A DNA stretch of 64,000 bases from Gaiellales bacterium (lineage in GTDB: Bacteria > Actinomycetota > Thermoleophilia > Gaiellales > JAICJC01), in contig DASUHM010000069.1 of assembly GCA_036273515.1 (NCBI GenBank), forward strand, positions 1-64,000, given 5' to 3'. Shown here piece after piece: positions 1 to 64,000 of the stretch. How positions within the stretch are numbered: the stretch's first letter is position 1; each line of letters begins with the position of its first letter. The notes below the pieces were generated by a model. The model was not told where the DNA came from, did no database searches, and saw only the letters and a program-made list of their open reading frames with translations. The translations under genes were made by a program, and so were the position numbers.

Positions 1-14
1 GACGCCACGCGCCC

Positions 15-1292
15 GTGCACATCAGCGATCCCCGCGCGTTCGGCGCCCGCGTCCGCCAGACCCGCATCGAGAGGGGCATGTCGCTGCGCGAGGCGGCGTT
101 CCCGGGCTGCACGGCGTCGTACCTGTCCCGGGTCGAGGCCGGTCTGCGGGTGCCGTCTCCGGCCGTCGTCTCGGCGCTCGCCGCCAGGCTGGGCGTCGAC
201 CCGGAGGACCTGCTCGGGCGGTCGCTCGGCCACGGCGTCGACGCGACCCGGCTGGCGGCTGCCGAGATCGCGGCGCGGCTGGGCGACCCCGGCGCGCCGG
301 TCGAGCTCGAGGCGCTGCTCGCCGAGGCGAACGCGCGCAACGACCTGCGGGCGCGCAGCCAGATCCTCGAGGCGCTCGGCCTGATCGAGCTCGAGCGCCG
401 CAGCGACGAGCGCGCCGCGACGCTGCTGCAGGCGGCGGTCGACGTCGACGTGCCCACCGGCCCGCGGGCGCGGCCCGCGCTGCATCGGGCGCTCGGTCGC
501 GCCTACGCCGGGATGGGCGACCTGAGCCGGTCGATCGCCGTCCTCTCCGCCGCATTCGACGACGCGGCCGCCGAGCCGCCCGATCCCGCGCTCATGACCC
601 TCTTCGGCACGTTTCTGGCCAACGCCTACACCGACGCCGGCCTGTTCGGCCAGGCCGAGGCGACGCTCTCCCGCGTCGTCCGCCACGAGTCCGACCTGGC
701 GCCGGGCAACGTGCTACGGCTGGAGTGGGCGATCGCGCGCACGTACATCGAGCAGGGCCGGCTGGCGATCGCCGAGACGTACGTCCGCCGCATCCTCGCC
801 CGCATCGACGCCGCCGAGCACGAGGAGCTCACCGGTCAGGCCCGGCTGCTGCTGGCCCGCGTCCTCGCCGACCAGGGACGGCTGGACGAGGCCGCGACGA
901 ACCTCGACGAGACCGAGCGGCTGCTCGCGTCGGCGCCCAGGGTCGAGCTCACCGTGCTCTCGCTCGACCGCGCCCGGATCGCCTTGGCCCGCGGCGACGT
1001 CGACGAGGCGGAGGGGCATCTGCGCCGGGCGCTCGAGCGCACCGAGTCGACCGAGCCCGGCCACGCCGGCGTCGCCTACGGGCTGATGGCCGAGGTCGAG
1101 CTCGCCCGCGGCAACCTCGATCGGGCCCGGTTCCTGTGCCGGCAGGCGGTCGAGCTGCTCGCGGGGACGGCCACCCCCCGCTATGCCGACCGGGTCCGGG
1201 AGACGCTTGCCGAGGTCGAGGAGCAGGCCGGCGATCTCGAGGCGGCGCTGGCCGCCCTGCGCGCCCGCAGCACGGCTGCCCGCACGCGATAA
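15..1292 (+). CDS. XRE-family regulator with TPR array
   Basis: Residues about 8-65 form a helix-turn-helix of the XRE/lambda-repressor type (GMSLREAAF..., SYLSRVEAGLRVPS, then LGVDPEDLLG). The remaining ~350 residues are Ala/Leu-rich paired helices with recurring A-x-x-L-G-x-A-Y/A pattern, read as tetratricopeptide repeats that would bind a peptide or protein signal. This is the layout of soluble one-component regulators such as the Rgg/PlcR-like class, but no closer family can be named. The GTG at position 15 is the first start visible; the frame is open to the window edge, so the true start could lie upstream. No neighbour in the window shares an operon with it, because a 53-nt gap precedes the next start. 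Confidence 0.8.
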   Translation: MHISDPRAFGARVRQTRIERGMSLREAAFPGCTASYLSRVEAGLRVPSPAVVSALAARLGVDPEDLLGRSLGHGVDATRLAAAEIAARLGDPGAPVELEALLAEANARNDLRARSQILEALGLIELERRSDERAATLLQAAVDVDVPTGPRARPALHRALGRAYAGMGDLSRSIAVLSAAFDDAAAEPPDPALMTLFGTFLANAYTDAGLFGQAEATLSRVVRHESDLAPGNVLRLEWAIARTYIEQGRLAIAETYVRRILARIDAAEHEELTGQARLLLARVLADQGRLDEAATNLDETERLLASAPRVELTVLSLDRARIALARGDVDEAEGHLRRALERTESTEPGHAGVAYGLMAEVELARGNLDRARFLCRQAVELLAGTATPRYADRVRETLAEVEEQAGDLEAALAALRARSTAARTR

Positions 1293-1345
1293 CGCCACGT
1301 CTGTCGCGATGTTCCGCCGCGTGCGCGGCGGGGTAGCGAAGGTGG

Positions 1346-2569
1346 ATGCCCTCGACCGTGACACGATCGCCGGCACGGCGGGCTCCGCAGCCGCCTGCCC
1401 GCTCCGGCGGCTCGGTACGCGCGATGGCGGTGGTGTGGATCGCCTGGGTGGTGCTGATGGCGGGGGTGAACCTGCCGACGCCGCTCTATGCCGTCTACAG
1501 CCAGCGGTTCGGGTTCTCGAGCGCGGTGCTGACGGCCGTCTTCGCCCTCTACGCCTTCGTGCTCGTGCCGGCGCTCATGCTCTTCGGCCAGCTCTCCGAC
1601 CGGCTGGGCCGGCGGATCGTGCTGCTGATGGGTCTCGGCGCGGGCGCCGCCGGCCTGGTCGTCTTCGCGTTCGCAGAGGACACGGCCTGGCTCTTCGCCG
1701 GCCGCGCGCTCCAGGGCCTCGCCGTCGGCATGGCCTCGAGTGCGGCGACGGCGGCGCTGGTCGAGCTCGAGCCCAAGCGCGACGCCCGCCGCCCCGCCCT
1801 GTTGGCGGGGCTGGCGCAGGCCGGAGGCAGCGGCGCGGGGCCGCTGGTCGCAGGCCTGCTGGCCCAGTGGGCGCCGGATCCGCTGCGCCTGCCCTACTTC
1901 GTGCTCCTGGCCGCCACCGGCGCCGTGGCTTTGCTCGCGGCTCGCATCCCCGAGCCGCTGCGCGGACGCAGCGGTCGTTGGCAGGTCACCCGCCCGGCCG
2001 TCCCGGCCGGGATCCGCCGCCCGTTCGCGCGCATCGCGCTCACCGCGGCGGTGCTGTGGGCCGCGGTCGCGATGTTCCTCTCGATCGTCCCGTCATATGC
2101 CGCGAAGCTGCTCCAGACGTCGAACCTGGCACTGCTGGGCGTGATCACGGCGGTCATGCTGGCGGCCTCGTGCGGCGCCCAGGTCGTCGCGCATCGCGGG
2201 ATGGCGTCGCGGCGGGCGCAGCAGGCCGGGCTCGTGCTGCTCGCGCTCGGGCTCGCCGGCCTCGTCGTCGCTTCGCCCCTCGGATCGCTCGCGCTCCTGC
2301 TGGGCGCTGCCGTGCTGACGGGCACCGGTCACGGAATAGGGTTCCTGTATGCCCAGGACGACCTCAACCGGATCGCCCCGGCTGACCGCCGCGGTGAGGT
2401 CACGGCGGCCTTCATCACCTGCATCTACGTCGCGGTGGCCGGCTCCGTGATCACGGTCGGCCTGCTCGACACGCGCGTCTCCCTGGCCGTCGCGGTCGGC
2501 ATCGTCGCGGCGGTGCTCTCATGCCTCTCGCTCGCCGCGTGCGCGTGGCACCGGTACGGCGAGGTATAG
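1346..2569 (+). CDS. MFS permease
   Basis: A 407-residue polytopic membrane protein. After an Arg/Pro-rich N-terminus of about 25 residues come roughly 12 hydrophobic segments. The loop between segments 2 and 3 carries MFS motif A (GQLSDRLGRR), diagnostic of major facilitator superfamily transporters. The substrate cannot be inferred; the overall pattern is that of drug/metabolite exporters. The ATG at 1346 is directly preceded by AAGGTGG; an internal ATG at 1424 would remove the charged N-terminal extension and is a possible alternative. Its stop codon lies inside the left end of an inverted-repeat element (2568-2771), so that element may act as its 3' end. Confidence 0.85.
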   Translation: MPSTVTRSPARRAPQPPARSGGSVRAMAVVWIAWVVLMAGVNLPTPLYAVYSQRFGFSSAVLTAVFALYAFVLVPALMLFGQLSDRLGRRIVLLMGLGAGAAGLVVFAFAEDTAWLFAGRALQGLAVGMASSAATAALVELEPKRDARRPALLAGLAQAGGSGAGPLVAGLLAQWAPDPLRLPYFVLLAATGAVALLAARIPEPLRGRSGRWQVTRPAVPAGIRRPFARIALTAAVLWAAVAMFLSIVPSYAAKLLQTSNLALLGVITAVMLAASCGAQVVAHRGMASRRAQQAGLVLLALGLAGLVVASPLGSLALLLGAAVLTGTGHGIGFLYAQDDLNRIAPADRRGEVTAAFITCIYVAVAGSVITVGLLDTRVSLAVAVGIVAAVLSCLSLAACAWHRYGEV

Positions 2570-2771
2570 ATGGTTGATTCCAATCCCCCGCGCGCCTGGA
2601 CGTCCCACTGCGATGGAGGTTCGGGTCGTGGCGGGGCTGCGGCTGCGAACCGTCGCGTCGCTCCGCCGTCGGTCGCGCCCATATTTCGTTCCAATATGAA
2701 CGCTCCCTGCGTCCTTGCGCTGCTCGGTTCGCACCCGTCCAGGACATCACGGGAATCGGAGTCAACCATCT
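2568..2771. repeat. 204-nt dispersed element with terminal inverted repeats, copy A
   Basis: The ends AGATGGTTGATTCC (from 2568) and the reverse complement of 2751-2771 (AGATGGTTGACTCC) form an imperfect terminal inverted repeat. A nested stem pairs CCTGGACG (2595-2602) with CGTCCAGG (2736-2743), and the centre holds the hairpin CATATT/AATATG (2680-2698). A second, shorter relative lies at 19565-19697: both have CGCCTGGACG 25-26 nt from the left end, and 29 of 32 positions match at 2695-2726 versus 19666-19697. There is no open reading frame of note. This could be a MITE-like element or a structured RNA. It fills the whole gap between two MFS genes. Confidence 0.65.
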
Positions 2772-2772
2772 G

Positions 2773-4065
2773 ATGCGCCCGCCCTGGCGGGTGCCGCCGC
2801 TGCTCCGCCAGCGGGTCTTCCGCAACTACTGGTCGGCCCAGAGCATCTCGATGCTCGGAGACCAGGTCTCCGCGCTCGCGCTGCCGCTCGTCGGCGTGCT
2901 CACCCTGCACGCGTCGCCGGCCGCGATGGGTGTCCTGACCGCGCTCGTCTGGGCCCCGAACCTCGTGTTCGCCGTGCACGCGGGCGCGCTCACGGACCGG
3001 CTCGGCCGCCGCCGCCGGGTGATGATCGCGAGCGACCTGGCCCGGGCCGTCCTGCTCGTGAGCGTCCCGGTCGCCGCCTGGATGGACGTGCTGACGATGG
3101 CCCAGCTCTATGCCGTCGCGTTCGCGGTCGGCACCCTGAGCGTGTTCTTCAACGTCTCGGACGCGACGCTCTTCATGTGTGTCGTCGAGCGGGACGAGTT
3201 CATGGCCGCGAACTCGCTCGTCTACGGCAGCCGCGCCGCGACCTTCATGGCAGGGCCGAGCCTCGGAGGCATCCTCACGCAGGCCGTCACCGCCCCGGCC
3301 GCGCTGCTCGTCGACGCCGTCTCGTTCGTGGGGTCGGCCGGGTTCCTGGGCCGCGTCGACCCGGTCGAGCCGCCGCCGCAGCCGCCCGAGCCGGGGCACG
3401 TGACGGCGGGCATCCGCTACGTGCGCGGCTCGCCGATCGTCTTCTACGAGTTGGCCTCGTGCGCGATGGTGAACTTCTTCAACTTCGCGTTCTTCGCGGT
3501 CTTCCTGCTCTACGCCACCCGCGAGCTGCACGTGCGCGCGGGCACGCTCGGCGTCGTCCTCGGCGCCGCGGCGGTGGGCAGCCTGATCGGCGCCTTCCTG
3601 ACCGGGCGGATCGCCGGGCGGATCGGTGTCGGCCCGGCGTTCTGCGTCGGGATCGTGCTCTTCCCGGCGCCGCTGATCCTGGTGCCGCTGGCCGGCGGGC
3701 CGCACGCCCTGGTGCTCGCCTGCCTGTTCCTGGCGGAGTTCGGGTCAGGCGTCGGCGTCATGATCCTCGACATCACCGCCGGGTCGATCACCGCCTCGGT
3801 TGTCCCCGGCCGGCTGCGCGCCCGGGTCGCGGGCGCGTTCAGCATCGTGAACTACGGCGTCCGCCCGCTCGGGGCGCTGGCCGCCGGGGCGGCGGCCTCG
3901 GTGATCGGCATCCACGACACGCTCTGGATCGCCACCGTCGGCGGGGCGCTGAGCGCGCTCTGGCTCGTGCCCTCGCCCCTGCCGCACCTGCGGACGCTCC
4001 CGGCCGAGCCGATCGAGGTGCAGCCGCCGGCTACGGCGCAGGTGCCCGCGGCAGGCGGACCGTGA
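2773..4065 (+). CDS. MFS exporter, EntS-like
   Basis: A 430-residue transporter of the major facilitator superfamily, of the EntS/transmembrane secretion effector group: the N-terminus LLRQRVFRNYWSAQSISMLG resembles the F-x-x-L/Y-W-x-x-Q-x-I-S-x-L-G-D start of that group, and motif A is present (GALTDRLGRRRR). About 12 transmembrane segments are evident. Such proteins export siderophores or macrolides, but the substrate here is unknown. The ATG sits one base after the right terminus of the repeat element, so any promoter must lie within that element. The 3' end overlaps the convergent hybrid kinase gene by 35 nt. Confidence 0.85.
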   Translation: MRPPWRVPPLLRQRVFRNYWSAQSISMLGDQVSALALPLVGVLTLHASPAAMGVLTALVWAPNLVFAVHAGALTDRLGRRRRVMIASDLARAVLLVSVPVAAWMDVLTMAQLYAVAFAVGTLSVFFNVSDATLFMCVVERDEFMAANSLVYGSRAATFMAGPSLGGILTQAVTAPAALLVDAVSFVGSAGFLGRVDPVEPPPQPPEPGHVTAGIRYVRGSPIVFYELASCAMVNFFNFAFFAVFLLYATRELHVRAGTLGVVLGAAAVGSLIGAFLTGRIAGRIGVGPAFCVGIVLFPAPLILVPLAGGPHALVLACLFLAEFGSGVGVMILDITAGSITASVVPGRLRARVAGAFSIVNYGVRPLGALAAGAAASVIGIHDTLWIATVGGALSALWLVPSPLPHLRTLPAEPIEVQPPATAQVPAAGGP

Positions 4066-5641
4066 AGCGGCTGCCCTCGCCCACCGTGCTGGTCGCCTCG
4101 ACGGTGCCGCCCATGGCGCCGACGAGGCCGTGGACGATGTAGAGCCCGAGGCCGAGCCCCTCCTGGCGGGCGCTGCTCGCGGCGGCCTGGGTGAAGGGCT
4201 GGAAGATGCGGGCGAGGAACTCCGGCTCGATGCCGTTGCCGTGGTCGATGACCGCGATGTGCACCCGCTCGTCGTCGGCGCCGCCGACCTCGAGCTCGAC
4301 GGTTGTTCCCGGGCGGGTGTGCTTGAACGCGTTTCCCGCCAGGTTCGTCAGCACCTGTACGAGCCGGGCTTCATCGCCGAGCGCCGCCGGGACGTCGAGC
4401 CCGATCCGCGTGCGCAGGGGGTGGCCGCGGGCGTGGAACGTGTCGTGGACGCGCTCGGCGATGCGGACGACGTCGATCGGCTCGTGCCGCACCCGCAGGC
4501 CGCCGAACTCGACGCGGGTGGCGTCGAGCAGGTCCTCGATCATCGCGCTCAGGAGCTGGGCCTGCTCGAGGATCTGGGTCGTCATCTGCGCCCGCCGCTC
4601 GGGGGTGACGCCGCTCTCCGGCCGGGCCAGCAGCTCGGCCAGCCCGAGCACCGCCGCGAGCGGTGTGCGGAGCTCGTGCGAGACGGTCGCCAGGAAGGTG
4701 GACTTCATCCGCGAGAGCTCGGACAGCTGCGCGACCGTCTCGCGCTCGCGCTCGAACCGGTGGGCGTTCTGGATTGCGACGGCGGTGGAGGCGGCCAGCG
4801 TCGAGAGGAACATCGGCTGGCGCCGCGCCGCCCCGCCGAAGACGAGCGCGCCGACGTCCTCGCCCCCCGCCGTCAGCGGCACCGCGTCGCCGAAGCGCTC
4901 ACCCGGGCGGTCGGCGCCCGCCTCGCGCCGGTCGGAGAGGTTACGGGGAATGCAGTCGAGCCGTTCGGGCAGGTTCGTCCCGGTCGTGCTCGCCCGCAGG
5001 CTGAGCGCCGCCGTGGTCTCGTCGTCGGCCAGGTACAGCCCGGCGTAGAGGGCGTCCGTGACCTCGGAGGCCGTGTTCAGGCAGGCCTGGATCACCGTCT
5101 CGAGGTCGCTCGAGCCGGACAGCGCCTCGGATAGGCGCACGAGACCGGTCAGCTCGCCGGTGCGCTCCGCAACGCTGCGCTCCAGGCGCAGGTTCGCCTC
5201 GCGCAGCTCCGCGACCAGGGCGCGGTTCTCGCGCCGGAGGCGGGCGTGCTCGAGGCCGGAGCGGACGACGCGCACGAGCTCGGCCGGCGGCACCGGCTTG
5301 GTCAGGTAGCCGTCGAACTGGCCGACGGCCGCGATGGCGTTCTCGAGGCTGGCATAGCCGGTCACCAGCAGCACCGTCATGTCGCCGTCCTGCTCCTTCA
5401 GGTCGGCGCCGAGGCGCACGCCGGAGGCGTCCGGCAGGCGCTGGTCGATCAGCGCGACGCCCGGTACGAGCCCCGGCAGGAGGGCGAGCGCCTGGGCAGC
5501 CGACGCCGCCCCCACCGCGTCGATGCCGCTGTCGCCGAGGATCTCGACGGCCGTGTCACGCATGGCCTCGTCGTCGTCGACGACCAGCACGGACGTGGTG
5601 GCCTGCTCGGGTCGGGTCTTCGAATCCACCAGGCTGCTCAC
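4031..5641 (-). CDS. Hybrid REC-GAF-histidine kinase
   Basis: A soluble 536-residue signalling protein with an unusual order: N-terminal receiver (VLVVDDDE at 18-25, phospho-acceptor D66, K115), a coiled-coil linker, a GAF-type sensor domain (about 175-295), then HisKA (SHELRTPL, H322) and a HATPase domain with N, G1 and G2 boxes (GNAFKHT, DHGNGI, GLGLGLYIV). The receiver-first layout suggests phosphorelay input from the upstream kinase. The GTG start at 5641 is chosen because it overlaps the receiver gene stop (GTGA, 4 nt); the open frame extends upstream without kinase-like sequence. It is third in a three-gene operon and overlaps the convergent MFS gene at its 3' end. Confidence 0.9.
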   Translation of the reverse strand: MSSLVDSKTRPEQATTSVLVVDDDEAMRDTAVEILGDSGIDAVGAASAAQALALLPGLVPGVALIDQRLPDASGVRLGADLKEQDGDMTVLLVTGYASLENAIAAVGQFDGYLTKPVPPAELVRVVRSGLEHARLRRENRALVAELREANLRLERSVAERTGELTGLVRLSEALSGSSDLETVIQACLNTASEVTDALYAGLYLADDETTAALSLRASTTGTNLPERLDCIPRNLSDRREAGADRPGERFGDAVPLTAGGEDVGALVFGGAARRQPMFLSTLAASTAVAIQNAHRFERERETVAQLSELSRMKSTFLATVSHELRTPLAAVLGLAELLARPESGVTPERRAQMTTQILEQAQLLSAMIEDLLDATRVEFGGLRVRHEPIDVVRIAERVHDTFHARGHPLRTRIGLDVPAALGDEARLVQVLTNLAGNAFKHTRPGTTVELEVGGADDERVHIAVIDHGNGIEPEFLARIFQPFTQAAASSARQEGLGLGLYIVHGLVGAMGGTVEATSTVGEGSRFTVRLPRAPAP

Positions 5642-5994
5642 GTGGCCGCTCTCGCCGCGGACGCCACCAGGTCGAGCAGCTGCGGCACCGGGAAGGGCTT
5701 GTGGACGACGGCAAACGCCTTCTCGCGGGCCTCCTTGAGGTGCCGCTCCTTGGCGTAGGCCGTCATCAGGATCACCCGGGGCGGCGGCTTGCCCACCTCG
5801 CGCAGGACGGAAACGCCGTCGCGGCCCGGCATGCGGATGTCCATCACGACGACGTCGAACTGGTTGTTCCTGATGGCGTCGAGCGCCGCGTCGCCGTCGG
5901 CCGCGGACGTCACGCCGTAGCCGGACTCCGCCAGGATGTCCGCGAGCGTCTCGCGCATCCCGGCCTCGTCGTCGGCGACGAGCACCGCGCTCAT
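5638..5994 (-). CDS. Stand-alone receiver protein (CheY-like)
   Basis: A 118-residue single-domain response regulator: acidic pocket DDE at 8-10, phosphorylatable D52 (VVVMDIRMPG), the T/S position in LMTAYA and K99 in VVHKPFP. There is no output domain, so it acts by protein contact or as a phosphorelay shuttle. It overlaps the upstream kinase stop (ATGA) and the downstream hybrid start (GTGA), which implies translational coupling and fixed stoichiometry of the three proteins. The simplest model is transfer from the membrane kinase through this protein to or from the REC domain of the hybrid. Confidence 0.92.
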   Translation of the reverse strand: MSAVLVADDEAGMRETLADILAESGYGVTSAADGDAALDAIRNNQFDVVVMDIRMPGRDGVSVLREVGKPPPRVILMTAYAKERHLKEAREKAFAVVHKPFPVPQLLDLVASAARAAT

Positions 5995-7622
5995 GCGGGC
6001 GCCTCCGCCTTCGGCACGAGCGCGCCGGGCAGCTTGACCGCGAACGTCGTCCCCTCGCCGGGCGCCGACCGCACCGCGATCGTGCCACCGTGTGCCTCGA
6101 CGATCCGCCGCGTCACCGCGAGGCCCAGGCCGATCCCCTTCGCCTTGCGCGTGTAGAACGGGTCGAAGATGTGGTTCACCGTGTCCTCGTCCATGCCGAC
6201 GCCGGTGTCCGAGACGCGGATCTCCACCCGTTTCCCGTCGGCGACGGCGTCGATCATGATCACGCCCTCGCCGTCGATCGCCGCGTAGGCGTTCGTCAGC
6301 AGGTTCAGGAGCACCTGGCGCAGCTGCTGGCGGTCGCCGCGCACCCCGCCGACGTCGTCGAGCGTGCGCCGGGCGACGTCGATCCCGGCCGGCGGGGCGG
6401 CGACGGTGAGCGCCTCGTCCACCAGGTCGTCGAGGTCGAACTCCTCGAGCTCCGGCTCGCTCTGGCGGGCGAAGTCGAGCAGCCCCTCGACGATGACGAC
6501 CGCCGCGCCGATCTCACGGTCGGCGGTGGCCAGGTGCCGCTCGATCCGCTCCGTGTCGCCGCTGGGAAGGGCGGTGCGGATCAGATAGAGCGAGTTCGTG
6601 AGGACGCCGAGCGGGTTTCGCAGCTCGTGGCCGACCGCCGCGGCCACCTGCCCGATCGCCGCCAGCCGCTCCTGGAAGACCAGCCGGGCCTGCGTCTCGG
6701 AGAGCTCATCGAGCGAGTCGTTCAGCTCGGCGGTGCGGGCGTCGACGAGCGCCATCGCGTAGTCGCGGCGGCGCTGGAACATGAGCAGGAACCCGGTCGC
6801 GATGCCGGCGCCGAACAGGCCGACGGCGAGGACGATCCACGGGACGGCGTCCGGGAAGGAGCCGCCGAGCGGAGTGTGTGCCGTCGCCGCGAGCAGCCAG
6901 CGGGTGCCGCCGACCGGGATGCGGCGGTATGCGACGTCCCCGGTCAGAGGCGCCTTCGTCGTCGTCAGGACGAGCTGCGACGGGTCCGGCCGCGGCGCCG
7001 CGTAGACCGCGACGTCGAGCTCGTCGAAGGGCCGCTGCTGCGTCACCGTGTGGGTGGCGGTGGGACTGGGGTGGATCGGCACCACGATGAGGATGGCCCG
7101 GCCCGGTGAGGTCGACGGCGATCCGAGCGCGAAGCCGATGAGGTGGGTCCGTCCGAAGCGGAAGACCGGCGTCGCGGTGAGCTTGCCGTCGACCGCCGCG
7201 GCGATCGCCCGCGCGGGAACGCCGGTCAGCGTCGTGCCGTCGGGGAAGATCGGCGCGAGGCCGGCGGCGGCGATGACCGTGGGCGGCCCGCCGCCGGTAC
7301 GCATCAGGGCGATGCTCTCGGTCGGCGCCGTCTTGGCCTGCGCGTTCGCCTCGTCGAGGAACGCCTGCGTCCCGCCGAGCCGCTGGGCCACGCCGAGCGG
7401 CTGGAGCGACGTGGGCAGGTTGCCGACGGCGGACTGGAGGAGCAACGCGACCTCGCCGGTGCGCTCGCGCAGGAGACGCCGGTTCTGGTTGTCGACATTG
7501 CTGCGGACGACGAAGAACACGATGACGGCCGCCAGGGAGAGCACGACGAACACCGCAGCCGGCAGGAGACGCCCACCGCGCCACGAGCGGGGTGCCCCTT
7601 CGCCGTCGCGAACCTGCTCCAT
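5991..7622 (-). CDS. Membrane sensor histidine kinase
   Basis: A 543-residue kinase. One transmembrane helix near residues 21-40 and a second near 255-280 flank a ~210-residue extracytoplasmic sensor; the second is followed by a coiled coil. HisKA carries GHELRNPLGV and the ATPase domain the N box (NLLTNAYAAID), DTGVGMD and GIGLGLAVT. This is the NtrB/ZraS-like class. The ATG at 7622 is chosen because GGAGG lies 8 nt upstream and the first membrane helix follows; a longer in-frame start at 7688 adds residues without known features. It is the first gene of the three-gene phosphorelay operon. The signal sensed is unknown. Confidence 0.9.
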   Translation of the reverse strand: MEQVRDGEGAPRSWRGGRLLPAAVFVVLSLAAVIVFFVVRSNVDNQNRRLLRERTGEVALLLQSAVGNLPTSLQPLGVAQRLGGTQAFLDEANAQAKTAPTESIALMRTGGGPPTVIAAAGLAPIFPDGTTLTGVPARAIAAAVDGKLTATPVFRFGRTHLIGFALGSPSTSPGRAILIVVPIHPSPTATHTVTQQRPFDELDVAVYAAPRPDPSQLVLTTTKAPLTGDVAYRRIPVGGTRWLLAATAHTPLGGSFPDAVPWIVLAVGLFGAGIATGFLLMFQRRRDYAMALVDARTAELNDSLDELSETQARLVFQERLAAIGQVAAAVGHELRNPLGVLTNSLYLIRTALPSGDTERIERHLATADREIGAAVVIVEGLLDFARQSEPELEEFDLDDLVDEALTVAAPPAGIDVARRTLDDVGGVRGDRQQLRQVLLNLLTNAYAAIDGEGVIMIDAVADGKRVEIRVSDTGVGMDEDTVNHIFDPFYTRKAKGIGLGLAVTRRIVEAHGGTIAVRSAPGEGTTFAVKLPGALVPKAEAPA

Positions 7623-7733
7623 GTATGTCACCTCCAGGCCACAATTCGACCGGTGAGGTGGCGCCCTGACCGGGTCGCCCTTGCCCAAACCAGGGGAGTG
7701 TAGCCGGGCCGTCGAGCCGGCGACAGTCCCGCG

Positions 7734-8645
7734 TCAGGCGTGGGCGACGCGACCCTGCTCGTCCGATGCGACGAGCGCGGCGGCCGCCTCGCGGATCAGG
7801 CCGCGGACACTCTCGGCGAGGGCCGGCGACCACGCCAGCGCGAGGGGCGACGTGTAGCCGTTCACCGGGATCGACACCACGTCGTGGTGGTGCAGCACCG
7901 GCGTCGTCTCGGCCATCCAGCCGACCCCGCGCCCGGATGCGATCAGGCCGAGGACCGCGGGGATCGTGGGCGCCTCGGTCACGGAGCGGATGCCGAGCTT
8001 CAACCGCTCGTTGGCCTCGACGATCGTGTCCCGGGCGCCGCGCGTGACGATCAGGTTCTCGCCCGCGAAGGCATCGAGGCCGACCGCCGTGGCCGCGGCG
8101 CGACGGTGCGAGAGCGGCGTGACCAGGACCGTGCGCTCGTGCCGCAGCGTCTCGCACTCGATGCCGCCGGCGCCGTCCGCTGCGGGCACCCCGCCGATCG
8201 AGCGGCGCACGAACGCCGTATCGCACGCCAGCCGGGCGAACGCCAGAAGCGTCTTCTCGGCCGGCAGCTCGGCGAGCTCCACGTCGATCGCCGGCGTGTG
8301 CCGGGCCAGGGCCGCGATGACGCCGGGGATCAGGTCGGCGCCGGCCGTGCCGGCGTAGCCGAAGCGGATCCGGCGCACGCCGTCGGCGGCTCGCTGTACG
8401 CGCTCCAGCGAGTGCTCGAGCCGGGTGATCGTGTCGCGTGCCTCGACGAGGAGCACGTCGCCGGCCGGCGTGAGCAGCACGCCTCGCGGCGTGCGCGTGA
8501 AGAGCTGGACGCCGAGGCGCTTCTCGAGGGCGCGCATGTGGCGGCTGAGCGGGGGCTGCGTCAGATGCAGCCGGTGGGCCGCCGCGCGAATGCTGCCCTC
8601 CTCGGCGACGGCGACGAAGTAGATCAGGTGCTGGAACTCGATCAC
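7734..8645 (-). CDS. LysR-family transcriptional regulator
   Basis: A 303-residue LysR-type regulator. The N-terminal winged helix-turn-helix is textbook (FQHLIYFVAVAEEGS, AAHRLHLTQPPLSRHMRALE, LGVQLFTRTPRGVLLTPAG). Residues from about 90 form the periplasmic-binding-like effector domain. No divergent metabolic partner adjoins it: both neighbours are on the same strand and 40-100 nt away, so its target cannot be read from context. The start places the DNA-binding helix at the usual distance from the N-terminus. Confidence 0.92.
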   Translation of the reverse strand: MIEFQHLIYFVAVAEEGSIRAAAHRLHLTQPPLSRHMRALEKRLGVQLFTRTPRGVLLTPAGDVLLVEARDTITRLEHSLERVQRAADGVRRIRFGYAGTAGADLIPGVIAALARHTPAIDVELAELPAEKTLLAFARLACDTAFVRRSIGGVPAADGAGGIECETLRHERTVLVTPLSHRRAAATAVGLDAFAGENLIVTRGARDTIVEANERLKLGIRSVTEAPTIPAVLGLIASGRGVGWMAETTPVLHHHDVVSIPVNGYTSPLALAWSPALAESVRGLIREAAAALVASDEQGRVAHA

Positions 8646-8721
8646 GGCTGCCTGGATCGTCGCGACGAGCCGCCGGGACGTGCTGAAAGGCTAGCCGACG
8701 CCCTGCGCGGGCGCCATGCGC

Positions 8722-8748
8722 GGGCCCGGCCGGTCACCCGGCGGGCCC
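8722..8748 (-). terminator. Hairpin downstream of the CAP-domain gene
   Basis: GGGCCCG-G-CCGG, a four-base loop, then CCGG-CGGGCCC form an 11-bp stem with one bulged G, starting 2 nt after the stop codon of the CAP gene. No U-tract follows, as is common for actinobacterial terminators. Confidence 0.55.
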
Positions 8749-8750
8749 GG

Positions 8751-9260
8751 CTACCAGCGCCTGACCCAGTCGGCCGTCCACACGCAGGTCGACGGCCGGC
8801 CGCGGTAGTTGCCGCAGGTGCGGCTGATGCCGACCCAGTGGAACTTGGAGGAGAGCATGATGGCGCGGTGCTCCGGGCTCTCGAGCCACGCGTGCACCGT
8901 CGAGACGGGCGTGGCCAGGGAGCCGTTGCCCCAGGCGAGGGTCTCGCCGCCGAGCCACGTGTAGCCCGCGACGAAGCCGCTGTTCACGATGCGCGAGTAG
9001 ACGCTCGAGCCGGTCGGGCTCGTGTGCGCGAAGTAGTCGCGCACCATCATGTCGTCGGAGTGGTGCGCGGCCGCGTGCTGCAGGCGCAGGGAGGGGTAGA
9101 CGCGGTCGAGGCCGTGTCCGACGCGGATCTGGTTGATCTCGTAGAGGAGGGCGGTGCGCGGCGGCGGCGCGGTGGCGGCGGCGGCGGAGCGGGGAGCGAT
9201 CGCGGCCCCGGCCAGGGCCAGCAGGCCGGCGGCGATCAGGAGGGGCAGTCGGAGGTGCAT
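8751..9260 (-). CDS. Secreted CAP/SCP-domain protein
   Basis: The 169-residue product starts with a signal peptide (MHLRLPLLIAAGLLALAGA, ending near SAAAA) and continues as a CAP domain: LLYEINQIRVGHGL, HHSDDMMVRDYFAHTSPTG, GGETLAWG, HAWLESPEHRAIML and VGISRTCG are the usual CAP motifs, with two His and Glu residues lining the cavity. Bacterial CAP proteins (YkwD-like) are extracellular and mostly of unknown activity. The start at 9260 is preferred because it gives a clean signal peptide; an in-frame start at 9350 adds 30 polar residues. A terminator-like hairpin follows. Confidence 0.88.
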   Translation of the reverse strand: MHLRLPLLIAAGLLALAGAAIAPRSAAAATAPPPRTALLYEINQIRVGHGLDRVYPSLRLQHAAAHHSDDMMVRDYFAHTSPTGSSVYSRIVNSGFVAGYTWLGGETLAWGNGSLATPVSTVHAWLESPEHRAIMLSSKFHWVGISRTCGNYRGRPSTCVWTADWVRRW

Positions 9261-9360
9261 GCCCCTGATACTCGATGACCGAGGCCGATCCGGGCATGGC
9301 CGGATCGGCGCGACCTGCCTCCCCAAGACGGGCCGTTCTTGGCATACCACGTTCCGGGGA

Positions 9361-9399
9361 CGCGACGGCGGGAGCGGTGAGGCCGCCCCCGCCGTCGCG
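9361..9399 (-). terminator. Strong hairpin downstream of the chemoreceptor gene
   Basis: CGCGACGGCGGG (9361-9372) pairs perfectly with CCCGCCGTCGCG (9388-9399), with an inner GCGG/CCGC stem. It begins 5 nt after the chemoreceptor stop codon. Confidence 0.65.
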
Positions 9400-9404
9400 T
9401 GCTC

Positions 9405-11132
9405 CTAGAGCTGGAACTGGGACACGAGGCGCTCCAGGCTCTGGGCCGTGGCGGCCAGCTCCTGGGCCGAGGCGGTGATCTCCTCGGCGGACGCGCTCGT
9501 CTCCTCCGTCGACGCGGACACCTGCTGCGTCGAGGCGGAGGACTGCTCGGCCACGGTCGCGACCTCGTTGCTGGCGGTGGCGATGTGGTCGATCCGTTCG
9601 GCCATGTCGCTCACGGCGGCGCCGATCTCCTGGAAGGCCTGCCGGGTCTGGTCGACCACGACCGCGCCGTCCTCGGTCTGGCGGGCGCCGTCGGTGACGA
9701 CCGCGACCGTGCGGTGCGTCTCGCCCTGGATCTCGCCGACGAGGGCCGAGATCTGCTCGGCGGCCTGCTGCGACTCCTCGGCCAGCTTGCGCACCTCCTC
9801 GGCGACGACGGCGAAGCCGCGGCCCTGCTCGCCGGCGCGGGCGGCCTCGATGGCCGCGTTCAGCGCCAGCAGGTTGGTCTGGCCGGCGATGCCGGTGATC
9901 GTCTCGACGATGCCGCCGATCTGCTCGGACTTCGCGGCCAGCTGGTTGATCGCCTCGACCACCTGGGCGGACGACTCCTTGACGGCCGCCATGGCGCTGT
10001 TGGCCTGCTCGGCCGCGGAGACGCCGTGGTCGGCGACCTCGCGGGCCCGCTCGGCGGCGACGGTGGACTCCTCCGCCGACTCGCGGGTCGTCTGCACCAT
10101 CTGCACCTGGCGCTCGGCGCCCTCGGCGACGTCCTGCACCGCCCGGGCGATCTCCTCGACCGCGCGGCTGGTCTCCTCGGACGTCGAGGACATCTGCTGC
10201 GACGCGGCGCTCATCGTCTGCGCCGCCCCGGACACGTCGGTGACGATCGTGCGCAGGCTGGTCGACATGGTCAGGAAGGCGGTGCCAAGCACGTCACGGT
10301 CGGACTTCGGCTCGATCTCGACCGTCAGATCGCCCTCGGCGATGCGGCCGGCCGAGGCCGCGAGGCCCTGCAGATAGGTGATCATCCGCTCGAACGCCCG
10401 GGCGGTGTCGCCGATCTCGTCGCGGCTGGAGCTCTGGACGTCCTGATCCAGGTCGCCCACGGCGATGCCCTCGGCGGCCTGCAGCATCTGGCGCACGCCA
10501 CCGGTGATGGCGCGGGCGATGAAGAAGGCGAGGCCGGCGGCGAGCGCGGCAGCGGCAAGCAGCAGCGCGATCACGATCGTCCGCGCGGTGCTCGAGGTCG
10601 AGCGGGCCGACGACAGCGCCTGGTCGGCCAGCGTGACGTTGTACGCGTTCCACGCGTGGCCGTCCCTGGCGAGCTGATCGAATGCCGGGCCGGCTGCGTC
10701 GAGCTCGTGCGAGGCGGCGGCCTTCCGGCCGGCGCGCACGTCGTCGTCCACATGGGAGGTGGTGTGCAGGTAGCTCGCCCACTCCGACTTGGTCGTGTCC
10801 CACAGCTTGCGGTCGGTCTCGTCGGTGACGCTGCTCGCGTAGCCGTTCAGGGCCCTGGTGGCATCGGCCGCGTAGGGGCCGAGCTGGCTCATGAGCTTCG
10901 GCTGGCGGGCGGCCCGGGCCACGACCAGGTCGGCCTGGACGCGGCGGAAGTTGGCCGCGGCCGTCTCGATCGTGCCGATCGTCTGTGCGGCGGGTACGCT
11001 GTTCGTCCCCAGGTACTCCGCCCGGTTGTCGACCGACCCGAGCTCGACGATCGCAGCGACGCCGAGCACCACCATGAGGCCGACGACCACGCCGAACGAC
11101 CCAAACAATTTCGTGCGTACCGAGAGACGCAT
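9405..11132 (-). CDS. Methyl-accepting chemotaxis-type receptor
   Basis: A 575-residue receptor: transmembrane helix near residues 8-30, four-helix-bundle ligand-binding domain (about 32-180), second helix (about 185-208), HAMP domain and a long methyl-accepting helical hairpin whose tip reads [26 protein letters not shown]. The ATG at 11132 is chosen because GAAAGG lies 6 nt upstream and the first helix follows at once; an in-frame start at 11189 adds 19 residues. No che or flagellar gene is in the window, so it may work through a distant array or as a non-chemotactic sensor. A strong terminator hairpin follows. Confidence 0.92.
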
Positions 11133-11258
11133 GTTGAACCTTTCCGTGTTGTCCGTACTCCTCGCCGAGCAGATGCACGGCGTCGCCACGGGTAATCGCT
11201 CGCCCGCCGCCGCCGTGCATCCCCGCTATCACGTAGCTCGCGCTCCCCGGATCGTGCG

Positions 11259-12680
11259 GTGACCGCGGCGGCCGAGCTCCCCGCGACGGAGCAGGCCGTG
11301 CTTCTCCGTTCTGGAGCCGTTTCCGCAACCGAGCTGGTCCGCGAGCACCTCGACCGCATCGCGTCGCTGAACGCTTCCGTGAATGCAATCGTCACGGTGT
11401 TGCCCGAACGTGCGCTGGCAGCCGCCGCCGAGGCCGACCGCCTCCGGGCCGAAGGCGCCGGGCTGCCGCCGCTGCACGGCCTCCCGATCGCGCACAAGGA
11501 CCTCGTCGACACGGCCGGCGTGCGCACGACCTACGGGTCGCCGTCGTTCCGCGACCACGTCCCGGATGCCGACGAGCTGCTCGTCACGCGACTCCGCGCC
11601 GCCGGAGCGATCATGGTCGGCAAGACGAACACGCCGGAGTGGGGGGCCGGGTCGCACACCTTCAATCCCGTGTTCGGGGTGACCCGCAACCCCTGGGACA
11701 CCTCACGCACGGCGGGCGGGTCGAGCGGCGGCGCGGCCGTCGCGCTCGCCTGCCGGATGCTGCCGCTCGCCGACGGCAGCGACCTGGGCGGGTCGCTGCG
11801 GAACCCGGCGGCCTGGAACGGCGTCGTGGGCCTCCGGCCGACTCCGGGCGTCGTCCCGTCGTGGCCGTCCGACTCGCCGTGGCTGCCGTTCTCGGTCGAC
11901 GGTCCGATGGCGCGGACGGCAGCCGACGTCGCGCTGCTCCTCTCCGCGATGGCCGGTCCCGACCCGCGGGCGCCGCTCTCGCAGCGCTCGGCCGCGCTCG
12001 ACCTGGCCCCGCCCTTCGACGTCGACCTGCAAGGGAGGCGCGTGGCCTGGAGCCCCGCGCTGAACGGCCTCCCGGTCGATCCGGCCGTCATGGCGGTGCT
12101 CGAGCCGGCCGTCGCTGGGCTGGCCGCTCTCGGACTCGACGTGACGGCCGACGAGCCCGACCTGGCCGGCGCCGACACCGTCTTCGAGACCTGGCGGGCG
12201 TTCGGCTTCGCGCTCTCCCTGGGCGAGCTCTACGACAGCGACGGCGACCGCATGAAGGAGACCGTCCGCTGGAACGTGGAGCGGGGCCGGGCGCTCACCG
12301 TCGCCGACCTCACGACGGCGACGCGCCTGCACGCCGGGCTGCACGACCGCGCGCTCGCGTTCTTCGACCGCTACGACTATCTGGCCTGCCCGGTGACCCA
12401 GGTCGAGCCGTTCCCGGTCGAGGTCGAGTATCCGGCCGATGTCGCGGGCGTGGCGATGCGCAGCTACCTGGAGTGGATGCGGGTCTGCTCGCGCATCTCC
12501 GTCACGGGCTGTCCGGCGATCTCGATCCCGGCCGGGCTCTCGGCCGGCGGCCTCCCGGTCGGGCTCCAGCTGGTGGCCCGGCCCTTTGCCGAGCGCTCCT
12601 TGCTCGAGGTCGCCCACGCCGTCGACGCGCAGTCCGGCTATTCCCGCCGCGTGCCGCCCGTCGGGGTGGCCGAACGGTAA
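11259..12680 (+). CDS. Amidase signature family hydrolase
   Basis: A 473-residue member of the amidase signature family (GatA-like fold) that hydrolyses C-N amide bonds. The Ser-cisSer-Lys triad is visible: K80 in [11 protein letters not shown], the Gly/Ser-rich stretch [15 protein letters not shown] (cis-Ser near 155) and nucleophile S179 in [10 protein letters not shown]. There is no GatB/GatC partner nearby, so a role in tRNA amidation is unlikely; a catabolic amidase or a peptide/cyclic imide hydrolase is more probable. The GTG start follows ATCGTGCG with no obvious Shine-Dalgarno. It is 43 nt upstream of the SthA-type gene on the same strand. Confidence 0.88.
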
Positions 12681-12723
12681 AGCGCTTTCAGTCGCGGCCC
12701 CCGGTCGACTAGCATCGCGGCCC

Positions 12724-14133
12724 ATGGATGGAAGCCGTTTCGACCTCGTCGTCCTGGGTTCAGGCCCGGCTGGGCAGAAGGCCGCCATCCAGGCCGCCAA
12801 GGTGGGCGCGTCCGTCGCGGTGGTCGAGTGTCGCGACACGATCGGCGGCGTGTGCGCCAACACGGGCACGATCCCGTCGAAGACCCTGCGCGAGGCCGCC
12901 GTCTACCTGACCGGCCTCTCCGAGCGCGGCCTCTACGGCCAGAGCTACCGGGTCAAGGACGAGATCACGATCGACGACCTGATCTGGCGCACGCAGCAGG
13001 TGATGGCGCGCGAGGTGGACGTGATCCGGAACCAGCTCGCCCGCAACCATGTGCAGGTGCTGACGGGGCAGGGCCGGCTGGCCGACGAGCACCGGGTCGA
13101 GGTGTCCGACCTGCGCGGCGGCGTCCGCACGGTCGAGGCCGAACGGATCGTGATCGCGACCGGCACGACCCCGGCGCGGCCGCCCGACGTCGAGTTCGAC
13201 GAGGCGACCATCCTCGACTCCGACGGGATCCTGCAGATGTCGCGTATCCCATCGACGCTCGTGGTCGTCGGGGCGGGCGTGATCGGGATCGAGTACGCGT
13301 CGATCTTCGCCGCCCTCGGCACCCGGGTCACCGTGATCGAGCAGCGCGACCGGCTGCTCGAGTTCTGCGACGGCCAGATGGTCGAGGCGCTCCAGTACTA
13401 CCTGCGCGACCTCGGCGTCGTGTTCCGGCTGGGCGAGACGGTGACCTCGGTGGAGAAGCACGACGGCGGCACGCTGACGGCGCTCGCGAGCGGCAAGCGG
13501 ATCGCGGCCGACGCGGTCATGTACTCCGCCGGCCGCCAGGGCGCCACCGCCGGCCTCGGCCTGGAGGAGGTGGGGCTCGAGATCGACAAGCGCGGCCGCA
13601 TCGCCGTCGACGAGCACTACCGCACCGCGGTCGAGCACATCTACGCCGTCGGCGACGTGATCGGCTTCCCCAGCCTGGCGTCGTCGTCCTTCGAGCAGGG
13701 CCGGCTGGCCGCCGCCCACGCGTTCGGGCTCGACGCCCGGCCGATGCGCGAGCTGCTGCCGATCGGCATCTACACGATCCCGGAGATCAGCTTCGCCGGC
13801 CGCACCGAGGAGGAGCTGACGGGGGAGGGCGTCCCGTACGAGATCGGCATCTCGCGCTACCGCGAGCTCGCCCGGGCCCAGATCCAGGGCGATCAGGTCG
13901 GCATCCTCAAGCTGCTCGTCGAGCCGGAGGCGCGGACCCTGCTCGGCGTCCACGTGTTCGGCACGGCGGCAACCGAGCTCGTGCACATCGGCCAGACCGT
14001 CATGGGCCTCGGCGGCACGGTGGACTACCTGATCGACCAGGTCTTCAACTACCCGACGCTGGCCGAGTCCTACAAGGTCGCGGCGCTCGACGCGACGAAC
14101 AAGCTGCGCGCGCTCAACCGCATGACGGTCTAG
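12724..14133 (+). CDS. sthA: Soluble pyridine nucleotide transhydrogenase
   Basis: A 469-residue flavoprotein of the pyridine nucleotide-disulfide oxidoreductase class: FAD motif [18 protein letters not shown](P) motif [15 protein letters not shown], second FAD motif AVGDVIGFP and a C-terminal dimerisation domain. The active-site segment reads [11 protein letters not shown], where the second redox Cys of lipoamide or glutathione reductases is replaced by Thr; this is the hallmark of SthA, which moves hydride between NADPH and NAD+ without a disulfide. The start is leaderless in appearance: TAGCAT at 12710-12715 lies 8 nt upstream of the ATG. The gene stands alone. Confidence 0.88.
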
Positions 14134-14272
14134 ATGCTTGATCGGTAGGGCCTCGGCCGGTTGGTTGAATCCCGTCCCGGGCAGGAGTAGGATCGCCGTT
14201 CGGCAACGCTCGTAGCGAACGCCACGAGTTGAAAATGGCCGGAGCACGGGCGAGAGTACGGGAGGTCACGCC

Positions 14273-15094
14273 ATGCGCTGGACCCGCTACAGCCTGCCCC
14301 TCGTCGCCGCGGCGACGACCATGCTTGCCCCCGGGAGCGCGAGCGCCGCGGTGGCGAAGGTGGCGGTCGTCAACCACCAGCTCGTCTACATCGGCGCCGG
14401 GACGAGTGTCGACGACCTGCGGATCGCTCGGCATGCAGGCGCGTTTGGCGTCCGCGATCTCGCCACGCCGCTGCTCGCCGGCGCCGGCTGCACGAGCGTC
14501 GACGCGCACAAGGCGACGTGCGCTGCTGCCGGGATCCGGTCGTTCAGCGCGGACCTCGGCCGGAACTCCGACCGGGCCGTCCTCGGCAACCGGCTGCGCC
14601 TGGCCGGCATCGTCATTCGCGGCGGGCTCGGGGCCGACACCCTCTCGTCCGTCGCCTCGCGCGTGATCTTTTACGGTGGGCCGGGACACGACCGGCTCCT
14701 GGGAGGGCCGCGGGCGGACCTGCTCCTGGGCAAGCGGGGCGCGGACTTCATCCGCGGACGAGGGGGCGCCGACCGGATCTCCGGCGGGCCGGACGACGAT
14801 CTGATCGTCAGCGGCCCGGGCGCGGATCGCTCCTTCGGCGGAGCCGGAGACGACCGCGTCTACGGCGGCCTCGGCAACGATGTGCTCCGAGGCGGTGCCG
14901 ACGACGACACGATGGCGGACTTCTCGGGTTGGGACCACCTCTATGGAGGTACGGGCGAGGACTACCTCAACACGTTCGAGCTCGTGCCCGATGGCCGGCC
15001 CGGAGACTTCCAGAACGCCAGCGTCGGGCCCGACTACGGCTGCCGCGCCTCGCCCGACGACGTGCTCGTGGGCTGTGACGAGAACGCGAAGTAG
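14273..15094 (+). CDS. Secreted RTX-like calcium-binding repeat protein
   Basis: The 273-residue product has a signal peptide (RYSLPLVAAATTMLAPGSASA) and, from about residue 130, a run of glycine/aspartate nonapeptides (GGPGHDRLLGG, GGPDDDLIV, GGAGDDRVYGGLGNDVLRGG) that form the RTX/hemolysin-type calcium beta-roll. The N-terminal ~100 residues are beta-rich with no known motif. There is no T1SS signal or toxin domain, so export is through Sec or Tat and the role is probably structural or adhesive. GGGAGGT lies 8 nt before the ATG. Orphan gene. Confidence 0.85.
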   Translation: MRWTRYSLPLVAAATTMLAPGSASAAVAKVAVVNHQLVYIGAGTSVDDLRIARHAGAFGVRDLATPLLAGAGCTSVDAHKATCAAAGIRSFSADLGRNSDRAVLGNRLRLAGIVIRGGLGADTLSSVASRVIFYGGPGHDRLLGGPRADLLLGKRGADFIRGRGGADRISGGPDDDLIVSGPGADRSFGGAGDDRVYGGLGNDVLRGGADDDTMADFSGWDHLYGGTGEDYLNTFELVPDGRPGDFQNASVGPDYGCRASPDDVLVGCDENAK

Positions 15095-15099
15095 GCGGT

Positions 15100-15528
15100 T
15101 CAGCCGCCGGTGCGCTCGAGCACGACGACCGGGATCTCGCGCGTGGTCCTGCGCTGGTAGTCGTCGTAGTCGGGGAAGATCTCGGTCATCGTCCGCCACA
15201 GCCGCGGCTTCTCGTCGGCCTCGGCGGGATGCGCGCGGGCGTGGAAGCGGTCGCCCCTCACCTGCACGTCGACCTCGGGGTCGGAGAGCAGGTTGAGATA
15301 CCAGGACGGGTGCTTCGGGGCGCCGCCGCGCGATGCGACGACGAGCAGGCGGTCGCCGTCGCGACCGTAGATCAGCGGCAGCGTGTGCTGCTCGCCGCTG
15401 CGGCGGCCGCGGGTGGTCAGGAGCAGCGTGGGGTTGCCGTTCCAGTCGTGGCCGTCGGCGCCGTCGGTCTCGATGTAGCGGTCGACGTGGTCGGCGTACC
15501 AGGGTCGGGGAGATTGTTGATCGCTCAT
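15100..15528 (-). CDS. Deazaflavin-dependent (DDN-like) nitroreductase family protein
   Basis: A 142-residue split-barrel protein of the DDN/Rv3547 group: NPTLLLTTRGRRSGEQHTLPL, a basic segment, then VASRGGAPKHPSWYLNLL and a C-terminal IPVVVLER strand are family signatures. Members bind F420 and reduce quinones or nitroaromatics. ATG 15528 is chosen because it overlaps the antiporter stop (ATGA); a second in-frame ATG at 15537 exists. It is translationally coupled to the upstream antiporter gene. Confidence 0.87.
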   Translation of the reverse strand: MSDQQSPRPWYADHVDRYIETDGADGHDWNGNPTLLLTTRGRRSGEQHTLPLIYGRDGDRLLVVASRGGAPKHPSWYLNLLSDPEVDVQVRGDRFHARAHPAEADEKPRLWRTMTEIFPDYDDYQRRTTREIPVVVLERTGG

Positions 15529-16664
15529 GTATCGCATGCTAGCCGCTTGTGGAGCATCGCCGCGCCGATGCTCGACACGCCGAGCGTGACCACGGCCGAG
15601 GCGACCACGGCCGCCCCCTGACCGGGTGTGATGAGGCCCTCCGTCAGCCCCAGCGCGACCACGCCCGCCGGCAGGCCGAGCTGGGCCGAGGCCAGAAACC
15701 CTGCCGGCCACGGCATCCGCATGACCACGGCGATCGCGACGTGGCAGACGACGATCGCGCCGACGAGGACGAGGGCGAGCACGACGTCGGAGCGCGACGA
15801 CGCGAGCGAGCGGAAGTTCAGCCGCGCGCCCAGCGCGACGAAGAAGAACGGCACGAAGAAACCCTCGGCGATACCCAGGAGCTGCTGGGCCAGGCGGCGC
15901 GGCTCGCCGGCCAGCGCGACGACCATCCCGGCCGCGAAGCCGGCGATGAGGATGCTCGTGCCGAACCACGTCGCGAGCGCCGAGAGCCCGAAGAGGGCGA
16001 ACAGCGAGAGGCGCAGGTCGAGCGCCCACTCCCGGTTGCGCGAGTCCTCCCGCAGGGCACGCACCGCCCGCATGCGGCGGATCGCGCGGAGGACGAAGAA
16101 GATCGCGACGGCGCTTGCGGTCACGACGACGCCGCCGAGGGCGATCCGCAGCGCCCGCGACGGCTCGAGCGCGAGCGGCAGCGCGACGATGGTGGCGATG
16201 TCGACGAGCGCGATCCAGGCGGTCGCGAGCAGCATCTCGCCGCCGGTCAGCCCGCGCTCGTGCAGGATCGGCATCACGACCGCCGAGCTCGACGCGGCCA
16301 GCAGCAAGACGAACAGCGCCGGATGCTTGATCTCGGTGACGCGGGCGAGCCCCCACCCGGCCGGGACGGCGATGGCGAACGAGAGCACGGTGGCGATCGC
16401 CGCGCCCCGCAGCGCCCGTCGCAGGCCGGGGTCGCGCAGCGGCAGGCGCGTGCCGACGACGAACATCAGCATCGCGAAGCCGGCGTCGGCCAGGAAGACG
16501 ACGGTCGGGTCGCTCGTGTCGATCTCGCCGAAGCCGGTGCGGCCGATGATCACGCCCGCCGCGATCTCGCCCACGACGACCGGGACGGCCAGGCGGGTGG
16601 CGCCCGAAAGCAGCGGCCCGGCCAGGCCGCAGGCGACGATCAGGGTGAGGACGCCGAACGTCAT
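15525..16664 (-). CDS. CPA2-type cation/proton antiporter
   Basis: A 379-residue membrane protein with about 11-12 helices and the signature of the CPA2/KefB family: PVVVGEIAAGVIIGRTGFG near residue 28 and the following long hydrophobic segments. It exchanges Na+ or K+ for protons. It lacks the C-terminal TrkA-N/RCK regulatory domain of KefB/KefC, so it is the short NapA-like form. Its start is 20 nt from the divergent dehydrogenase start, with the -10 elements of both genes overlapping. It is followed by the DDN-like gene with a 4-nt overlap. Confidence 0.87.
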   Translation of the reverse strand: MTFGVLTLIVACGLAGPLLSGATRLAVPVVVGEIAAGVIIGRTGFGEIDTSDPTVVFLADAGFAMLMFVVGTRLPLRDPGLRRALRGAAIATVLSFAIAVPAGWGLARVTEIKHPALFVLLLAASSSAVVMPILHERGLTGGEMLLATAWIALVDIATIVALPLALEPSRALRIALGGVVVTASAVAIFFVLRAIRRMRAVRALREDSRNREWALDLRLSLFALFGLSALATWFGTSILIAGFAAGMVVALAGEPRRLAQQLLGIAEGFFVPFFFVALGARLNFRSLASSRSDVVLALVLVGAIVVCHVAIAVVMRMPWPAGFLASAQLGLPAGVVALGLTEGLITPGQGAAVVASAVVTLGVSSIGAAMLHKRLACDT

Positions 16665-16671
16665 CGCGGCG

Positions 16672-16678
16672 ATAGTGT
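16672..16678. promoter_or_regulatory. Overlapping divergent -10 elements
   Basis: TAGTGT (16673-16678) is a -10-like hexamer 6 nt before the + strand ATG at 16685; CACTAT on the other strand (16672-16677) lies 7 nt before the antiporter ATG at 16664. The same bases would serve both transcripts, each leaderless or nearly so. Confidence 0.55.
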
Positions 16679-16684
16679 GAACCG

Positions 16685-17647
16685 ATGCGCGCGGTCGTGC
16701 TCCACGATGTCGGTCGGCTGGTCGAGCGCGATGTGCCGGACCCGGTCGCCGGGCCGGGCGAGGTGCTCGTCGAGGTCGGCGCCTGCGGGGTCTGTCGCAC
16801 CGACCTCCAGATCTTCTCGGGCGACCTGCCGCTGCGGCGCCGCCCCGTGGTGCTCGGCCACCAGGTGGCGGGCAGGATCGCCGGCACCGGCGAGCGCGTC
16901 GGCGTCGCCTGGTTGCGCGGCGCCGACGGCACCTGCCCCGCCTGCCGCCGCGGCCTCGAGAACCTGTGCCCGAACGCCGAGTTCACCGGCTGGACGGCCG
17001 ACGGCGGATACGCCGAGCTCGTGCGCGCCAGGCGCGACTTCGTGTTCCCGCTGCCGGGCGGCTTCACGGACGTCCAGGCGGCGCCGCTCCTGTGCGCGGG
17101 CATCATCGGCTACCGCTCGCTGCGCCTGGCGGGAACGGCGCCGGGCAGCCGTCTCGGCCTCTTCGGCTTCGGCTCGTCGGCACACCTCGCGATACAGGTC
17201 GCGCTCCACTGGGGCTGCGAGGTGGCCGTGTTCACCCGCTCCGGGAGGGAGCGGGCGCTCGCGCAGCGGCTGGGCGCGGCCTGGGCGGGAGCCTACGACG
17301 ACGCGGCGCCGTGGCCCCTCGACGCCGCCGTCACGTTCGCGCCCGCCGGCTCGGTGGTCGTCGCGGCGCTGACCGCGCTCGCGCCGGGGGCGACCGTCGC
17401 AGTCAATGCGATCCACCTGGACGGGATGCCCGCGTTTGACTACGACCTCCTCTGGCAGGAGCGGGCCATCCGTTCGGTCGCGAACTTCACCCGGGCCGAC
17501 GCAACCGAGTTCCTGGCGCTCGCCGCCGAGATCCCGATCGCGGCGCAGGTGCGGGAGTTCCCGCTGGCGGCCGCCGGCGAGGCGCTCGAGACGCTGGCGG
17601 CGGGCGGCATCAGCGGGTCGGCGGTGCTCCTGGTGGACCCGGCGTGA
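16685..17647 (+). CDS. Zinc-type alcohol dehydrogenase
   Basis: A 320-residue medium-chain dehydrogenase. Catalytic zinc ligands are visible in CGVCRTD and LGHQ. The structural-zinc lobe reads GTCPACRRGLENLC, with only three of the usual four Cys. The cofactor fold has the loop LFGFGSSAHLAIQVA, so the Rossmann GxGxxG is altered to GFGSSA. This is the pattern of the AdhA-like zinc-binding alcohol dehydrogenase subgroup. The start is leaderless in appearance. It is not in an operon; what follows is degraded DNA. Confidence 0.88.
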   Translation: MRAVVLHDVGRLVERDVPDPVAGPGEVLVEVGACGVCRTDLQIFSGDLPLRRRPVVLGHQVAGRIAGTGERVGVAWLRGADGTCPACRRGLENLCPNAEFTGWTADGGYAELVRARRDFVFPLPGGFTDVQAAPLLCAGIIGYRSLRLAGTAPGSRLGLFGFGSSAHLAIQVALHWGCEVAVFTRSGRERALAQRLGAAWAGAYDDAAPWPLDAAVTFAPAGSVVVAALTALAPGATVAVNAIHLDGMPAFDYDLLWQERAIRSVANFTRADATEFLALAAEIPIAAQVREFPLAAAGEALETLAAGGISGSAVLLVDPA

Positions 17648-17849
17648 ACCCCGAGCGGCGCGCGATCGCGGACGAGGTGCTCGCGGCCGCTTAGGCGTGC
17701 CGTGTCCCGCGCGCGCGTGTCGTCCCGGTGGCCGAGGGTAGACGCCTGGCCAAGCGACGCCGGCGACGCCGGGGCCTCCGCGCCCGGCGGTGGCCTCTGC
17801 CGTCTCGGAGTCGTCATGGACGAATGCGGATAACCGTCTTCCCGTTGCA

Positions 17850-18100
17850 TCGTTCGTTCGCAGTCGTCCGTCCCGGACCCGCTGGACGACCTCATGCAGC
17901 TGGGCACGATCGGCTTCGACCACGACGTCGACTGCGAGGCCGTCGGCGGGGCCGCGCCTCGGGCGCCCCACGACGGTCACGAGGGTTCGTCCGGCCCGGA
18001 TCAGGCTTGCGGACCGCTTCTGGATGTCCCCGCCGATGACGTCTCGGGAACGAATCCCGATGCGTGAATCTGAACGATGACGTCGTTGATCGCCGCCGGC
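17850..18100 (-). pseudogene. Remnant of an NADP-dependent MDR oxidoreductase gene
   Basis: On the minus strand, one frame reads DVIVQIHASGFVP (near 18090-18050), the start of a medium-chain quinone oxidoreductase-type domain. Within a few codons the other frame takes over with DVIGGDIQKRSASLIRAG, GRTLVTVVGRPRRGPADG and VDVVVEADRAQLHEVVQRV plus RDGRLRT, the C-terminal part of the same family. The central cofactor domain (about 200 residues) is missing and the two ends are out of frame. There is no start codon or ribosome site. The rest of the 520-nt gap (17648-18168) holds nothing recognisable apart from a 16-codon GTG ORF overlapping the upstream stop. Confidence 0.7.
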
Positions 18101-18168
18101 GGGGGCGGATCGTACGAGGCGGGGATTGCCGCTCACCGACGCCTATTCCGCGTAGCCACGCCCTGGGA

Positions 18169-18250
18169 TGGGAGGAGCAGGATTCGAACCTGCGTAGGCA
18201 GAGCCAACGGGTTTACAGCCCGTCTCCTTTAGCCACTCGGACATCCTCCC
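18169..18250 (-). tRNA. tRNA-Tyr(GTA)
   Basis: A cloverleaf can be drawn on the minus strand: acceptor GGGAGGA/TCCTCCC with discriminator A, D arm with GAGTGGCTAAAGG, anticodon loop CTGTAAA (GTA = Tyr) on stem ACGGG/CCCGT, a long class II variable arm and T arm GCAGG-TTCGAAT-CCTGC. The 3' CCA is not encoded. It begins 16 nt downstream of the rpoD stop, on the same strand, so it is probably processed from the rpoD transcript. Confidence 0.97.
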
Positions 18251-18266
18251 CGGTGGGGGACGGAGT

Positions 18267-19355
<1,089 letters not shown>

Positions 19356-19481
19356 GGGCCCCCCCGAATGCGTCGTATTTCGTTTACGCGGTCACGAAGG
19401 ACTCCCCACCCCGGCTACATGAAAACGGAAAAACCCCGGAACGGCCGGTTTGGGGAGACAAAACGGATCGCAGACGCCAGG

Positions 19482-19510
19482 AGTGTACAAGCGGTTATCA
19501 GGCTCGGCAA
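19482..19510 (-). promoter_or_regulatory. Candidate rpoD promoter
   Basis: On the minus strand TTGCCG (19505-19510), a 17-nt spacer and TACACT (19482-19487) match an actinobacterial sigma-A promoter. It would give a 5' leader of about 120 nt before rpoD. The leader has no recognised riboswitch. Confidence 0.55.
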
Positions 19511-19564
19511 GGAACTTTCCGGAACCGCATAGCCCTGTCTGTGTCACATACTTGTCACGAGCTA

Positions 19565-19697
19565 GACGGTTGATCGGCGAGTCCACGCACGCCTGGACGC
19601 ACGACGGTCAGCGGTTCCGTGGAAGGCTGGTGAGGCTGCTTCTCGGTCGCGTCCGTACAGCCGGGTATGACCGCTCCCTGCGTCCGTGCGCTGCCCG
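19565..19697. repeat. Dispersed element, copy B (shorter relative of 2568-2771)
   Basis: Begins AGACGGTTGAT, has CGCCTGGACG at 19591-19600 and matches copy A at 29 of 32 positions over 19666-19697 (core CGCTCCCTGCGTCC). It is 27 nt shorter than copy A between these blocks, and its right terminal inverted repeat is not evident. It lies between the start of rpoD and the end of the asparaginase gene; with the rpoD promoter it accounts for most of the 371-nt gap. Confidence 0.55.
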
Positions 19698-19726
19698 TCG
19701 GGCTGGCACCTTGGACGTCATGGGGC

Positions 19727-20662
19727 TCACCGAGCGGCCGTCAGAGCGATCTCGGCCCGCAGGCGGACGACCGGATCGCCGACCGAGTTCTCGAAGACGG
19801 GCTCGGCCAGGGCGCCGAGGCCGGACGGCACGTCGCCGTTCCAGCCGAGCAGCTGACGCAGCACCGCGACGGCCGCGGGCGCGCTCGCGCGCGAGTTGCC
19901 GTCGTCGATCCGGATCGCGATGCCGATGCCCTCGTTGGCGAGGCCGATGCTCGAGAGCCCCTCGGCCCCGCCCTTGGCGACGCAGCCGGACACGGACCGC
20001 ATCGCTTCGGTGTCGAAATCGCCGTCGCCGCGCACGAGCTCGGGGTGTGCCGTCATCGCCGCGAACTGGCGCGGCAGCGTCTCGGGCAGCCGGGCGTACA
20101 TCGTCGCGATGACGCGCAGCGGCAGCGCGAACGCGACCACGCCGCAGCCGTCCGTCATCGTCGGGATCGCGCCCTTCTCGATGCCCGAGAGCTCGGACAT
20201 CGCGGCCAGCGCCGCCTGCTGCGACGGGTGGTCGGGGCTGCGGTAGGTGGCGGTGTCCCAGCCGTGGTGCACGCTGTTCGCGAGGAAGCCGAGGTGGTTG
20301 CCGGAGCAGTTGTGGCGGAGCCGCTGCTGCGGGCTGCTGCGCTCGTTCTGCAGCGCCTCCGGCCCGAGGCCGCACGCCGCCAGGCCGCGCGTGACCGCCT
20401 CAACGTGGATGTCCTCGCCGGCGTGCGAGGCGCACATCACGGCCAGGACGCGGTCGTCGAGCCCGAGCGCGTCGTAGCCGCCGGACGCGACCAGCGGCTC
20501 GACCTGAAAGGGCTTCGCCGACGAGCGCAGCGTCGTCACCCGCTCCGGGTCGCCGCACGAGGCGATCACCGAGCCGTCGCGCCGCACCGCCACCGCGTGA
20601 ACGCGGTGCCGGCTCTCGGGGAAGCCGTTGCGGTAGGTGGTGACGACGCCGGTGTCGGACAC
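19727..20662 (-). CDS. L-asparaginase II family (AnsA/Rhizobium-type)
   Basis: A 311-residue member of the asparaginase II family (thermolabile Rhizobium etli type), unrelated to the E. coli AnsA/AnsB fold. Family segments are HRVHAVAVRRDGSV, TLRSSAKPFQ, MCASHAGE, RHNCSGNHLG, DGCGVVAFA and GCVAKGGAEG. The usual NCSGKH is NCSGNH here, so one conserved Lys is replaced; activity should be confirmed. It would convert asparagine to aspartate and ammonia in the cytoplasm. The GTG start looks leaderless (TAGGGT 6 nt upstream). It is divergent from the glycosylase gene. Confidence 0.85.
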   Translation of the reverse strand: MSDTGVVTTYRNGFPESRHRVHAVAVRRDGSVIASCGDPERVTTLRSSAKPFQVEPLVASGGYDALGLDDRVLAVMCASHAGEDIHVEAVTRGLAACGLGPEALQNERSSPQQRLRHNCSGNHLGFLANSVHHGWDTATYRSPDHPSQQAALAAMSELSGIEKGAIPTMTDGCGVVAFALPLRVIATMYARLPETLPRQFAAMTAHPELVRGDGDFDTEAMRSVSGCVAKGGAEGLSSIGLANEGIGIAIRIDDGNSRASAPAAVAVLRQLLGWNGDVPSGLGALAEPVFENSVGDPVVRLRAEIALTAAR

Positions 20663-20719
20663 GCGCCGACCCTACACGGCCGAGCGCCCCGGCGGCGTCC
20701 CGGCCGGTAGCGTTCGGGT

Positions 20720-21562
20720 ATGCCGGAGCTACCCGAGCTGGAAGCGTTCGTGATCGCGCAGCGGGAGGCGCTCACCGCGGAGCCGATCGAGTCCGTTCCC
20801 GTCGCCCACTTCGCGACGACGAAGACGATCGACCCGCCGATCCAGTCGCTCGCGGGCCAGCGCTTCACCGCGGTCGGCCGGCGGGCGAAGCGGCTGCTCT
20901 TCACCGCCGACGGCGGCGACACGATGATGGTGCACCTGATGTCGGCGGGGAAGCTCGTCGTCGGCGGGAAGCGGACGAAGTCGTCGATGCTCGTCGTCGC
21001 GTTCGAGTCCGGGCGGGATCTGATCATGTCCGAGACAGGCCACAAGCGCCGGGCCGGCGTGTGGCTGCTGCGGCCGGATGCGCTCGCGGCCGAGCTCGAC
21101 CACATCGGCCCCGAGCCGCTCGACCCGTCGTACACCGTCGACGTGCTGGCCGGGTCGCTCGAGGCCCGGCCGCACCAGCTGCACGCGTTCCTGCGCGACC
21201 AGCGCGCCGTCGCCGGCATCGGCCGCGCGTTCGCGAACGAGATCCTGTGGGCCGCCATGCTCTCGCCCTACCAGCGCTCGGCGGCGCTCGGCGACGAGGA
21301 CGTGGCCAGGCTGCACGCCGCCATCACGGGCACGCTCGGCGCCGCCGTCGAGCGGCTCGTGCCGCTGTCCGGCTCGGGCCTGACGACGAAGGCCGATCGC
21401 GGCTACGCCGTCCACGACCGCCTGGGCGAGCCGTGCGCCCGGTGCGGCGACGCGATCCGGCGCGTCTCCTTCGACGAGCACACCGTCTTCTACTGCCCGA
21501 CTTGCCAGACCGGCGGGCGGGTGCTCGCCGACCGGCGCCTGTCACGCCTGTTACGGGAGTGA
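20720..21562 (+). CDS. Fpg/Nei-family DNA glycosylase-lyase
   Basis: A 280-residue base-excision repair enzyme. The N-terminal Pro and Glu of MPELPELE are the catalytic nucleophile and acid; the beta-sandwich has GRRAKRLLF; the helix-two-turn-helix is near GIGRAFANEILW; the C-terminal zinc finger is CARC...CPTC with 16 residues between. The family removes oxidised bases and nicks the strand. Side-chain differences from classic Fpg (for example no LRMTG-like loop, but LMSAGKLV) make a MutM2/Nei2-like specificity possible. TAGCGT lies 6 nt upstream of the ATG, suggesting a leaderless mRNA. Confidence 0.88.
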   Translation: MPELPELEAFVIAQREALTAEPIESVPVAHFATTKTIDPPIQSLAGQRFTAVGRRAKRLLFTADGGDTMMVHLMSAGKLVVGGKRTKSSMLVVAFESGRDLIMSETGHKRRAGVWLLRPDALAAELDHIGPEPLDPSYTVDVLAGSLEARPHQLHAFLRDQRAVAGIGRAFANEILWAAMLSPYQRSAALGDEDVARLHAAITGTLGAAVERLVPLSGSGLTTKADRGYAVHDRLGEPCARCGDAIRRVSFDEHTVFYCPTCQTGGRVLADRRLSRLLRE

Positions 21563-21590
21563 TCCGCGAGGGACGGGTACCATCCCCTGC

Positions 21591-22565
21591 ATGCTTGAAT
21601 CCTCAACATTCACTCATGACCTCCAGGCAGCCGAGCCCGACGTCCATCTCGCCCTGACCCGCGCCGGCGTCACCGGCGTCGACAAGGTGATCCGGATCGC
21701 GCATGCGGGCACCGAGCTTCTCTACTACGCCCAGATCGACTGCTTCGTCGATCTCGACCCCGGTCAGAAGGGCGTCCACATGTCCCGCTTCCCCGAGACG
21801 GTGGCCGAATGCATCGACCACGTCGTCATCGGCGAGGCCCTCCACGTCGAGGAGCTGGCCGAGCACATCGCGGCGCGCATCGTCGAGCGCCAGCAGGCCG
21901 TCCGCTCCGAGGTGACCATCCGGGCCAAGTTCCCGGTCACCCGGCGCACGCCCGTCTCCGACCTGAAGACGCAAGAGATCTACCACCTGATCGGCCAGGC
22001 GCTCGCGAACGGCAAGGGCGCCCGCCGGCTCGTCGGCGTCGAGGTGCGCGGGCTGAACGCGTGCCCGTGCGCGCAGGGGCTCGTGCGCGAGCGCGCGCAC
22101 GACCGGCTCACCGAGGCCGGCTACGACGACGGCCAGATCCAGGAGATCTTCTCGCTCCTGCCGGCGGCCACGCACAACCAGCGGGCCGAGGCGACGCTGC
22201 TCGTCGGCACCCGCCGCGAGATCGACGCCCGCGACCTGATCGCGATCGCCGAGAACTCGATGAGCGCGCCGGTGTTCGAGCTGCTCAAGCGGCCGGACGA
22301 GCTGCACGTCGTCGAGCAGGCCCACCTGCACCCGCGCTTCGTCGAGGATTCGGTGCGGCTGATGGTGGCCGGCGCGTTCGAGCGCTACGACGACCTCTCG
22401 GACGGCTGCTTCCTGCTCGCGCGCCAGGTCAACCACGAGACGATCCACAACCACGACGTCCTGGCCGAGCGCCACGGCACGGTCGCGGAGCTGCGCTCCG
22501 ACCTCGAGCACCGAAACGGCGGCGCACCGCGCCACACGACGGCGCGCGACTGGCTCGAAGGCTGA
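21591..22565 (+). CDS. folE2: GTP cyclohydrolase type IB (FolE2/MptA family)
   Basis: A 324-residue FolE2/MptA-type cyclohydrolase, which opens GTP on the way to tetrahydrofolate or other pterins and tolerates metals other than zinc. Family signatures: KGVHMSRFPE near residue 61, EVRGLNACPCAQG (metal-binding Cys/His region) and the C-terminal RQVNHETIHNHD. A classic FolE is not in the window. TACCAT lies 7 nt upstream of the ATG, so the mRNA is probably leaderless. A 31-nt perfect palindrome starts 5 nt after the stop and may terminate transcription. Confidence 0.9.
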   Translation: MLESSTFTHDLQAAEPDVHLALTRAGVTGVDKVIRIAHAGTELLYYAQIDCFVDLDPGQKGVHMSRFPETVAECIDHVVIGEALHVEELAEHIAARIVERQQAVRSEVTIRAKFPVTRRTPVSDLKTQEIYHLIGQALANGKGARRLVGVEVRGLNACPCAQGLVRERAHDRLTEAGYDDGQIQEIFSLLPAATHNQRAEATLLVGTRREIDARDLIAIAENSMSAPVFELLKRPDELHVVEQAHLHPRFVEDSVRLMVAGAFERYDDLSDGCFLLARQVNHETIHNHDVLAERHGTVAELRSDLEHRNGGAPRHTTARDWLEG

Positions 22566-22570
22566 CGCGC

Positions 22571-22601
22571 TGAATAGCCGGTGCCTGGCACCGGCTATTC
22601 A
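22571..22601. repeat. 31-nt perfect palindrome, GGTGCC family
   Basis: TGAATAGCCGGTGCC, one T, then GGCACCGGCTATTCA: a 15-bp perfect stem. The first 15 nt are identical to those of the element at 51651-51681. It sits 5 nt downstream of folE2, where it could serve as a terminator for folE2 and separate it from the lipoprotein gene. Confidence 0.75.
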
Positions 22602-22633
22602 AGGCGCGTCGATCGGGTGCCGATACAACGGGC

Positions 22634-23584
22634 GTGCACCCGACCCGCCTTGCAATCCTTCTCACCGCCGCGGGTGCCCTCGCGTCGGGGTGCGGCGGAT
22701 CGAGCCCGGCGCCCGCCGGCCCTGCACCGGCCGCCTCGCCGCCGGCCTCGTCGGCCACCGCGACCTCGGGGCGCCTGACCCCGGCTGCGGCGAAGGCGAT
22801 CGTGACCCGGCTCTGGACGCGCCGCGAGGCCGCTCTGTCGGCGCTCTCCCCGGCTGCCGTCGCGCGGGTCGAGACCGCCGTCGCGGCGACCGAAGACCGC
22901 GCCTACGTCGGCGACGTGCGGTGCGGATGCGCCCAGGCCAAGGCCGGCCACACGATCATGTCGATCCTGCCCGAGATCCCTCGCACCGCGCCCGAAGGTG
23001 CCTTCCTCGCCCAGGTGCGGACCACGAACACCATCACGGGAGACCCGGTCTGGTACGTCATCGCCGTCGTCCGCAGGGCGGGGACGTGGAGGATCGCCTA
23101 CGTCAACTTCGGCGGGTACAAGGCGCGGCCGCCGCTCAGCGGCCTCGGAGTCGCCGCCGGCACCACCGCGGCCGTGACCGCGCGCGACAGGGCACGCATG
23201 GTGCACATCGCGCGGCGCGAGGCCGCATGGGCCGGCGCCCACGGCAAGCACGTGGACCACACGAGCTACGGCGCCACCATCCGGGCGCGAGCCGGCCTGC
23301 GGCTCGGCGGCGACGGCGTCTTCGGGCTGACCCTCCCCGGCGGGAGGGTGTTCGCCTGCTACACGCTGCACGAGCTCGACACGTACACGCTGCCCGGCGG
23401 GCTGGCCCAGGACGAGTCGCGCGAGCAGTGGGGCCGACAGCTTGCGCCCGGCGGCTATCGCTCCATCGTCGTCGACACGGATCAGCCCTACTGCGTCGCC
23501 GGCTCGGGGCGCGGCGCTGCGGTGCCGCCGACGTGGCTCGAGTACTCCCCCCAGCAGGTCGCCGTCACCGGCACCCGGCTCTAG
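22634..23584 (+). CDS. Putative lipoprotein of unknown function
   Basis: A 316-residue protein with a lipoprotein signal peptide: hydrophobic LAILLTAAGAL, then lipobox LASGC. A Pro/Ala/Ser-rich linker follows, and a ~250-residue mixed domain with a CGC pair (VRCGCAQ) and two further Cys. No family is recognised. The residues NTITGDPVWYVIAVVRRAGTWRIAYVNFGG look like a cone-shaped NTF2/Mce-like strand pattern, but that is only an impression. The GTG start is the only one that yields the lipobox. Its stop TAG shares CTAG with the stop of the convergent SIS gene. Confidence 0.75.
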   Translation: MHPTRLAILLTAAGALASGCGGSSPAPAGPAPAASPPASSATATSGRLTPAAAKAIVTRLWTRREAALSALSPAAVARVETAVAATEDRAYVGDVRCGCAQAKAGHTIMSILPEIPRTAPEGAFLAQVRTTNTITGDPVWYVIAVVRRAGTWRIAYVNFGGYKARPPLSGLGVAAGTTAAVTARDRARMVHIARREAAWAGAHGKHVDHTSYGATIRARAGLRLGGDGVFGLTLPGGRVFACYTLHELDTYTLPGGLAQDESREQWGRQLAPGGYRSIVVDTDQPYCVAGSGRGAAVPPTWLEYSPQQVAVTGTRL

Positions 23585-24501
23585 ATCGGGTCGGCGGCCC
23601 AGAGCTCGGCGGCGAGCAGCTCGGCGACGAGCGTCTCGACCAGCGGTCGCACGTCCGCCTCGCCGGGAACGTCGGCCGTGACGACCGTGAAGCCGCGCTG
23701 CGCCTGCCACTCCCACATCTCCGCCTCGTAGGCCGACCCCGGTAGGAGCAGCGCCCGGTAGCCGGGCCGCTTCGTCAGGTAGACGTCGACGTGCGACCAG
23801 TCGCCGGTCTCGCAGGCGTCGGCCGGCACGCGCGGCACCTCGCGCAGCATGAGCGCCGACTGCTCGGCCGCCCCCAGCCGCTCCGCGGGCGCGAGCACGT
23901 GGACGGGGCCGCCGCCCAGCTGCTCCAGCATCCGCGGGAGCCACTGGCCGCGGCCGTCGAGCAGCTCGGCGATCGCGCCCGCCGCCCGCTCCCGCCAGCC
24001 GGCCGGCGGCGCCGCGGCCGGGACGAGCAGCCCGCAGGCGGCCTCGCGCAGGACGGCGACGGTGCTGCGATAGCTGGCGCAGGCGACGCCGCTCGGGCCG
24101 TCCGAGGCGATCTCGAGGCACGCGTCCGCCTCGGCCCCGATCGCGCTGGCGGGCACGCTGGTGACGCCGGCGACCATGCTCGTGCCGAGGTGGCGGCGCA
24201 TCGCCGCGACCGTCTCCTCCGACCCGCCGGTCGCCGAGATCGCGAAGACGAGCGTGTCCGCCGACGGCGGCTGCGGGCTTCCGGTCGAGGCGATCTCGGC
24301 GGCCGCGTCGATCCCGTGCCCGCGCAGGAGCGCCGCGGCGTCGAGCGCCGCGTAGCGCGAGCTGCCCATGCCCAGGAAGAGGACGCGCCGCGCCCGCTCC
24401 CCCATCGCCCGAATCGATTCCAGGCCGGGGGCGGGCCCCGCCAGCGCTTCGGCCGCGGCGAGCACGTCTCCGGCGAAGAGCTCGGGGCGAAGGTCAGCCA
24501 T
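23581..24501 (-). CDS. SIS-domain sugar isomerase/deaminase-like protein
   Basis: A 306-residue protein made of two SIS domains, like the isomerase half of GlmS and AgaS. Phosphosugar-binding motifs are LGMGSSRYAALDAA and ISATGGSEETVAAM in the first domain and a Glu-rich LREVPRVPADACETGDWSH in the second. No glutaminase domain is present. It is the last gene of a three-gene operon with a glucosamine/malto-kinase-like kinase (8-nt overlap) and a glycosyltransferase. That context suggests isomerisation or deamination of an amino-sugar phosphate made by the kinase. Confidence 0.8.
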   Translation of the reverse strand: MADLRPELFAGDVLAAAEALAGPAPGLESIRAMGERARRVLFLGMGSSRYAALDAAALLRGHGIDAAAEIASTGSPQPPSADTLVFAISATGGSEETVAAMRRHLGTSMVAGVTSVPASAIGAEADACLEIASDGPSGVACASYRSTVAVLREAACGLLVPAAAPPAGWRERAAGAIAELLDGRGQWLPRMLEQLGGGPVHVLAPAERLGAAEQSALMLREVPRVPADACETGDWSHVDVYLTKRPGYRALLLPGSAYEAEMWEWQAQRGFTVVTADVPGEADVRPLVETLVAELLAAELWAADPI

Positions 24502-25654
24502 CGTGCTCCATCAGCCAGCGCATGCCGCCGACCGGCGCGTACATCCACTCGGGCAGGAACGCGGCCGCGTACGTGAACTCGTAGGTCTCCTTCTCGACCT
24601 CGAGCGCGCGCAGGAGGCCGGCGTCCACCGGCCCGTACGCCGAGAGGAACGCCTCGCGCGCCCGCGCGATCCAGCCGTCCACGTCGCAGGCGGGGTCGAC
24701 ATCGCGGGCCACGTAGCGGCCGAGGTGGTCGAACGAGCGCAGCATCGCGGCCACGTCGCGCAGGGCCGGGCCGGGGCGGGAGCGCTCCTCGACGGGCTTG
24801 GTTGGCTCGCCCTCCAGGTCGACGACCACGAGCCGGCCGCCGCCGGCCCGCAGCACCTGGCCGATGTGGAAGTCGCCGTGGAGGCGCTGAAGCGTGACCG
24901 GCGCGGCCGGCGACTCGAGCGCGTCCAGCTCCGCCAGGATGCGCGGCCGCAGGTCGCGGAGCTCGGCGGCCACGTCGGCCGGGACGGCGGCGATCGCCGC
25001 GTCCAGCTGGGCGCCCGCCGCCTCTCGCCATCCGCGCAGGTCGGCGGCCGTGGCGATGCTCGACCCGTAGCTCGCGAGTGCCGCGTGCAGACGCGCGCTC
25101 TCGGCCCCGAGCCGGGCGATGTCCGCGACCTCGCCGGCCTGGACGGCGGCCGCGCCCCATGCCCAGCCGTCCTTGCCGGGCACGTACTCCTGCACGAGCG
25201 CGACCGCATGGCCGTCCCAGTGCAGCGACCCCGCGAAGGCCGGGACGCAGTCGAGCCGGGCCGTCTCGGTGAGGTGGCGGCCGAGCTCGACCTCGGGATG
25301 CACGCCCGGCCAGATGCGCCGGTAGAGCTTCACGACCAGCCGCTCGCCGACCACGTACGACGTGTTCGACTGGTCGAGGCCGATCGGCCGCTCCTCCGCG
25401 CCGGCCGGAAGCGTCACGCCGGCGTCGCGAAACTGCCACAGCCCCCGTTCGGGGTCTGACCCCGGTTGGAGGAGGGCGGACGCGGCCGCGCCCTCGCTCC
25501 AGACGTAGAGATCGGTACCGTCGACGCGCAGGATCGCAAGGGCGGCGCCGCCGCCCAGGTGGAGCCGGTCGCACTCCTCTATCCGCCCGATCGCCCCCGC
25601 CTTGCCCCCGAACCAGCGGGCGGCGGCCAGGCGCTCAGGCGTCGGCAGCGACAC
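24494..25654 (-). CDS. Maltokinase/glucosamine-kinase-like sugar kinase
   Basis: A 386-residue kinase of the aminoglycoside phosphotransferase-like fold. The catalytic loop is QRLHGDFHIGQVL and the metal-binding segment VVVDLEGEPTKP; the N-terminal lobe begins RLAAARWFGGKAGAI, typical of the Pep2/maltokinase and actinobacterial glucosamine kinase group. Known members phosphorylate maltose or glucosamine; adjacency to a SIS protein favours glucosamine (inference). A 13-nt palindrome core, GGGGTCTGACCCC (25451-25463), sits in frame and encodes part of QPGSDPERG, possibly a captured repeat. It overlaps the upstream glycosyltransferase by 20 nt and the SIS gene by 8 nt. Confidence 0.78.
   Translation of the reverse strand: MSLPTPERLAAARWFGGKAGAIGRIEECDRLHLGGGAALAILRVDGTDLYVWSEGAAASALLQPGSDPERGLWQFRDAGVTLPAGAEERPIGLDQSNTSYVVGERLVVKLYRRIWPGVHPEVELGRHLTETARLDCVPAFAGSLHWDGHAVALVQEYVPGKDGWAWGAAAVQAGEVADIARLGAESARLHAALASYGSSIATAADLRGWREAAGAQLDAAIAAVPADVAAELRDLRPRILAELDALESPAAPVTLQRLHGDFHIGQVLRAGGGRLVVVDLEGEPTKPVEERSRPGPALRDVAAMLRSFDHLGRYVARDVDPACDVDGWIARAREAFLSAYGPVDAGLLRALEVEKETYEFTYAAAFLPEWMYAPVGGMRWLMEHDG
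25451..25463. repeat. GGGGTCTGACCCC palindrome core inside a coding region
   Basis: A perfect 13-nt match (opposite strand) to the core found at 32146-32158 and, one base shorter, at 60323-60334. It is read in frame by the kinase gene. The flanks do not share the CTTCTGG arm of the other copies. Confidence 0.5.
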
Positions 25655-26912
25655 GCTGGATGAGATCGGCCGCCCGCACCGTGCCCGGGCTGGCCTGCAG
25701 CCGGGTCGCGATGGCGGCCATCCGCCCGCGCAGGTCGCCGTCGGCCAGCAGCCGGTCGACCGCCCCCGCCAGCTCCCCGTCGGCGAACTCGTACGTCGCC
25801 AGGCGCGCGCCGAAGCCGGTCTCGTCGATCCGCTGGGCGTTGTCGTACTGATCCCAGAAGAGCGGCAGCGCGATCATCGGCTTGCCGAAGTGGAAGCACT
25901 CCGTGGTCGTGTTGTTGCCGCCGTGGGTGATCACGAGGTCGACCTGCGGCAGCACCGACGGCTGGGGCACGAACTCCTCGCCCCACATGTTCTCGGCCAG
26001 CTCGTACTGGTCGGCTTGAGGCCCCTTGGAGACGATGTAGCGGTGCGGGCTGCGGCCGAGCACGTCGACGAGCCGCTTCATCAGGTCGACGTCGGCCGAC
26101 CCCAGCGAGCCCAGCGACAGGTAGACGAGCCCGCCGTCGCCGCCGCGCAGCTGCTCGGGGATCTCGAACGACGCGTCCGAGGCGCGCACGCACGACTCGA
26201 CCCGGTGCCAGCTGCGGTCGAGCGGCTGCCGCCGCGAGTAGTCGGCCTCGGCCGGGTACAGGTAGAGGTTCAGGTAGGGCGAGGCGTGGATGAACTCGAG
26301 GTCGGGCAGGGGCGGCGCGCCGGCCGCCTGCACGAAGGCGTCGAACTCGGCCCACATGTCGCGGTGCGTGCGCTCGTACTCGGCGTGGAACTCGGCCCAG
26401 CCCGACTCGTCGCCGGCCCGATAGCCCGAGAACACCGGCGGGATGGCCGGGTCGCGGATCTCGAGCGGGTTGCACGACACGATGCGCACCCACGGCCGGC
26501 CACTCGCCGCGAGGGCCGGGAAGGCGGGCACGTTGTCCTCGCAGATCACGTCGGGATCGAGCTCGGCGATGATCTCCTCGAGCCGCGGGTTCACGTAGCG
26601 GGAGCCGTCGAGCAGCGCCTGCCAGGTCGGCTGGATGAACGCCTCCAGCTGCTCGATCGTCGGCCGGCGGAAGACCGGCGCCGTGTCGCGGATGAAGTCC
26701 TTCCAGAACTGGCCGGGCGCCTCCTCGACCTCCGGCTTCGGCCCGAGCCGCATCAGCCGCTCCTCGAACCCGCGCGCCTCGAGCGTCCCGGCGAAGGACT
26801 CCTCGACGATGAACACGACCCGGTGGCCGCGCTCGCGCAGCACGTCGCCGATGCCCACGCAGTTGTTCGTGGGACCGAACGCACCCTCGGGGAAGAAGAC
26901 GACCGTCGCCAT
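25635..26912 (-). CDS. GT1-family glycosyltransferase (MGT type)
   Basis: A 425-residue GT-B glycosyltransferase of family 1 (macrolide/UGT-like). The N-terminal domain starts ATVVFFPEGAFGPTNNCVGIGDVL; the donor-binding C-terminal signature is LVITHGGNNTTTECFHFGKPMIALPLFWDQYDN, ending with the usual Asp-Gln/Tyr pair. Such enzymes move hexoses from NDP-sugars to small molecules or lipids. It leads the kinase-SIS operon on the minus strand. CATACT lies 10 nt upstream of the ATG. The acceptor is unknown. Confidence 0.85.
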   Translation of the reverse strand: MATVVFFPEGAFGPTNNCVGIGDVLRERGHRVVFIVEESFAGTLEARGFEERLMRLGPKPEVEEAPGQFWKDFIRDTAPVFRRPTIEQLEAFIQPTWQALLDGSRYVNPRLEEIIAELDPDVICEDNVPAFPALAASGRPWVRIVSCNPLEIRDPAIPPVFSGYRAGDESGWAEFHAEYERTHRDMWAEFDAFVQAAGAPPLPDLEFIHASPYLNLYLYPAEADYSRRQPLDRSWHRVESCVRASDASFEIPEQLRGGDGGLVYLSLGSLGSADVDLMKRLVDVLGRSPHRYIVSKGPQADQYELAENMWGEEFVPQPSVLPQVDLVITHGGNNTTTECFHFGKPMIALPLFWDQYDNAQRIDETGFGARLATYEFADGELAGAVDRLLADGDLRGRMAAIATRLQASPGTVRAADLIQRVAADA

Positions 26913-26930
26913 GGCGGCGTCAAGTATGAC

Positions 26931-26966
26931 CGGGCGGGCGGGCCGGTGTCGACCCGCCCGCCCGGA
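26931..26966 (-). terminator. Terminator hairpin between superoxide dismutase and glycosyltransferase genes
   Basis: CCGGGCGGGCGGG (26931-26943) pairs perfectly with CCCGCCCGCCCGG (26954-26966), a 13-bp stem with a 10-nt loop, 10 nt after the sod stop codon. Confidence 0.7.
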
Positions 26967-26975
26967 GGCGGATGG

Positions 26976-27599
26976 CTAGGCCGTGGCCCTGGCCGACCGC
27001 GCGGCCGTGTAGCGCTCGGCGACCGCCGACCAGTCGATCACGTTGAAGATCGCGGCCAGGTAGTCGGGGCGCTTGTTCTGGTACTTCAGGTAGTACGCGT
27101 GCTCCCACACGTCGATGCCCAGGATCGGCGCCTGGCCGTCCGAGATCGGGGAGTCCTGGTTCGGCGTGCTCGTCACCTTGAGCGAGCCGTTGTCGACGAC
27201 GAGCCACGACCAGCCCGAGCCGAACCGGTTCGCGCCGGCGTCGGTCAGCTGCTTCTTCAGCTCGTCGAAGCTGCCGAACGCGGAGTTGATCGCGTCGCCG
27301 AGCTCGCCGCTCGGGGCGCCGCCGCCGTTGGGCGAGAGCACGGTCCAGAACAGCGAGTGGTTGGCATGGCCGCCGGCGTTGTTGCGCACCGGGCCCTGCT
27401 TGTCCGCGGGCAGCGAGGACAGGTTCGCCAGCACGTCCTCGGCCGGCTTGTCCGCCCACTCCGTGCCCTCCAGGGCCGCGTTCGCCTTGTCCACGTACGC
27501 CTGGTGATGCTTGTCGTGGTGGATGCGCATCGTCTGCTCGTCGATGTGCGGCTCGAGCGCGTTGTAGTCGTACGGCAGATCGGGAACCTCATACGCCAT
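26976..27599 (-). CDS. sodA: Fe/Mn superoxide dismutase
   Basis: A 207-residue superoxide dismutase of the Fe/Mn family: [31 protein letters not shown] holds the first two metal His, [13 protein letters not shown] the alpha-hairpin, and [17 protein letters not shown] the Asp and third His ligands. Gly-Gly at the GGHANHS position and the absence of a secondary Gln near it favour manganese, as far as sequence can tell. It disposes of cytoplasmic superoxide. GGGAG is 7 nt before the ATG, and TATAGA (27634-27639) is a plausible -10. A strong hairpin follows. Confidence 0.95.
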
Positions 27600-27662
27600 G
27601 CGGGTCTCCCTTCCGGAGTGGTTTTTCGACCTGTCTATACCCTCTGGCTAGCATATCCCCCC

Positions 27663-28391
27663 ATGCCCGCGCTCCACGGCAGCCGCGGCCTCGTGGTGGG
27701 GGGCGCGCACAGGCTCGGAAAGGCGATCGCCCTCGACCTTGCTGAAGGAGGCGCCGACGTCGCCATCAGCTACCACTCGAGCGCGCACGCGGCCGAGGCC
27801 ACCCGAGCCGAGATCGGGGCGCTCGGCGTGCGGACGGCCGCGTTCGCGGCCGAGGCCGGCGACCCCGCCCAGATGGCGGCCCTGATCGACTCCGCCGCCG
27901 TCGAGCTGGGCGGCCTCGAGATCGTCGTCTACTGCCCCTCGGCCGGCTTCCTGCCCGTGCGGCCCGAGGACGTGACCGAGGAGCTCTTCGACGCGGCGTT
28001 CGACTCGACCGCCAAGGGGTTCATGTTCGCCGCCCAGGCGGCCCACCGGCAGATGGCGGCGTCCGGCGGAGGCGTGATCGTCGCGATCACGGACGTCGCC
28101 GGGATCCAGGCCTGGCCGCTCTTCACCCCGCACGGCGGGGCCAAGGCGGCCCAGATCCAGATGGTGAAGTCGCTCGCCCTGGCATGGGGCAAGGACGGCG
28201 TGCGCGTGTGCGGGGTGGCGCCGGGACCGGTGCTCCTGCCCGAGGGCGTGCGCGGCGACAACGAGGAGACCGCCCTCGGCCGCATCGGCGATCCGGCGGA
28301 CGTGTGCCGGGCCGTCCGCTTCCTGATCGAGTCGGACTTCGTCACCGGCTCGAACGTCATCGTCGACGGCGGCCGCATCCTGCGCCCGTAG
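27663..28391 (+). CDS. Pteridine-reductase-like SDR with altered active site
   Basis: A 242-residue short-chain dehydrogenase. The nucleotide site reads GGAHRLGKAIALDLAEGGADVAISYHSS, close to the GAxRxG form of FolM/PTR1 pteridine reductases. The catalytic stretch is VAITDVAGIQAW...TPHGGAKAA: the Lys is kept, Ser is Asp (as in PTR1), and the usual Tyr is His. It may be a reductase using His/Lys or a non-catalytic member. TAGCAT 8 nt before the ATG suggests a leaderless mRNA. A CAATTG-type palindrome lies 4 nt downstream. Confidence 0.8.
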   Translation: MPALHGSRGLVVGGAHRLGKAIALDLAEGGADVAISYHSSAHAAEATRAEIGALGVRTAAFAAEAGDPAQMAALIDSAAVELGGLEIVVYCPSAGFLPVRPEDVTEELFDAAFDSTAKGFMFAAQAAHRQMAASGGGVIVAITDVAGIQAWPLFTPHGGAKAAQIQMVKSLALAWGKDGVRVCGVAPGPVLLPEGVRGDNEETALGRIGDPADVCRAVRFLIESDFVTGSNVIVDGGRILRP

Positions 28392-28395
28392 CCTC

Positions 28396-28426
28396 CCAAT
28401 TGGCACACGCGGGCGATGTCAATTGG
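28396..28426. repeat. CAATTG-N17-CAATTG palindromic repeat, copy 1
   Basis: CCAATTGGCAC at 28396-28406 and GATGTCAATTGG at 28415-28426 with two CAATTG boxes 17 nt apart (28397-28402, 28420-28425). It lies between two convergent SDR genes, 4 nt from each stop codon, and could terminate both. Confidence 0.65.
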
Positions 28427-28430
28427 TCGG

Positions 28431-29135
28431 CTAGACGGAGCGGGTGATCGCGCCGTCGATGCGGATGTTCTGGCCGGTCAGGTAGGCGACCCGATCGGAG
28501 GCGAGCAGCGCGATCAGTTCGGCCACCTCCTCGACCTTCCCGTAGCGGCCCATCGGGATCCGCTCGCGGAACTGCTCCTGCTCGGGGAGCGAGTCGATGA
28601 AGCCGGGCAGCACGTTATTCATGCGCACGTTGGCCGGCGCGTAGCGGTCGGCGAAGAGCTTGGTGAATGCGGCCAGCCCGGCGCGGAAGACGCCGCTCGT
28701 CGGGAAGACGGGGTCGGGCTCGAAGGCGGCGAACGTGGAGACGTTCACGATCGCGCCGCCGCCCTGGGCGACCATGATCGGCGTGACGAGGCGGGTGGGG
28801 CGGACGACGTTCATGAAGTAGACGTCCATGCCGGTGCGCCACTGCTCGTCGGTCAGCTCGAGGATCGGGGCGCGGGGGCCGTGGCCGGCGCTGTTCACGA
28901 GCGCGTCGATGCGGCCGTAACGCTCCATGGCCGCGTCGATCAGCCGCTTCAGGTCATCCTCGGACTGGTTCGAGCCGGTGACGCCGACGCCGCCGAGCTC
29001 TCCGGCCAGCGCCTCACCCTTGCCCGACGACGACAGGATGGCGACCTGAAAGCCGTCCCGGGCCAGGCGGCGCGCGCCAGCGGCGCCCATGCCGCTCCCC
29101 CCGGCCGTCACGACTGCGACGCGCTCGTCCGCCAC
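28431..29135 (-). CDS. SDR family protein lacking the YxxxK pair
   Basis: A 234-residue short-chain dehydrogenase-like protein: TAGGSGMGAAGARRLARDGF binds the cofactor, LVNSAGHG is present, and the C-terminus DGAITRSV is typical. At the catalytic position it reads PTSGVFRAGLAAFTKLFADRYA, so Tyr is Ser and Lys is Arg. That SGVFRAGL form recurs in a known oxidoreductase-like subgroup, hence it is not a local mutation. It is the third gene of the dehydrogenase-enolase superfamily-SDR operon with a 4-nt gap. Confidence 0.8.
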   Translation of the reverse strand: MADERVAVVTAGGSGMGAAGARRLARDGFQVAILSSSGKGEALAGELGGVGVTGSNQSEDDLKRLIDAAMERYGRIDALVNSAGHGPRAPILELTDEQWRTGMDVYFMNVVRPTRLVTPIMVAQGGGAIVNVSTFAAFEPDPVFPTSGVFRAGLAAFTKLFADRYAPANVRMNNVLPGFIDSLPEQEQFRERIPMGRYGKVEEVAELIALLASDRVAYLTGQNIRIDGAITRSV

Positions 29136-29139
29136 GGCG

Positions 29140-30243
29140 TCACCGTACCTCGGAGGCGCGCCGGTCGGCGGCGCGCAGCCAGTCCGGGTCGATCTCGACG
29201 CCCCAGCCCGGACCCGCCGGCGCCGGCAGGCGGCCGTCGCACACGACGATCGACGGGTCGAACAGGCCGTCCTGCCACGGGTAGTAGCCGGGCCCCTCGA
29301 TCGAGAGTTCGAGATGGCTGCCGGCGTTCGGGATCGCGCACATCAGGTGCTGGGCGAAGACGGTGACGAGCGAGAGGTTCGCGGAGTGGGGCGTGCAGGG
29401 CAGGCCGGCCGCGGCCGCCATCTCCGCCACCCGAAGCGCCCGGGTCAGTCCGCCGACGTAGCAGACGTCTGGCTGGACGACGTCGACGGCGCGCATGCCG
29501 ACCATCCGCCGCCACTGCCACAGGAAGCAGTCCTGCTCGCCGCCGGTGACGTCGAGGTCGAGCGCGGCGGTCACCTCGGCCGTCCAGTCGAGCTCCCAGT
29601 ACGGGCACGGCTCCTCGAAGTGGTCGACGCCGTGCGCCTCCAGGAACCGCCCCACCTCGATCGCCCGGGCAGGCGTGTAGCAGCTGTTCGCGTCGACGAG
29701 CAGGCGGGCGTCGTCGCCGACGGCCGCGCGCACCGCGGGCACGATCTCCTCGGTGCGGCCGGGCCACTCGTCGCGGTCGTGGCCGCACTCGCGGCCCACC
29801 CGGATCTTGAACGCGTCGAAGCCGTGCTCGGCCTGGAGCGCCGCCAGCCGCGCTGCTTCGGCAGTCGGCGTGATGTCGCGGCGCATGCTGGACGCGTAGG
29901 CCGGAAGGTCGCGCGGCCCGCCGCCGGCGAGGGTGCAGACCGGCACGCCGGCCCGGCGGGCGCGCATGTCCCAGAGCGCCGTGTCGACGCCGGCGAGGGC
30001 GCGGCAGACGTACGAGCCGGGGAACTTGTGCTCGGCTTCGAGGACGCGCGTGCCGAGCGCCGCGGCGTCCTCCGGGTCGCCGCCGAGCACGTGTGGCGCG
30101 ACCTGGCGGTGCAACACCTCGGCGGTGATGTCGGCCTGGTAGGGCGACACCTGGCCCCAGCCCTCGGCGCCGTCGCCGTCGCGCACGCGGACGAAGCCGA
30201 CCCACTCGCTCGCGAACGTCTCGATGCTCGTGATCGCGCTCAC
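29140..30243 (-). CDS. Mandelate racemase/muconate lactonizing (enolase superfamily) enzyme
   Basis: A 367-residue enolase-superfamily protein. The barrel carries FKIRVG (catalytic Lys region), metal ligands in LLVDANSCY (Asp), HFEEPCP (Glu) and TGGEQD (Glu), VVQPDVCYVGG and the distal TPHSAN His. This is the sugar-acid dehydratase/racemase pattern; the substrate cannot be assigned. The GTG start at 30243 overlaps the dehydrogenase stop (GTGA), and the long upstream extension of the frame has no homology-like sequence. It is the middle gene of a minus-strand operon, probably for oxidation and dehydration of a sugar or polyol. Confidence 0.85.
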   Translation of the reverse strand: MSAITSIETFASEWVGFVRVRDGDGAEGWGQVSPYQADITAEVLHRQVAPHVLGGDPEDAAALGTRVLEAEHKFPGSYVCRALAGVDTALWDMRARRAGVPVCTLAGGGPRDLPAYASSMRRDITPTAEAARLAALQAEHGFDAFKIRVGRECGHDRDEWPGRTEEIVPAVRAAVGDDARLLVDANSCYTPARAIEVGRFLEAHGVDHFEEPCPYWELDWTAEVTAALDLDVTGGEQDCFLWQWRRMVGMRAVDVVQPDVCYVGGLTRALRVAEMAAAAGLPCTPHSANLSLVTVFAQHLMCAIPNAGSHLELSIEGPGYYPWQDGLFDPSIVVCDGRLPAPAGPGWGVEIDPDWLRAADRRASEVR

Positions 30244-31316
30244 GGCACGATCACGTTGCGGATCGCCTCGCCCCGGCGCATGGCGGCGACCGCCTCGTTG
30301 ATCTCCTCCAGCGGGTAGGTGGCGGTCACCAGCTCGTCGAGCCGCAGCCGCCCCTCGCGGTAGAGCGCGGCGATCCGGGGTACGTCTTCGGCCGGCCGGG
30401 CGGAGCCGAGCTTGCTGCCGACGATGCGCTTGCCGTCGTGGGCGAGCGCGCCGGGGTCGAAGCGGGCCAGCTCGCCGGTCGGCGGCATCCCGACCACGAC
30501 CAGCGTGCCGCCCCGGCGCAGGCAGGCGAGGCCCTGGTCGACCGCGGCGGCCGATCCGGCCGTCACGATCACGGCGTCTGCGCCGCCGCCCGTGACCTCC
30601 GTGACGGCCGTAACCGAGTCGGTCGCCGTCGCGTCGATGCCACGCGTTGCGCCGAGCGCGGCCGCCGCGGCCAGCTTCGCCGCCGAGACGTCGATCGCGA
30701 TCACCTCGCCGGCGCCGGCGATGGCGGCGCCCTGCACGGCGTTCAGGCCGACGCCGCCCGCGCCGAGCACGACGACGCGGGCGCCCGGCCCGATGCCGGC
30801 GTCGCGGACGGCGGCGCCGAAGCCGGTCATGACGGCGCAGGCGATCAGGCAGGCGCTCGTGTCCGGCACCCCGTCGGGGACGGGCACGGCCTGCGACGCG
30901 TGCACGACCGCCTCGTCGGCGAAGGTGCCGCAGCGCATGCCCTGGGCGGCGCGGCGGCCGTCGCCGAGCCGGATCGGCGACAGCTCGTCGAGCCGGAAGC
31001 GGGCCGCGCACAGGGCCGGGGCGCCCTCGCGGCAGCGAGCGCAGGCGCCGCAGCTGCGCACGAGGCTGACGACGACGCGGTCGCCCTCGGCCGGCGCCGC
31101 GCCTGGCCCCGTCTCGACGACGATCCCGCAGGCCTCGTGCCCGAACACCGCCGGGAGCTGACCGCCCCAGGCGCCGGCGGCGTAGGCGACGTCGCTGTGG
31201 CAGATCGCGCAGGCCGTCACCCGGACGCGCACCTCGTCCGCGGCGGGCGGGTCGAGCGTCACCTCCTCCACGGTCAGCGGCTCGGAGAAGGCGTGGCAGA
31301 CGGCGGCGCGTGGCAT
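30240..31316 (-). CDS. Zinc-dependent alcohol dehydrogenase
   Basis: A 358-residue zinc MDR dehydrogenase: catalytic zinc ligands in CAICHSD and FGHEA; structural zinc Cys in RSCGACARCREGAPALC; Rossmann VVVLGAGGVGLNAVQGA with following IAIDVS, so NAD(H) is expected. The start at 31316 begins at the family-like MPRAAVCHAF and has AGGTG about 9 nt upstream; an in-frame start at 31355 adds 13 residues. It heads the operon with the enolase-superfamily and SDR genes. It is divergent from thyX. Confidence 0.87.
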   Translation of the reverse strand: MPRAAVCHAFSEPLTVEEVTLDPPAADEVRVRVTACAICHSDVAYAAGAWGGQLPAVFGHEACGIVVETGPGAAPAEGDRVVVSLVRSCGACARCREGAPALCAARFRLDELSPIRLGDGRRAAQGMRCGTFADEAVVHASQAVPVPDGVPDTSACLIACAVMTGFGAAVRDAGIGPGARVVVLGAGGVGLNAVQGAAIAGAGEVIAIDVSAAKLAAAAALGATRGIDATATDSVTAVTEVTGGGADAVIVTAGSAAAVDQGLACLRRGGTLVVVGMPPTGELARFDPGALAHDGKRIVGSKLGSARPAEDVPRIAALYREGRLRLDELVTATYPLEEINEAVAAMRRGEAIRNVIVP

Positions 31317-31363
31317 CGGTGGGACACCTACCACAGCCGCCCGCGGGAGTAGCATGGACAGGG

Positions 31364-32095
31364 ATGAGCACCGATGTGGTCGACGCGGGGAAGATGGTGG
31401 ACGAGCGAGCAGAGCCAGGCGCGATCCCGGTTCTCGACCACGGCTTCGTCCGGCTCGACGGCGCCATGGCCGACGACCTCTCGGTCGTGAACGCGGCCCG
31501 CGTCTCGTTCGCCCAGCGCTCCGACCATCTCGACGAGCGTGACCAGGGCCTGATCCGGTTCCTGATGCGCGAGCGCCACGGCACGCCGTTCGAGCACAAC
31601 GCGTTCCGGTTCCACGTGAAGCTGCCGATCTTCGTGATGCGCGAGTGGGCCCGGCACCGGATCGGCTCGTTCAACGAGTGGAGCGCCCGCTACTCGCAGC
31701 TCGACTCCGAGTTCTACATCCCCGAGCCCGAGGACGTGCGGACGCAGGTCGGAAAGCCGGGCGCGTACAGCTTTGACCCGGTCGACCCGGAGCTCGCCGA
31801 GCACGCCCGCGAATCGCAGCGGGCGGTCTACGAGCAGGCCTACGCGACCTACGTCGACCTGCTGGAGCAGGGCGTCGCCAAGGAGGTCGCGCGGAACGTC
31901 CTTCCGGTCGCGATCTACACCCAGTTTTACTGGACGGTCAACGCGCGCAGCCTGATGAACTTCCTCTCGCTGCGAAACGCCGTCACCGCCCAGCGCGAGA
32001 TCCGCCGCTACGCGGCGGCCTGCGAGCAGCTGTTCGGCGAGAAGATGCCGATCACGCACTCGGCGTTCATCGCGAACGAGCGCCGCGCCCCGTAG
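31364..32095 (+). CDS. thyX: Flavin-dependent thymidylate synthase
   Basis: A 243-residue ThyX. The signature RHRxxSxNExSxR is exact (RHRIGSFNEWSAR), with HGTPFEHNAFRFHVKLPIFV before it and NFLSLRNAVTAQREIRRYA near the end. It makes dTMP from dUMP with methylene-tetrahydrofolate and FAD/NADPH, without producing dihydrofolate; this pairs logically with folE2 in the window. TAGCAT is 8 nt upstream of the ATG, a leaderless-type start. A palindromic repeat lies 41 nt downstream. Confidence 0.95.
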   Translation: MSTDVVDAGKMVDERAEPGAIPVLDHGFVRLDGAMADDLSVVNAARVSFAQRSDHLDERDQGLIRFLMRERHGTPFEHNAFRFHVKLPIFVMREWARHRIGSFNEWSARYSQLDSEFYIPEPEDVRTQVGKPGAYSFDPVDPELAEHARESQRAVYEQAYATYVDLLEQGVAKEVARNVLPVAIYTQFYWTVNARSLMNFLSLRNAVTAQREIRRYAAACEQLFGEKMPITHSAFIANERRAP

Positions 32096-32136
32096 GCCGA
32101 ATAGACGGGGTCAGAGCCCGAATGGCGGCTCGGGCC

Positions 32137-32167
32137 GCACCAAACGGGGTCAGACCCCTTCTGGTGC
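32137..32167. repeat. GGGGTCAGACCCC repeat with outer stem GCACCA/TGGTGC
   Basis: The core GGGGTCAGACCCC (32146-32158) is framed by GCACCA (32137-32142) and TGGTGC (32162-32167). GGGTCAGACCCCTTCTGG is identical over 18 nt to 60323-60340, whose outer stem differs but still pairs. A degenerate second core, GGGGTCAGAGCCC, lies just upstream at 32107-32119. Located between thyX and a gene remnant. Confidence 0.65.
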
Positions 32168-32181
32168 GTGTTGCCTCTCTG

Positions 32182-32412
32182 TCACACGGCTCGGGTGATC
32201 TCGTACTCGACCTCGCCCTGCTCGGCGCCGGGGAGCGGGTCGTCGAACTCGGGGTAGTCGGTTCGCAGCCATTGTCTGGGCGATCACCCGGCGGGACGCC
32301 CACGGTCTCGAACGCATGCCGTAGGAGCGCCAGGGATGCCTCGGTCGCAAGGCCCTGCCGCCACCAGCGGCGCGGGAGCCGGTAGCCGAGACGCTCGTCC
32401 GCCCGCGCGGTG
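32182..32412 (-). pseudogene. GNAT acetyltransferase remnant (RimJ/RimL-like)
   Basis: Three consecutive fragments in three minus-strand frames give pieces of one GNAT protein in the right order: ERLGYRLPRRWWRQGLATEA plus SLALLRHAFETVG, then RRVIAQTMAANR, then DYPEFDDPLPGAEQGEVEYE ending ITRAV and a stop at 32182-32184. The N-terminal third and the segment between the last two pieces are missing. This is a decayed gene with frameshifts and deletions. The rest of the 393-nt gap holds repeats and the promoter region of the next gene. Confidence 0.75.
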
Positions 32413-32488
32413 TGACGGCCGTCTCAATCCGTGGCCGGCACGGGCCCGTATCCCAACGAACTTCCTGTCGACTCATCAAAGGACTGAC

Positions 32489-33328
32489 ATGCACATACGC
32501 AGGATTCTCACGGGCGCGCTGGTGGTGATGCCGGGCGTGGCGGGACTCGTCGCGGGGACGGCGGCGCCGGTTGAGGCTGCCGCGACCGCCCCGCCCGGCT
32601 ATCGCATCGTGCGCACCGCCGACCTCCCGGCGCCGGCGTCGATCCTCGACACCACCGGGCAGGCGAACTGCCCGACCGGCACCGTGCCGTGGGGCGGCGG
32701 CGCGAGCTTCACGAACGGCTTCGCGGCGATCGGCGTGAGCCTCGAGACCTCCGAGCCCGTCACGGGAGGCTGGCGGGCGCGGGTCAACAACGCCTCGGGC
32801 GCCGCGCAGACGTTCCGGGTGGACGTCATGTGCGCGAACAAGCCGAAGGGCTACAAGATCGCGTTCGCCACCGCGGACAACCCGCCGCACACCACCTCGC
32901 CGGCCACGGTCAGCTGCCCGACCGGCACCGTCGTCCTGAGCGGAGGCGCGTTCTCGACCTCCGACACGACCGCGAATCTCTTGACGAGCGCCGGCCCGCT
33001 CGGACCGCACCGGTATACGGCATCCATGGCCAACACGTCGGATGCCGATCAGCAGGTCACGGCCTTCGCGGTATGTGGCGCCAAGCCGGCGAAGTACACC
33101 ATCGTGTCGCAGTCCGAGACCGACATGGGGGTCGACGACCCGGCGCTGACGCCCGTCTGCCCCACCGGGACGTCCATCCTGGGCGGAGGCCTCCAGGTCG
33201 TGAACCCGGGCTTCGACATCGCGATCGCCGGGTCGCTGGACGAGGATCGCCACGGATGGTTCGGCGAGGCCGTCAACCAGCGCCCGGGCGCGACCACGTT
33301 CACCAGCCAGGCCATCTGCGCCGCCTAG
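32489..33328 (+). CDS. Secreted protein with three CPTGT-repeat units
   Basis: A 279-residue exoprotein with signal peptide (RRILTGALVVMPGVAGLVAG...). The mature part contains three units of about 75-80 residues, each opening with a Cys-rich turn: CPTGTVPWGGGASF, CPTGTVVLSGGAFS and CPTGTSILGGGLQV, and each closing near a second Cys (VMCANKPKGY, AVCGAKPAKY, AICAA). One disulfide per unit is likely. No catalytic motif is visible; the family appears to be an uncharacterised beta-rich actinobacterial exoprotein. AAAGGA lies 6 nt before the ATG, which sets the start. Confidence 0.8.
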   Translation: MHIRRILTGALVVMPGVAGLVAGTAAPVEAAATAPPGYRIVRTADLPAPASILDTTGQANCPTGTVPWGGGASFTNGFAAIGVSLETSEPVTGGWRARVNNASGAAQTFRVDVMCANKPKGYKIAFATADNPPHTTSPATVSCPTGTVVLSGGAFSTSDTTANLLTSAGPLGPHRYTASMANTSDADQQVTAFAVCGAKPAKYTIVSQSETDMGVDDPALTPVCPTGTSILGGGLQVVNPGFDIAIAGSLDEDRHGWFGEAVNQRPGATTFTSQAICAA

Positions 33329-33468
33329 ACCTCGCCGGCGAGCAGCTCGAGCCTGTTGCCGGACGGGAGTAGGCGCTTCCGAGTGCGTCCCCGAGTCGGG
33401 GCGGTCGCCCACAGCGCCTCGGCGCGATGGGGGTAGATCTGGTGCTGAACCGCCCGGGTGAAGTGTCC
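33325..33468 (-). pseudogene. Remnant of a VOC/glyoxalase-like gene
   Basis: The minus strand ends LLPSGNRLELLAGEV-stop, a duplicate of the C-terminus of the intact VOC gene just upstream (RDPFGNRLELLADEGRLP). The ~35 codons before it are open but unlike VOC sequence and have no start codon. Its stop shares CTAG with the stop of the convergent exoprotein gene. Probably a partial duplication followed by decay. Confidence 0.55.
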
Positions 33469-33510
33469 CGGCGTTCATGGCGCGCTCCTTCGACGCCCCA
33501 TCGGTGATCC

Positions 33511-33891
33511 CTACGGCAACCGGCCTTCGTCCGCCAACAGCTCGAGCCTGTTCCCGAACGGGTCGCGCGTGTAGAAGCGGCGGACGCCCGGCCAGCGCTC
33601 GTCCCACTCGACGTCGGCGCCGGCCGCCTCGAGCCGGGTGGCGACGGCGTCGAGGTCGCGCATGCGCAGGCCAGGGTGGGCCTTGCGGGCGGGCGTGAAC
33701 TCCCGCTCGACGCCCAGGTGCAGGCCGGGCTCGAACCAGACGCCACCGGTCGCCCGCATCGGCTCGGGCTTCTCCATCTCGCGCAGGCCGAGCAGCCCGG
33801 CGTAGAACCGCCGGGCGGCATCCTCGCCGCCCGGCGGTATCGCCACCTGCACGTGGTCGAGCGCCGCCGCCTCGCGGTCGCGCTCCGCCAC
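33511..33891 (-). CDS. VOC/glyoxalase-fold protein
   Basis: A 126-residue vicinal oxygen chelate protein with two beta-alpha-beta-beta-beta units: LDHVQVAIPPGGEDAARRFY and, in the second half, DAVATRLEAAGADVEW...RRFYTRDPFGNRLELL. The first His and last Glu metal ligands are present. VOC proteins of this size include antibiotic-binding resistance proteins and small dioxygenases. It directly abuts the MFS stop codon (no intervening base) as third gene of a TetR-controlled efflux operon, which favours a detoxification role (inference). GTG start. Confidence 0.85.
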   Translation of the reverse strand: MAERDREAAALDHVQVAIPPGGEDAARRFYAGLLGLREMEKPEPMRATGGVWFEPGLHLGVEREFTPARKAHPGLRMRDLDAVATRLEAAGADVEWDERWPGVRRFYTRDPFGNRLELLADEGRLP

Positions 33892-35469
33892 CTACATCTC
33901 CACGATCGCGGGCGGCGCCTCGGCCGCCTCAGCGCCCTCGCCCGCAGGCGCTTCCGCCGCGGCCGGCGCCTTCATGTGGGCGAGGCCGATCCCGGCCACG
34001 AGCGCCGCCGCGAAGGTGAGCCCGGCGCCCGCGCGGAGCGCCCACTCGACGCCGTGCACGAACGACTCGAGCGCGGCGGTCTGGGCCGCCTGGCTGTGGG
34101 TGATGGCCAGGATCTGCTTGCCCTGGCCGCCCTGCACCAGCGGCGTCAGCCGCTCGGCCGCCGACTGCAGCTGCGGCGGAAGGCCCGAGATCCGGTCGGT
34201 CCACATGCTCGCGGCGAGGGTCGTGCCGATCCCGCCGAGCACGGCGATGCCGAGCGCGCCGCCGACCTGGCGCGACGCGTTGATGACGCCGGAGGCGATG
34301 CCGGCCTTGGTGCGCTCGACCGCCGCCATGCCGGTCGCCGAGACGGCGGGCATCGTCAGCGCCATGCCGGCGCCCATGAGCATCTGGAACGGCCAGATCA
34401 GGTTGTACGACGAGTCGACCCGCACGAACGAGAGCCCGAACAGGCCGATCGACGCGAACAGCATGCCAACCGTCATCAGCCAGCGCGGGCCGACGCGACC
34501 GGACAGCCGGCCGCCGATCGGCGCGACGAACAGGATCATCATCGTGGTCGGCAGCGTGCGCAGGCCGGCCTGGATCGGGTCGTAGCCGCGCACGTTCTGG
34601 AAGTAGAGGGTCAGGAAGTAGATGACGCCGAACAGGGCCACGCCGACGAGCGCCACCACGATGCTCGACACCGTGAAGGCGCGGATCTTGAAGAACGACA
34701 GCGGGATCATCGGGTCGTCGGTGCGGCTCTCCCAGAGCACGAACAGCGCGCCCAGGACGATGGCGGCGCCGATGAAGGCGAGCGTGTAGGCGCCGAGCCA
34801 GGCGTGGTTGGCCGTCTTGATCAGGCCCCATGTGAGCGAGAAGAGGCTCGCGCTGATCAGCACCGTGCCGACGATGTCGAGCGAGCGGGCCGACGGGTCG
34901 CTCGACTCGATCACGGCCCACGCGGTCACGCCGAGCGCGATCACGCCGATCGGCACGTTCACCCAGAACACCGCCGACCAGGAGAAGTGCTGGGTGAGGA
35001 AGCCGCCCAGCAGCGGGCCGATGGCGAGGCCGAGGCCGGAGATGCCGGCCCAGATGCCGATCGCCTGGGGCAGCTGCTTGCGCGGGAACGCGGCCACCAG
35101 GATCGAGAGCGACAGCGGGTTGAGCAGCGCGCCGCCGATGCCCTGCACGGCGCGGAAGCCGATCAGCTGCGTGTCCGTTTGCGCGAGCGCGCACGCCATC
35201 GACGACAGCGTGAAGATGACCAGGCCGAGCATGAAGATCCGCTTGCGCCCGAACCGGTCGCCGAGCTTGCCGCCCAGGAGGATCAGGGTGGCGAACACCA
35301 GGATGTAGGCGTTCACCGTCCATTCGAGGTTCTCCGGCGTCGGCTTCAGCTCGTGCTGGATCGACGGGAGCGCGACGTTCACGATCGTGTTGTCGAGCAT
35401 GATCATGAACAGCGCGAAGCACATGGCGAACAACGTCCACCACTTGTGGTTGGCGTTCTCGTGAGTCAC
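33892..35469 (-). CDS. DHA2 (EmrB/QacA-type) drug exporter
   Basis: A 525-residue MFS transporter with 14 predicted helices. Motif A is GGKLGDRFGRKR, the DHA2 signature LDNTIVNVALPSIQHEL is at the first helix and motif C-like GLGLAIGPLLGGFL in helix 5. It exports toxic compounds using the proton gradient. The C-terminus is Ala/Glu-rich and cytoplasmic. Its start overlaps the TetR stop (ATGA) and the VOC gene abuts its stop, making a regulator-exporter-accessory operon under the palindromic operator at 36096. Confidence 0.92.
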   Translation of the reverse strand: MTHENANHKWWTLFAMCFALFMIMLDNTIVNVALPSIQHELKPTPENLEWTVNAYILVFATLILLGGKLGDRFGRKRIFMLGLVIFTLSSMACALAQTDTQLIGFRAVQGIGGALLNPLSLSILVAAFPRKQLPQAIGIWAGISGLGLAIGPLLGGFLTQHFSWSAVFWVNVPIGVIALGVTAWAVIESSDPSARSLDIVGTVLISASLFSLTWGLIKTANHAWLGAYTLAFIGAAIVLGALFVLWESRTDDPMIPLSFFKIRAFTVSSIVVALVGVALFGVIYFLTLYFQNVRGYDPIQAGLRTLPTTMMILFVAPIGGRLSGRVGPRWLMTVGMLFASIGLFGLSFVRVDSSYNLIWPFQMLMGAGMALTMPAVSATGMAAVERTKAGIASGVINASRQVGGALGIAVLGGIGTTLAASMWTDRISGLPPQLQSAAERLTPLVQGGQGKQILAITHSQAAQTAALESFVHGVEWALRAGAGLTFAAALVAGIGLAHMKAPAAAEAPAGEGAEAAEAPPAIVEM

Positions 35470-36086
35470 GGGGTCTCCTCGGGAGCAGCAGGATTCGGGC
35501 GGAACATGCGGCAGAGCGTGGCCGCCACGGCCACGAATTCACCCAGCGCCGCGTTTCCATGCACGGCGTGGGCGTGTCCGCCGGCGAGCGTGTAGCCGTA
35601 CAGGATCCAGGCGGCGTTGTCCGGGTCGATGTCCGCGCGGATCTCGCCCGCCGCCTGGCCGGCGGCGATGTGCGCGGACATCCGCCCCCGCACCTCGTCC
35701 ACGCTCGCGGTGAGCGCGGCGCGCACCTGGGGGTCGTCCACGAGGCCGGCCGCGAGCGTCCGCAGGCGGATGGTCTCGATGATGAGAGGGTCGCTCGTGG
35801 CCCGCTCGGCCACGGCCAGCATCCCCGACATCGCATCGCCCGCCTCGACCTTGAGCGCGTCCACCATCTCCTTCATCGACTCGGTGGCGTCCCGCAGGAC
35901 GGCGGCGAACAGGGCCTGCTTCGACGGGAAGTGCTTGTAGAGCGTCGGCTCGGAGCAGCCCGCGCCGGACGCGATGGTGGCGGTGCGGGCGCCGCGGAAC
36001 CCCCGCGAGGCGAACTCGTGGCGGGCCGCGGCGAGGATCGCGCGGCGGCGCTCCTCGGCCGTGAGCCGGGTGTAGTCGACGACCAT
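35466..36086 (-). CDS. TetR-family repressor
   Basis: A 206-residue TetR-type regulator: N-terminal HTH TAEERRRAILAAARHEFASRG...TATIASGAGCSEPTLYKHFPSKQALF, followed by an all-helical ligand domain. It is the first gene of the TetR-MFS-VOC operon, and a perfect 18-nt palindrome lies 9 nt upstream of its ATG. Autorepression with relief by the exported compound is the expected logic. Confidence 0.93.
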   Translation of the reverse strand: MVVDYTRLTAEERRRAILAAARHEFASRGFRGARTATIASGAGCSEPTLYKHFPSKQALFAAVLRDATESMKEMVDALKVEAGDAMSGMLAVAERATSDPLIIETIRLRTLAAGLVDDPQVRAALTASVDEVRGRMSAHIAAGQAAGEIRADIDPDNAAWILYGYTLAGGHAHAVHGNAALGEFVAVAATLCRMFRPNPAAPEETP

Positions 36087-36095
36087 CCGCCCAGG

Positions 36096-36113
36096 TTAGT
36101 GAATATTCACTAA
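36096..36113. promoter_or_regulatory. Palindromic TetR operator
   Basis: TTAGTGAATATTCACTAA is a perfect 18-nt palindrome, AT-rich against a GC-rich background, directly ahead of the tetR start. TGAATATTCA half-sites of this form are common TetR operators. Confidence 0.8.
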
Positions 36114-36132
36114 AGCGGCAAACCGGAACCTC

Positions 36133-36164
36133 GCGGGGCGCGGACTGGTGTGTCCGCGCCCCGC
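36133..36164 (-). terminator. Hairpin after the transglycosylase-like gene
   Basis: GCGGGGCGCGGAC (36133-36145) pairs perfectly with GTCCGCGCCCCGC (36152-36164), loop of 6 nt, beginning 11 nt after the stop codon at 36176-36178. Confidence 0.68.
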
Positions 36165-36175
36165 CGGTCCGGCGG

Positions 36176-36736
36176 TCAGAGAAGCCCGCAGGCCGCGGCC
36201 GAGCTCGGCCACGGCGAGAACCCGACCGCGAGCGTCGCCCGGTAGGCCGCGGCCGTCTGCATCGGGGCGGGCCAGCTGTTGGCGTCCCCCCAGATGCCCA
36301 CGTAGCCGGGGCCGTAGGTCTGCTCGAACGACGGGTCCATCTGGTATCCGCCGTAGTACGGGCCCGCGGGCGAGTACGCCCACCAGGAGCCCTCGTAGCT
36401 GTGGATGCACGCGAGGTCCGCGTACACCGGCGCCCGCAGGCGCAGCTCCGCGCGGTACTTGTGCGCGCGCAGGTGCCAGCGGGCATCCATCGCCTCGAGC
36501 GCCGCCACGTCGACCGTGAGCCGCTCGCGGCTATGAGGAGTCAGGATGATGCCGAGCTTCCACGCCCGGTTGACCGCCCGGTCACGCCGGAGGCGAATCT
36601 CCTGGCGCAGCTTGTGGACGAGCTTGGGATGGGGAGCCTGCCACCACGGGACGAAGCCAGGTTGGGAGGCGAGTGCACTCGGTGCTGTGATCGTTGTGGC
36701 CGCGAGCACCGTCGCGGCGGCGATTTTGACCTTCAG
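36176..36736 (-). CDS. Secreted transglycosylase-like (Rpf-type) protein
   Basis: A 186-residue exoprotein. Starting at a CTG (36736) the N-terminus is MKVKIAAATVLAATTITAPS, an ideal signal peptide, with GGAGAG about 9 nt upstream; the first conventional start (GTG 36709) would lose the charged n-region. The C-terminal ~80 residues, CIHSYEGSWWAYSPAGPYYG then YQMDPSF, match the lysozyme-like fold of resuscitation-promoting factors, with the Glu of YEG as catalytic acid. It would cleave peptidoglycan glycan strands. The middle is a basic helical linker. A structured 200-nt leader precedes it and a terminator follows. Confidence 0.8.
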   Translation of the reverse strand: MKVKIAAATVLAATTITAPSALASQPGFVPWWQAPHPKLVHKLRQEIRLRRDRAVNRAWKLGIILTPHSRERLTVDVAALEAMDARWHLRAHKYRAELRLRAPVYADLACIHSYEGSWWAYSPAGPYYGGYQMDPSFEQTYGPGYVGIWGDANSWPAPMQTAAAYRATLAVGFSPWPSSAAACGLL

Positions 36737-36939
36737 GGCTTCTCTCCTTCATCGACAGCAAGAGCACTGCCGGCTGGACGCCCTCTTTGACCAGCCGCGC
36801 AGGCGAACGCCCCCGTGTGGGGACTCCGCGGTGTTGCTTCCGATCGCTGTTCCGGCGCGCCTTTGCGCCTCCGGCGATCGGGCCCGTGTGCTCCGGCCTT
36901 CGGCACACCCCCAGCGGCCAGAGCGAAGCCGGGAGTGTA
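36737..36939 (-). promoter_or_regulatory. Promoter and long structured leader of the transglycosylase-like gene
   Basis: TACACT (36934-36939, minus strand) is a plausible -10. The ~190-nt leader can form several stems, for example CGATCGC...GCGATCG enclosing CCGG(A)GGCGC-AAA-GGCGC/GCCGG, and CCCC-ACAC-GGGG. Genes of this type are often under c-di-AMP riboswitch control, but the conserved ydaO core (GGGTGAATCC, CCCGAAYCCGTCAGCTAACC-like) is not found here. It is therefore only a candidate structured leader. Confidence 0.35.
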
Positions 36940-37013
36940 GATACCCGTACGGACGCAGGCGCAGTCACCGGCACTCATGTTGTGCGCACTTTGCGCCGAT
37001 TACGTCGATAGAC

Positions 37014-37736
37014 ATGTCCTCCCTGTCCCGTCAGCAGGCGATCTCGATGCTCTTCTCCGGCCTCGCCGCCGATCTCGAGTCGGACGACGGCGCGATCGTG
37101 ACCGTGCAGCCGTCCGGCATGGCCGGCGACACGGTCTGGGTCACCGCCCCGCGGCTCGCCGTGGCCGGTGGCATGCGCCTGCGCGGCCGGCTGCTGGACG
37201 GGGCCGGCGAGCCCTGGATCGTCACCCTCGTCGTCGACGAGGCCGACTTCCACAGCCACGACCTGGCCCGGGTCCGCCTGCGCGCCGAGGCCGTGACCGC
37301 CGACGCCAGCCGCCGCCGCACCCCGCGCGTCCCGGCCGGCGGCATCGCCTGGCTCTCCGCCGTGAACTGCCAGCACGTCGTCGACGGCGACCGCGTCGAC
37401 GGCACGATGGTCGACCTCTCCCGCGACGGCGTCGCGTTCGCGACCAACCGGGTGCTGCGGCCCGGCGACCGGCTCACCTTCCACGGCCGCTTCTTCGCCG
37501 ACACCGTCGAGGCCGAGGTGCGCGTGACCTCGGTGCGCGACGCCGCGTCCGGCCGTCTCGTCGTCGGCTGCAGCTTCATCGAGATCGACGCCCCGAACCA
37601 GGCTCGCGTCGCGCGTCTCGCCGAGAACGCGCCCACCCCGGCCCGGCCCGCCGCGTTCGACGTCTCCCAGCTCCGCGTCCTCGCAACCGAGGGAGAGCCC
37701 GAGCAGGGCGGCTGGCGGCGCCGCTTCAAGCGGTAA
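37014..37736 (+). CDS. PilZ-domain protein
   Basis: A 240-residue cytoplasmic protein. The N-terminal half resembles the YcgR-N-like beta domain; the C-terminal PilZ domain shows the c-di-GMP ligands RRRTPR (RxxxR) near residue 100 and DLSRDGVAF (D/NxSxxG) near 138. It would respond to c-di-GMP by changing motility, envelope or wall functions. It is divergent from the transglycosylase-like gene and upstream of a small membrane protein (13-nt gap). The start at 37014 gives the shortest full-length domain; the frame extends upstream without similarity. Confidence 0.88.
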   Translation: MSSLSRQQAISMLFSGLAADLESDDGAIVTVQPSGMAGDTVWVTAPRLAVAGGMRLRGRLLDGAGEPWIVTLVVDEADFHSHDLARVRLRAEAVTADASRRRTPRVPAGGIAWLSAVNCQHVVDGDRVDGTMVDLSRDGVAFATNRVLRPGDRLTFHGRFFADTVEAEVRVTSVRDAASGRLVVGCSFIEIDAPNQARVARLAENAPTPARPAAFDVSQLRVLATEGEPEQGGWRRRFKR

Positions 37737-37749
37737 GGTACGGACCGCC

Positions 37750-37938
37750 ATGGGCGGTCCCCGCATCTACCCGCTCTTCTTCGCGATCGCGATCATCTGC
37801 TACGTGGCCGCGGTGATCATCGCCTTCCCGCTGGGCGCGTTGCTCGAGCTCGTGCGCGAGGACATCAGCCTGATCCCGCTCTCGATCGGGGCGTTCGCGA
37901 TGTCGATCGCGATGCTGCTCGAGACGCGGGCGGGCTAG
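37750..37938 (+). CDS. Small two-helix membrane protein
   Basis: A 62-residue protein with two hydrophobic segments, IYPLFFAIAIICYVAAVIIAF and LIPLSIGAFAMSIAMLL, separated by a polar loop (ELVREDIS). The family is unknown. It is 13 nt downstream of the PilZ gene on the same strand and codon use matches its neighbours, so it is probably a real gene cotranscribed with it. Confidence 0.6.
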   Translation: MGGPRIYPLFFAIAIICYVAAVIIAFPLGALLELVREDISLIPLSIGAFAMSIAMLLETRAG

Positions 37939-37973
37939 CCCCCGCCGCCGCCCGCCCGGCCTATGCTGATCGG

Positions 37974-38378
37974 GTGACGCTCCACTGCAGCGAGGACGAG
38001 TTCGCGGCCGTCGCCGAGGCCGAGCTCGACGCGCTGCCGGCGTGGATCAAGGAACGGATCGGGGCCGCCAACGTTGCGATCGACGTGCAGGACGAGCGGC
38101 CCGGCTCGCCAGGCACGCTCGGCCTCTTCCGCCAGTCGACCATGCAGGGCATGCCAATCGCCGAGATCACCCTCTTCCGGCACCCGATCCTGCGCGCCGC
38201 CGGCCGCCGCGAGAACCTGCGCCGGGCCGTCCACGACGTGCTCCTGCACGAGCTCGGCCACCTGTTCGGGATGACCGAGTCCGACCTGGACGAGTTCTCG
38301 ATCGGCAACAACCCGCGGCCCGGGGCGATGCCGGTGCACCCGCCGGGCGCTCAGCCCTCGCCCAGCGCGCGCAGGTAG
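37974..38378 (+). CDS. Zincin-like metallopeptidase
   Basis: A 134-residue member of the short zincin-like metallopeptidase family (PF06262 type). The extended zinc motif HExxHxxGxxxxxxD is visible (LLHELGHLFGMTESDLDEF), with a preceding beta-sheet part that has TLFRHPIL. Small cytoplasmic proteins of this family are widespread in actinobacteria and mostly uncharacterised. TATGCT lies 6 nt before the GTG, a leaderless-type start. The 3' end overlaps the convergent MBL gene by 28 nt. Confidence 0.87.
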   Translation: MTLHCSEDEFAAVAEAELDALPAWIKERIGAANVAIDVQDERPGSPGTLGLFRQSTMQGMPIAEITLFRHPILRAAGRRENLRRAVHDVLLHELGHLFGMTESDLDEFSIGNNPRPGAMPVHPPGAQPSPSARR

Positions 38379-39148
38379 CGGTCGGCCGAGCGCAGCACCT
38401 TCGCGCGGGCATCGCCGGCCATGATCGCCGGCCACCAGGCGCCGTAGACGCGGTCGAACGCGAGCTCCGCGATCCGCGCGCGGATACGGCGGATCTCGGC
38501 GGCGGGGAGCGGGATCAGGTTGGGGTAGCTGTACATGAAGCTGGCCCAGTCGCGGTCGGACACGACCTGGACGATGTCGCCGGAGAGCAGGGCGCCGCGG
38601 CCGCCGGCGCCGCCACGCCAGAGGCACACCGTCCCGCCCTCGAAGTGACCGCCGAGGCGGTGCAGCTCGAGGCCGTCGCCGAGGTCGAGCCGCTCGCCCG
38701 ACCAGTGCTCGACCCGTGCGTCCGGCCGCATCACGTGCTCGCGGTCGGCCGCGTGCAGGAGCACCCGCGCGTCGAGCCGCTCGGCCCACTCGACCATCGC
38801 CGAGTAGTAGTGGGGATGCGAGATGGCGATCGTGTGCACGCCGCCGGCGGCGCGCACGGCGGCCTCGGTCTCGGCGTCGATCAGCGTGATGCAGTCCCAC
38901 AGGAGCCCACCGACGTGGAGCGCCCGCTGGCCGATCCCGAAGCTCGGCTCGGTGCCGATCCCGAGCAGGCCCGGCTCGACCACCTCGATGCGGTTCCGGT
39001 ACCCCGCCGCCAGCTCGGCCAGCGTCGTCCAGCGCTGGCCTGCGTGGCCGACGTACTGGCGCTCGTCGAGGCAGATCGGGCAGGCAGGCGGCGGCTCCGG
39101 CGACGGCGGGTACTGCGTCCCGCAGGTGACGCAGACGAAAGCGTCCAC
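38351..39148 (-). CDS. MBL-fold hydrolase with N-terminal zinc ribbon
   Basis: A 265-residue protein. It opens with a rubredoxin-like CVTC...CPIC zinc knuckle, then a metallo-beta-lactamase fold in which the usual HxHxDH is reduced to SHPHYY, with GGHFEGG, LLSGDIVQVV and a later Trp/Pro-rich end. Three or more metal ligands appear retained. It is 7 nt downstream of a formaldehyde-dehydrogenase-like gene; an MBL hydrolase next to such a dehydrogenase is the usual arrangement for thiol-dependent formaldehyde oxidation in actinobacteria. GTG start. Confidence 0.8.
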   Translation of the reverse strand: MDAFVCVTCGTQYPPSPEPPPACPICLDERQYVGHAGQRWTTLAELAAGYRNRIEVVEPGLLGIGTEPSFGIGQRALHVGGLLWDCITLIDAETEAAVRAAGGVHTIAISHPHYYSAMVEWAERLDARVLLHAADREHVMRPDARVEHWSGERLDLGDGLELHRLGGHFEGGTVCLWRGGAGGRGALLSGDIVQVVSDRDWASFMYSYPNLIPLPAAEIRRIRARIAELAFDRVYGAWWPAIMAGDARAKVLRSADRYLRALGEG

Positions 39149-39155
39149 GGCGCGG

Positions 39156-40262
39156 CTAGGAGTAGTGGATCACGCTGCGGATGCCGTCCTGGGCCTCCAT
39201 CAGCTCGAAGCCCCGGTTCACCTCGGCCAGCGTGAGGTGGTGCGAGACGAACGGGTCGACGTCGATGTCGCCCGCCAGCCAGCGCTCGATCAGCGCCGGG
39301 ACGCCCTCGCGGCCCTTGACGCCGCCGAACGACGAGCCCGCGATCCGCCGGCCGGTGATCAGGAAGCGGGGGATGACGTCGAGCGTCTCGCCCTTCCCGG
39401 CCACGCCGGCGACGGTGGCGAGGCCCCAGCCCATCCGGGCGGCCTCCACGGCCTGGCGCATGACCCGGACGTTGCCGGTGGCCTCGAAGGTGTAGTCGGC
39501 GCCGAAGCCGCCGGTCATCTCGATGATCTGGGGGACGACGTCTTCGCCGCCGATCAGGAGGTCGGTGGCGCCCTGGCCCCTGGCCAGCTCGAGCCGGTCG
39601 GCCGACATGTCGACGCAGACGATCCGCTCGGCGCCCTGCAGCCGGCAGCCGGCCACGGCCCCGAGGCCCACCATGCCGGCGCCGAAGACGACGCAGGTCG
39701 TGCCGGGCTCGACCTTGGCGGTGTTCATCGCCGCGCCGAGACCGGTCGAGAGCCCGCAGGCGAACAGGCATGCACGGTCGAGCGGCGCCTCCGGGTTGAT
39801 CTTCGCGAGCGCGATCTCGGGCATGACCGTGTACTCCGCGAACGTCGACGTGCCCATGAAGTGGCGGATGGGCTCGCCGTTTCGCGACAGCCGGGCGGTG
39901 CCGTCGGGCAGGTAGCCCTTGCCCTGCATGTCGCGGATCGCGAGGCACAGGTTCGTGCGCGGGCTGAGACAGTGGACGCACTTCCCGCACTGGGGCGAGA
40001 AGAGGGTCACGACGTGGTCGCCCGCGGAGACCAGCGTCACCCCGTCGCCGACCCGCTCGACGACGCCGGCACCCTCGTGCCCGAGCACGGTCGGGGCGTA
40101 GCCGGACGGGTCCGCGCCGGACGCCGTGTAGAGGTCGGTGTGGCACACGCCGCACGCCTCCAACCGGACGAGCACCTCGCCCGGGCCGGGATCGGCGAGG
40201 TCGACCTCCTGGACGACGAGCGGTGCGCCGAACCCCTCCAACACCGCTGCCTGCATCCTCAT
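39156..40262 (-). CDS. Class III/formaldehyde-type zinc alcohol dehydrogenase
   Basis: A 368-residue zinc MDR enzyme: catalytic ligands in CGVCHTD and GHEGAG, four-Cys structural zinc lobe QCGKCVHCLSPRTNLC, and Rossmann VVFGAGMVGLGAVAG with following VDMS, so NAD(H). Length and motifs fit S-(hydroxymethyl)glutathione or -mycothiol dehydrogenases, which oxidise formaldehyde adducts; in an actinobacterium mycothiol is likelier. The ATG at 40262 has TACACT 8 nt upstream. The MBL hydrolase gene follows after 7 nt. Confidence 0.85.
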   Translation of the reverse strand: MRMQAAVLEGFGAPLVVQEVDLADPGPGEVLVRLEACGVCHTDLYTASGADPSGYAPTVLGHEGAGVVERVGDGVTLVSAGDHVVTLFSPQCGKCVHCLSPRTNLCLAIRDMQGKGYLPDGTARLSRNGEPIRHFMGTSTFAEYTVMPEIALAKINPEAPLDRACLFACGLSTGLGAAMNTAKVEPGTTCVVFGAGMVGLGAVAGCRLQGAERIVCVDMSADRLELARGQGATDLLIGGEDVVPQIIEMTGGFGADYTFEATGNVRVMRQAVEAARMGWGLATVAGVAGKGETLDVIPRFLITGRRIAGSSFGGVKGREGVPALIERWLAGDIDVDPFVSHHLTLAEVNRGFELMEAQDGIRSVIHYS

Positions 40263-40270
40263 AGGGCGCG

Positions 40271-40280
40271 AGTGTACCCT
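40271..40280. promoter_or_regulatory. Overlapping divergent -10 elements
   Basis: In AGTGTACCCT, TACACT (minus strand, 40271-40276) precedes the dehydrogenase ATG by 8 nt and TACCCT (plus strand, 40275-40280) precedes the GTG at 40294 by 13 nt. The two hexamers share TA. Confidence 0.5.
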
Positions 40281-40293
40281 GTCCGCCGACACC

Positions 40294-41043
40294 GTGGCCG
40301 ACACCATCCCGAACGCCGACATCGTCCTCGAGGCCGACCGCCTGCTCGGGGCCGCGGGCGAGGCTGATGTGCCGGTCCGGCTGGTGGGCGGGCTGGCCGT
40401 CCGGGCGCACCTGCCGGCGGGGACGGAGCCGATCATCGTGCGCGAGTACAAGGACATCGACCTCGTCACGCTGAAGGGCCGCGGCCGGGCCGTCTCGGCG
40501 TTCATGACCGAGCAGGGCTACGAGGCCGACCGGGTGTTCAACACCACGAACGGCCACCGCCGGCTGCTCTACTACGACGTCCCTCACCAGCGCCAGGTGG
40601 ACGTCTTCGTCGGCGCGTTCGAGATGTGCCATTCGATCCCGATCACCGACCGGATCGACCTGCACCCGACCGCCGTGCCGCTGGCCGAGCTCATGCTCAC
40701 GAAGATGCAGATCGTCGAGCTGAACGCGAAGGATCAGTCCGACATCGTCACGATGCTCTTCCACAACGACGTGGGCGACGGCGACGACGGCATGATCAAC
40801 GCGAAGCGGGTCGGGGTGCTGTGCGCGGCCGACTGGGGCCTGTGGCGGACGACGAAGATGAACACCGAGCGCACCCGCCAGGCGCTCGCCAACGGGGCGC
40901 CCGACGTGCGCGAGGTGGCCGAGCCGCGGCTGGAGCGGCTGTGGCAGGCGATCGAGGCTGCGCCCAAGTCCGGGCGCTGGAAGATGCGAAACCGCGTCGG
41001 CGACAAGGTGCGCTGGTACGAGGAGCCCGAAGAGGTCGGATAG
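40294..41043 (+). CDS. Nucleotidyltransferase-fold protein of unknown role
   Basis: A 249-residue protein. VRLVGGLAVRAHL and YKDIDLVTLKGRG recall the GG...DxD core of polymerase-beta-type nucleotidyltransferases (the AbiEii/MNT-like group), and VDVFVGAF may supply the third acidic residue. The rest, with ELMLTKMQIVELNAKDQSDIVTMLF, is helical. No HEPN or antitoxin partner is adjacent, so a toxin-antitoxin role is not supported. The GTG at 40294 is chosen as the first in-frame standard start after the shared promoter. Confidence 0.65.
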   Translation: MADTIPNADIVLEADRLLGAAGEADVPVRLVGGLAVRAHLPAGTEPIIVREYKDIDLVTLKGRGRAVSAFMTEQGYEADRVFNTTNGHRRLLYYDVPHQRQVDVFVGAFEMCHSIPITDRIDLHPTAVPLAELMLTKMQIVELNAKDQSDIVTMLFHNDVGDGDDGMINAKRVGVLCAADWGLWRTTKMNTERTRQALANGAPDVREVAEPRLERLWQAIEAAPKSGRWKMRNRVGDKVRWYEEPEEVG

Positions 41044-41064
41044 GCGGGGCCTGGCCCCGCGGCC

Positions 41065-42552
41065 TCACGGCCGGGAGCGCAGCGCGATGTAGAGGTCGAC
41101 CCGGTCCTCCATCGAGCCGAGGTCGCGGCCCGTCAGCTGCTCCACCCGGTCGAGCCGATGGCGGAGCGTGTTCACGTGCACGTGGAGGGCGGTGGCCGTC
41201 TCCTGCCAGCGGCAGCCGGAGGAGAGGAAGCGGTCGAGCGTCTCGACGAGCCGCGAGCGGCGGCGGGCGTCGTGCTCCTCGAGCGGCCGCAGCAGCGCCC
41301 GCCGGAACGCGGCCAGCACCTCCTCGTCCTGGAGCGCCAGCAGCAGCGAGTGGGAGCCGACCTGGTCGTGGGTCGCCCAGCCGGCGTCGCGCCGCAGCCG
41401 GGCGAACCGGCAGGCGTGGCGCGCCTCCACGACGGCCGTGCGCAGGCCCGACGAGTCGGCCGCGATCCCGCCGACGCCGATCGGCTCCTCCATGCGCTCG
41501 TGCAGCCGCGCCGCCAGCCGGGCCAGCCCGTCCTCGTCGCCGGGCCAGCCGACGATGGCCACGAGCTCTCGCGTCTTCACCGCCGCGACCGAGACGACCT
41601 CGGCGTCCGCCAGCGCGCTCTCGAGCCGGTCGAGGCCGACGTCCCCGTCCTCGCACTCGCACACCACGGCGGCGAGCGGGGCGGAGGCGTCGAGGCCGAA
41701 CGTCGCCAGGCGGGCGGCGGTGGTGCGGGCCTGCGACTGCCCGGCCATGATCAGGTCGATCAGCTCCGCCGCCAGGCGGCGCTCGTTCTCGCGCAGGACC
41801 TGCAGCCGGGCCAGCTCGAGCCCGAGGAAGGGGAGCGCCTGGTCGACCGCCGCCCGGTCGTCGTCGCCGAGGCCGGACTTGCCGGCGGACACGACCAGGT
41901 GGGCCTCGGTGCGGCCGACGGCGACGATCGGGAACGCCACCCAGCCGTTCGCGGTCACCGGCTGCGGCTGGGCCAGCGCGGCCCGGTCGGCGCACACGCA
42001 GGCGACGTCGCGGGCGGTCGCGGCGCCGGCGATCACGTGCCGGCCGCGGCCGAGCATCCACGGCCGCAGGCTCGTGTCGAGCACGTCGAGGATGCCGTCG
42101 AGGCCGGCGCCGTGGCCGGCCGCGTGCACCAGCTGGTCGTTGCGCAGCACCCGCTCGCGCAGCGCCTCCTCGCGCTGGCCGTACACCCGGTCGACGAAGG
42201 CCCGCGAGACGGCGATGAACGGCACGTCGAACGGGACGGCGAAGAGCGGCAGCCCGGCCGCCTCGCATGCGTCGATCAGGTCGGGCGGCATGACCGCGTC
42301 GGGTTGCGGCAGTCCGTAGCCGAGCGCGGCCACGTCGCTGGCCTCGAGCGGGGCCACGAACCCGGTGCTGGTGGTGCCCGCGTCGCGCCACACGCCGGTG
42401 GTCAGGATGACCTCGCCGCCCTGCAGGTAGCGGGTGGGATCGGCCAGCTCGGTCGTGTGCACCCAGCGGATGACGCGCTCGAAGTCGCCAGCGACCACGA
42501 CCTGGAGGTCGAGCTCGGGTACCGCCAGCAGCTCGCAGACACGCATCGCCAT
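41065..42552 (-). CDS. PucR-family transcriptional regulator
   Basis: A 495-residue PucR-type regulator: N-terminal purine-catabolism domain (RVIRWVHTTELADPTRYLQGGEVILTTGVWRD), a central GGDEF-like degenerate domain, and the C-terminal PucR helix-turn-helix (RWQETATALHVHVNTLRHRLDRVEQLTGRDL). Family members sense nitrogenous catabolites such as allantoin, purines and amino acids. It is divergent from an eight-gene permease/ureohydrolase run with a 68-nt intergene containing the near-palindrome TACAACGTTGCA, making it the natural regulator of that locus. Confidence 0.92.
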   Translation of the reverse strand: MAMRVCELLAVPELDLQVVVAGDFERVIRWVHTTELADPTRYLQGGEVILTTGVWRDAGTTSTGFVAPLEASDVAALGYGLPQPDAVMPPDLIDACEAAGLPLFAVPFDVPFIAVSRAFVDRVYGQREEALRERVLRNDQLVHAAGHGAGLDGILDVLDTSLRPWMLGRGRHVIAGAATARDVACVCADRAALAQPQPVTANGWVAFPIVAVGRTEAHLVVSAGKSGLGDDDRAAVDQALPFLGLELARLQVLRENERRLAAELIDLIMAGQSQARTTAARLATFGLDASAPLAAVVCECEDGDVGLDRLESALADAEVVSVAAVKTRELVAIVGWPGDEDGLARLAARLHERMEEPIGVGGIAADSSGLRTAVVEARHACRFARLRRDAGWATHDQVGSHSLLLALQDEEVLAAFRRALLRPLEEHDARRRSRLVETLDRFLSSGCRWQETATALHVHVNTLRHRLDRVEQLTGRDLGSMEDRVDLYIALRSRP

Positions 42553-42620
42553 TGGATGATCCTCTAACCGCGATCGTACAACGTTGCAGGGTTCGACCCT
42601 TGTGACAGGGGCACCAATCC

Positions 42621-43514
42621 ATGAGACTCGCGCCGATGGGGGGGTTCACCTGGCCCGGCGATCACCGCGCCGCCCTGGCGCTCACGTTCGACGTCGACGC
42701 CGAATCCGCCATCCTGGCGGTCGACCCCAAGTACGCCGGTCGCCTGACGACCATGAGCCACCAGGCCTACGGGCCGAAGGTGGGCGTCCCCCGCATCCTG
42801 CGGATGCTGGAGCGCAACGGCATCACGGGCAGCTTCTTCGTGCCCGGCCTGACCGCCGACCGCTACCCCGGCACGGTCGAGGCGATCGTCGCCGCCGGCC
42901 ACGACCTGGGCCACCACGGGTACTCGCATGTCCCCTATCACGACCTCTCAGACGACGAGCAGCGCGCGGATGTTGAGCGCGCGCTCGAAAGCCTCGAGCG
43001 GATCACCGGCCGCCGGCCGGAGGGATTCCGGGCGCCGTGGTGGGAGCTGACCGACTCCACGCCGGCCCTGCTGGCCGAGTACGGCTTTCGCTGGGACTCG
43101 AGCATGATGGACGACGACCGCCCCTACCTGCTCGACACCGGGAACGGCATCCTGGCCGAGCTGCCGGTCCACTGGATGCTCGACGACTGGGAGCAGTACG
43201 CCTTCCTGCCGGAGCCGAATGTCGGCGCCGTGATCGAGTCGCCGGCCAAGGTGCTCGACCTGTGGACGGGCGAGCTCGACGCCCTCGCCGCCGAGGGCGG
43301 CCTCATGATCCTGACGAGCCACCCGTTCCTGTCCGGCCGGGCCTCGCGCGTCGCCACCCTCGAGCGGGTCGTCGACCATGCGCGCGCCGCCGGCGGGATC
43401 TGGATCGCACCGCTCAGCGAGATCGCCGCGCACGCGCGCGCGGCCGTCGTGGAGACCGACGCCCGGCCGGTGCCGAGCGTCCACATCGAGGAGGGCATCT
43501 ATGACCGCGGCTGA
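42621..43514 (+). CDS. CE4-type polysaccharide deacetylase/PuuE-like amidohydrolase
   Basis: A 297-residue NodB-fold enzyme. Metal and catalytic residues are visible: LTFDVDAES (Asp), GHHGYSHVPYH (His pair), FRAPWWELT and ILTSHPFLSG. The DVDAES start and length are those of the PuuE-like allantoinase/cyclic imidase and HpPgdA subgroup, which act on small amides or cyclic ureides rather than on chitin. Context (PucR, permeases, ureohydrolases) favours a small nitrogenous substrate. No signal peptide. It overlaps the permease start by 14 nt. Confidence 0.85.
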   Translation: MRLAPMGGFTWPGDHRAALALTFDVDAESAILAVDPKYAGRLTTMSHQAYGPKVGVPRILRMLERNGITGSFFVPGLTADRYPGTVEAIVAAGHDLGHHGYSHVPYHDLSDDEQRADVERALESLERITGRRPEGFRAPWWELTDSTPALLAEYGFRWDSSMMDDDRPYLLDTGNGILAELPVHWMLDDWEQYAFLPEPNVGAVIESPAKVLDLWTGELDALAAEGGLMILTSHPFLSGRASRVATLERVVDHARAAGGIWIAPLSEIAAHARAAVVETDARPVPSVHIEEGIYDRG

Positions 43515-45096
43515 TGCGGGCGCCCCGCGCGCCTTCGAGCGCCAGGCCACCGGACTCGTCCGCGAGGCCGGCTGGTGGGACATCCTCGTCTACAACCTGA
43601 ACTTCGTCTCGATCGGGCTGATGGCGGCGTTCCTGTTCAACACCACCATCCCGTTCTACCCGGGCGTGAACGTCTACGTGAACGAGCTGATCGCGTTCGG
43701 GCTCGTGATCCCGCTCTCGTTCGTGTTCGCGATGTTCGCCTCGGCGATGCCCCGCTCGGGCGGCGACTACGTCTACGTGTCGCGGACGCTGCACCCCGCG
43801 CTCGGGATGATGTCGTCCTGGAACAACACCGTCTGGTGGTTCATCTACGGCGGCGTCCCGTCGGCCTTCTTCGCCCGCTACGGCCTGGGGCCGTTCCTGC
43901 GCACGGTGGGGGACATGGCCGGATCGAGCACCATGGTCAGCTGGGGCAACACGCTGGTCGGCAAGAAGGGCACGGTCATCGCCGGCGCGCTCCTGATCAT
44001 CGCCCTCTGCGCCGTCTTCTCGCGCTCCCTGCGGCTCTACTTCCGGCTCCAGAACTCGCTCTTCCTGTTCGCGATGGCGAGCATCGTGCTCTCGATCATC
44101 GTGTTCGCCGCCAAGAGCCACGGCGACGTCGTCTCGGGGATCAACTCGACGTTCGGCGCGGGCAGCGTGAAGGGCGCGCTCAAGTCCGGCTCGCCGCAGG
44201 GGTCGTTCGACCTGCGCAACACGATCCTGCCGATGACCTGGCTCTATCTCGAGCTCGTGTTCAACCAGTCGTCCGCCTACATCGGCGGCGAGGTGCGGCG
44301 GGCATCCCGGGTGCAGCTGTGGTCGATCCCGGCCGCGGCCTGCATCGCGCTCGGCGTGCTGATGCTGCTGACGTGGGCGGCGATGAACTCCGTCGGGTTC
44401 ACGCTCTGGAACGGCCTCGGAAACGACTTCGGCGCCAGCCTCGGCCTCTCCTCGACGCCGGTCTACTCGGAGATCGCCGCGGCGGCCAGCGGCTCGACCG
44501 TGATCGGGGTCCTGATCCTGGGCGGCTTCGTGTTCTGGAGCTACACGTGGCTGCCGGGCCAGATCCTGAACGCGTCGCGCAACCTGGTCGCCTACGCAAT
44601 TGACGGCGTCATGCCGCGCCAATTGGCGTACGTGAGCGACAACACCCACGCCCCGCTCGCGGCCATCTGGCTCGTCGGGGCGGGGTCGATCGCCTTCCTC
44701 GTCCTCTACGTCTACACCCACATCTTCGCGACCCTGACCGGCATCTTCGGGTTCATCCTCGGGTTCTGCCTGGTCTCGATCGCGGCGATCCTCTTCCCCT
44801 ACCGCCTGCCCGACGTGTTCGAGTCGTCGGCGGTGCGCTGGCGGGTCGGCGGCGTCCCGGTGATGACGGTCGTCGGCGTCATCTCGCTGGCCGCCTGCGT
44901 GGCCGCGCTCGTGATCTTCTGGAAGGACCCCTACGCCGGCCTCCAGAACGCGGACGGGTCCCGCTACTGGTGGGGCGTCATCTACAACGTCGGGATCTTC
45001 CTCTCGGGCTTCGTCATCTACTTCGTGGCCAAGGCCTTCAACCGCAGCCGCGGCGTCGACATCGGCAAGCGGTTCCAGGAGATCCCGATTGAGTAG
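43501..45096 (+). CDS. APC-superfamily permease 1
   Basis: A 531-residue transporter with about 12 helices and an APC-type start: REAGWWDILVYNLNFVSIGLM, SAMPRSGGDYVYVSRTL and YIGGEVRRASR are family segments of amino-acid/polyamine/organocation permeases. It is closely similar in layout to the second permease of this locus (48373-49977), so the pair probably arose by duplication and imports related compounds. ATG at 43501 is inside the deacetylase gene (14-nt overlap). A CAATTG pair 17 nt apart lies in the coding region at 44597-44625. Confidence 0.9.
   Translation: MTAADAGAPRAFERQATGLVREAGWWDILVYNLNFVSIGLMAAFLFNTTIPFYPGVNVYVNELIAFGLVIPLSFVFAMFASAMPRSGGDYVYVSRTLHPALGMMSSWNNTVWWFIYGGVPSAFFARYGLGPFLRTVGDMAGSSTMVSWGNTLVGKKGTVIAGALLIIALCAVFSRSLRLYFRLQNSLFLFAMASIVLSIIVFAAKSHGDVVSGINSTFGAGSVKGALKSGSPQGSFDLRNTILPMTWLYLELVFNQSSAYIGGEVRRASRVQLWSIPAAACIALGVLMLLTWAAMNSVGFTLWNGLGNDFGASLGLSSTPVYSEIAAAASGSTVIGVLILGGFVFWSYTWLPGQILNASRNLVAYAIDGVMPRQLAYVSDNTHAPLAAIWLVGAGSIAFLVLYVYTHIFATLTGIFGFILGFCLVSIAAILFPYRLPDVFESSAVRWRVGGVPVMTVVGVISLAACVAALVIFWKDPYAGLQNADGSRYWWGVIYNVGIFLSGFVIYFVAKAFNRSRGVDIGKRFQEIPIE
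44597..44625. repeat. CAATTG-N17-CAATTG pair inside the permease gene
   Basis: CAATTG at 44597-44602 and 44620-44625 with a 17-nt spacer, as in the copies at 28396 and 52755. It encodes AIDGVMPRQLA, which aligns without a gap to AFDGIFPRKLS of the sister permease, so it is not an inserted block; it may be chance or a substitution of the original DNA. Confidence 0.3.
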
Positions 45097-45751
45097 GCCC
45101 GTCGCGCTCGTCACCGGCGCGGGCGGCGGCATCGGCGGCGCCTCGGCCGATGCGCTCGCGGCGGCCGGGATGCAGGTCGCCCGCACCGACCTGCCGCTCG
45201 ACGTCGCCGACGCCGGCGCGGTGGCCGGCCTCGTCGCGCGCACCGAGCAGGAGCTCGGCCCGATCGAGGTGCTCGTGAACTGTGCCGGCCACCTGACCGA
45301 GACGCCGATCGCCGACATCACCGACGCCGAGTGGCGGCGGATGCTGCGCGTGCACCTGGGCGGCACCTGGCACACCTGCCGCGAGGTGGCGCCGCGGATG
45401 GCCGCCCGCGGCCGCGGCGCGATCGTGAACACGAGCTCCGAGCTCGCGCTCTGCGGCGCCGAGCTGCACGCCCACTACTGCGCCGCCAAGGGCGCGATCG
45501 TCGGCCTCACGAAGTCGCTCGCGCTCGAGCTGGCCGGCCGCGGCGTGCGCGTGAACGCGGTCGCCCCCGGCGCCACCGACACCGCCCTCCTGACCGACAC
45601 CTGGCGCACGCCGGAGTACCTCGGCTCGCTGCCGCTGCGACGGCTCTCGACGCCCGCCGAGATCGCCGCGACGGTCGCCTTCCTGGCGTCGGACGCCGCG
45701 AGCTACGTGACCGGCATCGTGTTCTCCCCGAACTCGGGCGCGGTGATATGA
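45089..45751 (+). CDS. Short-chain dehydrogenase, locus SDR 1
   Basis: A 220-residue classical SDR: TGAGGGIGGASADALAAAG, LVNCAGH, NTSSELALCGAELHAHYCAAKGAI with catalytic Ser, Tyr and Lys intact, and the C-terminal VFSPNSGAVI. The residue after the second beta strand is Asp (RTDLPL), which favours NAD(H). The TTG start overlaps the permease end by 8 nt and the stop overlaps the next SDR by 4 nt. It would oxidise a hydroxyl of the compound imported by the permease (inference). Confidence 0.88.
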   Translation: MSRPVALVTGAGGGIGGASADALAAAGMQVARTDLPLDVADAGAVAGLVARTEQELGPIEVLVNCAGHLTETPIADITDAEWRRMLRVHLGGTWHTCREVAPRMAARGRGAIVNTSSELALCGAELHAHYCAAKGAIVGLTKSLALELAGRGVRVNAVAPGATDTALLTDTWRTPEYLGSLPLRRLSTPAEIAATVAFLASDAASYVTGIVFSPNSGAVI

Positions 45752-46458
45752 GGGTGGCGCTCGTGACGGGAGCAGCCACGGGGATCGGCGCCGCCACGGC
45801 GGACGTGCTCGAGCGGCGCGGCCTGCGGGTCGCACGCAATCACCTCCCCGGCCAGTCCGTCCCCGGCTACGCGGCGCCCGCCGACGTGGCCGATCCGGCG
45901 CAGGTGGAGGGCATGGTCGAGCGGGTGCGCGCCGACCTCGGCCCGGTGGAGGTGCTGGTCTGCAACGCCGCGCACATGGTCATGGGCGGGATCGACGAGG
46001 TCGGTCCCGACGCGTTCTGGAAGGTGATCGACACGAACCTCACAGGGAGCTTCAACTGCATCCGCGCCTGCGCCCCGGCGATGGCCGATGCCGGCTTCGG
46101 CCGCATCGTCACCGTCGCGTCCGGGTGGGGCGTGACCGGCTGGCCGCGGGCGAGCGCCTACAGCGCCTCCAAGGCCGGGATCATCTCGATGACGCGCGCC
46201 GTCGCCCGCGAGCTCGGCCCGGCCGGCGTCACTGCGAACGCGATCGCGCCCGGCGTCGTCGACACACCACAGCTCGACGTCGACGCCGCCGACGCCGGCG
46301 TGAGCGCGGCCGAGATCCGCGCCCGCTACGGCGCCGAGGTGCCGCTCGGCCGGGTGGCCCGGCCGGACGAGGTGGCCGCCATGATCGCCCACCTGTGCAG
46401 CGAGGAGGCCGGCACGATCACGGGCCAGGTCGTGCCCGTCGCCGGAGGCGCCCTGTGA
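45748..46458 (+). CDS. Short-chain dehydrogenase, locus SDR 2
   Basis: A 236-residue classical SDR with TGAATGIGAATADVLERRG, VCNAAHM, TVASGWGVTGWPRASAYSASKAGI (Ser, Tyr, Lys intact) and TITGQVVPVAGGAL at the end. The basic RNHLPG after the second strand may allow NADP(H). It overlaps SDR 1 (ATGA) and the ureohydrolase (GTGA). A second dehydrogenase suggests two hydroxyls or two successive oxidations. Confidence 0.88.
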   Translation: MRVALVTGAATGIGAATADVLERRGLRVARNHLPGQSVPGYAAPADVADPAQVEGMVERVRADLGPVEVLVCNAAHMVMGGIDEVGPDAFWKVIDTNLTGSFNCIRACAPAMADAGFGRIVTVASGWGVTGWPRASAYSASKAGIISMTRAVARELGPAGVTANAIAPGVVDTPQLDVDAADAGVSAAEIRARYGAEVPLGRVARPDEVAAMIAHLCSEEAGTITGQVVPVAGGAL

Positions 46459-47426
46459 GCGGCGGCCGCTACATGCCGGCGGACGCCTTCCGCAACCCGC
46501 GCTTCTCGGGCGTGCGCACCTACATGCGCCTGCCCCACGTCACCGACCTGGTCGACGTCGACGTGGCCGTGCTGGGCCTGCCGTTCGACACCGGCACGAG
46601 CTTCCGCTCCGGCGCCCGCTTCGGGCCGGAGGCGATCCGCTCGGCCTCGGCGCTCCTGCGGCCCTACAACCCGGAGCAACAGGTCGACATCTTCGCCCAC
46701 CTCTCCGCCGTCGACGCCGGCGACCTCGCCCTCGCACCGGGCGACACCGAGGCCACCTACGCGCTGGCCGAGGAGGGCCTCGCCCCGATCGTCGAGGCCG
46801 GGATCTTCCCGGTCGTCCTCGGCGGCGACCATTCGATCACGCTGGTGGAGCTGCGGGCGCTCGCGCGCCGGCACGGCCCGCTCGCCCTCGTCCATCTCGA
46901 CGCCCACGGCGACACCTGGCACGAGTACTTCGGCCAGCGCTACTTCCATGGGACGACGTTCCGGCGGGCGGCCGAGGAGGGCGTGATCGACCCGTCCAGC
47001 TCGGTGCAGGCGGGGATGCGCGGGTCGCTGTACGGGCCGGAGGACATCACCGCCGCCCGCGAGCTCGGCTTCACCGTCCTCTCGACCCGCGAGCTCCGCG
47101 AGCTCGGGCCTGCGGCGTTCGGCGACCTCGTCCGCCGTACGGTCGGCGACCGGCCCGCGTTCCTCTCGTTCGACGTCGACTTCTGCGACCCGGCGTTCGC
47201 GCCGGGAACGGGCACGCCGGAGATCGGCGGTCCCAGCACGTCGGAGGCGCTCGAGTTCGTCCGGGCGCTGCACGGCGTGGCGCTGACCGGCTGCGACGTC
47301 GTCGAGGTGGCGCCGGCCTACGACTCGCCCGGGCAGCCGACCGCGCTGCTCGGCGCGACGATCGCGTGGGAGGCGATCTCGCTCCATGCCCGTGCCCGCG
47401 CCGCCGTCGCGGAGGCGCCCGCGTGA
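46455..47426 (+). CDS. Ureohydrolase 1 (agmatinase/arginase family)
   Basis: A 323-residue ureohydrolase with all metal-binding signatures: VVLGGDHSIT, LVHLDAHGDTW and FLSFDVDFCDPAFAPGTGTPE. The six His/Asp ligands of the dinuclear centre are present. The family splits a guanidino group to urea and an amine, as in arginase, agmatinase, guanidinobutyrase and guanidinase. The substrate loop after GARFGPEAIR is not diagnostic. GTG start coupled to SDR 2. Confidence 0.88.
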   Translation: MSGGRYMPADAFRNPRFSGVRTYMRLPHVTDLVDVDVAVLGLPFDTGTSFRSGARFGPEAIRSASALLRPYNPEQQVDIFAHLSAVDAGDLALAPGDTEATYALAEEGLAPIVEAGIFPVVLGGDHSITLVELRALARRHGPLALVHLDAHGDTWHEYFGQRYFHGTTFRRAAEEGVIDPSSSVQAGMRGSLYGPEDITAARELGFTVLSTRELRELGPAAFGDLVRRTVGDRPAFLSFDVDFCDPAFAPGTGTPEIGGPSTSEALEFVRALHGVALTGCDVVEVAPAYDSPGQPTALLGATIAWEAISLHARARAAVAEAPA

Positions 47427-48361
47427 GGCTCTACTACGCCGGCGACGTGCACGGCTCCGAGAAGTGCTGGCGCAAGTTCCTCGGCGCCGCCCGCTTCTAC
47501 GAGGCCGACACGCTCATCATGGGCGGCGATATCACGGGCAAGCTGATGGTGCCCATCGTCGCGAAGGGCGGTGGCCGGCATGAGGCGACGGTGCTCGGCC
47601 GGCTCGAGACGGTCACCGACGACGGCGTGGAGGAGCTCGAGAAGCGCGTGCGCTTCAACGGCTTCTACCCGTATCGGTGCGACCGGGCGGAGTACGACCG
47701 CCTGAGCACCGACCGGGAGTACCGCGACACCGTGTTCACCGACCTGATGGTGGCGGAGGTGGCCCGCTGGATCGCGCTCGCCGAGGAGCGCCTCGCCGGC
47801 ACCGGCATCCGCTGCTACGTCATGCCCGGCAACGACGACGAGTTCGCGATCGACGGCGCGCTCGAGTCGACGACGGTCGTGAACCCCGACAACCGGGTCG
47901 TGCGGCTCGACGAGGAGACGCAGATGCTGTCCTGCTCGTGGACGAACCCGACCCCGTGGGACAGCCCCCGCGAGCAGCCCGAGGCCGAGCTGCTCGAGCG
48001 CCTGCACGGGCTCGCCGCCCAGCTCGAGCCGGGTGTGAACACCGTCTTCAACCTGCACTGCCCCCCGCACAACACGACCCTCGACCGCGCCCCGCAGCTG
48101 ACGGGCGACCTCAAGGTCGTCCTGGACGGCGGCGAGCCCCGGATCGTGCCCGTCGGCTCGACCGCCGTCCGGGCGCTGATCGAGGAGATCCAGCCCGTGC
48201 TCTCGCTGCACGGCCACATCCATGAGTCGAAGGCGATCGCGAAGATCGGCAAGACCACGTGCGTGAACCCCGGCAGCGCCTACTCGGAGGGCGTGATCGA
48301 CGGGGCCGTGGTCGACCTGCGCGGCCGCAAGATCAGATCCTGCCAGCTCGTGACCGGATAA
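47423..48361 (+). CDS. Calcineurin-like metallophosphoesterase
   Basis: A 312-residue phosphoesterase: YYAGDVHGSEKCW (DxH), MGGDITG (GD), VMPGNDDEF (GND), then SLHGHIHESKA (GHxH) and FNLHCPPHN, the complete dimetal set. It is most like phosphodiesterases of the YfcE/Icc type with a long insert. Between a ureohydrolase and a permease, a phosphorylated or cyclic-phosphate intermediate is possible, but this is inference. GTG start coupled by 4-nt overlap. Confidence 0.85.
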   Translation: MRLYYAGDVHGSEKCWRKFLGAARFYEADTLIMGGDITGKLMVPIVAKGGGRHEATVLGRLETVTDDGVEELEKRVRFNGFYPYRCDRAEYDRLSTDREYRDTVFTDLMVAEVARWIALAEERLAGTGIRCYVMPGNDDEFAIDGALESTTVVNPDNRVVRLDEETQMLSCSWTNPTPWDSPREQPEAELLERLHGLAAQLEPGVNTVFNLHCPPHNTTLDRAPQLTGDLKVVLDGGEPRIVPVGSTAVRALIEEIQPVLSLHGHIHESKAIAKIGKTTCVNPGSAYSEGVIDGAVVDLRGRKIRSCQLVTG

Positions 48362-48372
48362 GGAGGGAAGAC

Positions 48373-49977
48373 TTGGCCACCGAAGCAACGGACGCCCCGC
48401 AGGTTTTCGCCCGCAAGGCGACGGGGCTACGGCGTGAGGCATCCGCCCGCGACGTCTTCATCTACAACACGAACAACCAGAACATCGGCATCGGCGTCGC
48501 CTTCGTCGTGCTGCTGGTGCCCGCGTTCTACGCCGGGGCGAGCATGGTCACCGCGACCATCCTCGCCGGGCTGCTGGCGCTGCCGATGGCGTGCGTCTAC
48601 GCCTACTTCGCCTCGGCGATGCCCCGCTCCGGCGGGGACTACGTCTACATCAGCCGCACCCTGCACCCGTATCTGGGATTCCTGTCGTCGTGGAACTGGG
48701 TCGTCTGGCTCGTCACCTACACGGGCATCCCGGCCGCGTACCTGGCCCAGTACGGCCTGTCGGGGCTGTTCCGCGAGCTCGGGTTCGTCTTCTCGAGCCC
48801 TCGGCTGGTCAGCTACGGCGACAACTTCACCCGCAAGTGGTGGATCTTCGTGGCGGGCTCGCTCCTCCTGACGTTCTTCGCCATCGTCTTCACGCTGGGA
48901 ACGCGGCTCTACTTCCGCATCCAGAACACCTGCTTCGCGATCGCGATGGTCGGCATCGTCGTCGGCCTCGTCATCCTGGCCGTCAAGGGCCACGCGGACT
49001 CGGTCGCCGGCATCAACGCCTACGCGCACGGGCTCGGCGGTCCCAAGGATGCGGTCGGGGCGGCTGCCAAGTCCTCCCAGCACCTGCAGCAGTCGGGCTT
49101 CGACCTGAAGCAGACGATGTACGCGATGGTGTGGCCGCTCTTCATCACGCTGTACGCCATCACGTCGAGCTTCATCGGCGGCGAGGTGCGGAACGCGAAG
49201 CGGTCGCAGTTCCTGGCTATGCCGGGCTCGATCGTCTACGTGACGGTGCTGATGTTCCTGCTCATCGTGGGCCTGAACCACGCCATCGGCACGACGGTGC
49301 TCGGCCAGATCGGCGCCGCCGACCCGACCGTGATGGGCTTCGGCTCGACGCCGACCTACAACGAGCTGATCGCGGCGGTCGTGCACAACCAGGGCTGGCT
49401 GATCGTGATCCTCGGCGTCAGCTTCGTGCTCTGGACGTACGTCTGGCTGCCGATCAACTTCCTGGCGTCCACCCGGGCGATCCTGGCCTGGGCGTTCGAC
49501 GGGATCTTCCCGCGGAAGCTGTCCGAGGTGAACGAGCGCTACCACACCCCGATCCTCGCGATCGCGCTCGTGTGGGTCGCGTCCGAGGTCTGCCTCTACC
49601 TGTACGTGGATCAGATCTTCAACACCCTGAACGGGATCTTCTGCTGGGTGCTCTCGTTCGTCCTGTGCTCGATCGCGGCGATGGCCTTCCCGTACCGGCG
49701 GCGTGAGCTCTGGCAGGCGTCGCCGTGGAACGGGTCGACGCTGGGCGTCCCCAACATCACGTGGCTGGGAGGCCTGTCGACGATCTGCCTCCTCTTCTGC
49801 GAGTACTGGCTCTGGTACGACCCGATCCAGGGCTTCGACACGTGGGGCACGACCCTGCGCTGGGTGATGGTGCTCATCATCCCGACCGCCACGCTGATCT
49901 ACGGGATCGCGTGGTTCACCAGCAAGCAGCGCGGCGTCTCGGTGGACAGGGTGTTCGCCGAGATCCCGCCCGAGTAG
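48373..49977 (+). CDS. APC-superfamily permease 2
   Basis: A 534-residue transporter with about 12 helices, similar throughout to permease 1: REASARDVFIYNTNNQNIGIG, SAMPRSGGDYVYISRTLHPY, FIGGEVRNAKRS and AWAFDGIFPRKLSEVNERYHTP. Start: TTG at 48373 with AGGAGGG about 8 nt upstream; 11 nt separate it from the phosphoesterase stop. The duplicated permease suggests uptake of two related compounds or import and export. Confidence 0.9.
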   Translation: MATEATDAPQVFARKATGLRREASARDVFIYNTNNQNIGIGVAFVVLLVPAFYAGASMVTATILAGLLALPMACVYAYFASAMPRSGGDYVYISRTLHPYLGFLSSWNWVVWLVTYTGIPAAYLAQYGLSGLFRELGFVFSSPRLVSYGDNFTRKWWIFVAGSLLLTFFAIVFTLGTRLYFRIQNTCFAIAMVGIVVGLVILAVKGHADSVAGINAYAHGLGGPKDAVGAAAKSSQHLQQSGFDLKQTMYAMVWPLFITLYAITSSFIGGEVRNAKRSQFLAMPGSIVYVTVLMFLLIVGLNHAIGTTVLGQIGAADPTVMGFGSTPTYNELIAAVVHNQGWLIVILGVSFVLWTYVWLPINFLASTRAILAWAFDGIFPRKLSEVNERYHTPILAIALVWVASEVCLYLYVDQIFNTLNGIFCWVLSFVLCSIAAMAFPYRRRELWQASPWNGSTLGVPNITWLGGLSTICLLFCEYWLWYDPIQGFDTWGTTLRWVMVLIIPTATLIYGIAWFTSKQRGVSVDRVFAEIPPE

Positions 49978-49989
49978 GAGGGAGCCGGC

Positions 49990-50967
49990 ATGTCATCGAT
50001 CGCTTCGCAGCAGACCCGCCAGGGCTGGCACTCGGTCCTCGTGGGCGGTATCGCCACGTTCATGGGAGCGCCGCAGGTCGAGCCCAGCGCCGACGCCCTC
50101 CGGGCGGCCGGCGCGCGGGCGGCCTTCGTCGGCATGCCGTTCGACTCCACCACCATCGCCCGCCCGGGGGCGCAGCTCGGCCCCCGGGCCGTGCGGGACT
50201 GGTCGAGCCACACGCTCTCCTACCACGGCGAGTACGACCTCGACATCTTCGAGGAGCTCGGCGTGTGCGACATGGGCGACGTGCCGGTCGTGCCGGCCAA
50301 CGCCCCGAAGACCGTCGACCGCGTCGCCGACGTCATGGGCGAGGCGATCCGGGCGGGCGCCCTGCCGGTGCTGTGCGGCGGGGAGCACATCACGACGATC
50401 GGCGGCTCGATGGCCGTCGACCGGCACGCCCCGTCGGGGACGTACGGGCTGATCCTGGTCGACACGCATCTCGACACGGCGCCGGACGTCGGCGGCGAGA
50501 CGATCAACCACTGCTGCCCGATCACGCGGGCGATGGAGCTCGACGCGTTCGACCCGACGAAGTGCGTGATCATCGGGCCCCACGGGGCGATGAACCCGAA
50601 GAGCGAGTACGCCTACGTGCGCGAGGCGGGCGTGAAGGTCTACCACGTCTCCGACGTCGACAAGCGCGGCGCCCGGGCGGTGGCCGAGGAGGCGGTCGCG
50701 ATCGCCTCGGACGGCACCGACGGCGTCTACTTCAGCTTCGACGTCGACAGCCTCGACAGCTCGGTCTGCGCCGGCACGTGCGTGCCCACCATGGGCGGGC
50801 TGACCGCACGCGAGGCGCTCACGATGGTGTCGGTGATCGGCCGCTGCGACCTCGTCGCGATGGACGTGTGCGAGGTGGCGCCGGCCTACGACAACGGCGA
50901 GTCGGCGATGGCCGCCTGCCAGGTCGTCGTCGACACGCTCGCGGCCTACGCGGATTCGCATCGCTAG
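49990..50967 (+). CDS. Ureohydrolase 2 (diverged arginase-family protein)
   Basis: A 325-residue arginase-fold protein. The motifs are altered but the metal ligands remain: LCGGEHITT (Glu for Asp before His), LILVDTHLDTAPD (DxHxD) and YFSFDVDSLDSSVCAGTC (DxD). The PGTGTPE loop is replaced by AGTCVPTMGG, so the pocket must differ from agmatinase. GGAG lies 7 nt before the ATG. It closes the PucR-linked run; a stem-loop follows. Two unlike ureohydrolases in one operon suggest two guanidino substrates or a heteromeric enzyme. Confidence 0.85.
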   Translation: MSSIASQQTRQGWHSVLVGGIATFMGAPQVEPSADALRAAGARAAFVGMPFDSTTIARPGAQLGPRAVRDWSSHTLSYHGEYDLDIFEELGVCDMGDVPVVPANAPKTVDRVADVMGEAIRAGALPVLCGGEHITTIGGSMAVDRHAPSGTYGLILVDTHLDTAPDVGGETINHCCPITRAMELDAFDPTKCVIIGPHGAMNPKSEYAYVREAGVKVYHVSDVDKRGARAVAEEAVAIASDGTDGVYFSFDVDSLDSSVCAGTCVPTMGGLTAREALTMVSVIGRCDLVAMDVCEVAPAYDNGESAMAACQVVVDTLAAYADSHR

Positions 50968-50976
50968 GCCGTTCCG

Positions 50977-51009
50977 GGTGCCTGGCACCTCCTCCCGGTG
51001 CCAGGCACC
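50977..51009. terminator. Bidirectional stem-loop, GGTGCC family
   Basis: GGTGCCTGGCACC (50977-50989) and GGTGCCAGGCACC (50997-51009) are reverse complements, giving a 13-bp stem with a 7-nt loop; each arm is itself a near-palindrome. It separates convergent genes (ureohydrolase 2 and a lipoprotein), 9 and 12 nt from their stops. Confidence 0.65.
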
Positions 51010-51021
51010 GGCCGTCTGCGG

Positions 51022-51618
51022 CTAGGAGGCCGCGGTGAGCCGGGCGTCCTGGGTGCGCGCGAGCGCGACCAGACGCGACAGGGTGACGTGGCGGCCGAAG
51101 ACGGCGATGAGCTCGAGCGCCCCGCCGCGCTGCCAGCCGTAGGCGTACGCGGGCAGGCCCTCGAGGGTGCCCTCGAGCATGAGCCGGGGCGTGCCCGGCG
51201 CGCCGGGCGGCACGGCGATGGTGTGGGCGTGGAGCTGGCGGGTGATGTGGGCGGTCGCCTGGGCGTCGCCGATCACGATCCGGGCGGCGGCCGCATCGCG
51301 ATAGGTCATGGCCTCGCTGACGATCCCGACCTGGGCGGGGCGGGCGAAGCCGGCCGCGTAGCCGGCCAGGTAGGCGCGGCGGTCGGCGGCGCGGGCGGCG
51401 GCCGACTCGTGCAGGAGCTCGTGGGCGAGGGTGATCGGCTTCGTCGCGCTGGCCTGGGAGAGGTAGCCGGGTCCGAGATCGGACGCGTGCAGGACGAGGA
51501 ACTTCGGGCTGGGCAGGAGCGGCGCCGCCTTGCCGGCGGGGATCGCAGAGCCGGCGCCGCAGCCGGCTGCGAGCAGGGCTGCCAGGGCGAGCAGGGCGAT
51601 CGGGAACGGGCGTTTCAC
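51022..51618 (-). CDS. Putative lipoprotein
   Basis: A 198-residue protein with a lipoprotein signal: RPFPIALLALAALLAAGC. The mature part is Ala-rich; FLVLHASDLGPGYLSQ resembles the start of small actinobacterial lipoproteins in which a drug-target-like ligand domain follows, but no family name can be given. It would be anchored to the outer face of the membrane. It lies between two GGTGCC-type palindromes. Confidence 0.75.
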   Translation of the reverse strand: MKRPFPIALLALAALLAAGCGAGSAIPAGKAAPLLPSPKFLVLHASDLGPGYLSQASATKPITLAHELLHESAAARAADRRAYLAGYAAGFARPAQVGIVSEAMTYRDAAAARIVIGDAQATAHITRQLHAHTIAVPPGAPGTPRLMLEGTLEGLPAYAYGWQRGGALELIAVFGRHVTLSRLVALARTQDARLTAAS

Positions 51619-51650
51619 CCGCTCCCCATCGGCCCCGATCGCGCCCGGCT

Positions 51651-51681
51651 TGAATAGCCGGTGCCAGACACCCGGTATTCA
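51651..51681. repeat. GGTGCC-family palindrome overlapping a stop codon
   Basis: TGAATAGCCGGTGCC then AGACACCCGGTATTCA: an imperfect palindrome whose first 15 nt equal those of 22571-22585. Its right end supplies the stop codon (51679-51681) of the oxygenase gene on the minus strand, so the repeat may have replaced the original 3' end. Confidence 0.65.
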
Positions 51682-52386
51682 GGCGGCGTCGTGGAAGATG
51701 ATCCCGAGGGTCGTGCGTTCGCCGCCGAGCACCGTCGCGACCCCGTGGCGCATCGCCGCGCGGTAGAAGCCGCGCGAGCCCTGGACCGGGTGGTTGCGGG
51801 TGGGGAAGACGAGGAACGCACCCGGATCGAGGTCGATCACGTGCGCCCGCGACTGCTGCCGTGGCCGGCCTTCGACGAGCACGAACTGGCCGCCGGCGAA
51901 GTCGCCGATCGAGCTCAGCAGCGTGACCGCCTGGAGCGGGAAGGCGACGTCGCCGTAGACGTCCTGGTGCAGGGCGTTGTGGCCGCCCTCGCCGTAGCGC
52001 AGGATCAGCGGCGTCGGCCGCGTCTGGCCGGCGTCGTGGCAGCGGTCGAGGAACCCGTCGAGCCCGGCGGGCAGGTCGGCCGGCTCGCCCAGCTGCCCCG
52101 CCCAGCGGTTGGCGGTCTCGGCCAGCGGCGGGTAGAGCGCCCGGCGGGCGTCGGCGATGGGATCCGGCAGCGGGTTGTCGAAGTAGCGGTACGTGCCCTC
52201 GCCGAAGCGGTGGCGGCGCATCTCGATGGTCGAGCGGAAACGGCCGTCGTCGAAGCTCCCGGCGAGCCCGGCGCGCTCGTGGGCGGTGAGGACGGGCGGT
52301 GTCTGGGCGAAGCCGTCCTCGTCCAGCCGCGCCTGCAGGGCGGGCCAGTCGAGGGCGGCGATGCGGTCTGCGATGGAATTGGGCAT
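51679..52386 (-). CDS. 2-oxoglutarate/Fe(II)-dependent oxygenase
   Basis: A 235-residue double-stranded beta-helix protein. Iron ligands: HQDVYGD (HxD) and the distal His of RHGVATV; the 2-oxoglutarate-binding Arg is in GGERTTLGIIFHD. It resembles the prolyl-hydroxylase-like group acting on small molecules or proteins; the substrate is unknown. The ATG at 52386 begins MPNSIADRIAAL, with GAATTG upstream but no clear ribosome site; the frame is open further upstream. It is 43 nt downstream of metG. Confidence 0.82.
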   Translation of the reverse strand: MPNSIADRIAALDWPALQARLDEDGFAQTPPVLTAHERAGLAGSFDDGRFRSTIEMRRHRFGEGTYRYFDNPLPDPIADARRALYPPLAETANRWAGQLGEPADLPAGLDGFLDRCHDAGQTRPTPLILRYGEGGHNALHQDVYGDVAFPLQAVTLLSSIGDFAGGQFVLVEGRPRQQSRAHVIDLDPGAFLVFPTRNHPVQGSRGFYRAAMRHGVATVLGGERTTLGIIFHDAA

Positions 52387-52429
52387 ACGCGATGAACGCG
52401 CCGGAGCGGGAGGGCGTGAGATCGGGTTC

Positions 52430-53914
52430 TCATAGGACCTTCGGGAACACGCGTCGCGCCGCGGCCGGGTCACACGACTCGAGCGCGGCGGCGATCCGGG
52501 CGGCGCCGCCCGGCAGGAAGGGCGAGATCTCGGTCGCGATCGCCCCGCACGCGGCCAGCGTGTCGGCCAGGACGGCGGCCCGCTCCTCGCCCCCGAGCTG
52601 CCACGGCCTGCGGGCCGAGACGAAGCGGTTCGCCTCCTCGACCGCGCCCCAGACCGCGTCGGCCGCCGCCCGCAGATCGAAGCGGGCGAGCGCGGCGTCG
52701 ATCGTCGCGGGGACGGCGTCGATTGTCGCCGCGAGACGCGGGTCGGCCACCCTCCCAATTGACACTCGCGGCGGGTGCCAATTGCGATCTGCGCCGCCCT
52801 CGCCGTCCCGCGCCGCCAACGACACGGTCCGGCTGACGAGGTTCCCCAGGCCGTCGGCGAGCTCGTTCGCCCGCCGGGCCAGCTGCTCCTCGCGGAAGTC
52901 GGCGTCGCCGGACCGGGGCACGTCGCGGACGACCCACCAGCGCAGCGCGTCGGTCCCGTAGCGGGCTGCCAGGCCGGCCGGCTCGGCCGCGCCGCCGAGC
53001 GACTTCGAGAGCTTGCGCCCGTCGACGGTGACGTAGTCGTGGACGAGGATGCGCGTCGGCAGCGGCTCGCCGGCCGAGCGCAGGACGGCCGGCCAGTAGA
53101 GCGCGTGGAAGCGCGTGATGCCCTTGCCGACCAGGTGCACGCGCTCGTCCGCGTCGTGCCACCAGCGGGCGTGGTCGGCGCCGCCGTTGCCGTAGCCGAG
53201 CGCGGTCACGTAGTTCGCCAGGGCGTCAAACCAGACGTAGATGACCTGGCTCGGGTCGTCCGGCACCGGGATGCCCCAGCCGCCCGCGCGCTCGCGCGGG
53301 CGCGAGACGCTGAAGTCGGCCAGGCCGCCCCGCAGGACGGCCAGCACCTCGTTCCGGCGATGCTCAGGCTCGATCGCGAGCGCCCCCGACCCGATCGCCT
53401 CCGCGAGCGCATCGGCGTGGTGGGAGAGGCGGAAGAACCAGTTGCGCTCCTCGACCGGGTCGGGCGCCGTCCCGTGCTCGGGACAGACGCCGCCGATGAG
53501 GTCGGCGCCGTCGAGGAAGGCCTCGCAGCCGCCGCAGTAGCGGCCGGCATAGGCGCGCAGCTCGAGGTCGCCGGCCGCGGCGCACGCCCGCCACAGCCGC
53601 TCGACTCCCGGCCGGTGGCGGGGATCGTCCGACGTGCGGATGAAATCGTCGTACGACAGCGCGAGCGGCTCGCGCAGACCGGCGAACAGGGCCGAGCGGG
53701 CGGCCACGAACTCGGCCGCTCCCAGGCCGGCTGCGGCGGCCGCCTGGACGTTCTTGAACGCGTTCTCGTCGGTGCCGCTCAGGTAGCGGACGTCGTCGCC
53801 CCGCAGCCGGCGATGGCGGGCGAGCACGTCGGTCTGGACGAACTCGAGCGCATGCCCGAGGTGAGGATCGCCGTTCACATAGGCGATCGCGTTGGTGATG
53901 TAGAACCGGCTCAT
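52430..53914 (-). CDS. metG: Methionyl-tRNA synthetase
   Basis: A 494-residue class I synthetase that charges tRNA-Met. HIGH motif PHLGHA, zinc knuckle CGGC...CPEH, KMSKS motif KLSKS, and the anticodon-binding helices ANELADGLGNLVSRT and ANRFVSARRPWQLG. It lacks the C-terminal EMAP/tRBD extension, like many actinobacterial enzymes. Between residues near 377 and 387, NWHPPRVSIG is encoded by a CAATTG-type palindromic repeat read in frame, at the junction of the anticodon-binding domain; this may be a tolerated insertion. GGGAG is 7 nt before the ATG. A leader peptide and hairpins precede it. Confidence 0.95.
   Translation of the reverse strand: MSRFYITNAIAYVNGDPHLGHALEFVQTDVLARHRRLRGDDVRYLSGTDENAFKNVQAAAAAGLGAAEFVAARSALFAGLREPLALSYDDFIRTSDDPRHRPGVERLWRACAAAGDLELRAYAGRYCGGCEAFLDGADLIGGVCPEHGTAPDPVEERNWFFRLSHHADALAEAIGSGALAIEPEHRRNEVLAVLRGGLADFSVSRPRERAGGWGIPVPDDPSQVIYVWFDALANYVTALGYGNGGADHARWWHDADERVHLVGKGITRFHALYWPAVLRSAGEPLPTRILVHDYVTVDGRKLSKSLGGAAEPAGLAARYGTDALRWWVVRDVPRSGDADFREEQLARRANELADGLGNLVSRTVSLAARDGEGGADRNWHPPRVSIGRVADPRLAATIDAVPATIDAALARFDLRAAADAVWGAVEEANRFVSARRPWQLGGEERAAVLADTLAACGAIATEISPFLPGGAARIAAALESCDPAAARRVFPKVL
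52755..52784. repeat. CAATTG-N17-CAATTG palindrome inside metG, copy 2
   Basis: CCAATTGACAC (52755-52765) and GGTGCCAATTG (52774-52784), a near-perfect inverted repeat with CAATTG boxes 17 nt apart. It is read in frame as NWHPPRVSIG. The non-paired A/C next to each box corresponds to G/T in the copy at 28396 read from the other strand, so the two copies are the same element in opposite orientation. Confidence 0.6.
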
Positions 53915-53928
53915 CGGATCTCCCTTCG

Positions 53929-53989
53929 CGGCCCCGCGGGGCCGACGGTCGCCGATGAGCGGCGTCTTCCGGCCCCGAGTCGGGGCCGG
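53929..53989 (-). promoter_or_regulatory. Mutually exclusive hairpins between leader peptide and metG
   Basis: Hairpin 1: CCGGCCCCGA (one-base loop region) TCGGGGCCGG, 53969-53989. Hairpin 2: CGGCCCC/GGGGCCG around 53929-53944, just upstream of the metG ribosome site. Both use GGCCCC/GGGGCC arms, and codons 15-16 of the leader ORF carry another GGGGCC, so strands can swap partners as in an attenuator. No U-tract is seen; control of translation or Rho access is as likely as termination. Confidence 0.5.
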
Positions 53990-53998
53990 TCGTCGTGG

Positions 53999-54064
53999 TT
54001 ACGCGCGCACGCGGACGGGCCCCTGCAGCGAGGCCATCATCCGGAAGTCGTTCGCGCGCGGCAT
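53999..54064 (-). CDS. Leader peptide with tandem Met codons upstream of metG
   Basis: A 21-codon ORF on the metG strand, MPRANDFRMMASLQG followed by PVRVRA and TAA. It has adjacent ATG codons at positions 9 and 10 (54035-54040), three Met in all. TATCCT (54071-54076) is 6 nt upstream of its ATG, the same leaderless arrangement seen at over ten genes in the window, which supports genuine translation. It ends 10 nt before the first of two alternative hairpins and 85 nt before metG. Stalling at the Met-Met pair when charged tRNA-Met is scarce would favour metG expression (inference). Confidence 0.5.
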   Translation of the reverse strand: MPRANDFRMMASLQGPVRVRA

Positions 54065-54104
54065 ACGGAAAGGATAGCCCGGCCCCGGGCAGAAGTCCGG
54101 GCGC

Positions 54105-54734
54105 ATGAACCGGTGGGACACGAGCCGCATCGAGGCTTTCAGCGACGGCGTGTTCGCGATCGCCATCACGCTGCTCGTGCTCGACATCGACGTGCCGCCG
54201 TCCGCGTACGAGCACCTGTTCCGCGGCTTCGCCGACCAGTGGCCGGCCTACCTCGCCTTCGCGACGAGCTTCATGACGATCGGCGGGATCTGGATGCTTC
54301 ACCACGCCGTCTTCCGCCGCCTCCGCTACGCCAACACCGCCGTCATGCGGATCAACCTGGTGCTCTTGATGACCGTGTCATTCCTGCCGTTCCCGACCCG
54401 GATCGTGGCCGAGGCGATCGAGAGCGCCAGTGCGGAACGGGCAGCCGTCGTGATCTACGGGACGTCGGTGCTCACGATCTCGATCGTCTTCGCCGTCCTG
54501 AGCTACGCCATCGCCCGCGATCCCGAGCTGCTGCAGCCGGGCGTCAGCGCCCGGGAGGTGCGAGCGCTCGTGCGGGCGGTCCAGCCGAACGCCGGCTTCT
54601 ACGTCGCGTTCACGTTCCTGGCCGGCGTCGCCCCCCGCATCGCGGCGTTCGGCTTCCTGGCCTCGTCGATCGCCGCCATCCTGCGGACGCGCGGCGACTC
54701 CGGCGCGCCCGGGGTCGAGGTCAGCCCCGGCTGA
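54105..54734 (+). CDS. TMEM175-family (DUF1211) potassium channel-like protein
   Basis: A 209-residue membrane protein with six hydrophobic segments. The first carries the TMEM175 pore signature RIEAFSDGVFAIAITLLVLDI, which lines the selectivity filter in bacterial homologues. Bacterial members are homotetramers that leak K+. The ATG directly follows the leader-peptide promoter region of the opposite strand. Its end overlaps the convergent DUF1989 gene by 14 nt. Confidence 0.9.
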   Translation: MNRWDTSRIEAFSDGVFAIAITLLVLDIDVPPSAYEHLFRGFADQWPAYLAFATSFMTIGGIWMLHHAVFRRLRYANTAVMRINLVLLMTVSFLPFPTRIVAEAIESASAERAAVVIYGTSVLTISIVFAVLSYAIARDPELLQPGVSAREVRALVRAVQPNAGFYVAFTFLAGVAPRIAAFGFLASSIAAILRTRGDSGAPGVEVSPG

Positions 54735-55323
54735 CCTCGAGCACGATCTCGGTCGGGTCCCCCGAGTTGATCGGCACGAGGTCCTGGGGGCAGGCGGAGA
54801 CCGCGACGACGATGTCCATCTCGGCGCGCAGCGTGACCGAGTCGCCCGCGCCGGTTGGCGCGGGCTCCCAGCCGATCGTGCCGCCTTCGCCCACCGGAAT
54901 GTTCATGAACAGGTTGATCGGCTGCGGGATCACGATGCCCTCGTGGCCGAGCGCCGCCATCGCCTTCTGCAGGTTCTCCTCGCACGACGCGTGCCAGCCC
55001 TCGGCGCCGAGCAGCGCGTAGCGGCTCGGATCGCACGCGGCGCACAGCATGTCGTGGATGCCCGGCGAGGTGTCCGCCTCGACCGTCAGGATCGGGCGGC
55101 GGTGGTTCGTCACGAACTGCTCGCCGACCGCCGGGAAGAGCTTGCCGACCCACACGCGCGTGTGCTGGGCGCTGTGGTACTCGCTCAGATCGCCGGCGCA
55201 GAACGCGAAGACGTCGGCGACCTGGCCGCCGCGCGGGTCGATCACGCGGATGCGGTCGCCACGGTGAAGCTCGACCGCATGCCCCTCACGGGCGGGCACG
55301 GTGATGGTGGTGGCGTCGGGCAA
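54721..55323 (-). CDS. DUF1989 (urea carboxylase-associated type) protein
   Basis: A 200-residue DUF1989 protein: HRGDRIRVIDPRGGQVADVFAF, SEYHSAQHTRVW, CDPSRYALLG and CCxxx-free but Cys/Asn-rich QPINLFMNIPVGEGG segments are typical. Family members CgdA/CgdB together form carboxyguanidine deiminase; single-copy members are of unknown function. No urea or guanidine carboxylase or allophanate hydrolase is adjacent, but two ureohydrolases lie about 4-8 kb away. The start is TTG at 55323; a downstream start cannot be excluded. Confidence 0.8.
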   Translation of the reverse strand: MPDATTITVPAREGHAVELHRGDRIRVIDPRGGQVADVFAFCAGDLSEYHSAQHTRVWVGKLFPAVGEQFVTNHRRPILTVEADTSPGIHDMLCAACDPSRYALLGAEGWHASCEENLQKAMAALGHEGIVIPQPINLFMNIPVGEGGTIGWEPAPTGAGDSVTLRAEMDIVVAVSACPQDLVPINSGDPTEIVLEVSRG

Positions 55324-55351
55324 GATGTCGGTCGGGCAGGTCGGACCAGAA

Positions 55352-55790
55352 ATTCGCCGTCGTGGCTGGCCTTTCGTCCCCCAACCGAAAGAGCTTTCGA
55401 GTTGCCTCTACAGCTCCTCCGCCTGGCTTCGACCTACTCGGCTGCCCTCGACGGCGCACGAGTGAAGGTACGGCACCGCGCGACCGCTTGCAACCCGAAA
55501 GTTCACGCAGTTTGCGATGTTCCGTCCGGCCGCTGGTGGATGGGTGTGCCCGGCACCTCGCGGCACCGGGGCACCCGCTCATTCCCCCCGGAGGTCCGCC
55601 CGCCCCGGACCAACGAGATTCGCCGTCGTGGCTGGCCTTTCGTCCCCCGGCCGAAAGAGCTTTCGAGTCACCTCTACAGCTCCTCCGTCCGGCTTCGACC
55701 TACTCGGCTGCCCGCGACGGCGCAGTGGTCAAGCTACGGCACCGCGGGGCGCTCTGCAACCCGAAAGTTCACGCACTTTGCGACGTTGCG
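55352..55790. repeat. Tandem direct repeat of 173 nt (two copies, period 266)
   Basis: Copy 1 (55352-55524) and copy 2 (55618-55790) align without gaps; by eye about 21 positions differ. Invariant blocks include ATTCGCCGTCGTGGCTGGCC, CCGAAAGAGCTTTCGAGT, CCTCTACAGCTCCTCCG and GCAACCCGAAAGTTCACGCA. Internal CTTTCG/CGAAAG arms can pair in alternative ways. A different 93-nt stretch separates the copies. Reading frames are not preserved by start or stop codons, so the conserved unit is DNA or RNA rather than protein. Copy 2 ends 34 nt before the D-aminopeptidase ATG. It fills the 501-nt gap 55324-55824. Confidence 0.75.
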
Positions 55791-55824
55791 GCACACGACT
55801 TCCCATCATCTAGAGTTGCCGCCC

Positions 55825-56652
55825 ATGCGCGTGTTCATCGTGAGCGACATGGAGGGCGTCGCCGGCATCACGAACTGGAGCGGGGTCGGCGCGGGCGACC
55901 CGCTCTACGAGGAGGGCCGCACCCTCTATACCGAGGAGATCAACGCCGCCGTCCGCGGCGCGCGGGCCGCCGGGGCGACCGAGGTCGTCGTCATGGACTG
56001 CCACGGCGCCGGCGGCGACCTGTCGTTCAACTCGCTGCGGCCCGACCTGCTCGACGACGGCTGCGAGTTCGTCGTCCAGCGCGAGTGGACCGAGTACACG
56101 GGCGCGCTCGAGGACGGCTGCGACGCCGCGCTCTTCGTCGGCATGCACGCGATGGCCGGCACCGCCGACGCGCAGATGAGCCACACCGTCTCCGGCACCC
56201 AGTGGCACGGCCTCTACTTCAACGGCCGCGAGATGGGGGAGACGGGAATCAACGCGGCGCTGTGCGGCACGTGGGGCTGCCCGGTCCTGCTCGTGACCGG
56301 CGATCAGGCCGCCTGCCGGGAGGGCAAGGAGCTGCTCGGCGACGGCCTCGAGACCGTCGAGGTGAAGACCGCGCTCGGCCGGTTCAGCGCCCGGCACAAG
56401 ACGCCCAACGTGGCCCGCGCGATGATCGAGGAGGGGGCGAAGCGCGCGCTCGGCAACCTGAAGGCAGTGGCTCCCTACGACCCGGGCCGGCCGTGCGAGA
56501 TCCGGGTCGAGTTCGCAAGCCCCGACCACGCCGAGCAGTTCCGCCACCACCCGGCCGTCGAGATCACCGACCCGCGCACGATCGTCAGCACCGGCCCCGA
56601 CTGGTGGTCCGCCTGGCGCCAGTTCTACTTCTCGTTCCGGTGGCCGGACTGA
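55825..56652 (+). CDS. dppA: D-aminopeptidase, M55 family
   Basis: A 275-residue M55 zinc peptidase of the DppA type. Metal ligands are visible in VSDMEGVAGI (D and E), VMDCHGAGGDL (H), VGMHAMAGTADAQMSHTV (H) and ETGINAALCG (E). Family members cut D-Ala-D-Ala-like peptides and recycle wall peptides. TAGAGT lies 8 nt before the ATG. A tandem 173-nt repeat lies directly upstream and may hold regulatory sites. The stop overlaps the next ATG by one base (TGATG), so it is coupled to cystathionine beta-synthase. Confidence 0.88.
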   Translation: MRVFIVSDMEGVAGITNWSGVGAGDPLYEEGRTLYTEEINAAVRGARAAGATEVVVMDCHGAGGDLSFNSLRPDLLDDGCEFVVQREWTEYTGALEDGCDAALFVGMHAMAGTADAQMSHTVSGTQWHGLYFNGREMGETGINAALCGTWGCPVLLVTGDQAACREGKELLGDGLETVEVKTALGRFSARHKTPNVARAMIEEGAKRALGNLKAVAPYDPGRPCEIRVEFASPDHAEQFRHHPAVEITDPRTIVSTGPDWWSAWRQFYFSFRWPD

Positions 56653-58040
56653 TGCCGCGCGACTACCCGACGGTGCTCGACCTGATCGGCGGCACGCCGC
56701 TCGTGCGTCTGCAGCGGGTCGCGCGCGACGTCGAGCCGACCGTGGTCGCGAAGCTCGAGTGGATGAACCCCGGCGGCTCGGTCAAGGACCGGATCGGCCT
56801 GCGCATGATCGAGGCGGCCGAGCGCGGGGGGCTCCTGAAGCCCGGAGGGACGATCGTCGAGCCGACCTCCGGCAACACCGGCGTCGGCCTCGCGATGGTC
56901 GCCGCGCTGCGCGGCTACCGGATGATCTTCGTCATGCCGGACAAGATGAGCCAGGAGAAGATCTCGCTCCTGCGCGCGTTCGGCGCCGAGGTGATCGTGT
57001 GTCCGACCGCCGTCGACGCCGCCTCGCCGGAGAGCTACTACTCGGTGTCGGACCGGCTGGCCGAGGAGATCCCGGGCGCGTTCAAGCCGAACCAGTACGC
57101 GAACGCCGCGAACCCCAAGGCCCACTACGACACGACCGGCCCGGAGATCTGGGAGCAGACGGGGGGCGAGCTCGACGCGCTCGTGATCTCCGTCGGCACC
57201 GGTGGAACGATCTCCGGCTCGGCCCGCTACCTGAAGGAGAAGAAGCCCGACCTGCTCGTCGTCGGCGCCGACCCGGAGGGCTCGATCTACTCGTCCGAGA
57301 CCATGCACCCCTACCTGGTCGAGGGCATCGGAGAGGACTTCTGGCCCGAGACGTTCGACCCGGCGCTGGTCGACGAGTACGTCACCGTGTCCGACCGCGA
57401 CTCGTTCCTGACCGCGCGGCGCATGGCCCGCGAGGAGGGCATGCTCGTCGGCGGGTCGGGCGGCACCGCGGTGCACGCGGCGCTCGAGGTCGCCGGCCGG
57501 TTCGGCCACGCCGCCACCATCGTGACGCTGATCCCCGACGGGGGCCGCGCCTATCTGAGCAAGTTCCTGAACGACAACTACATGCTCGAGTACGGCTTCC
57601 TCGAACGGTCTACGCCGGTGCCCACTGTCGAGCAGGTCGTGATCGCAAAGCACGGCCACGAGATGCCGGAGCTGGTCACGATCGAGGCCCACCACAAGGT
57701 GGGCGAGGCGATCGAGCTGATGCAGCGCTACTCGATCTCGCAGCTGCCGGTGGTGCGGACGCAGCCGCCGGAGTCGCTGGCCGACGTCGTTGGCGCGCTG
57801 CAGGACCGCGGCCTGCTCGACCGCGTCTTCAAGAACCCGGACGCGCTGCAGGACAACGTCGCCGAGGCGATGGGGCCGCCGCTCGCCGCCGTCCAGGACG
57901 GCGACTCGCTCGACCGCGTCTTCGCCGATCTCACCGCCGGCAGCCCCGCGGTCGTCGTCGTGCGCGGCGGCCGGCCGGCGGGCATGCTGACCCGCTCCGA
58001 CCTGCTCGAGTTCCTGGCGCACCGGCGCGACGGCGGGTGA
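56652..58040 (+). CDS. cbs: Cystathionine beta-synthase
   Basis: A 462-residue PLP enzyme of the beta family: LIGGTPLVRLQRV, PLP Lys in MNPGGSVKDRIGLRM, phosphate loop SGNTGVGLAMVA and VGTGGTISGSARYL. Two C-terminal CBS motifs (about 345-460) distinguish cystathionine beta-synthase from plain cysteine synthase. It condenses serine (or O-acetylserine) with homocysteine. With the gamma-lyase 1.1 kb downstream it makes the reverse transsulfuration route from methionine to cysteine. ATG at 56652 overlaps the upstream stop; the downstream YcaQ-like gene overlaps by 4 nt. Confidence 0.93.
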   Translation: MPRDYPTVLDLIGGTPLVRLQRVARDVEPTVVAKLEWMNPGGSVKDRIGLRMIEAAERGGLLKPGGTIVEPTSGNTGVGLAMVAALRGYRMIFVMPDKMSQEKISLLRAFGAEVIVCPTAVDAASPESYYSVSDRLAEEIPGAFKPNQYANAANPKAHYDTTGPEIWEQTGGELDALVISVGTGGTISGSARYLKEKKPDLLVVGADPEGSIYSSETMHPYLVEGIGEDFWPETFDPALVDEYVTVSDRDSFLTARRMAREEGMLVGGSGGTAVHAALEVAGRFGHAATIVTLIPDGGRAYLSKFLNDNYMLEYGFLERSTPVPTVEQVVIAKHGHEMPELVTIEAHHKVGEAIELMQRYSISQLPVVRTQPPESLADVVGALQDRGLLDRVFKNPDALQDNVAEAMGPPLAAVQDGDSLDRVFADLTAGSPAVVVVRGGRPAGMLTRSDLLEFLAHRRDGG

Positions 58041-59158
58041 CGCAGCTCGCCGCGGCGGCCCTGCGCCGGCATGTCGTCGCCGCGCAGGGCTACGCGACCC
58101 GGCTGCGCCGGGGCAAGGCCGCCGACGTCGAGGCCGTCGTCGGACGGCTGTCCTGCGTGCAGCTCGACTCGATCTCGACGGTCGCGCGCAGCCACCGGCT
58201 GACGCTGCTCTCGCGGGTCGGCACATATCCGGCCGGCACGGTGTCGAGGCTCATGCGCGCCGGACGCCTGTTCGAGTACTGGGCCCACGAGGCGTGTCTG
58301 CTCCCGATCGAGCACTGGCCGCTGATGCGCAGCTTCATGCGTGACCGCTCGCACCCGTGGTGGGGGCCGATCATCGAGCGCGAGCCGGCGCTGGCCGATC
58401 ACGTGATGGGCGCGATCCGCGAGCGGGGCCCGCTGGGCTCGCGCGACTTCGAGGGCGAGCGCTCCGGCGGGATGTGGAACCTGAAGCCGGCCAAGCGGAT
58501 GCTCGAGGCGCTCTGGAGCGCGGGCGACCTGGCGATCGCCGGCCGCGAGGGGTTCCAGCGCATGTACGACCTGCCCGAGCGGGTGATCCCCGACGCCGTC
58601 CTCGGGGCGCCGGTCCCCGACGAGGACGAGGTGCTGCGGCGGCTCGTCGTGCTGGCCGTGCGGGGCCGCGGGGCGCTGACCGAGGCGGGCGTCGTCGAGC
58701 ACTGGCGCCTGAAGGGCGGGACCGCCCGGATCCGCGGGCCCGTCGCCGACGTCATCGCCGCCGGCGAGCTCGTCCGCGCCGAGGTCTCCGACGGCGGCGC
58801 CCCGGTCCTGCTCGCCGCGGACGCCGATCCCGAGGCGGCAACGCCGGCCGGGGCCGTCCTCCTCTCGCCGTTCGACAACCTGCTGTGGGACCGCCCCTTC
58901 GCGGAGCGGGTGCTCGGCTTCAAGCACCTGATCGAGGTCTACAAGCCGGCCCCCGAGCGGCGCTACGGCTACTACGTCCTGCCGGTCCTCGCCAACGACC
59001 GCATCGTCGGCCGGGCCGACATCAAGGCCGATCGGGCGGCGGGCACGCTGACGGCGAAGGCCTGGCACCCGGAGGGCCGCTTCCGCAGCACCGAGCCGCT
59101 CGAGCGGGCGCTGGCGCGGCTGGCCCGCCAGCTCGGCCTCACGCCCGTCACCACCTAG
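58037..59158 (+). CDS. YcaQ-like winged-helix protein
   Basis: A 373-residue protein of the YcaQ/DUF1006 (HTH_42) family, which includes DNA glycosylases that unhook interstrand crosslinks and protective proteins in azinomycin producers. Family segments: VVGRLSCVQLDSISTVARSH, FEYWAHEACLLPIEHWPL, LKPAKRMLEALWSAGDLAIAG, LLSPFDNLLWDRPFAERVLGF and YYVLPVLANDRIVGRADIKAD. The three winged helices and the DNA-binding beta-barrel are implied. The GTG start is coupled to the cbs stop (GTGA), an odd place for a repair gene. Confidence 0.87.
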   Translation: MTQLAAAALRRHVVAAQGYATRLRRGKAADVEAVVGRLSCVQLDSISTVARSHRLTLLSRVGTYPAGTVSRLMRAGRLFEYWAHEACLLPIEHWPLMRSFMRDRSHPWWGPIIEREPALADHVMGAIRERGPLGSRDFEGERSGGMWNLKPAKRMLEALWSAGDLAIAGREGFQRMYDLPERVIPDAVLGAPVPDEDEVLRRLVVLAVRGRGALTEAGVVEHWRLKGGTARIRGPVADVIAAGELVRAEVSDGGAPVLLAADADPEAATPAGAVLLSPFDNLLWDRPFAERVLGFKHLIEVYKPAPERRYGYYVLPVLANDRIVGRADIKADRAAGTLTAKAWHPEGRFRSTEPLERALARLARQLGLTPVTT

Positions 59159-59175
59159 CCATCTAGACTCGCGAC

Positions 59176-60303
59176 ATGGACTTCGAGACCCGCGCCATCC
59201 ACACCGGCCAGGAGCCCGACCCGCGCACGGGCGCTGTGGCCGTCCCGATCTACCAGACGTCGACCTACGCCCAGCAGGCCGTGGGCGAGTACGAGTACGA
59301 CTACTCGCGCACACGAAACCCCACCCGCGACGCGCTGGAGGAGTGCCTGGCGTCGCTCGAGGCAGCGGCGCACGGCCTCGCCTTCGCGTCCGGCATGGCT
59401 GCCGCGACGACGGTGATGCACCTGATCGACCCGGCCAGGCGGGTGGTGTCGGTGAACGACGTGTACGGCGGCACGTACCGGCTCTTCTCCAAGGTGTACG
59501 AGCCGAAGGGCTACCGCTTCACCTACCTGTCCGCGGAGCAGTGCAACACCGAGCTCGCCGACCACCTCGGCGACGACACGGGCCTCGTCTGGCTGGAGAC
59601 GCCGACGAACCCGCTCCTGAACGTGGTCGACCTGCGCGCGGCCGCCGATGCCGCGCACGCCGCCGGCGCGATCGTCGTCGTCGACAACACGTTCGCGTCG
59701 CCGTACCTGCAGCGGCCGATCGAGCACGGCGCCGACATCGTCGTGCACTCGACCACCAAGTACCTCGGCGGCCACTCGGACCTCATCGGCGGCTTCGCCG
59801 CGACCGACGACGACGCGCTCGCCGACCGGCTCGCGTTCCTGCAGAACTCGCTCGGGGGTGTGCCGGGCCCCCTGGACGCGTGGCTCGTGCTGCGCGGCCT
59901 GAAGACGCTCGGCGTGCGCATGCGCGCCCATTGCGAGAACGCCGCCCGGGTGGTCGAGTTCCTGCAAGGGCACCCGGGCGTCGAGACCGTGCTCTACCCG
60001 GGCCTGGCCGGCCACCCCGGCCACGCCATCGCCGCCCGCCAGATGGACGGCTTCGGCGGCATGGTCTCGTTCCTGGCGCCGTCCGAGGACGAGGCGGTCG
60101 CGCTCGTCGCCCGCACGAGGATCTGGACGCTGGCCGAGAGCCTGGGCGGCGTCGAGAGCCTGATCGAGCATCCCGGCCGCATGACCCACGCCTCGACCGC
60201 GGACTCGGCCTTCGCGACGCCGGGCACCCTCGTGCGGCTCTCGGTCGGGATCGAGTCGGCGGCAGACCTGATCGCCGACCTCGACCAGGCCCTGCGCGGC
60301 TAG
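59176..60303 (+). CDS. Cystathionine gamma-lyase/gamma-synthase family PLP enzyme
   Basis: A 375-residue Cys/Met-metabolism PLP enzyme: DYSRTRNPTRDALEECLASLE, FASGMAA, VVDNTFASPYLQRPIEHGAD, PLP Lys in VVHSTTKYLGGHSD and the C-terminal LAESLGGVESLIEHP. Gamma-lyase and gamma-synthase cannot be told apart by sequence alone, but the adjacent cystathionine beta-synthase makes the lyase (cystathionine to cysteine, 2-oxobutyrate and ammonia) the better call. TAGACT lies 6 nt before the ATG, so it can be made from its own leaderless mRNA. Confidence 0.92.
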   Translation: MDFETRAIHTGQEPDPRTGAVAVPIYQTSTYAQQAVGEYEYDYSRTRNPTRDALEECLASLEAAAHGLAFASGMAAATTVMHLIDPARRVVSVNDVYGGTYRLFSKVYEPKGYRFTYLSAEQCNTELADHLGDDTGLVWLETPTNPLLNVVDLRAAADAAHAAGAIVVVDNTFASPYLQRPIEHGADIVVHSTTKYLGGHSDLIGGFAATDDDALADRLAFLQNSLGGVPGPLDAWLVLRGLKTLGVRMRAHCENAARVVEFLQGHPGVETVLYPGLAGHPGHAIAARQMDGFGGMVSFLAPSEDEAVALVARTRIWTLAESLGGVESLIEHPGRMTHASTADSAFATPGTLVRLSVGIESAADLIADLDQALRG

Positions 60304-60309
60304 GCTGCC

Positions 60310-60347
60310 GGACCCGCCAAGCGGGTCAGACCCCTTCTGGCGGGTCC
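60310..60347. repeat. GGGTCAGACCCC repeat with outer stem GGACCCGCCA/TGGCGGGTCC
   Basis: Outer arms 60310-60319 and 60338-60347 pair over 10 bp; the core GGGTCAGACCCCTTCTGG is identical to that at 32147-32164, but the outer arm differs and is compensated. It supplies the stop and last codons (DPPEGV) of the GNAT gene on the minus strand and follows the gamma-lyase stop by 6 nt. Confidence 0.7.
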
Positions 60348-60913
60348 CCCGGGATCAGCGAGTAGACGTACGCGTCGGCGCGGCGACCGGTGTCGCCGAT
60401 GTCGAGGAAGTCGCGCAGGAGGCCCTCACGCCGGAAGCTCGACCGCTCGAGCACGCGCAGCGAGGCCCGGTTGCCCGGCTCGACGAGGGCCTCGATCCGC
60501 CGCAGCCCGGCCTCGGCGATCGCCCACCGCGTGAGCAGGCGCACCGCCGATGTCGCCAGGCCGCGGCGGCGGGCGCGGGCGAGCACCCAGTAGCCGATGC
60601 CGGCCGTGCCCGCCTGGGTCTCGAACGCCAGCCGCCCCTCGGACGGCCCGGCCACGGGTGCGACGCCCGGGCGGGGCCGGGCGTTCAGCGAGATGCACCC
60701 GAGCGGGTCACCGGAGGAGGCCTCGGCGATCGCGAGCGAGAGGCCGGCGCCGTCCGTCTGCCGCCGCAGCTGCATCTCGATCCAGGCCAGCGCGCTGCCG
60801 CTGTCGACGCCCTTCCCCTCGGCGGCGCAGGCCACGTCGGCGGACGTCCAGCGGCGCAGCACGACGTCGCCGGCGGCGAGGTCGGGCTCGGGGTAGGGGA
60901 CCGCCGCCGTCAG
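60326..60913 (-). CDS. GNAT-family acetyltransferase
   Basis: A 195-residue RimJ/RimL-type acetyltransferase: LAAGDVVLRRWTSADV, LAIAEASSGDPLGCISLN, GIGYWVLARARRRGLATSAV (acetyl-CoA loop RRRGLA) and ALVEPGNRASLRVLERSSFRREGL. The substrate is unknown. No ATG or GTG lies near the expected N-terminus; a CTG at 60913 overlaps the stop of the upstream small gene (CTGA), mirroring the ATGA/GTGA couplings elsewhere, and is taken as the start. The C-terminus is encoded by a palindromic repeat, so it may have been replaced by insertion. Confidence 0.78.
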   Translation of the reverse strand: MTAAVPYPEPDLAAGDVVLRRWTSADVACAAEGKGVDSGSALAWIEMQLRRQTDGAGLSLAIAEASSGDPLGCISLNARPRPGVAPVAGPSEGRLAFETQAGTAGIGYWVLARARRRGLATSAVRLLTRWAIAEAGLRRIEALVEPGNRASLRVLERSSFRREGLLRDFLDIGDTGRRADAYVYSLIPGDPPEGV

Positions 60914-61089
60914 GCCGCCATGTGCCTGTCGCCGCGCTCGTCGGCGCCCTCGTCCGCCTGCTCCTCCTCCTCGACGCGGCGGATCTCCGCCTCGACGGCG
61001 CGGCGGCTCACGCCGAACATCGACGCTGTCACGAGGACGAGGATGATGCCGGCGACTGCGGCGATCACGATGAGGTACGGCTCGGTCAC
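60910..61089 (-). CDS. Small single-helix membrane protein
   Basis: A 59-residue protein starting at GTG 61089: TEPYLIVIAAVAGIILVLVT forms one transmembrane helix, followed by a strongly charged tail (RRAVEAEIRRVEEEEQADEG) that is probably a cytoplasmic coiled coil. It is coupled to the downstream GNAT gene by a 4-nt overlap. The family is not recognised. Confidence 0.55.
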   Translation of the reverse strand: MTEPYLIVIAAVAGIILVLVTASMFGVSRRAVEAEIRRVEEEEQADEGADERGDRHMAA

Positions 61090-61146
61090 GGGTCCCGCCT
61101 GCCCTTCGCCCTCGCCCGCGAAACACCTTCACGATAGGTTCCGGCT

Positions 61147-62607
61147 ATGGCTCCGGCGTTCACGCTTCCGAGCACGAGGGGCGCGCCGGTGGCGCTGGCC
61201 GACCTGCTCGCGGCCGGTTCCGCCGTCGTCATGTTCGTCACCGACGACTGCCCCACCTGCGAGCTGGCGCTGCGGCGCCTGGCGGCCGCCGACGCCGAAG
61301 TCGCGGTCGTCTGCGAGGCCCCGCCGGCGGCCGCCTCCCGCCTCGCCGCGAGGACGGGTTTCCGCGGGCGGATGCTGTCCGAGCCGGCGCCGTACGAGAC
61401 GTCGCGCGCCTACGGGCTCGAGGCGGTGCCGACGACGGTCGCGATCGCGCCGGGGGGCGAGGTGACCGAGACCGTGGTGGGCTGGGACGCGGCCGCGCTC
61501 TCGGCGCTGGTCGGGATCGACCTGGGCGGCGAGGCCCCGGCGCGCAAGCCCGGCTGCGCCGCCAAGTCGACCTACGACGCCGCCCAGCTCGCCGCCGACG
61601 CCGACACCGGCGGCGACGACCCGGAGGCGATGTTCGAGCTCGGCTGGACGGACGGCCTGCCGACCGTCGCGCCGACGCCCGAGCGGGTCGCCGCGATGCT
61701 GGACGGGCGCGACCCGGCGGTCTCGCTCGGCCCGGTGCCGCCCGGAATGGGCGAGGCGACGCTCGAGCGGGTGGCGGCCTGCGCCGTTCTGGCCGGCTGC
61801 CGGCCGGAGCACTTCGCCGTCGTCGAGGCGGCCGTGCGGGCGATGCTCGTGCCCGGCTTCAACCTGCACGGCCAGGCGGTGACGACCCAGCCCGCCGGCC
61901 AGATCGCCGTCGTCAACGGGCCGGTGCGGGCCGCCGCCGGGCTGAACTCACGTATGGGCGCGCTCGGGCCGGGGCCGCGCGCGAACGCCACCGTCGGCCG
62001 GGCGCTTCGGCTCGTCGTGGCCCTCACCGGCGAGGGCATGCCGGGCCGGCTCGACCGCTCCACCCTCGGCCAGGCGGGCAAGGTCGGCACCTGCATCGCC
62101 GAGGACGAGGAGCGCAGCCCCTGGCCGCCGCTCCACGTCGAGCGCGGACTGGCGGCCGGGGCATCGGCGGTCACGCTGCTCGCGGGCGACGCCCCGCTCT
62201 CGATCTCCGAGCACCGCAGTCGCACGCCGGAGGAGCTGGCGGCGGCGCTCGGCTGGGGGGCGGCGACGCTATGGAGCCCGAACTGGTGGCCGATCGGCGC
62301 AGCCACGCTGTTCGTCATCTGCCCCGAGCACGCCGACACGCTGGCGGCCGGCGGATGGAGCAAGGCGGACGTCCGCCATGCGATCTGGGAGACCGTGCAG
62401 CGGCCCGCCGGCGAGCTCCGCCGCGGCGAGTTCACGGACCGGGTCGGCCAGGCGGCCGACCCCGAGCTCGTCCCCAAGTGGGACTCGCCCGACGACATCC
62501 TGCTGATCGTCGCCGGCGGCGAGGCCGGCCGCTTCTCGGCGGTCTTCGGCCCGTGCGTCGGCATGGACTGGTCACCCGTCACCCAGGAGGTGCGATGCGA
62601 TACGTGA
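61147..62607 (+). CDS. Thioredoxin-fold protein fused to UGSC-associated domain
   Basis: A 486-residue protein. Residues 1-120 are a thioredoxin-like fold with CPTC redox site (VTDDCPTCELALRRL) and cis-Pro loop (EAVPTTVAI). The remaining ~350 residues are a separate domain (MFELGWTDGLPTVAPTPERV, AACAVLAGCRPEHF, AGKVGTCIAEDEERSPWPPL, FGPCVGMDW) that I cannot assign; scattered Cys suggest thiol chemistry. It overlaps the UGSC selenoprotein gene by 13 nt, so the two should be cotranscribed and probably form one redox system. TAGGTT is 6 nt before the ATG. Confidence 0.7.
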   Translation: MAPAFTLPSTRGAPVALADLLAAGSAVVMFVTDDCPTCELALRRLAAADAEVAVVCEAPPAAASRLAARTGFRGRMLSEPAPYETSRAYGLEAVPTTVAIAPGGEVTETVVGWDAAALSALVGIDLGGEAPARKPGCAAKSTYDAAQLAADADTGGDDPEAMFELGWTDGLPTVAPTPERVAAMLDGRDPAVSLGPVPPGMGEATLERVAACAVLAGCRPEHFAVVEAAVRAMLVPGFNLHGQAVTTQPAGQIAVVNGPVRAAAGLNSRMGALGPGPRANATVGRALRLVVALTGEGMPGRLDRSTLGQAGKVGTCIAEDEERSPWPPLHVERGLAAGASAVTLLAGDAPLSISEHRSRTPEELAAALGWGAATLWSPNWWPIGAATLFVICPEHADTLAAGGWSKADVRHAIWETVQRPAGELRRGEFTDRVGQAADPELVPKWDSPDDILLIVAGGEAGRFSAVFGPCVGMDWSPVTQEVRCDT

Positions 62608-63131
62608 GCCCCTACGACCCCGCCGCCCGTACGCCGGTCGCGGCCGCCCCACGGCCCGAGTCGCTGGCCGGCCGCACCGTGGCGCTGCTGGACATCTCGA
62701 AGAACCGCGGTGCGGAGTTCCTCGACCGGATCGAGGGCCATCTGCGCGAGCGCGGCGCCGAGGTGGAGCGCTATGCGAAGCCGCTCTTCTCCCGGCCCGC
62801 CGCGGGCGAGCTGGTCGAGCGCATCGCCGCCCGGGCCGACCTCGCCGTCGAGGGCCTCGCCGATTGAGGATCGTGCGTGTCGTGCAGTGTGCACGACCTG
62901 GTGCGGCTGGAGCGGCTGGGCGTCGCCACCGCCGGCGTGGGCACGGAGCCGTTCGCCGACGAGGCGCTCGAGCAGGCGGCCCTGCTCGGCATGCCCGGCT
63001 ACCGGATGGTGTGGGTGCCACACCCGGTGCAGCTCCTGACCGCGGCGCAGCTGGACGCGCGGGCGGACGCCGCCATGGAGGTGATCCTGGGCCGGTTGCT
63101 GGCAGATAGTTCGACTGCTAATATTTCGTGA
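62595..63131 (+). CDS. UGSC-family selenoprotein (in-frame UGA = Sec91)
   Basis: Reading through TGA at 62865-62867 gives one 178-residue protein: ALLDISKNRGAEFLDRIEGH, KPLFSRPAAGELVERIAARA, DLAVEGLAD-U-GSCVSCSVHD, LLGMPGYRMVWVPHPVQLL. The UGSC motif (Sec91-Gly-Ser-Cys94, further Cys97) defines the UGSC protein family, in which Cys or Sec occupies the first position. A hairpin with features of a bacterial SECIS lies directly downstream of the UGA. Both halves are in the same frame and neither makes sense alone. AGGAGG is 5 nt before the ATG. It is coupled to the thioredoxin-fold gene; function is presumably thiol/selenol redox. Sec machinery genes are not in the window. Confidence 0.82.
62879..62897 (+). 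promoter_or_regulatory. bSECIS-like hairpin after the UGA codon
   Basis: GTCGTGC (62879-62885), loop AGTGT (62886-62890), GCACGAC (62891-62897): a perfect 7-bp stem. The loop starts 19 nt after the last base of the UGA (62867) and contains G at its second position, within the range used by bacterial SelB-dependent SECIS elements. Confidence 0.65.
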
Positions 63132-63135
63132 TCGA

Positions 63136-63606
63136 ATGAATACGCCGGCCCAGACACTCTCGCCCGACCACGACTCCCCCCGCCACGCGGTGCTTCGCGA
63201 CGTCCGCCGGGTCAACCGGCTGGCCCAGGCTCACGCCGACCGGATCGCCCGCCGCCACGGCATGACCATGCAGCAGTGGGAGCTCTTGCGGCGGCTGCGC
63301 TGCTGCTCCGGCCCCGCCGACCAGCGCGAGCTCTGCTGCGCGTTCGGCGTGACGCCGCCGACCCTGACCGCCCTGATCGACTCGGCGGAGGAGCGCGGCT
63401 GGATCCGGCGCATCCCGCACCCCGACGACCGCCGCCGCCGCCGCATCGAGCTGACCGCCGCCGGGGCCCAGGCGATCGCGGCCCTGCCGCATCTGGGCCG
63501 CGAGGTCGACGAGGCGATGACCCACGGTTTTTCCGAACGCGAGCTCGACCGGCTGGCGGTGCTGCTCCGGCGGGCCGCCGAGAACCTGCGCGAGGCGGCG
63601 TCGTGA
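63136..63606 (+). CDS. MarR-family regulator
   Basis: A 156-residue MarR-type winged helix protein: AHADRIARRHGMTMQQWELLRRL, CAFGVTPPTLTALIDSAEERGWI (recognition helix) and HPDDRRRRRIELTAAG (wing). TAATAT (63119-63124) is a possible -10, 11 nt before the ATG, inside the end of the selenoprotein gene. Its stop overlaps an ABC exporter start (GTGA), the standard MarR-exporter layout. Confidence 0.92.
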   Translation: MNTPAQTLSPDHDSPRHAVLRDVRRVNRLAQAHADRIARRHGMTMQQWELLRRLRCCSGPADQRELCCAFGVTPPTLTALIDSAEERGWIRRIPHPDDRRRRRIELTAAGAQAIAALPHLGREVDEAMTHGFSERELDRLAVLLRRAAENLREAAS

Positions 63607-64000
63607 GCGGGGGCAACGGCCGCCGCATCGTTCGGCTCTTCCGGCCCTACCGGCTGCGGCTCTCCTGGCTGCTGACGATGATCCTGTTCTCGGCCGCGCT
63701 CGGCGTCGTGCCGCCGTTCCTGCTGCGCGACCTGCTGAACAACGTCCTCCCGAAGGGCCAGAACCTCGACACCCACCTGCTGGCGCTGCTCGTCGCCGGC
63801 ATGGTCGCGATCCCGATCGTCACCCAGGCGATCGGCGTCGCCCAGACCTGGCAGTCGAACCTGGTCGGCCAGCAGGTCATGCACGACCTGCGCGCCGCCG
63901 TCTACCGCCACCTGCAGCGGCTGTCGCTGGCCTTCTTCACGCGCACGCGCACGGGTGAGGTGCAGTCGCGGATCGCGAACGACATCGGCGGCGTCCAGAC
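63603..64000 (+). CDS. ABC exporter, membrane-domain N-terminus (partial)
   Basis: The first 132 codons of an MsbA/LmrA-type ABC exporter: IVRLFRPYRLRLSWLLTMIL, VVPPFLLRDLLNNVLP, then LSLAFFTRTRTGEVQSRIANDIGGVQ, the conserved coupling-helix region of the transmembrane domain. It is cut by the window end, so the ATPase domain is not visible. GTG start coupled to marR by 4-nt overlap; regulated efflux of a drug or lipid is expected. Confidence 0.9.
   Translation, partial: MSGGNGRRIVRLFRPYRLRLSWLLTMILFSAALGVVPPFLLRDLLNNVLPKGQNLDTHLLALLVAGMVAIPIVTQAIGVAQTWQSNLVGQQVMHDLRAAVYRHLQRLSLAFFTRTRTGEVQSRIANDIGGVQ

Follow-up and report, generated by a model that had tools for sequence, protein, structure and literature searches.

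The window analysed here, a 64,000-nt stretch of contig DASUHM010000069.1 from a Gaiellales bacterium, carries near its end two overlapping genes on the same strand (Table 1). The upstream ORF (61147–62607) encodes a thioredoxin-fold domain followed by a second domain, here called dom2, and overlaps the downstream gene by 13 nt. The downstream frame opens at ATG 62595, reaches the residues GLAD and then TGA at 62865–62867, continues in the same frame as GSCVSCSVHDLVRLERLG ... and stops at TGA 63129–63131, giving 178 codons (62595–63128). Its translation through the internal TGA matches the Pfam family UGSC (PF24696) with 154.2 bits over residues 4–168 (cut-off 25) and NCBIfam NF041046 with 134.7 bits (cut-off 125), in both cases on either side of the UGA, and the motif U91-G-S-C aligns in register with the homologues. 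Both hallmarks of the family, a score above the curated cut-off and a Sec or Cys followed by Gly-Ser-Cys, are present, and the nearest database homologue comes from a Thermoleophilia metagenome-assembled genome, which makes this class the most likely source of the window. The original prediction, made from the letters of the window, had placed the frame, its in-frame UGA and its stop exactly here and had named the product a probable UGSC selenoprotein with Sec at residue 91; the frame is as described, and the assignment is upheld by the two family profiles and by the comparison of UGA- and Cys-type homologues below.

Table 1. Coordinates of the features in the window, of the selenocysteine genes elsewhere in the assembly (contig C35) and of related features at loci of other genomes and plasmids (L numbers).
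Feature	Position	Strand	Basis or remark
Thioredoxin-fold N-terminal domain of partner, CPTC motif	61147..61551	+	Pfam Redoxin/AhpC-TSA
Partner domain dom2, C-terminal part of the same ORF, stop included	61552..62607	+	no family; adjoins UGSC in 114/114 loci
Shine-Dalgarno-like AGGAGGT 5' of UGSC start	62585..62591	+	sequence reading
Predicted UGSC-family selenoprotein gene, 178 aa with Sec91, stop included	62595..63131	+	PF24696, NF041046
TGA, predicted selenocysteine codon, residue 91	62865..62867	+	TGA in window, 80/80 homologues and 8 relatives; TGC/TGT in Cys forms
Cys94 codon, presumed resolving Cys of U-x-x-C	62874..62876	+	column invariant in homologue alignment
Putative bacterial SECIS hairpin, 7 bp, loop AGUGU at 62886-62890	62879..62897	+	covariation; missing in Cys forms
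Terminating TGA, UGSC gene	63129..63131	+	nearby ends with TAA/TAG or TGA in homologues
selA	C35:69325-70596		508 bits
selB	C35:70608-72068		327 bits
UGA-type UGSC gene with SECIS, Paracoccus ferrooxidans pFER4	L254 7462-8031		annotated as split/truncated hypothetical
UGA-type UGSC gene with SECIS, Acidovorax sp. T1 p2-T1	L251 7428-7943		annotated as split/truncated hypothetical
Partial tRNA-Sec copies	L196 3963-4027, 4416-4445, 6058-6125; L198 12400-12451, 14408-14435; L199 12658-12721; L200 9016-9079		

The identity of residue 91 was compared across hundreds of UGSC homologues, collected from a single genome for each species with search patterns that left out the Sec codon. TGA occupies this position in all 80 of the best of these homologues, read from genome contigs, and in eight relatives; in the first comparative set UGA is found in 89 of 89. 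The best 80 come from Actinomycetota, Chloroflexota, Proteobacteria, Acidobacteriota, Myxococcota and other phyla. A wider draw of the phylum brought in four homologues (L159, L175, L178 and L179) with TGC or TGT instead, reading CGSC, in which the hairpin described below is gone (one to four of the seven pairs left), and plasmid-borne UGSC genes too include Cys forms. Among cultured relatives, Actinomycetospora chibensis, Ilumatobacter nonamiensis and Paracoccus ferrooxidans have the Sec form, and Arthrobacter has the Cys form. The Cys replacements for which the original prediction had suggested aligning homologues thus exist, albeit rarely, and every relative read has UGA or, occasionally, Cys where an unrelated residue would have counted against it. 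The downstream sense codons, whose loss it had also named as contrary evidence, are retained: dN/dS against the nearest homologue is 0.175 after the UGA and 0.16 before it, by which measure the codons beyond the UGA are under purifying selection. Among divergent members (L022–L025 and L182), UGGC, UATC and UDGC replace UGSC with the UGA retained. A search of viral contigs found no UGSC homologue.

The putative SECIS element (GUCGUGC-AGUGU-GCACGAC, 62879–62897) starts 11 nt past the UGA and has a 7-bp stem, a loop AGUGU that lies 18 nt from the UGA with G in its second position and a folding energy of −16.2 kcal/mol for 38 nt; its stem, its distance of 11 nt and the G in its loop match what had been predicted. 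By itself the hairpin is weak evidence, and the window alone does not go beyond chance. Stems of at least 7 bp in bacterial-SECIS geometry occur at 25 of the 1,055 TGA triplets of this GC-rich window, long open frames lie on both sides of about 120 TGAs, the local fold at the UGA does not stand out from that of shuffled sequences (z = −1.27) and an Rfam search of the window returned one tRNA and no SECIS family. The case for a selenoprotein instead follows from comparative data. Across 44 distinct UGA-type sequences, 97.4% of the stem pairs form and five of the seven pairs show two-sided changes, a level of pairing and covariation reached in 0 of 500 shuffles; controls slid along the sequence fail too. 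Codon choice points the same way. The loop Ser is encoded by AGT in 84 of 84 sequences while Ser93 of the G-S-C motif uses mixed codons (p = 7e-30, in a test that, like the others here, ignores the kinship of the sequences), and Asp at the base of the stem is GAC rather than GAT by 82 to 6, compared with 17 to 41 for Asp outside the stem. The hairpin therefore looks functional by covariation, and at the level of sequence comparison the UGA encodes a conserved residue that is exchangeable with Cys and lies under a conserved SECIS. That the UGA arose by chance or sequencing error, or separates two genes, as might be supposed where hairpins and open frames are so common, has a negligible probability and is already refuted by its conservation in all the closest homologues from several phyla, with exact Cys replacement in a few. 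On the strength of this comparison we hold it very likely that UGA 62865 is decoded by SelB-dependent read-through under the hairpin at 62879–62897 to yield a UGSC selenoprotein.

Of the selenocysteine machinery that the original prediction had proposed to look for in the genome, selA and selB were located side by side on one contig (C35), both with open frames, and of 61 relatives the seven whose genomes bear UGSC all have selA as well; neither selD nor tRNA-Sec turned up in the draft assembly (98 contigs, 96.6% complete). The eight best candidates of a tRNA-Sec model in this genome were rejected as tRNA-Ser, Arg, Leu and Tyr. A strict tRNA-Sec pattern gave no match; a looser one finds the tRNA in relatives. 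Genomes of the same genus and family have both selD and tRNA-Sec, the latter called by ARAGORN and Rfam in most of them. In several relatives, incomplete copies of the tRNA-Sec 3' half also lie 0.8–14 kb downstream of the intact gene, as left by repeated mobile-element integration at selC, and such copies may explain assembly breaks there.

The two missing genes could mean that selC and selD were lost in this strain, in which case the UGA would be a true stop and the 3' half of the gene a recent relic. Their absence from a nearly complete assembly favours such a loss, as does the stretch near C7:950, where the gene that adjoins selC in relatives is followed by another gene with no tRNA. We nevertheless regard it as very improbable, given that selA and selB remain open, the hairpin is perfect and codons after the UGA are constrained nearly as strongly as those before it. 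The positions expected for the missing genes, moreover, lie near contig ends. The copy of the selC-adjoining gene ends about 1 kb into contig C7, and contig C13 has, 2.1 kb from its end, a segment that matches the beginning of the selD contig in a relative, so that selD would be expected just beyond that end; in a relative of the same genus, 78 nt separate selC itself from the edge of its contig. The absence of selD and tRNA-Sec is most simply read as a matter of assembly gaps.

The upstream gene had been predicted to encode a thioredoxin-fold fusion protein and to form a redox pair with the selenoprotein. Its first part indeed matches Redoxin/AhpC-TSA, and the 13-nt overlap is as claimed. Dom2 (61552–62604) matches no Pfam or NCBIfam family; its structure model is confident (pLDDT 85.7), and Foldseek found no PDB match for it at E ≤ 0.001. 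The proposed partnership is supported across loci, with dom2 adjoining UGSC on the same strand in 114 of 114 (111 upstream and three downstream). In 78 of 80 loci dom2 is extended N-terminally by 100 aa or more, with CxxC in 65 of these, and the remaining two are cut by contig ends. Many polar residues of dom2 are invariant, and its invariant positions include Cys83, Arg143 and Lys177 in the numbering of the 61552–62604 domain. In Variovorax boronicumulans a CGSC-type UGSC and dom2 form a single chain. By sequence and gene order, UGSC and dom2 constitute a conserved module with a link to thioredoxin, encoded by two genes or fused into one. On two haloarchaeal plasmids (L256 6345–8981 and L257 5358–7960), copies of dom2 flank a Cys-type UGSC on both sides.

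Beyond the pair, the wider neighbourhood looked lineage-specific when ORFs at 80 loci were clustered without a gene caller, and genes such as those for thioredoxin reductase or CoA transferase do not as a rule occur within 4 kb at actinobacterial loci. The pair neighbours trxB and trxA on an Arthrobacter plasmid, and on plasmids of Variovorax SRS16, Roseovarius, Haloterrigena and V. boronicumulans it lies beside trxB or a gene for a TrxB-like enzyme. The UGSC gene of Paracoccus ferrooxidans pFER4 is near selB. Haloarchaeal clusters with Cys-form UGSC contain CoA transferases, CoA-ester lyases and TRAP or TTT transporters, these catabolic contexts being those of distant, mostly Cys-type relatives of the window gene.

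The AlphaFold2 model of UGSC (pLDDT 91.5, pTM 0.87) has alternating strands and helices in a Rossmann-like arrangement and places Sec91 where helix 3 begins. Its Foldseek matches in the PDB are generic alpha/beta folds, with no thioredoxin among the 50 top matches shown, and searching the PDB by sequence with UGSC, dom2 and a GRDB protein brought up nothing meaningful. A thioredoxin fold for UGSC was rejected on the model and these matches; the protein is thus not predicted to be thioredoxin-like, unlike the 'likely Trx-like fold' proposed in an ocean-metagenome study (PMC2398784).

GrdB and PrdB, the Sec subunits of glycine and proline reductase, carry out reductive cleavage with Sec. The Pfam GRDB profile (PF07355) ends exactly at the Sec codon, leaving the UGTGTRCG tail out of the model, and ordinary ORF calls of actinobacterial GrdB genes (L201–L213) also stop there. 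UGSC was therefore compared with actinobacterial GRDB proteins to which the Sec tail had been added back. In hhalign, UGSC aligned with the GrdB/PrdB Sec segment, Sec on Sec, at 94% probability (89–92% with the Sec column masked), a match of about 65 aligned residues obtained with one template and small alignments. The score of 48.7 exceeds those of 100 shuffled decoys (28.0 at the highest) and that of the reversed sequence (12.6); control probabilities were below 1% for selA, selD and dom2 and 3.4% for GrdE. Only the Sec segment aligns; Pfam finds no GRDB match in UGSC and none in the genome. Dom2 was rejected as a relative of GrdE (hhalign probability 0.3% against the GrdE alignment). A group of short actinobacterial proteins (L217–L230) matches only GRDB positions 200–345 and runs past the TGA with P-x-U-P-x-C; these probably make up a further selenoprotein family, akin to PrdB.

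The pairing of UGSC with a partner that in most loci also bears a thioredoxin domain points towards a two-protein reductase powered by thioredoxin. In the scheme we propose, Sec91, placed where a helix of the Rossmann-like fold begins, would act as the nucleophile that attacks the substrate, and Cys94 would resolve it as a selenenylsulfide. The partner (61147–62607) would then re-reduce UGSC through its CPTC site, with electrons passing from NADPH through thioredoxin reductase to the pair, and dom2 would bind or activate the substrate. By analogy with GrdB/PrdB, the reaction may be the reductive cleavage of a small acid. Taken whole, the selenol half of a thioredoxin-driven two-protein reductase with a small acid as candidate substrate is, in our judgement, the probable explanation, held with some reserve. 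A selenol peroxidase or general thiol-disulfide oxidoreductase is an unlikely alternative to such a cleavage enzyme: the U-x-x-C motif and the fused Redoxin/AhpC-TSA domain speak for it, and PMC2398784 groups UGSC with Trx-like redox proteins, but the UGSC model is Rossmann-like, and an obligate partner with invariant polar residues, together with the catabolic operons, fits a specific metabolic substrate better.

UGSC and its obligate thioredoxin-dom2 partner, the fold of dom2 being apparently unmatched, might constitute an undescribed class of thioredoxin-driven selenol (or thiol) reductases that have a Sec segment in common with glycine and proline reductases and serve small-carboxylic-acid catabolism in Actinomycetota, Proteobacteria, other phyla and haloarchaea, a generalization we put forward tentatively and with more doubt than confidence. 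The family is widespread: PMC2398784 counts UGSC among the commonest selenoprotein families in aquatic metagenomes and, with 255 Sec and 21 Cys forms, among the most abundant in ocean samples. Its genes remain annotated as broken ORFs on named plasmids such as pFER4. The universal partner, the link to thioredoxin and the profile match to the GrdB/PrdB Sec segment give this orphan family an enzymatic hypothesis that can be tested.

Among known systems, the thioredoxin-like (UxxC) selenoproteins share the U-x-x-C motif, but UGSC is predicted to be Rossmann-like and the thioredoxin fold resides in its partner instead. The 'Unknown_1' domain of ocean metagenomes, described in PMC2398784 as a UGSC fusion partner with a conserved Cys, is possibly dom2. 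GrdB/PrdB (PF07355 plus Sec tail) have in common with UGSC a strand-Sec-helix element, a UGxxxRC-like motif and a later HP or P.G element. The match, however, is limited to about 65 residues of a 178-aa protein, the partner is not GrdE-like and the window has no GrdC/GrdD-like neighbour; the whole-subunit GRDB profile and the GrdE/PrdA-type (pyruvoyl) partner that define GrdB/PrdB are both missing. With the UGSC family itself (PF24696/NF041046), the window gene shares a full-length match and Sec91-Gly-Ser-Cys, and nothing essential differs. By its sequence it is an ordinary member of this already named selenoprotein family, to which the present comparison adds a universal partner, a thioredoxin link and a GrdB/PrdB-like Sec segment.
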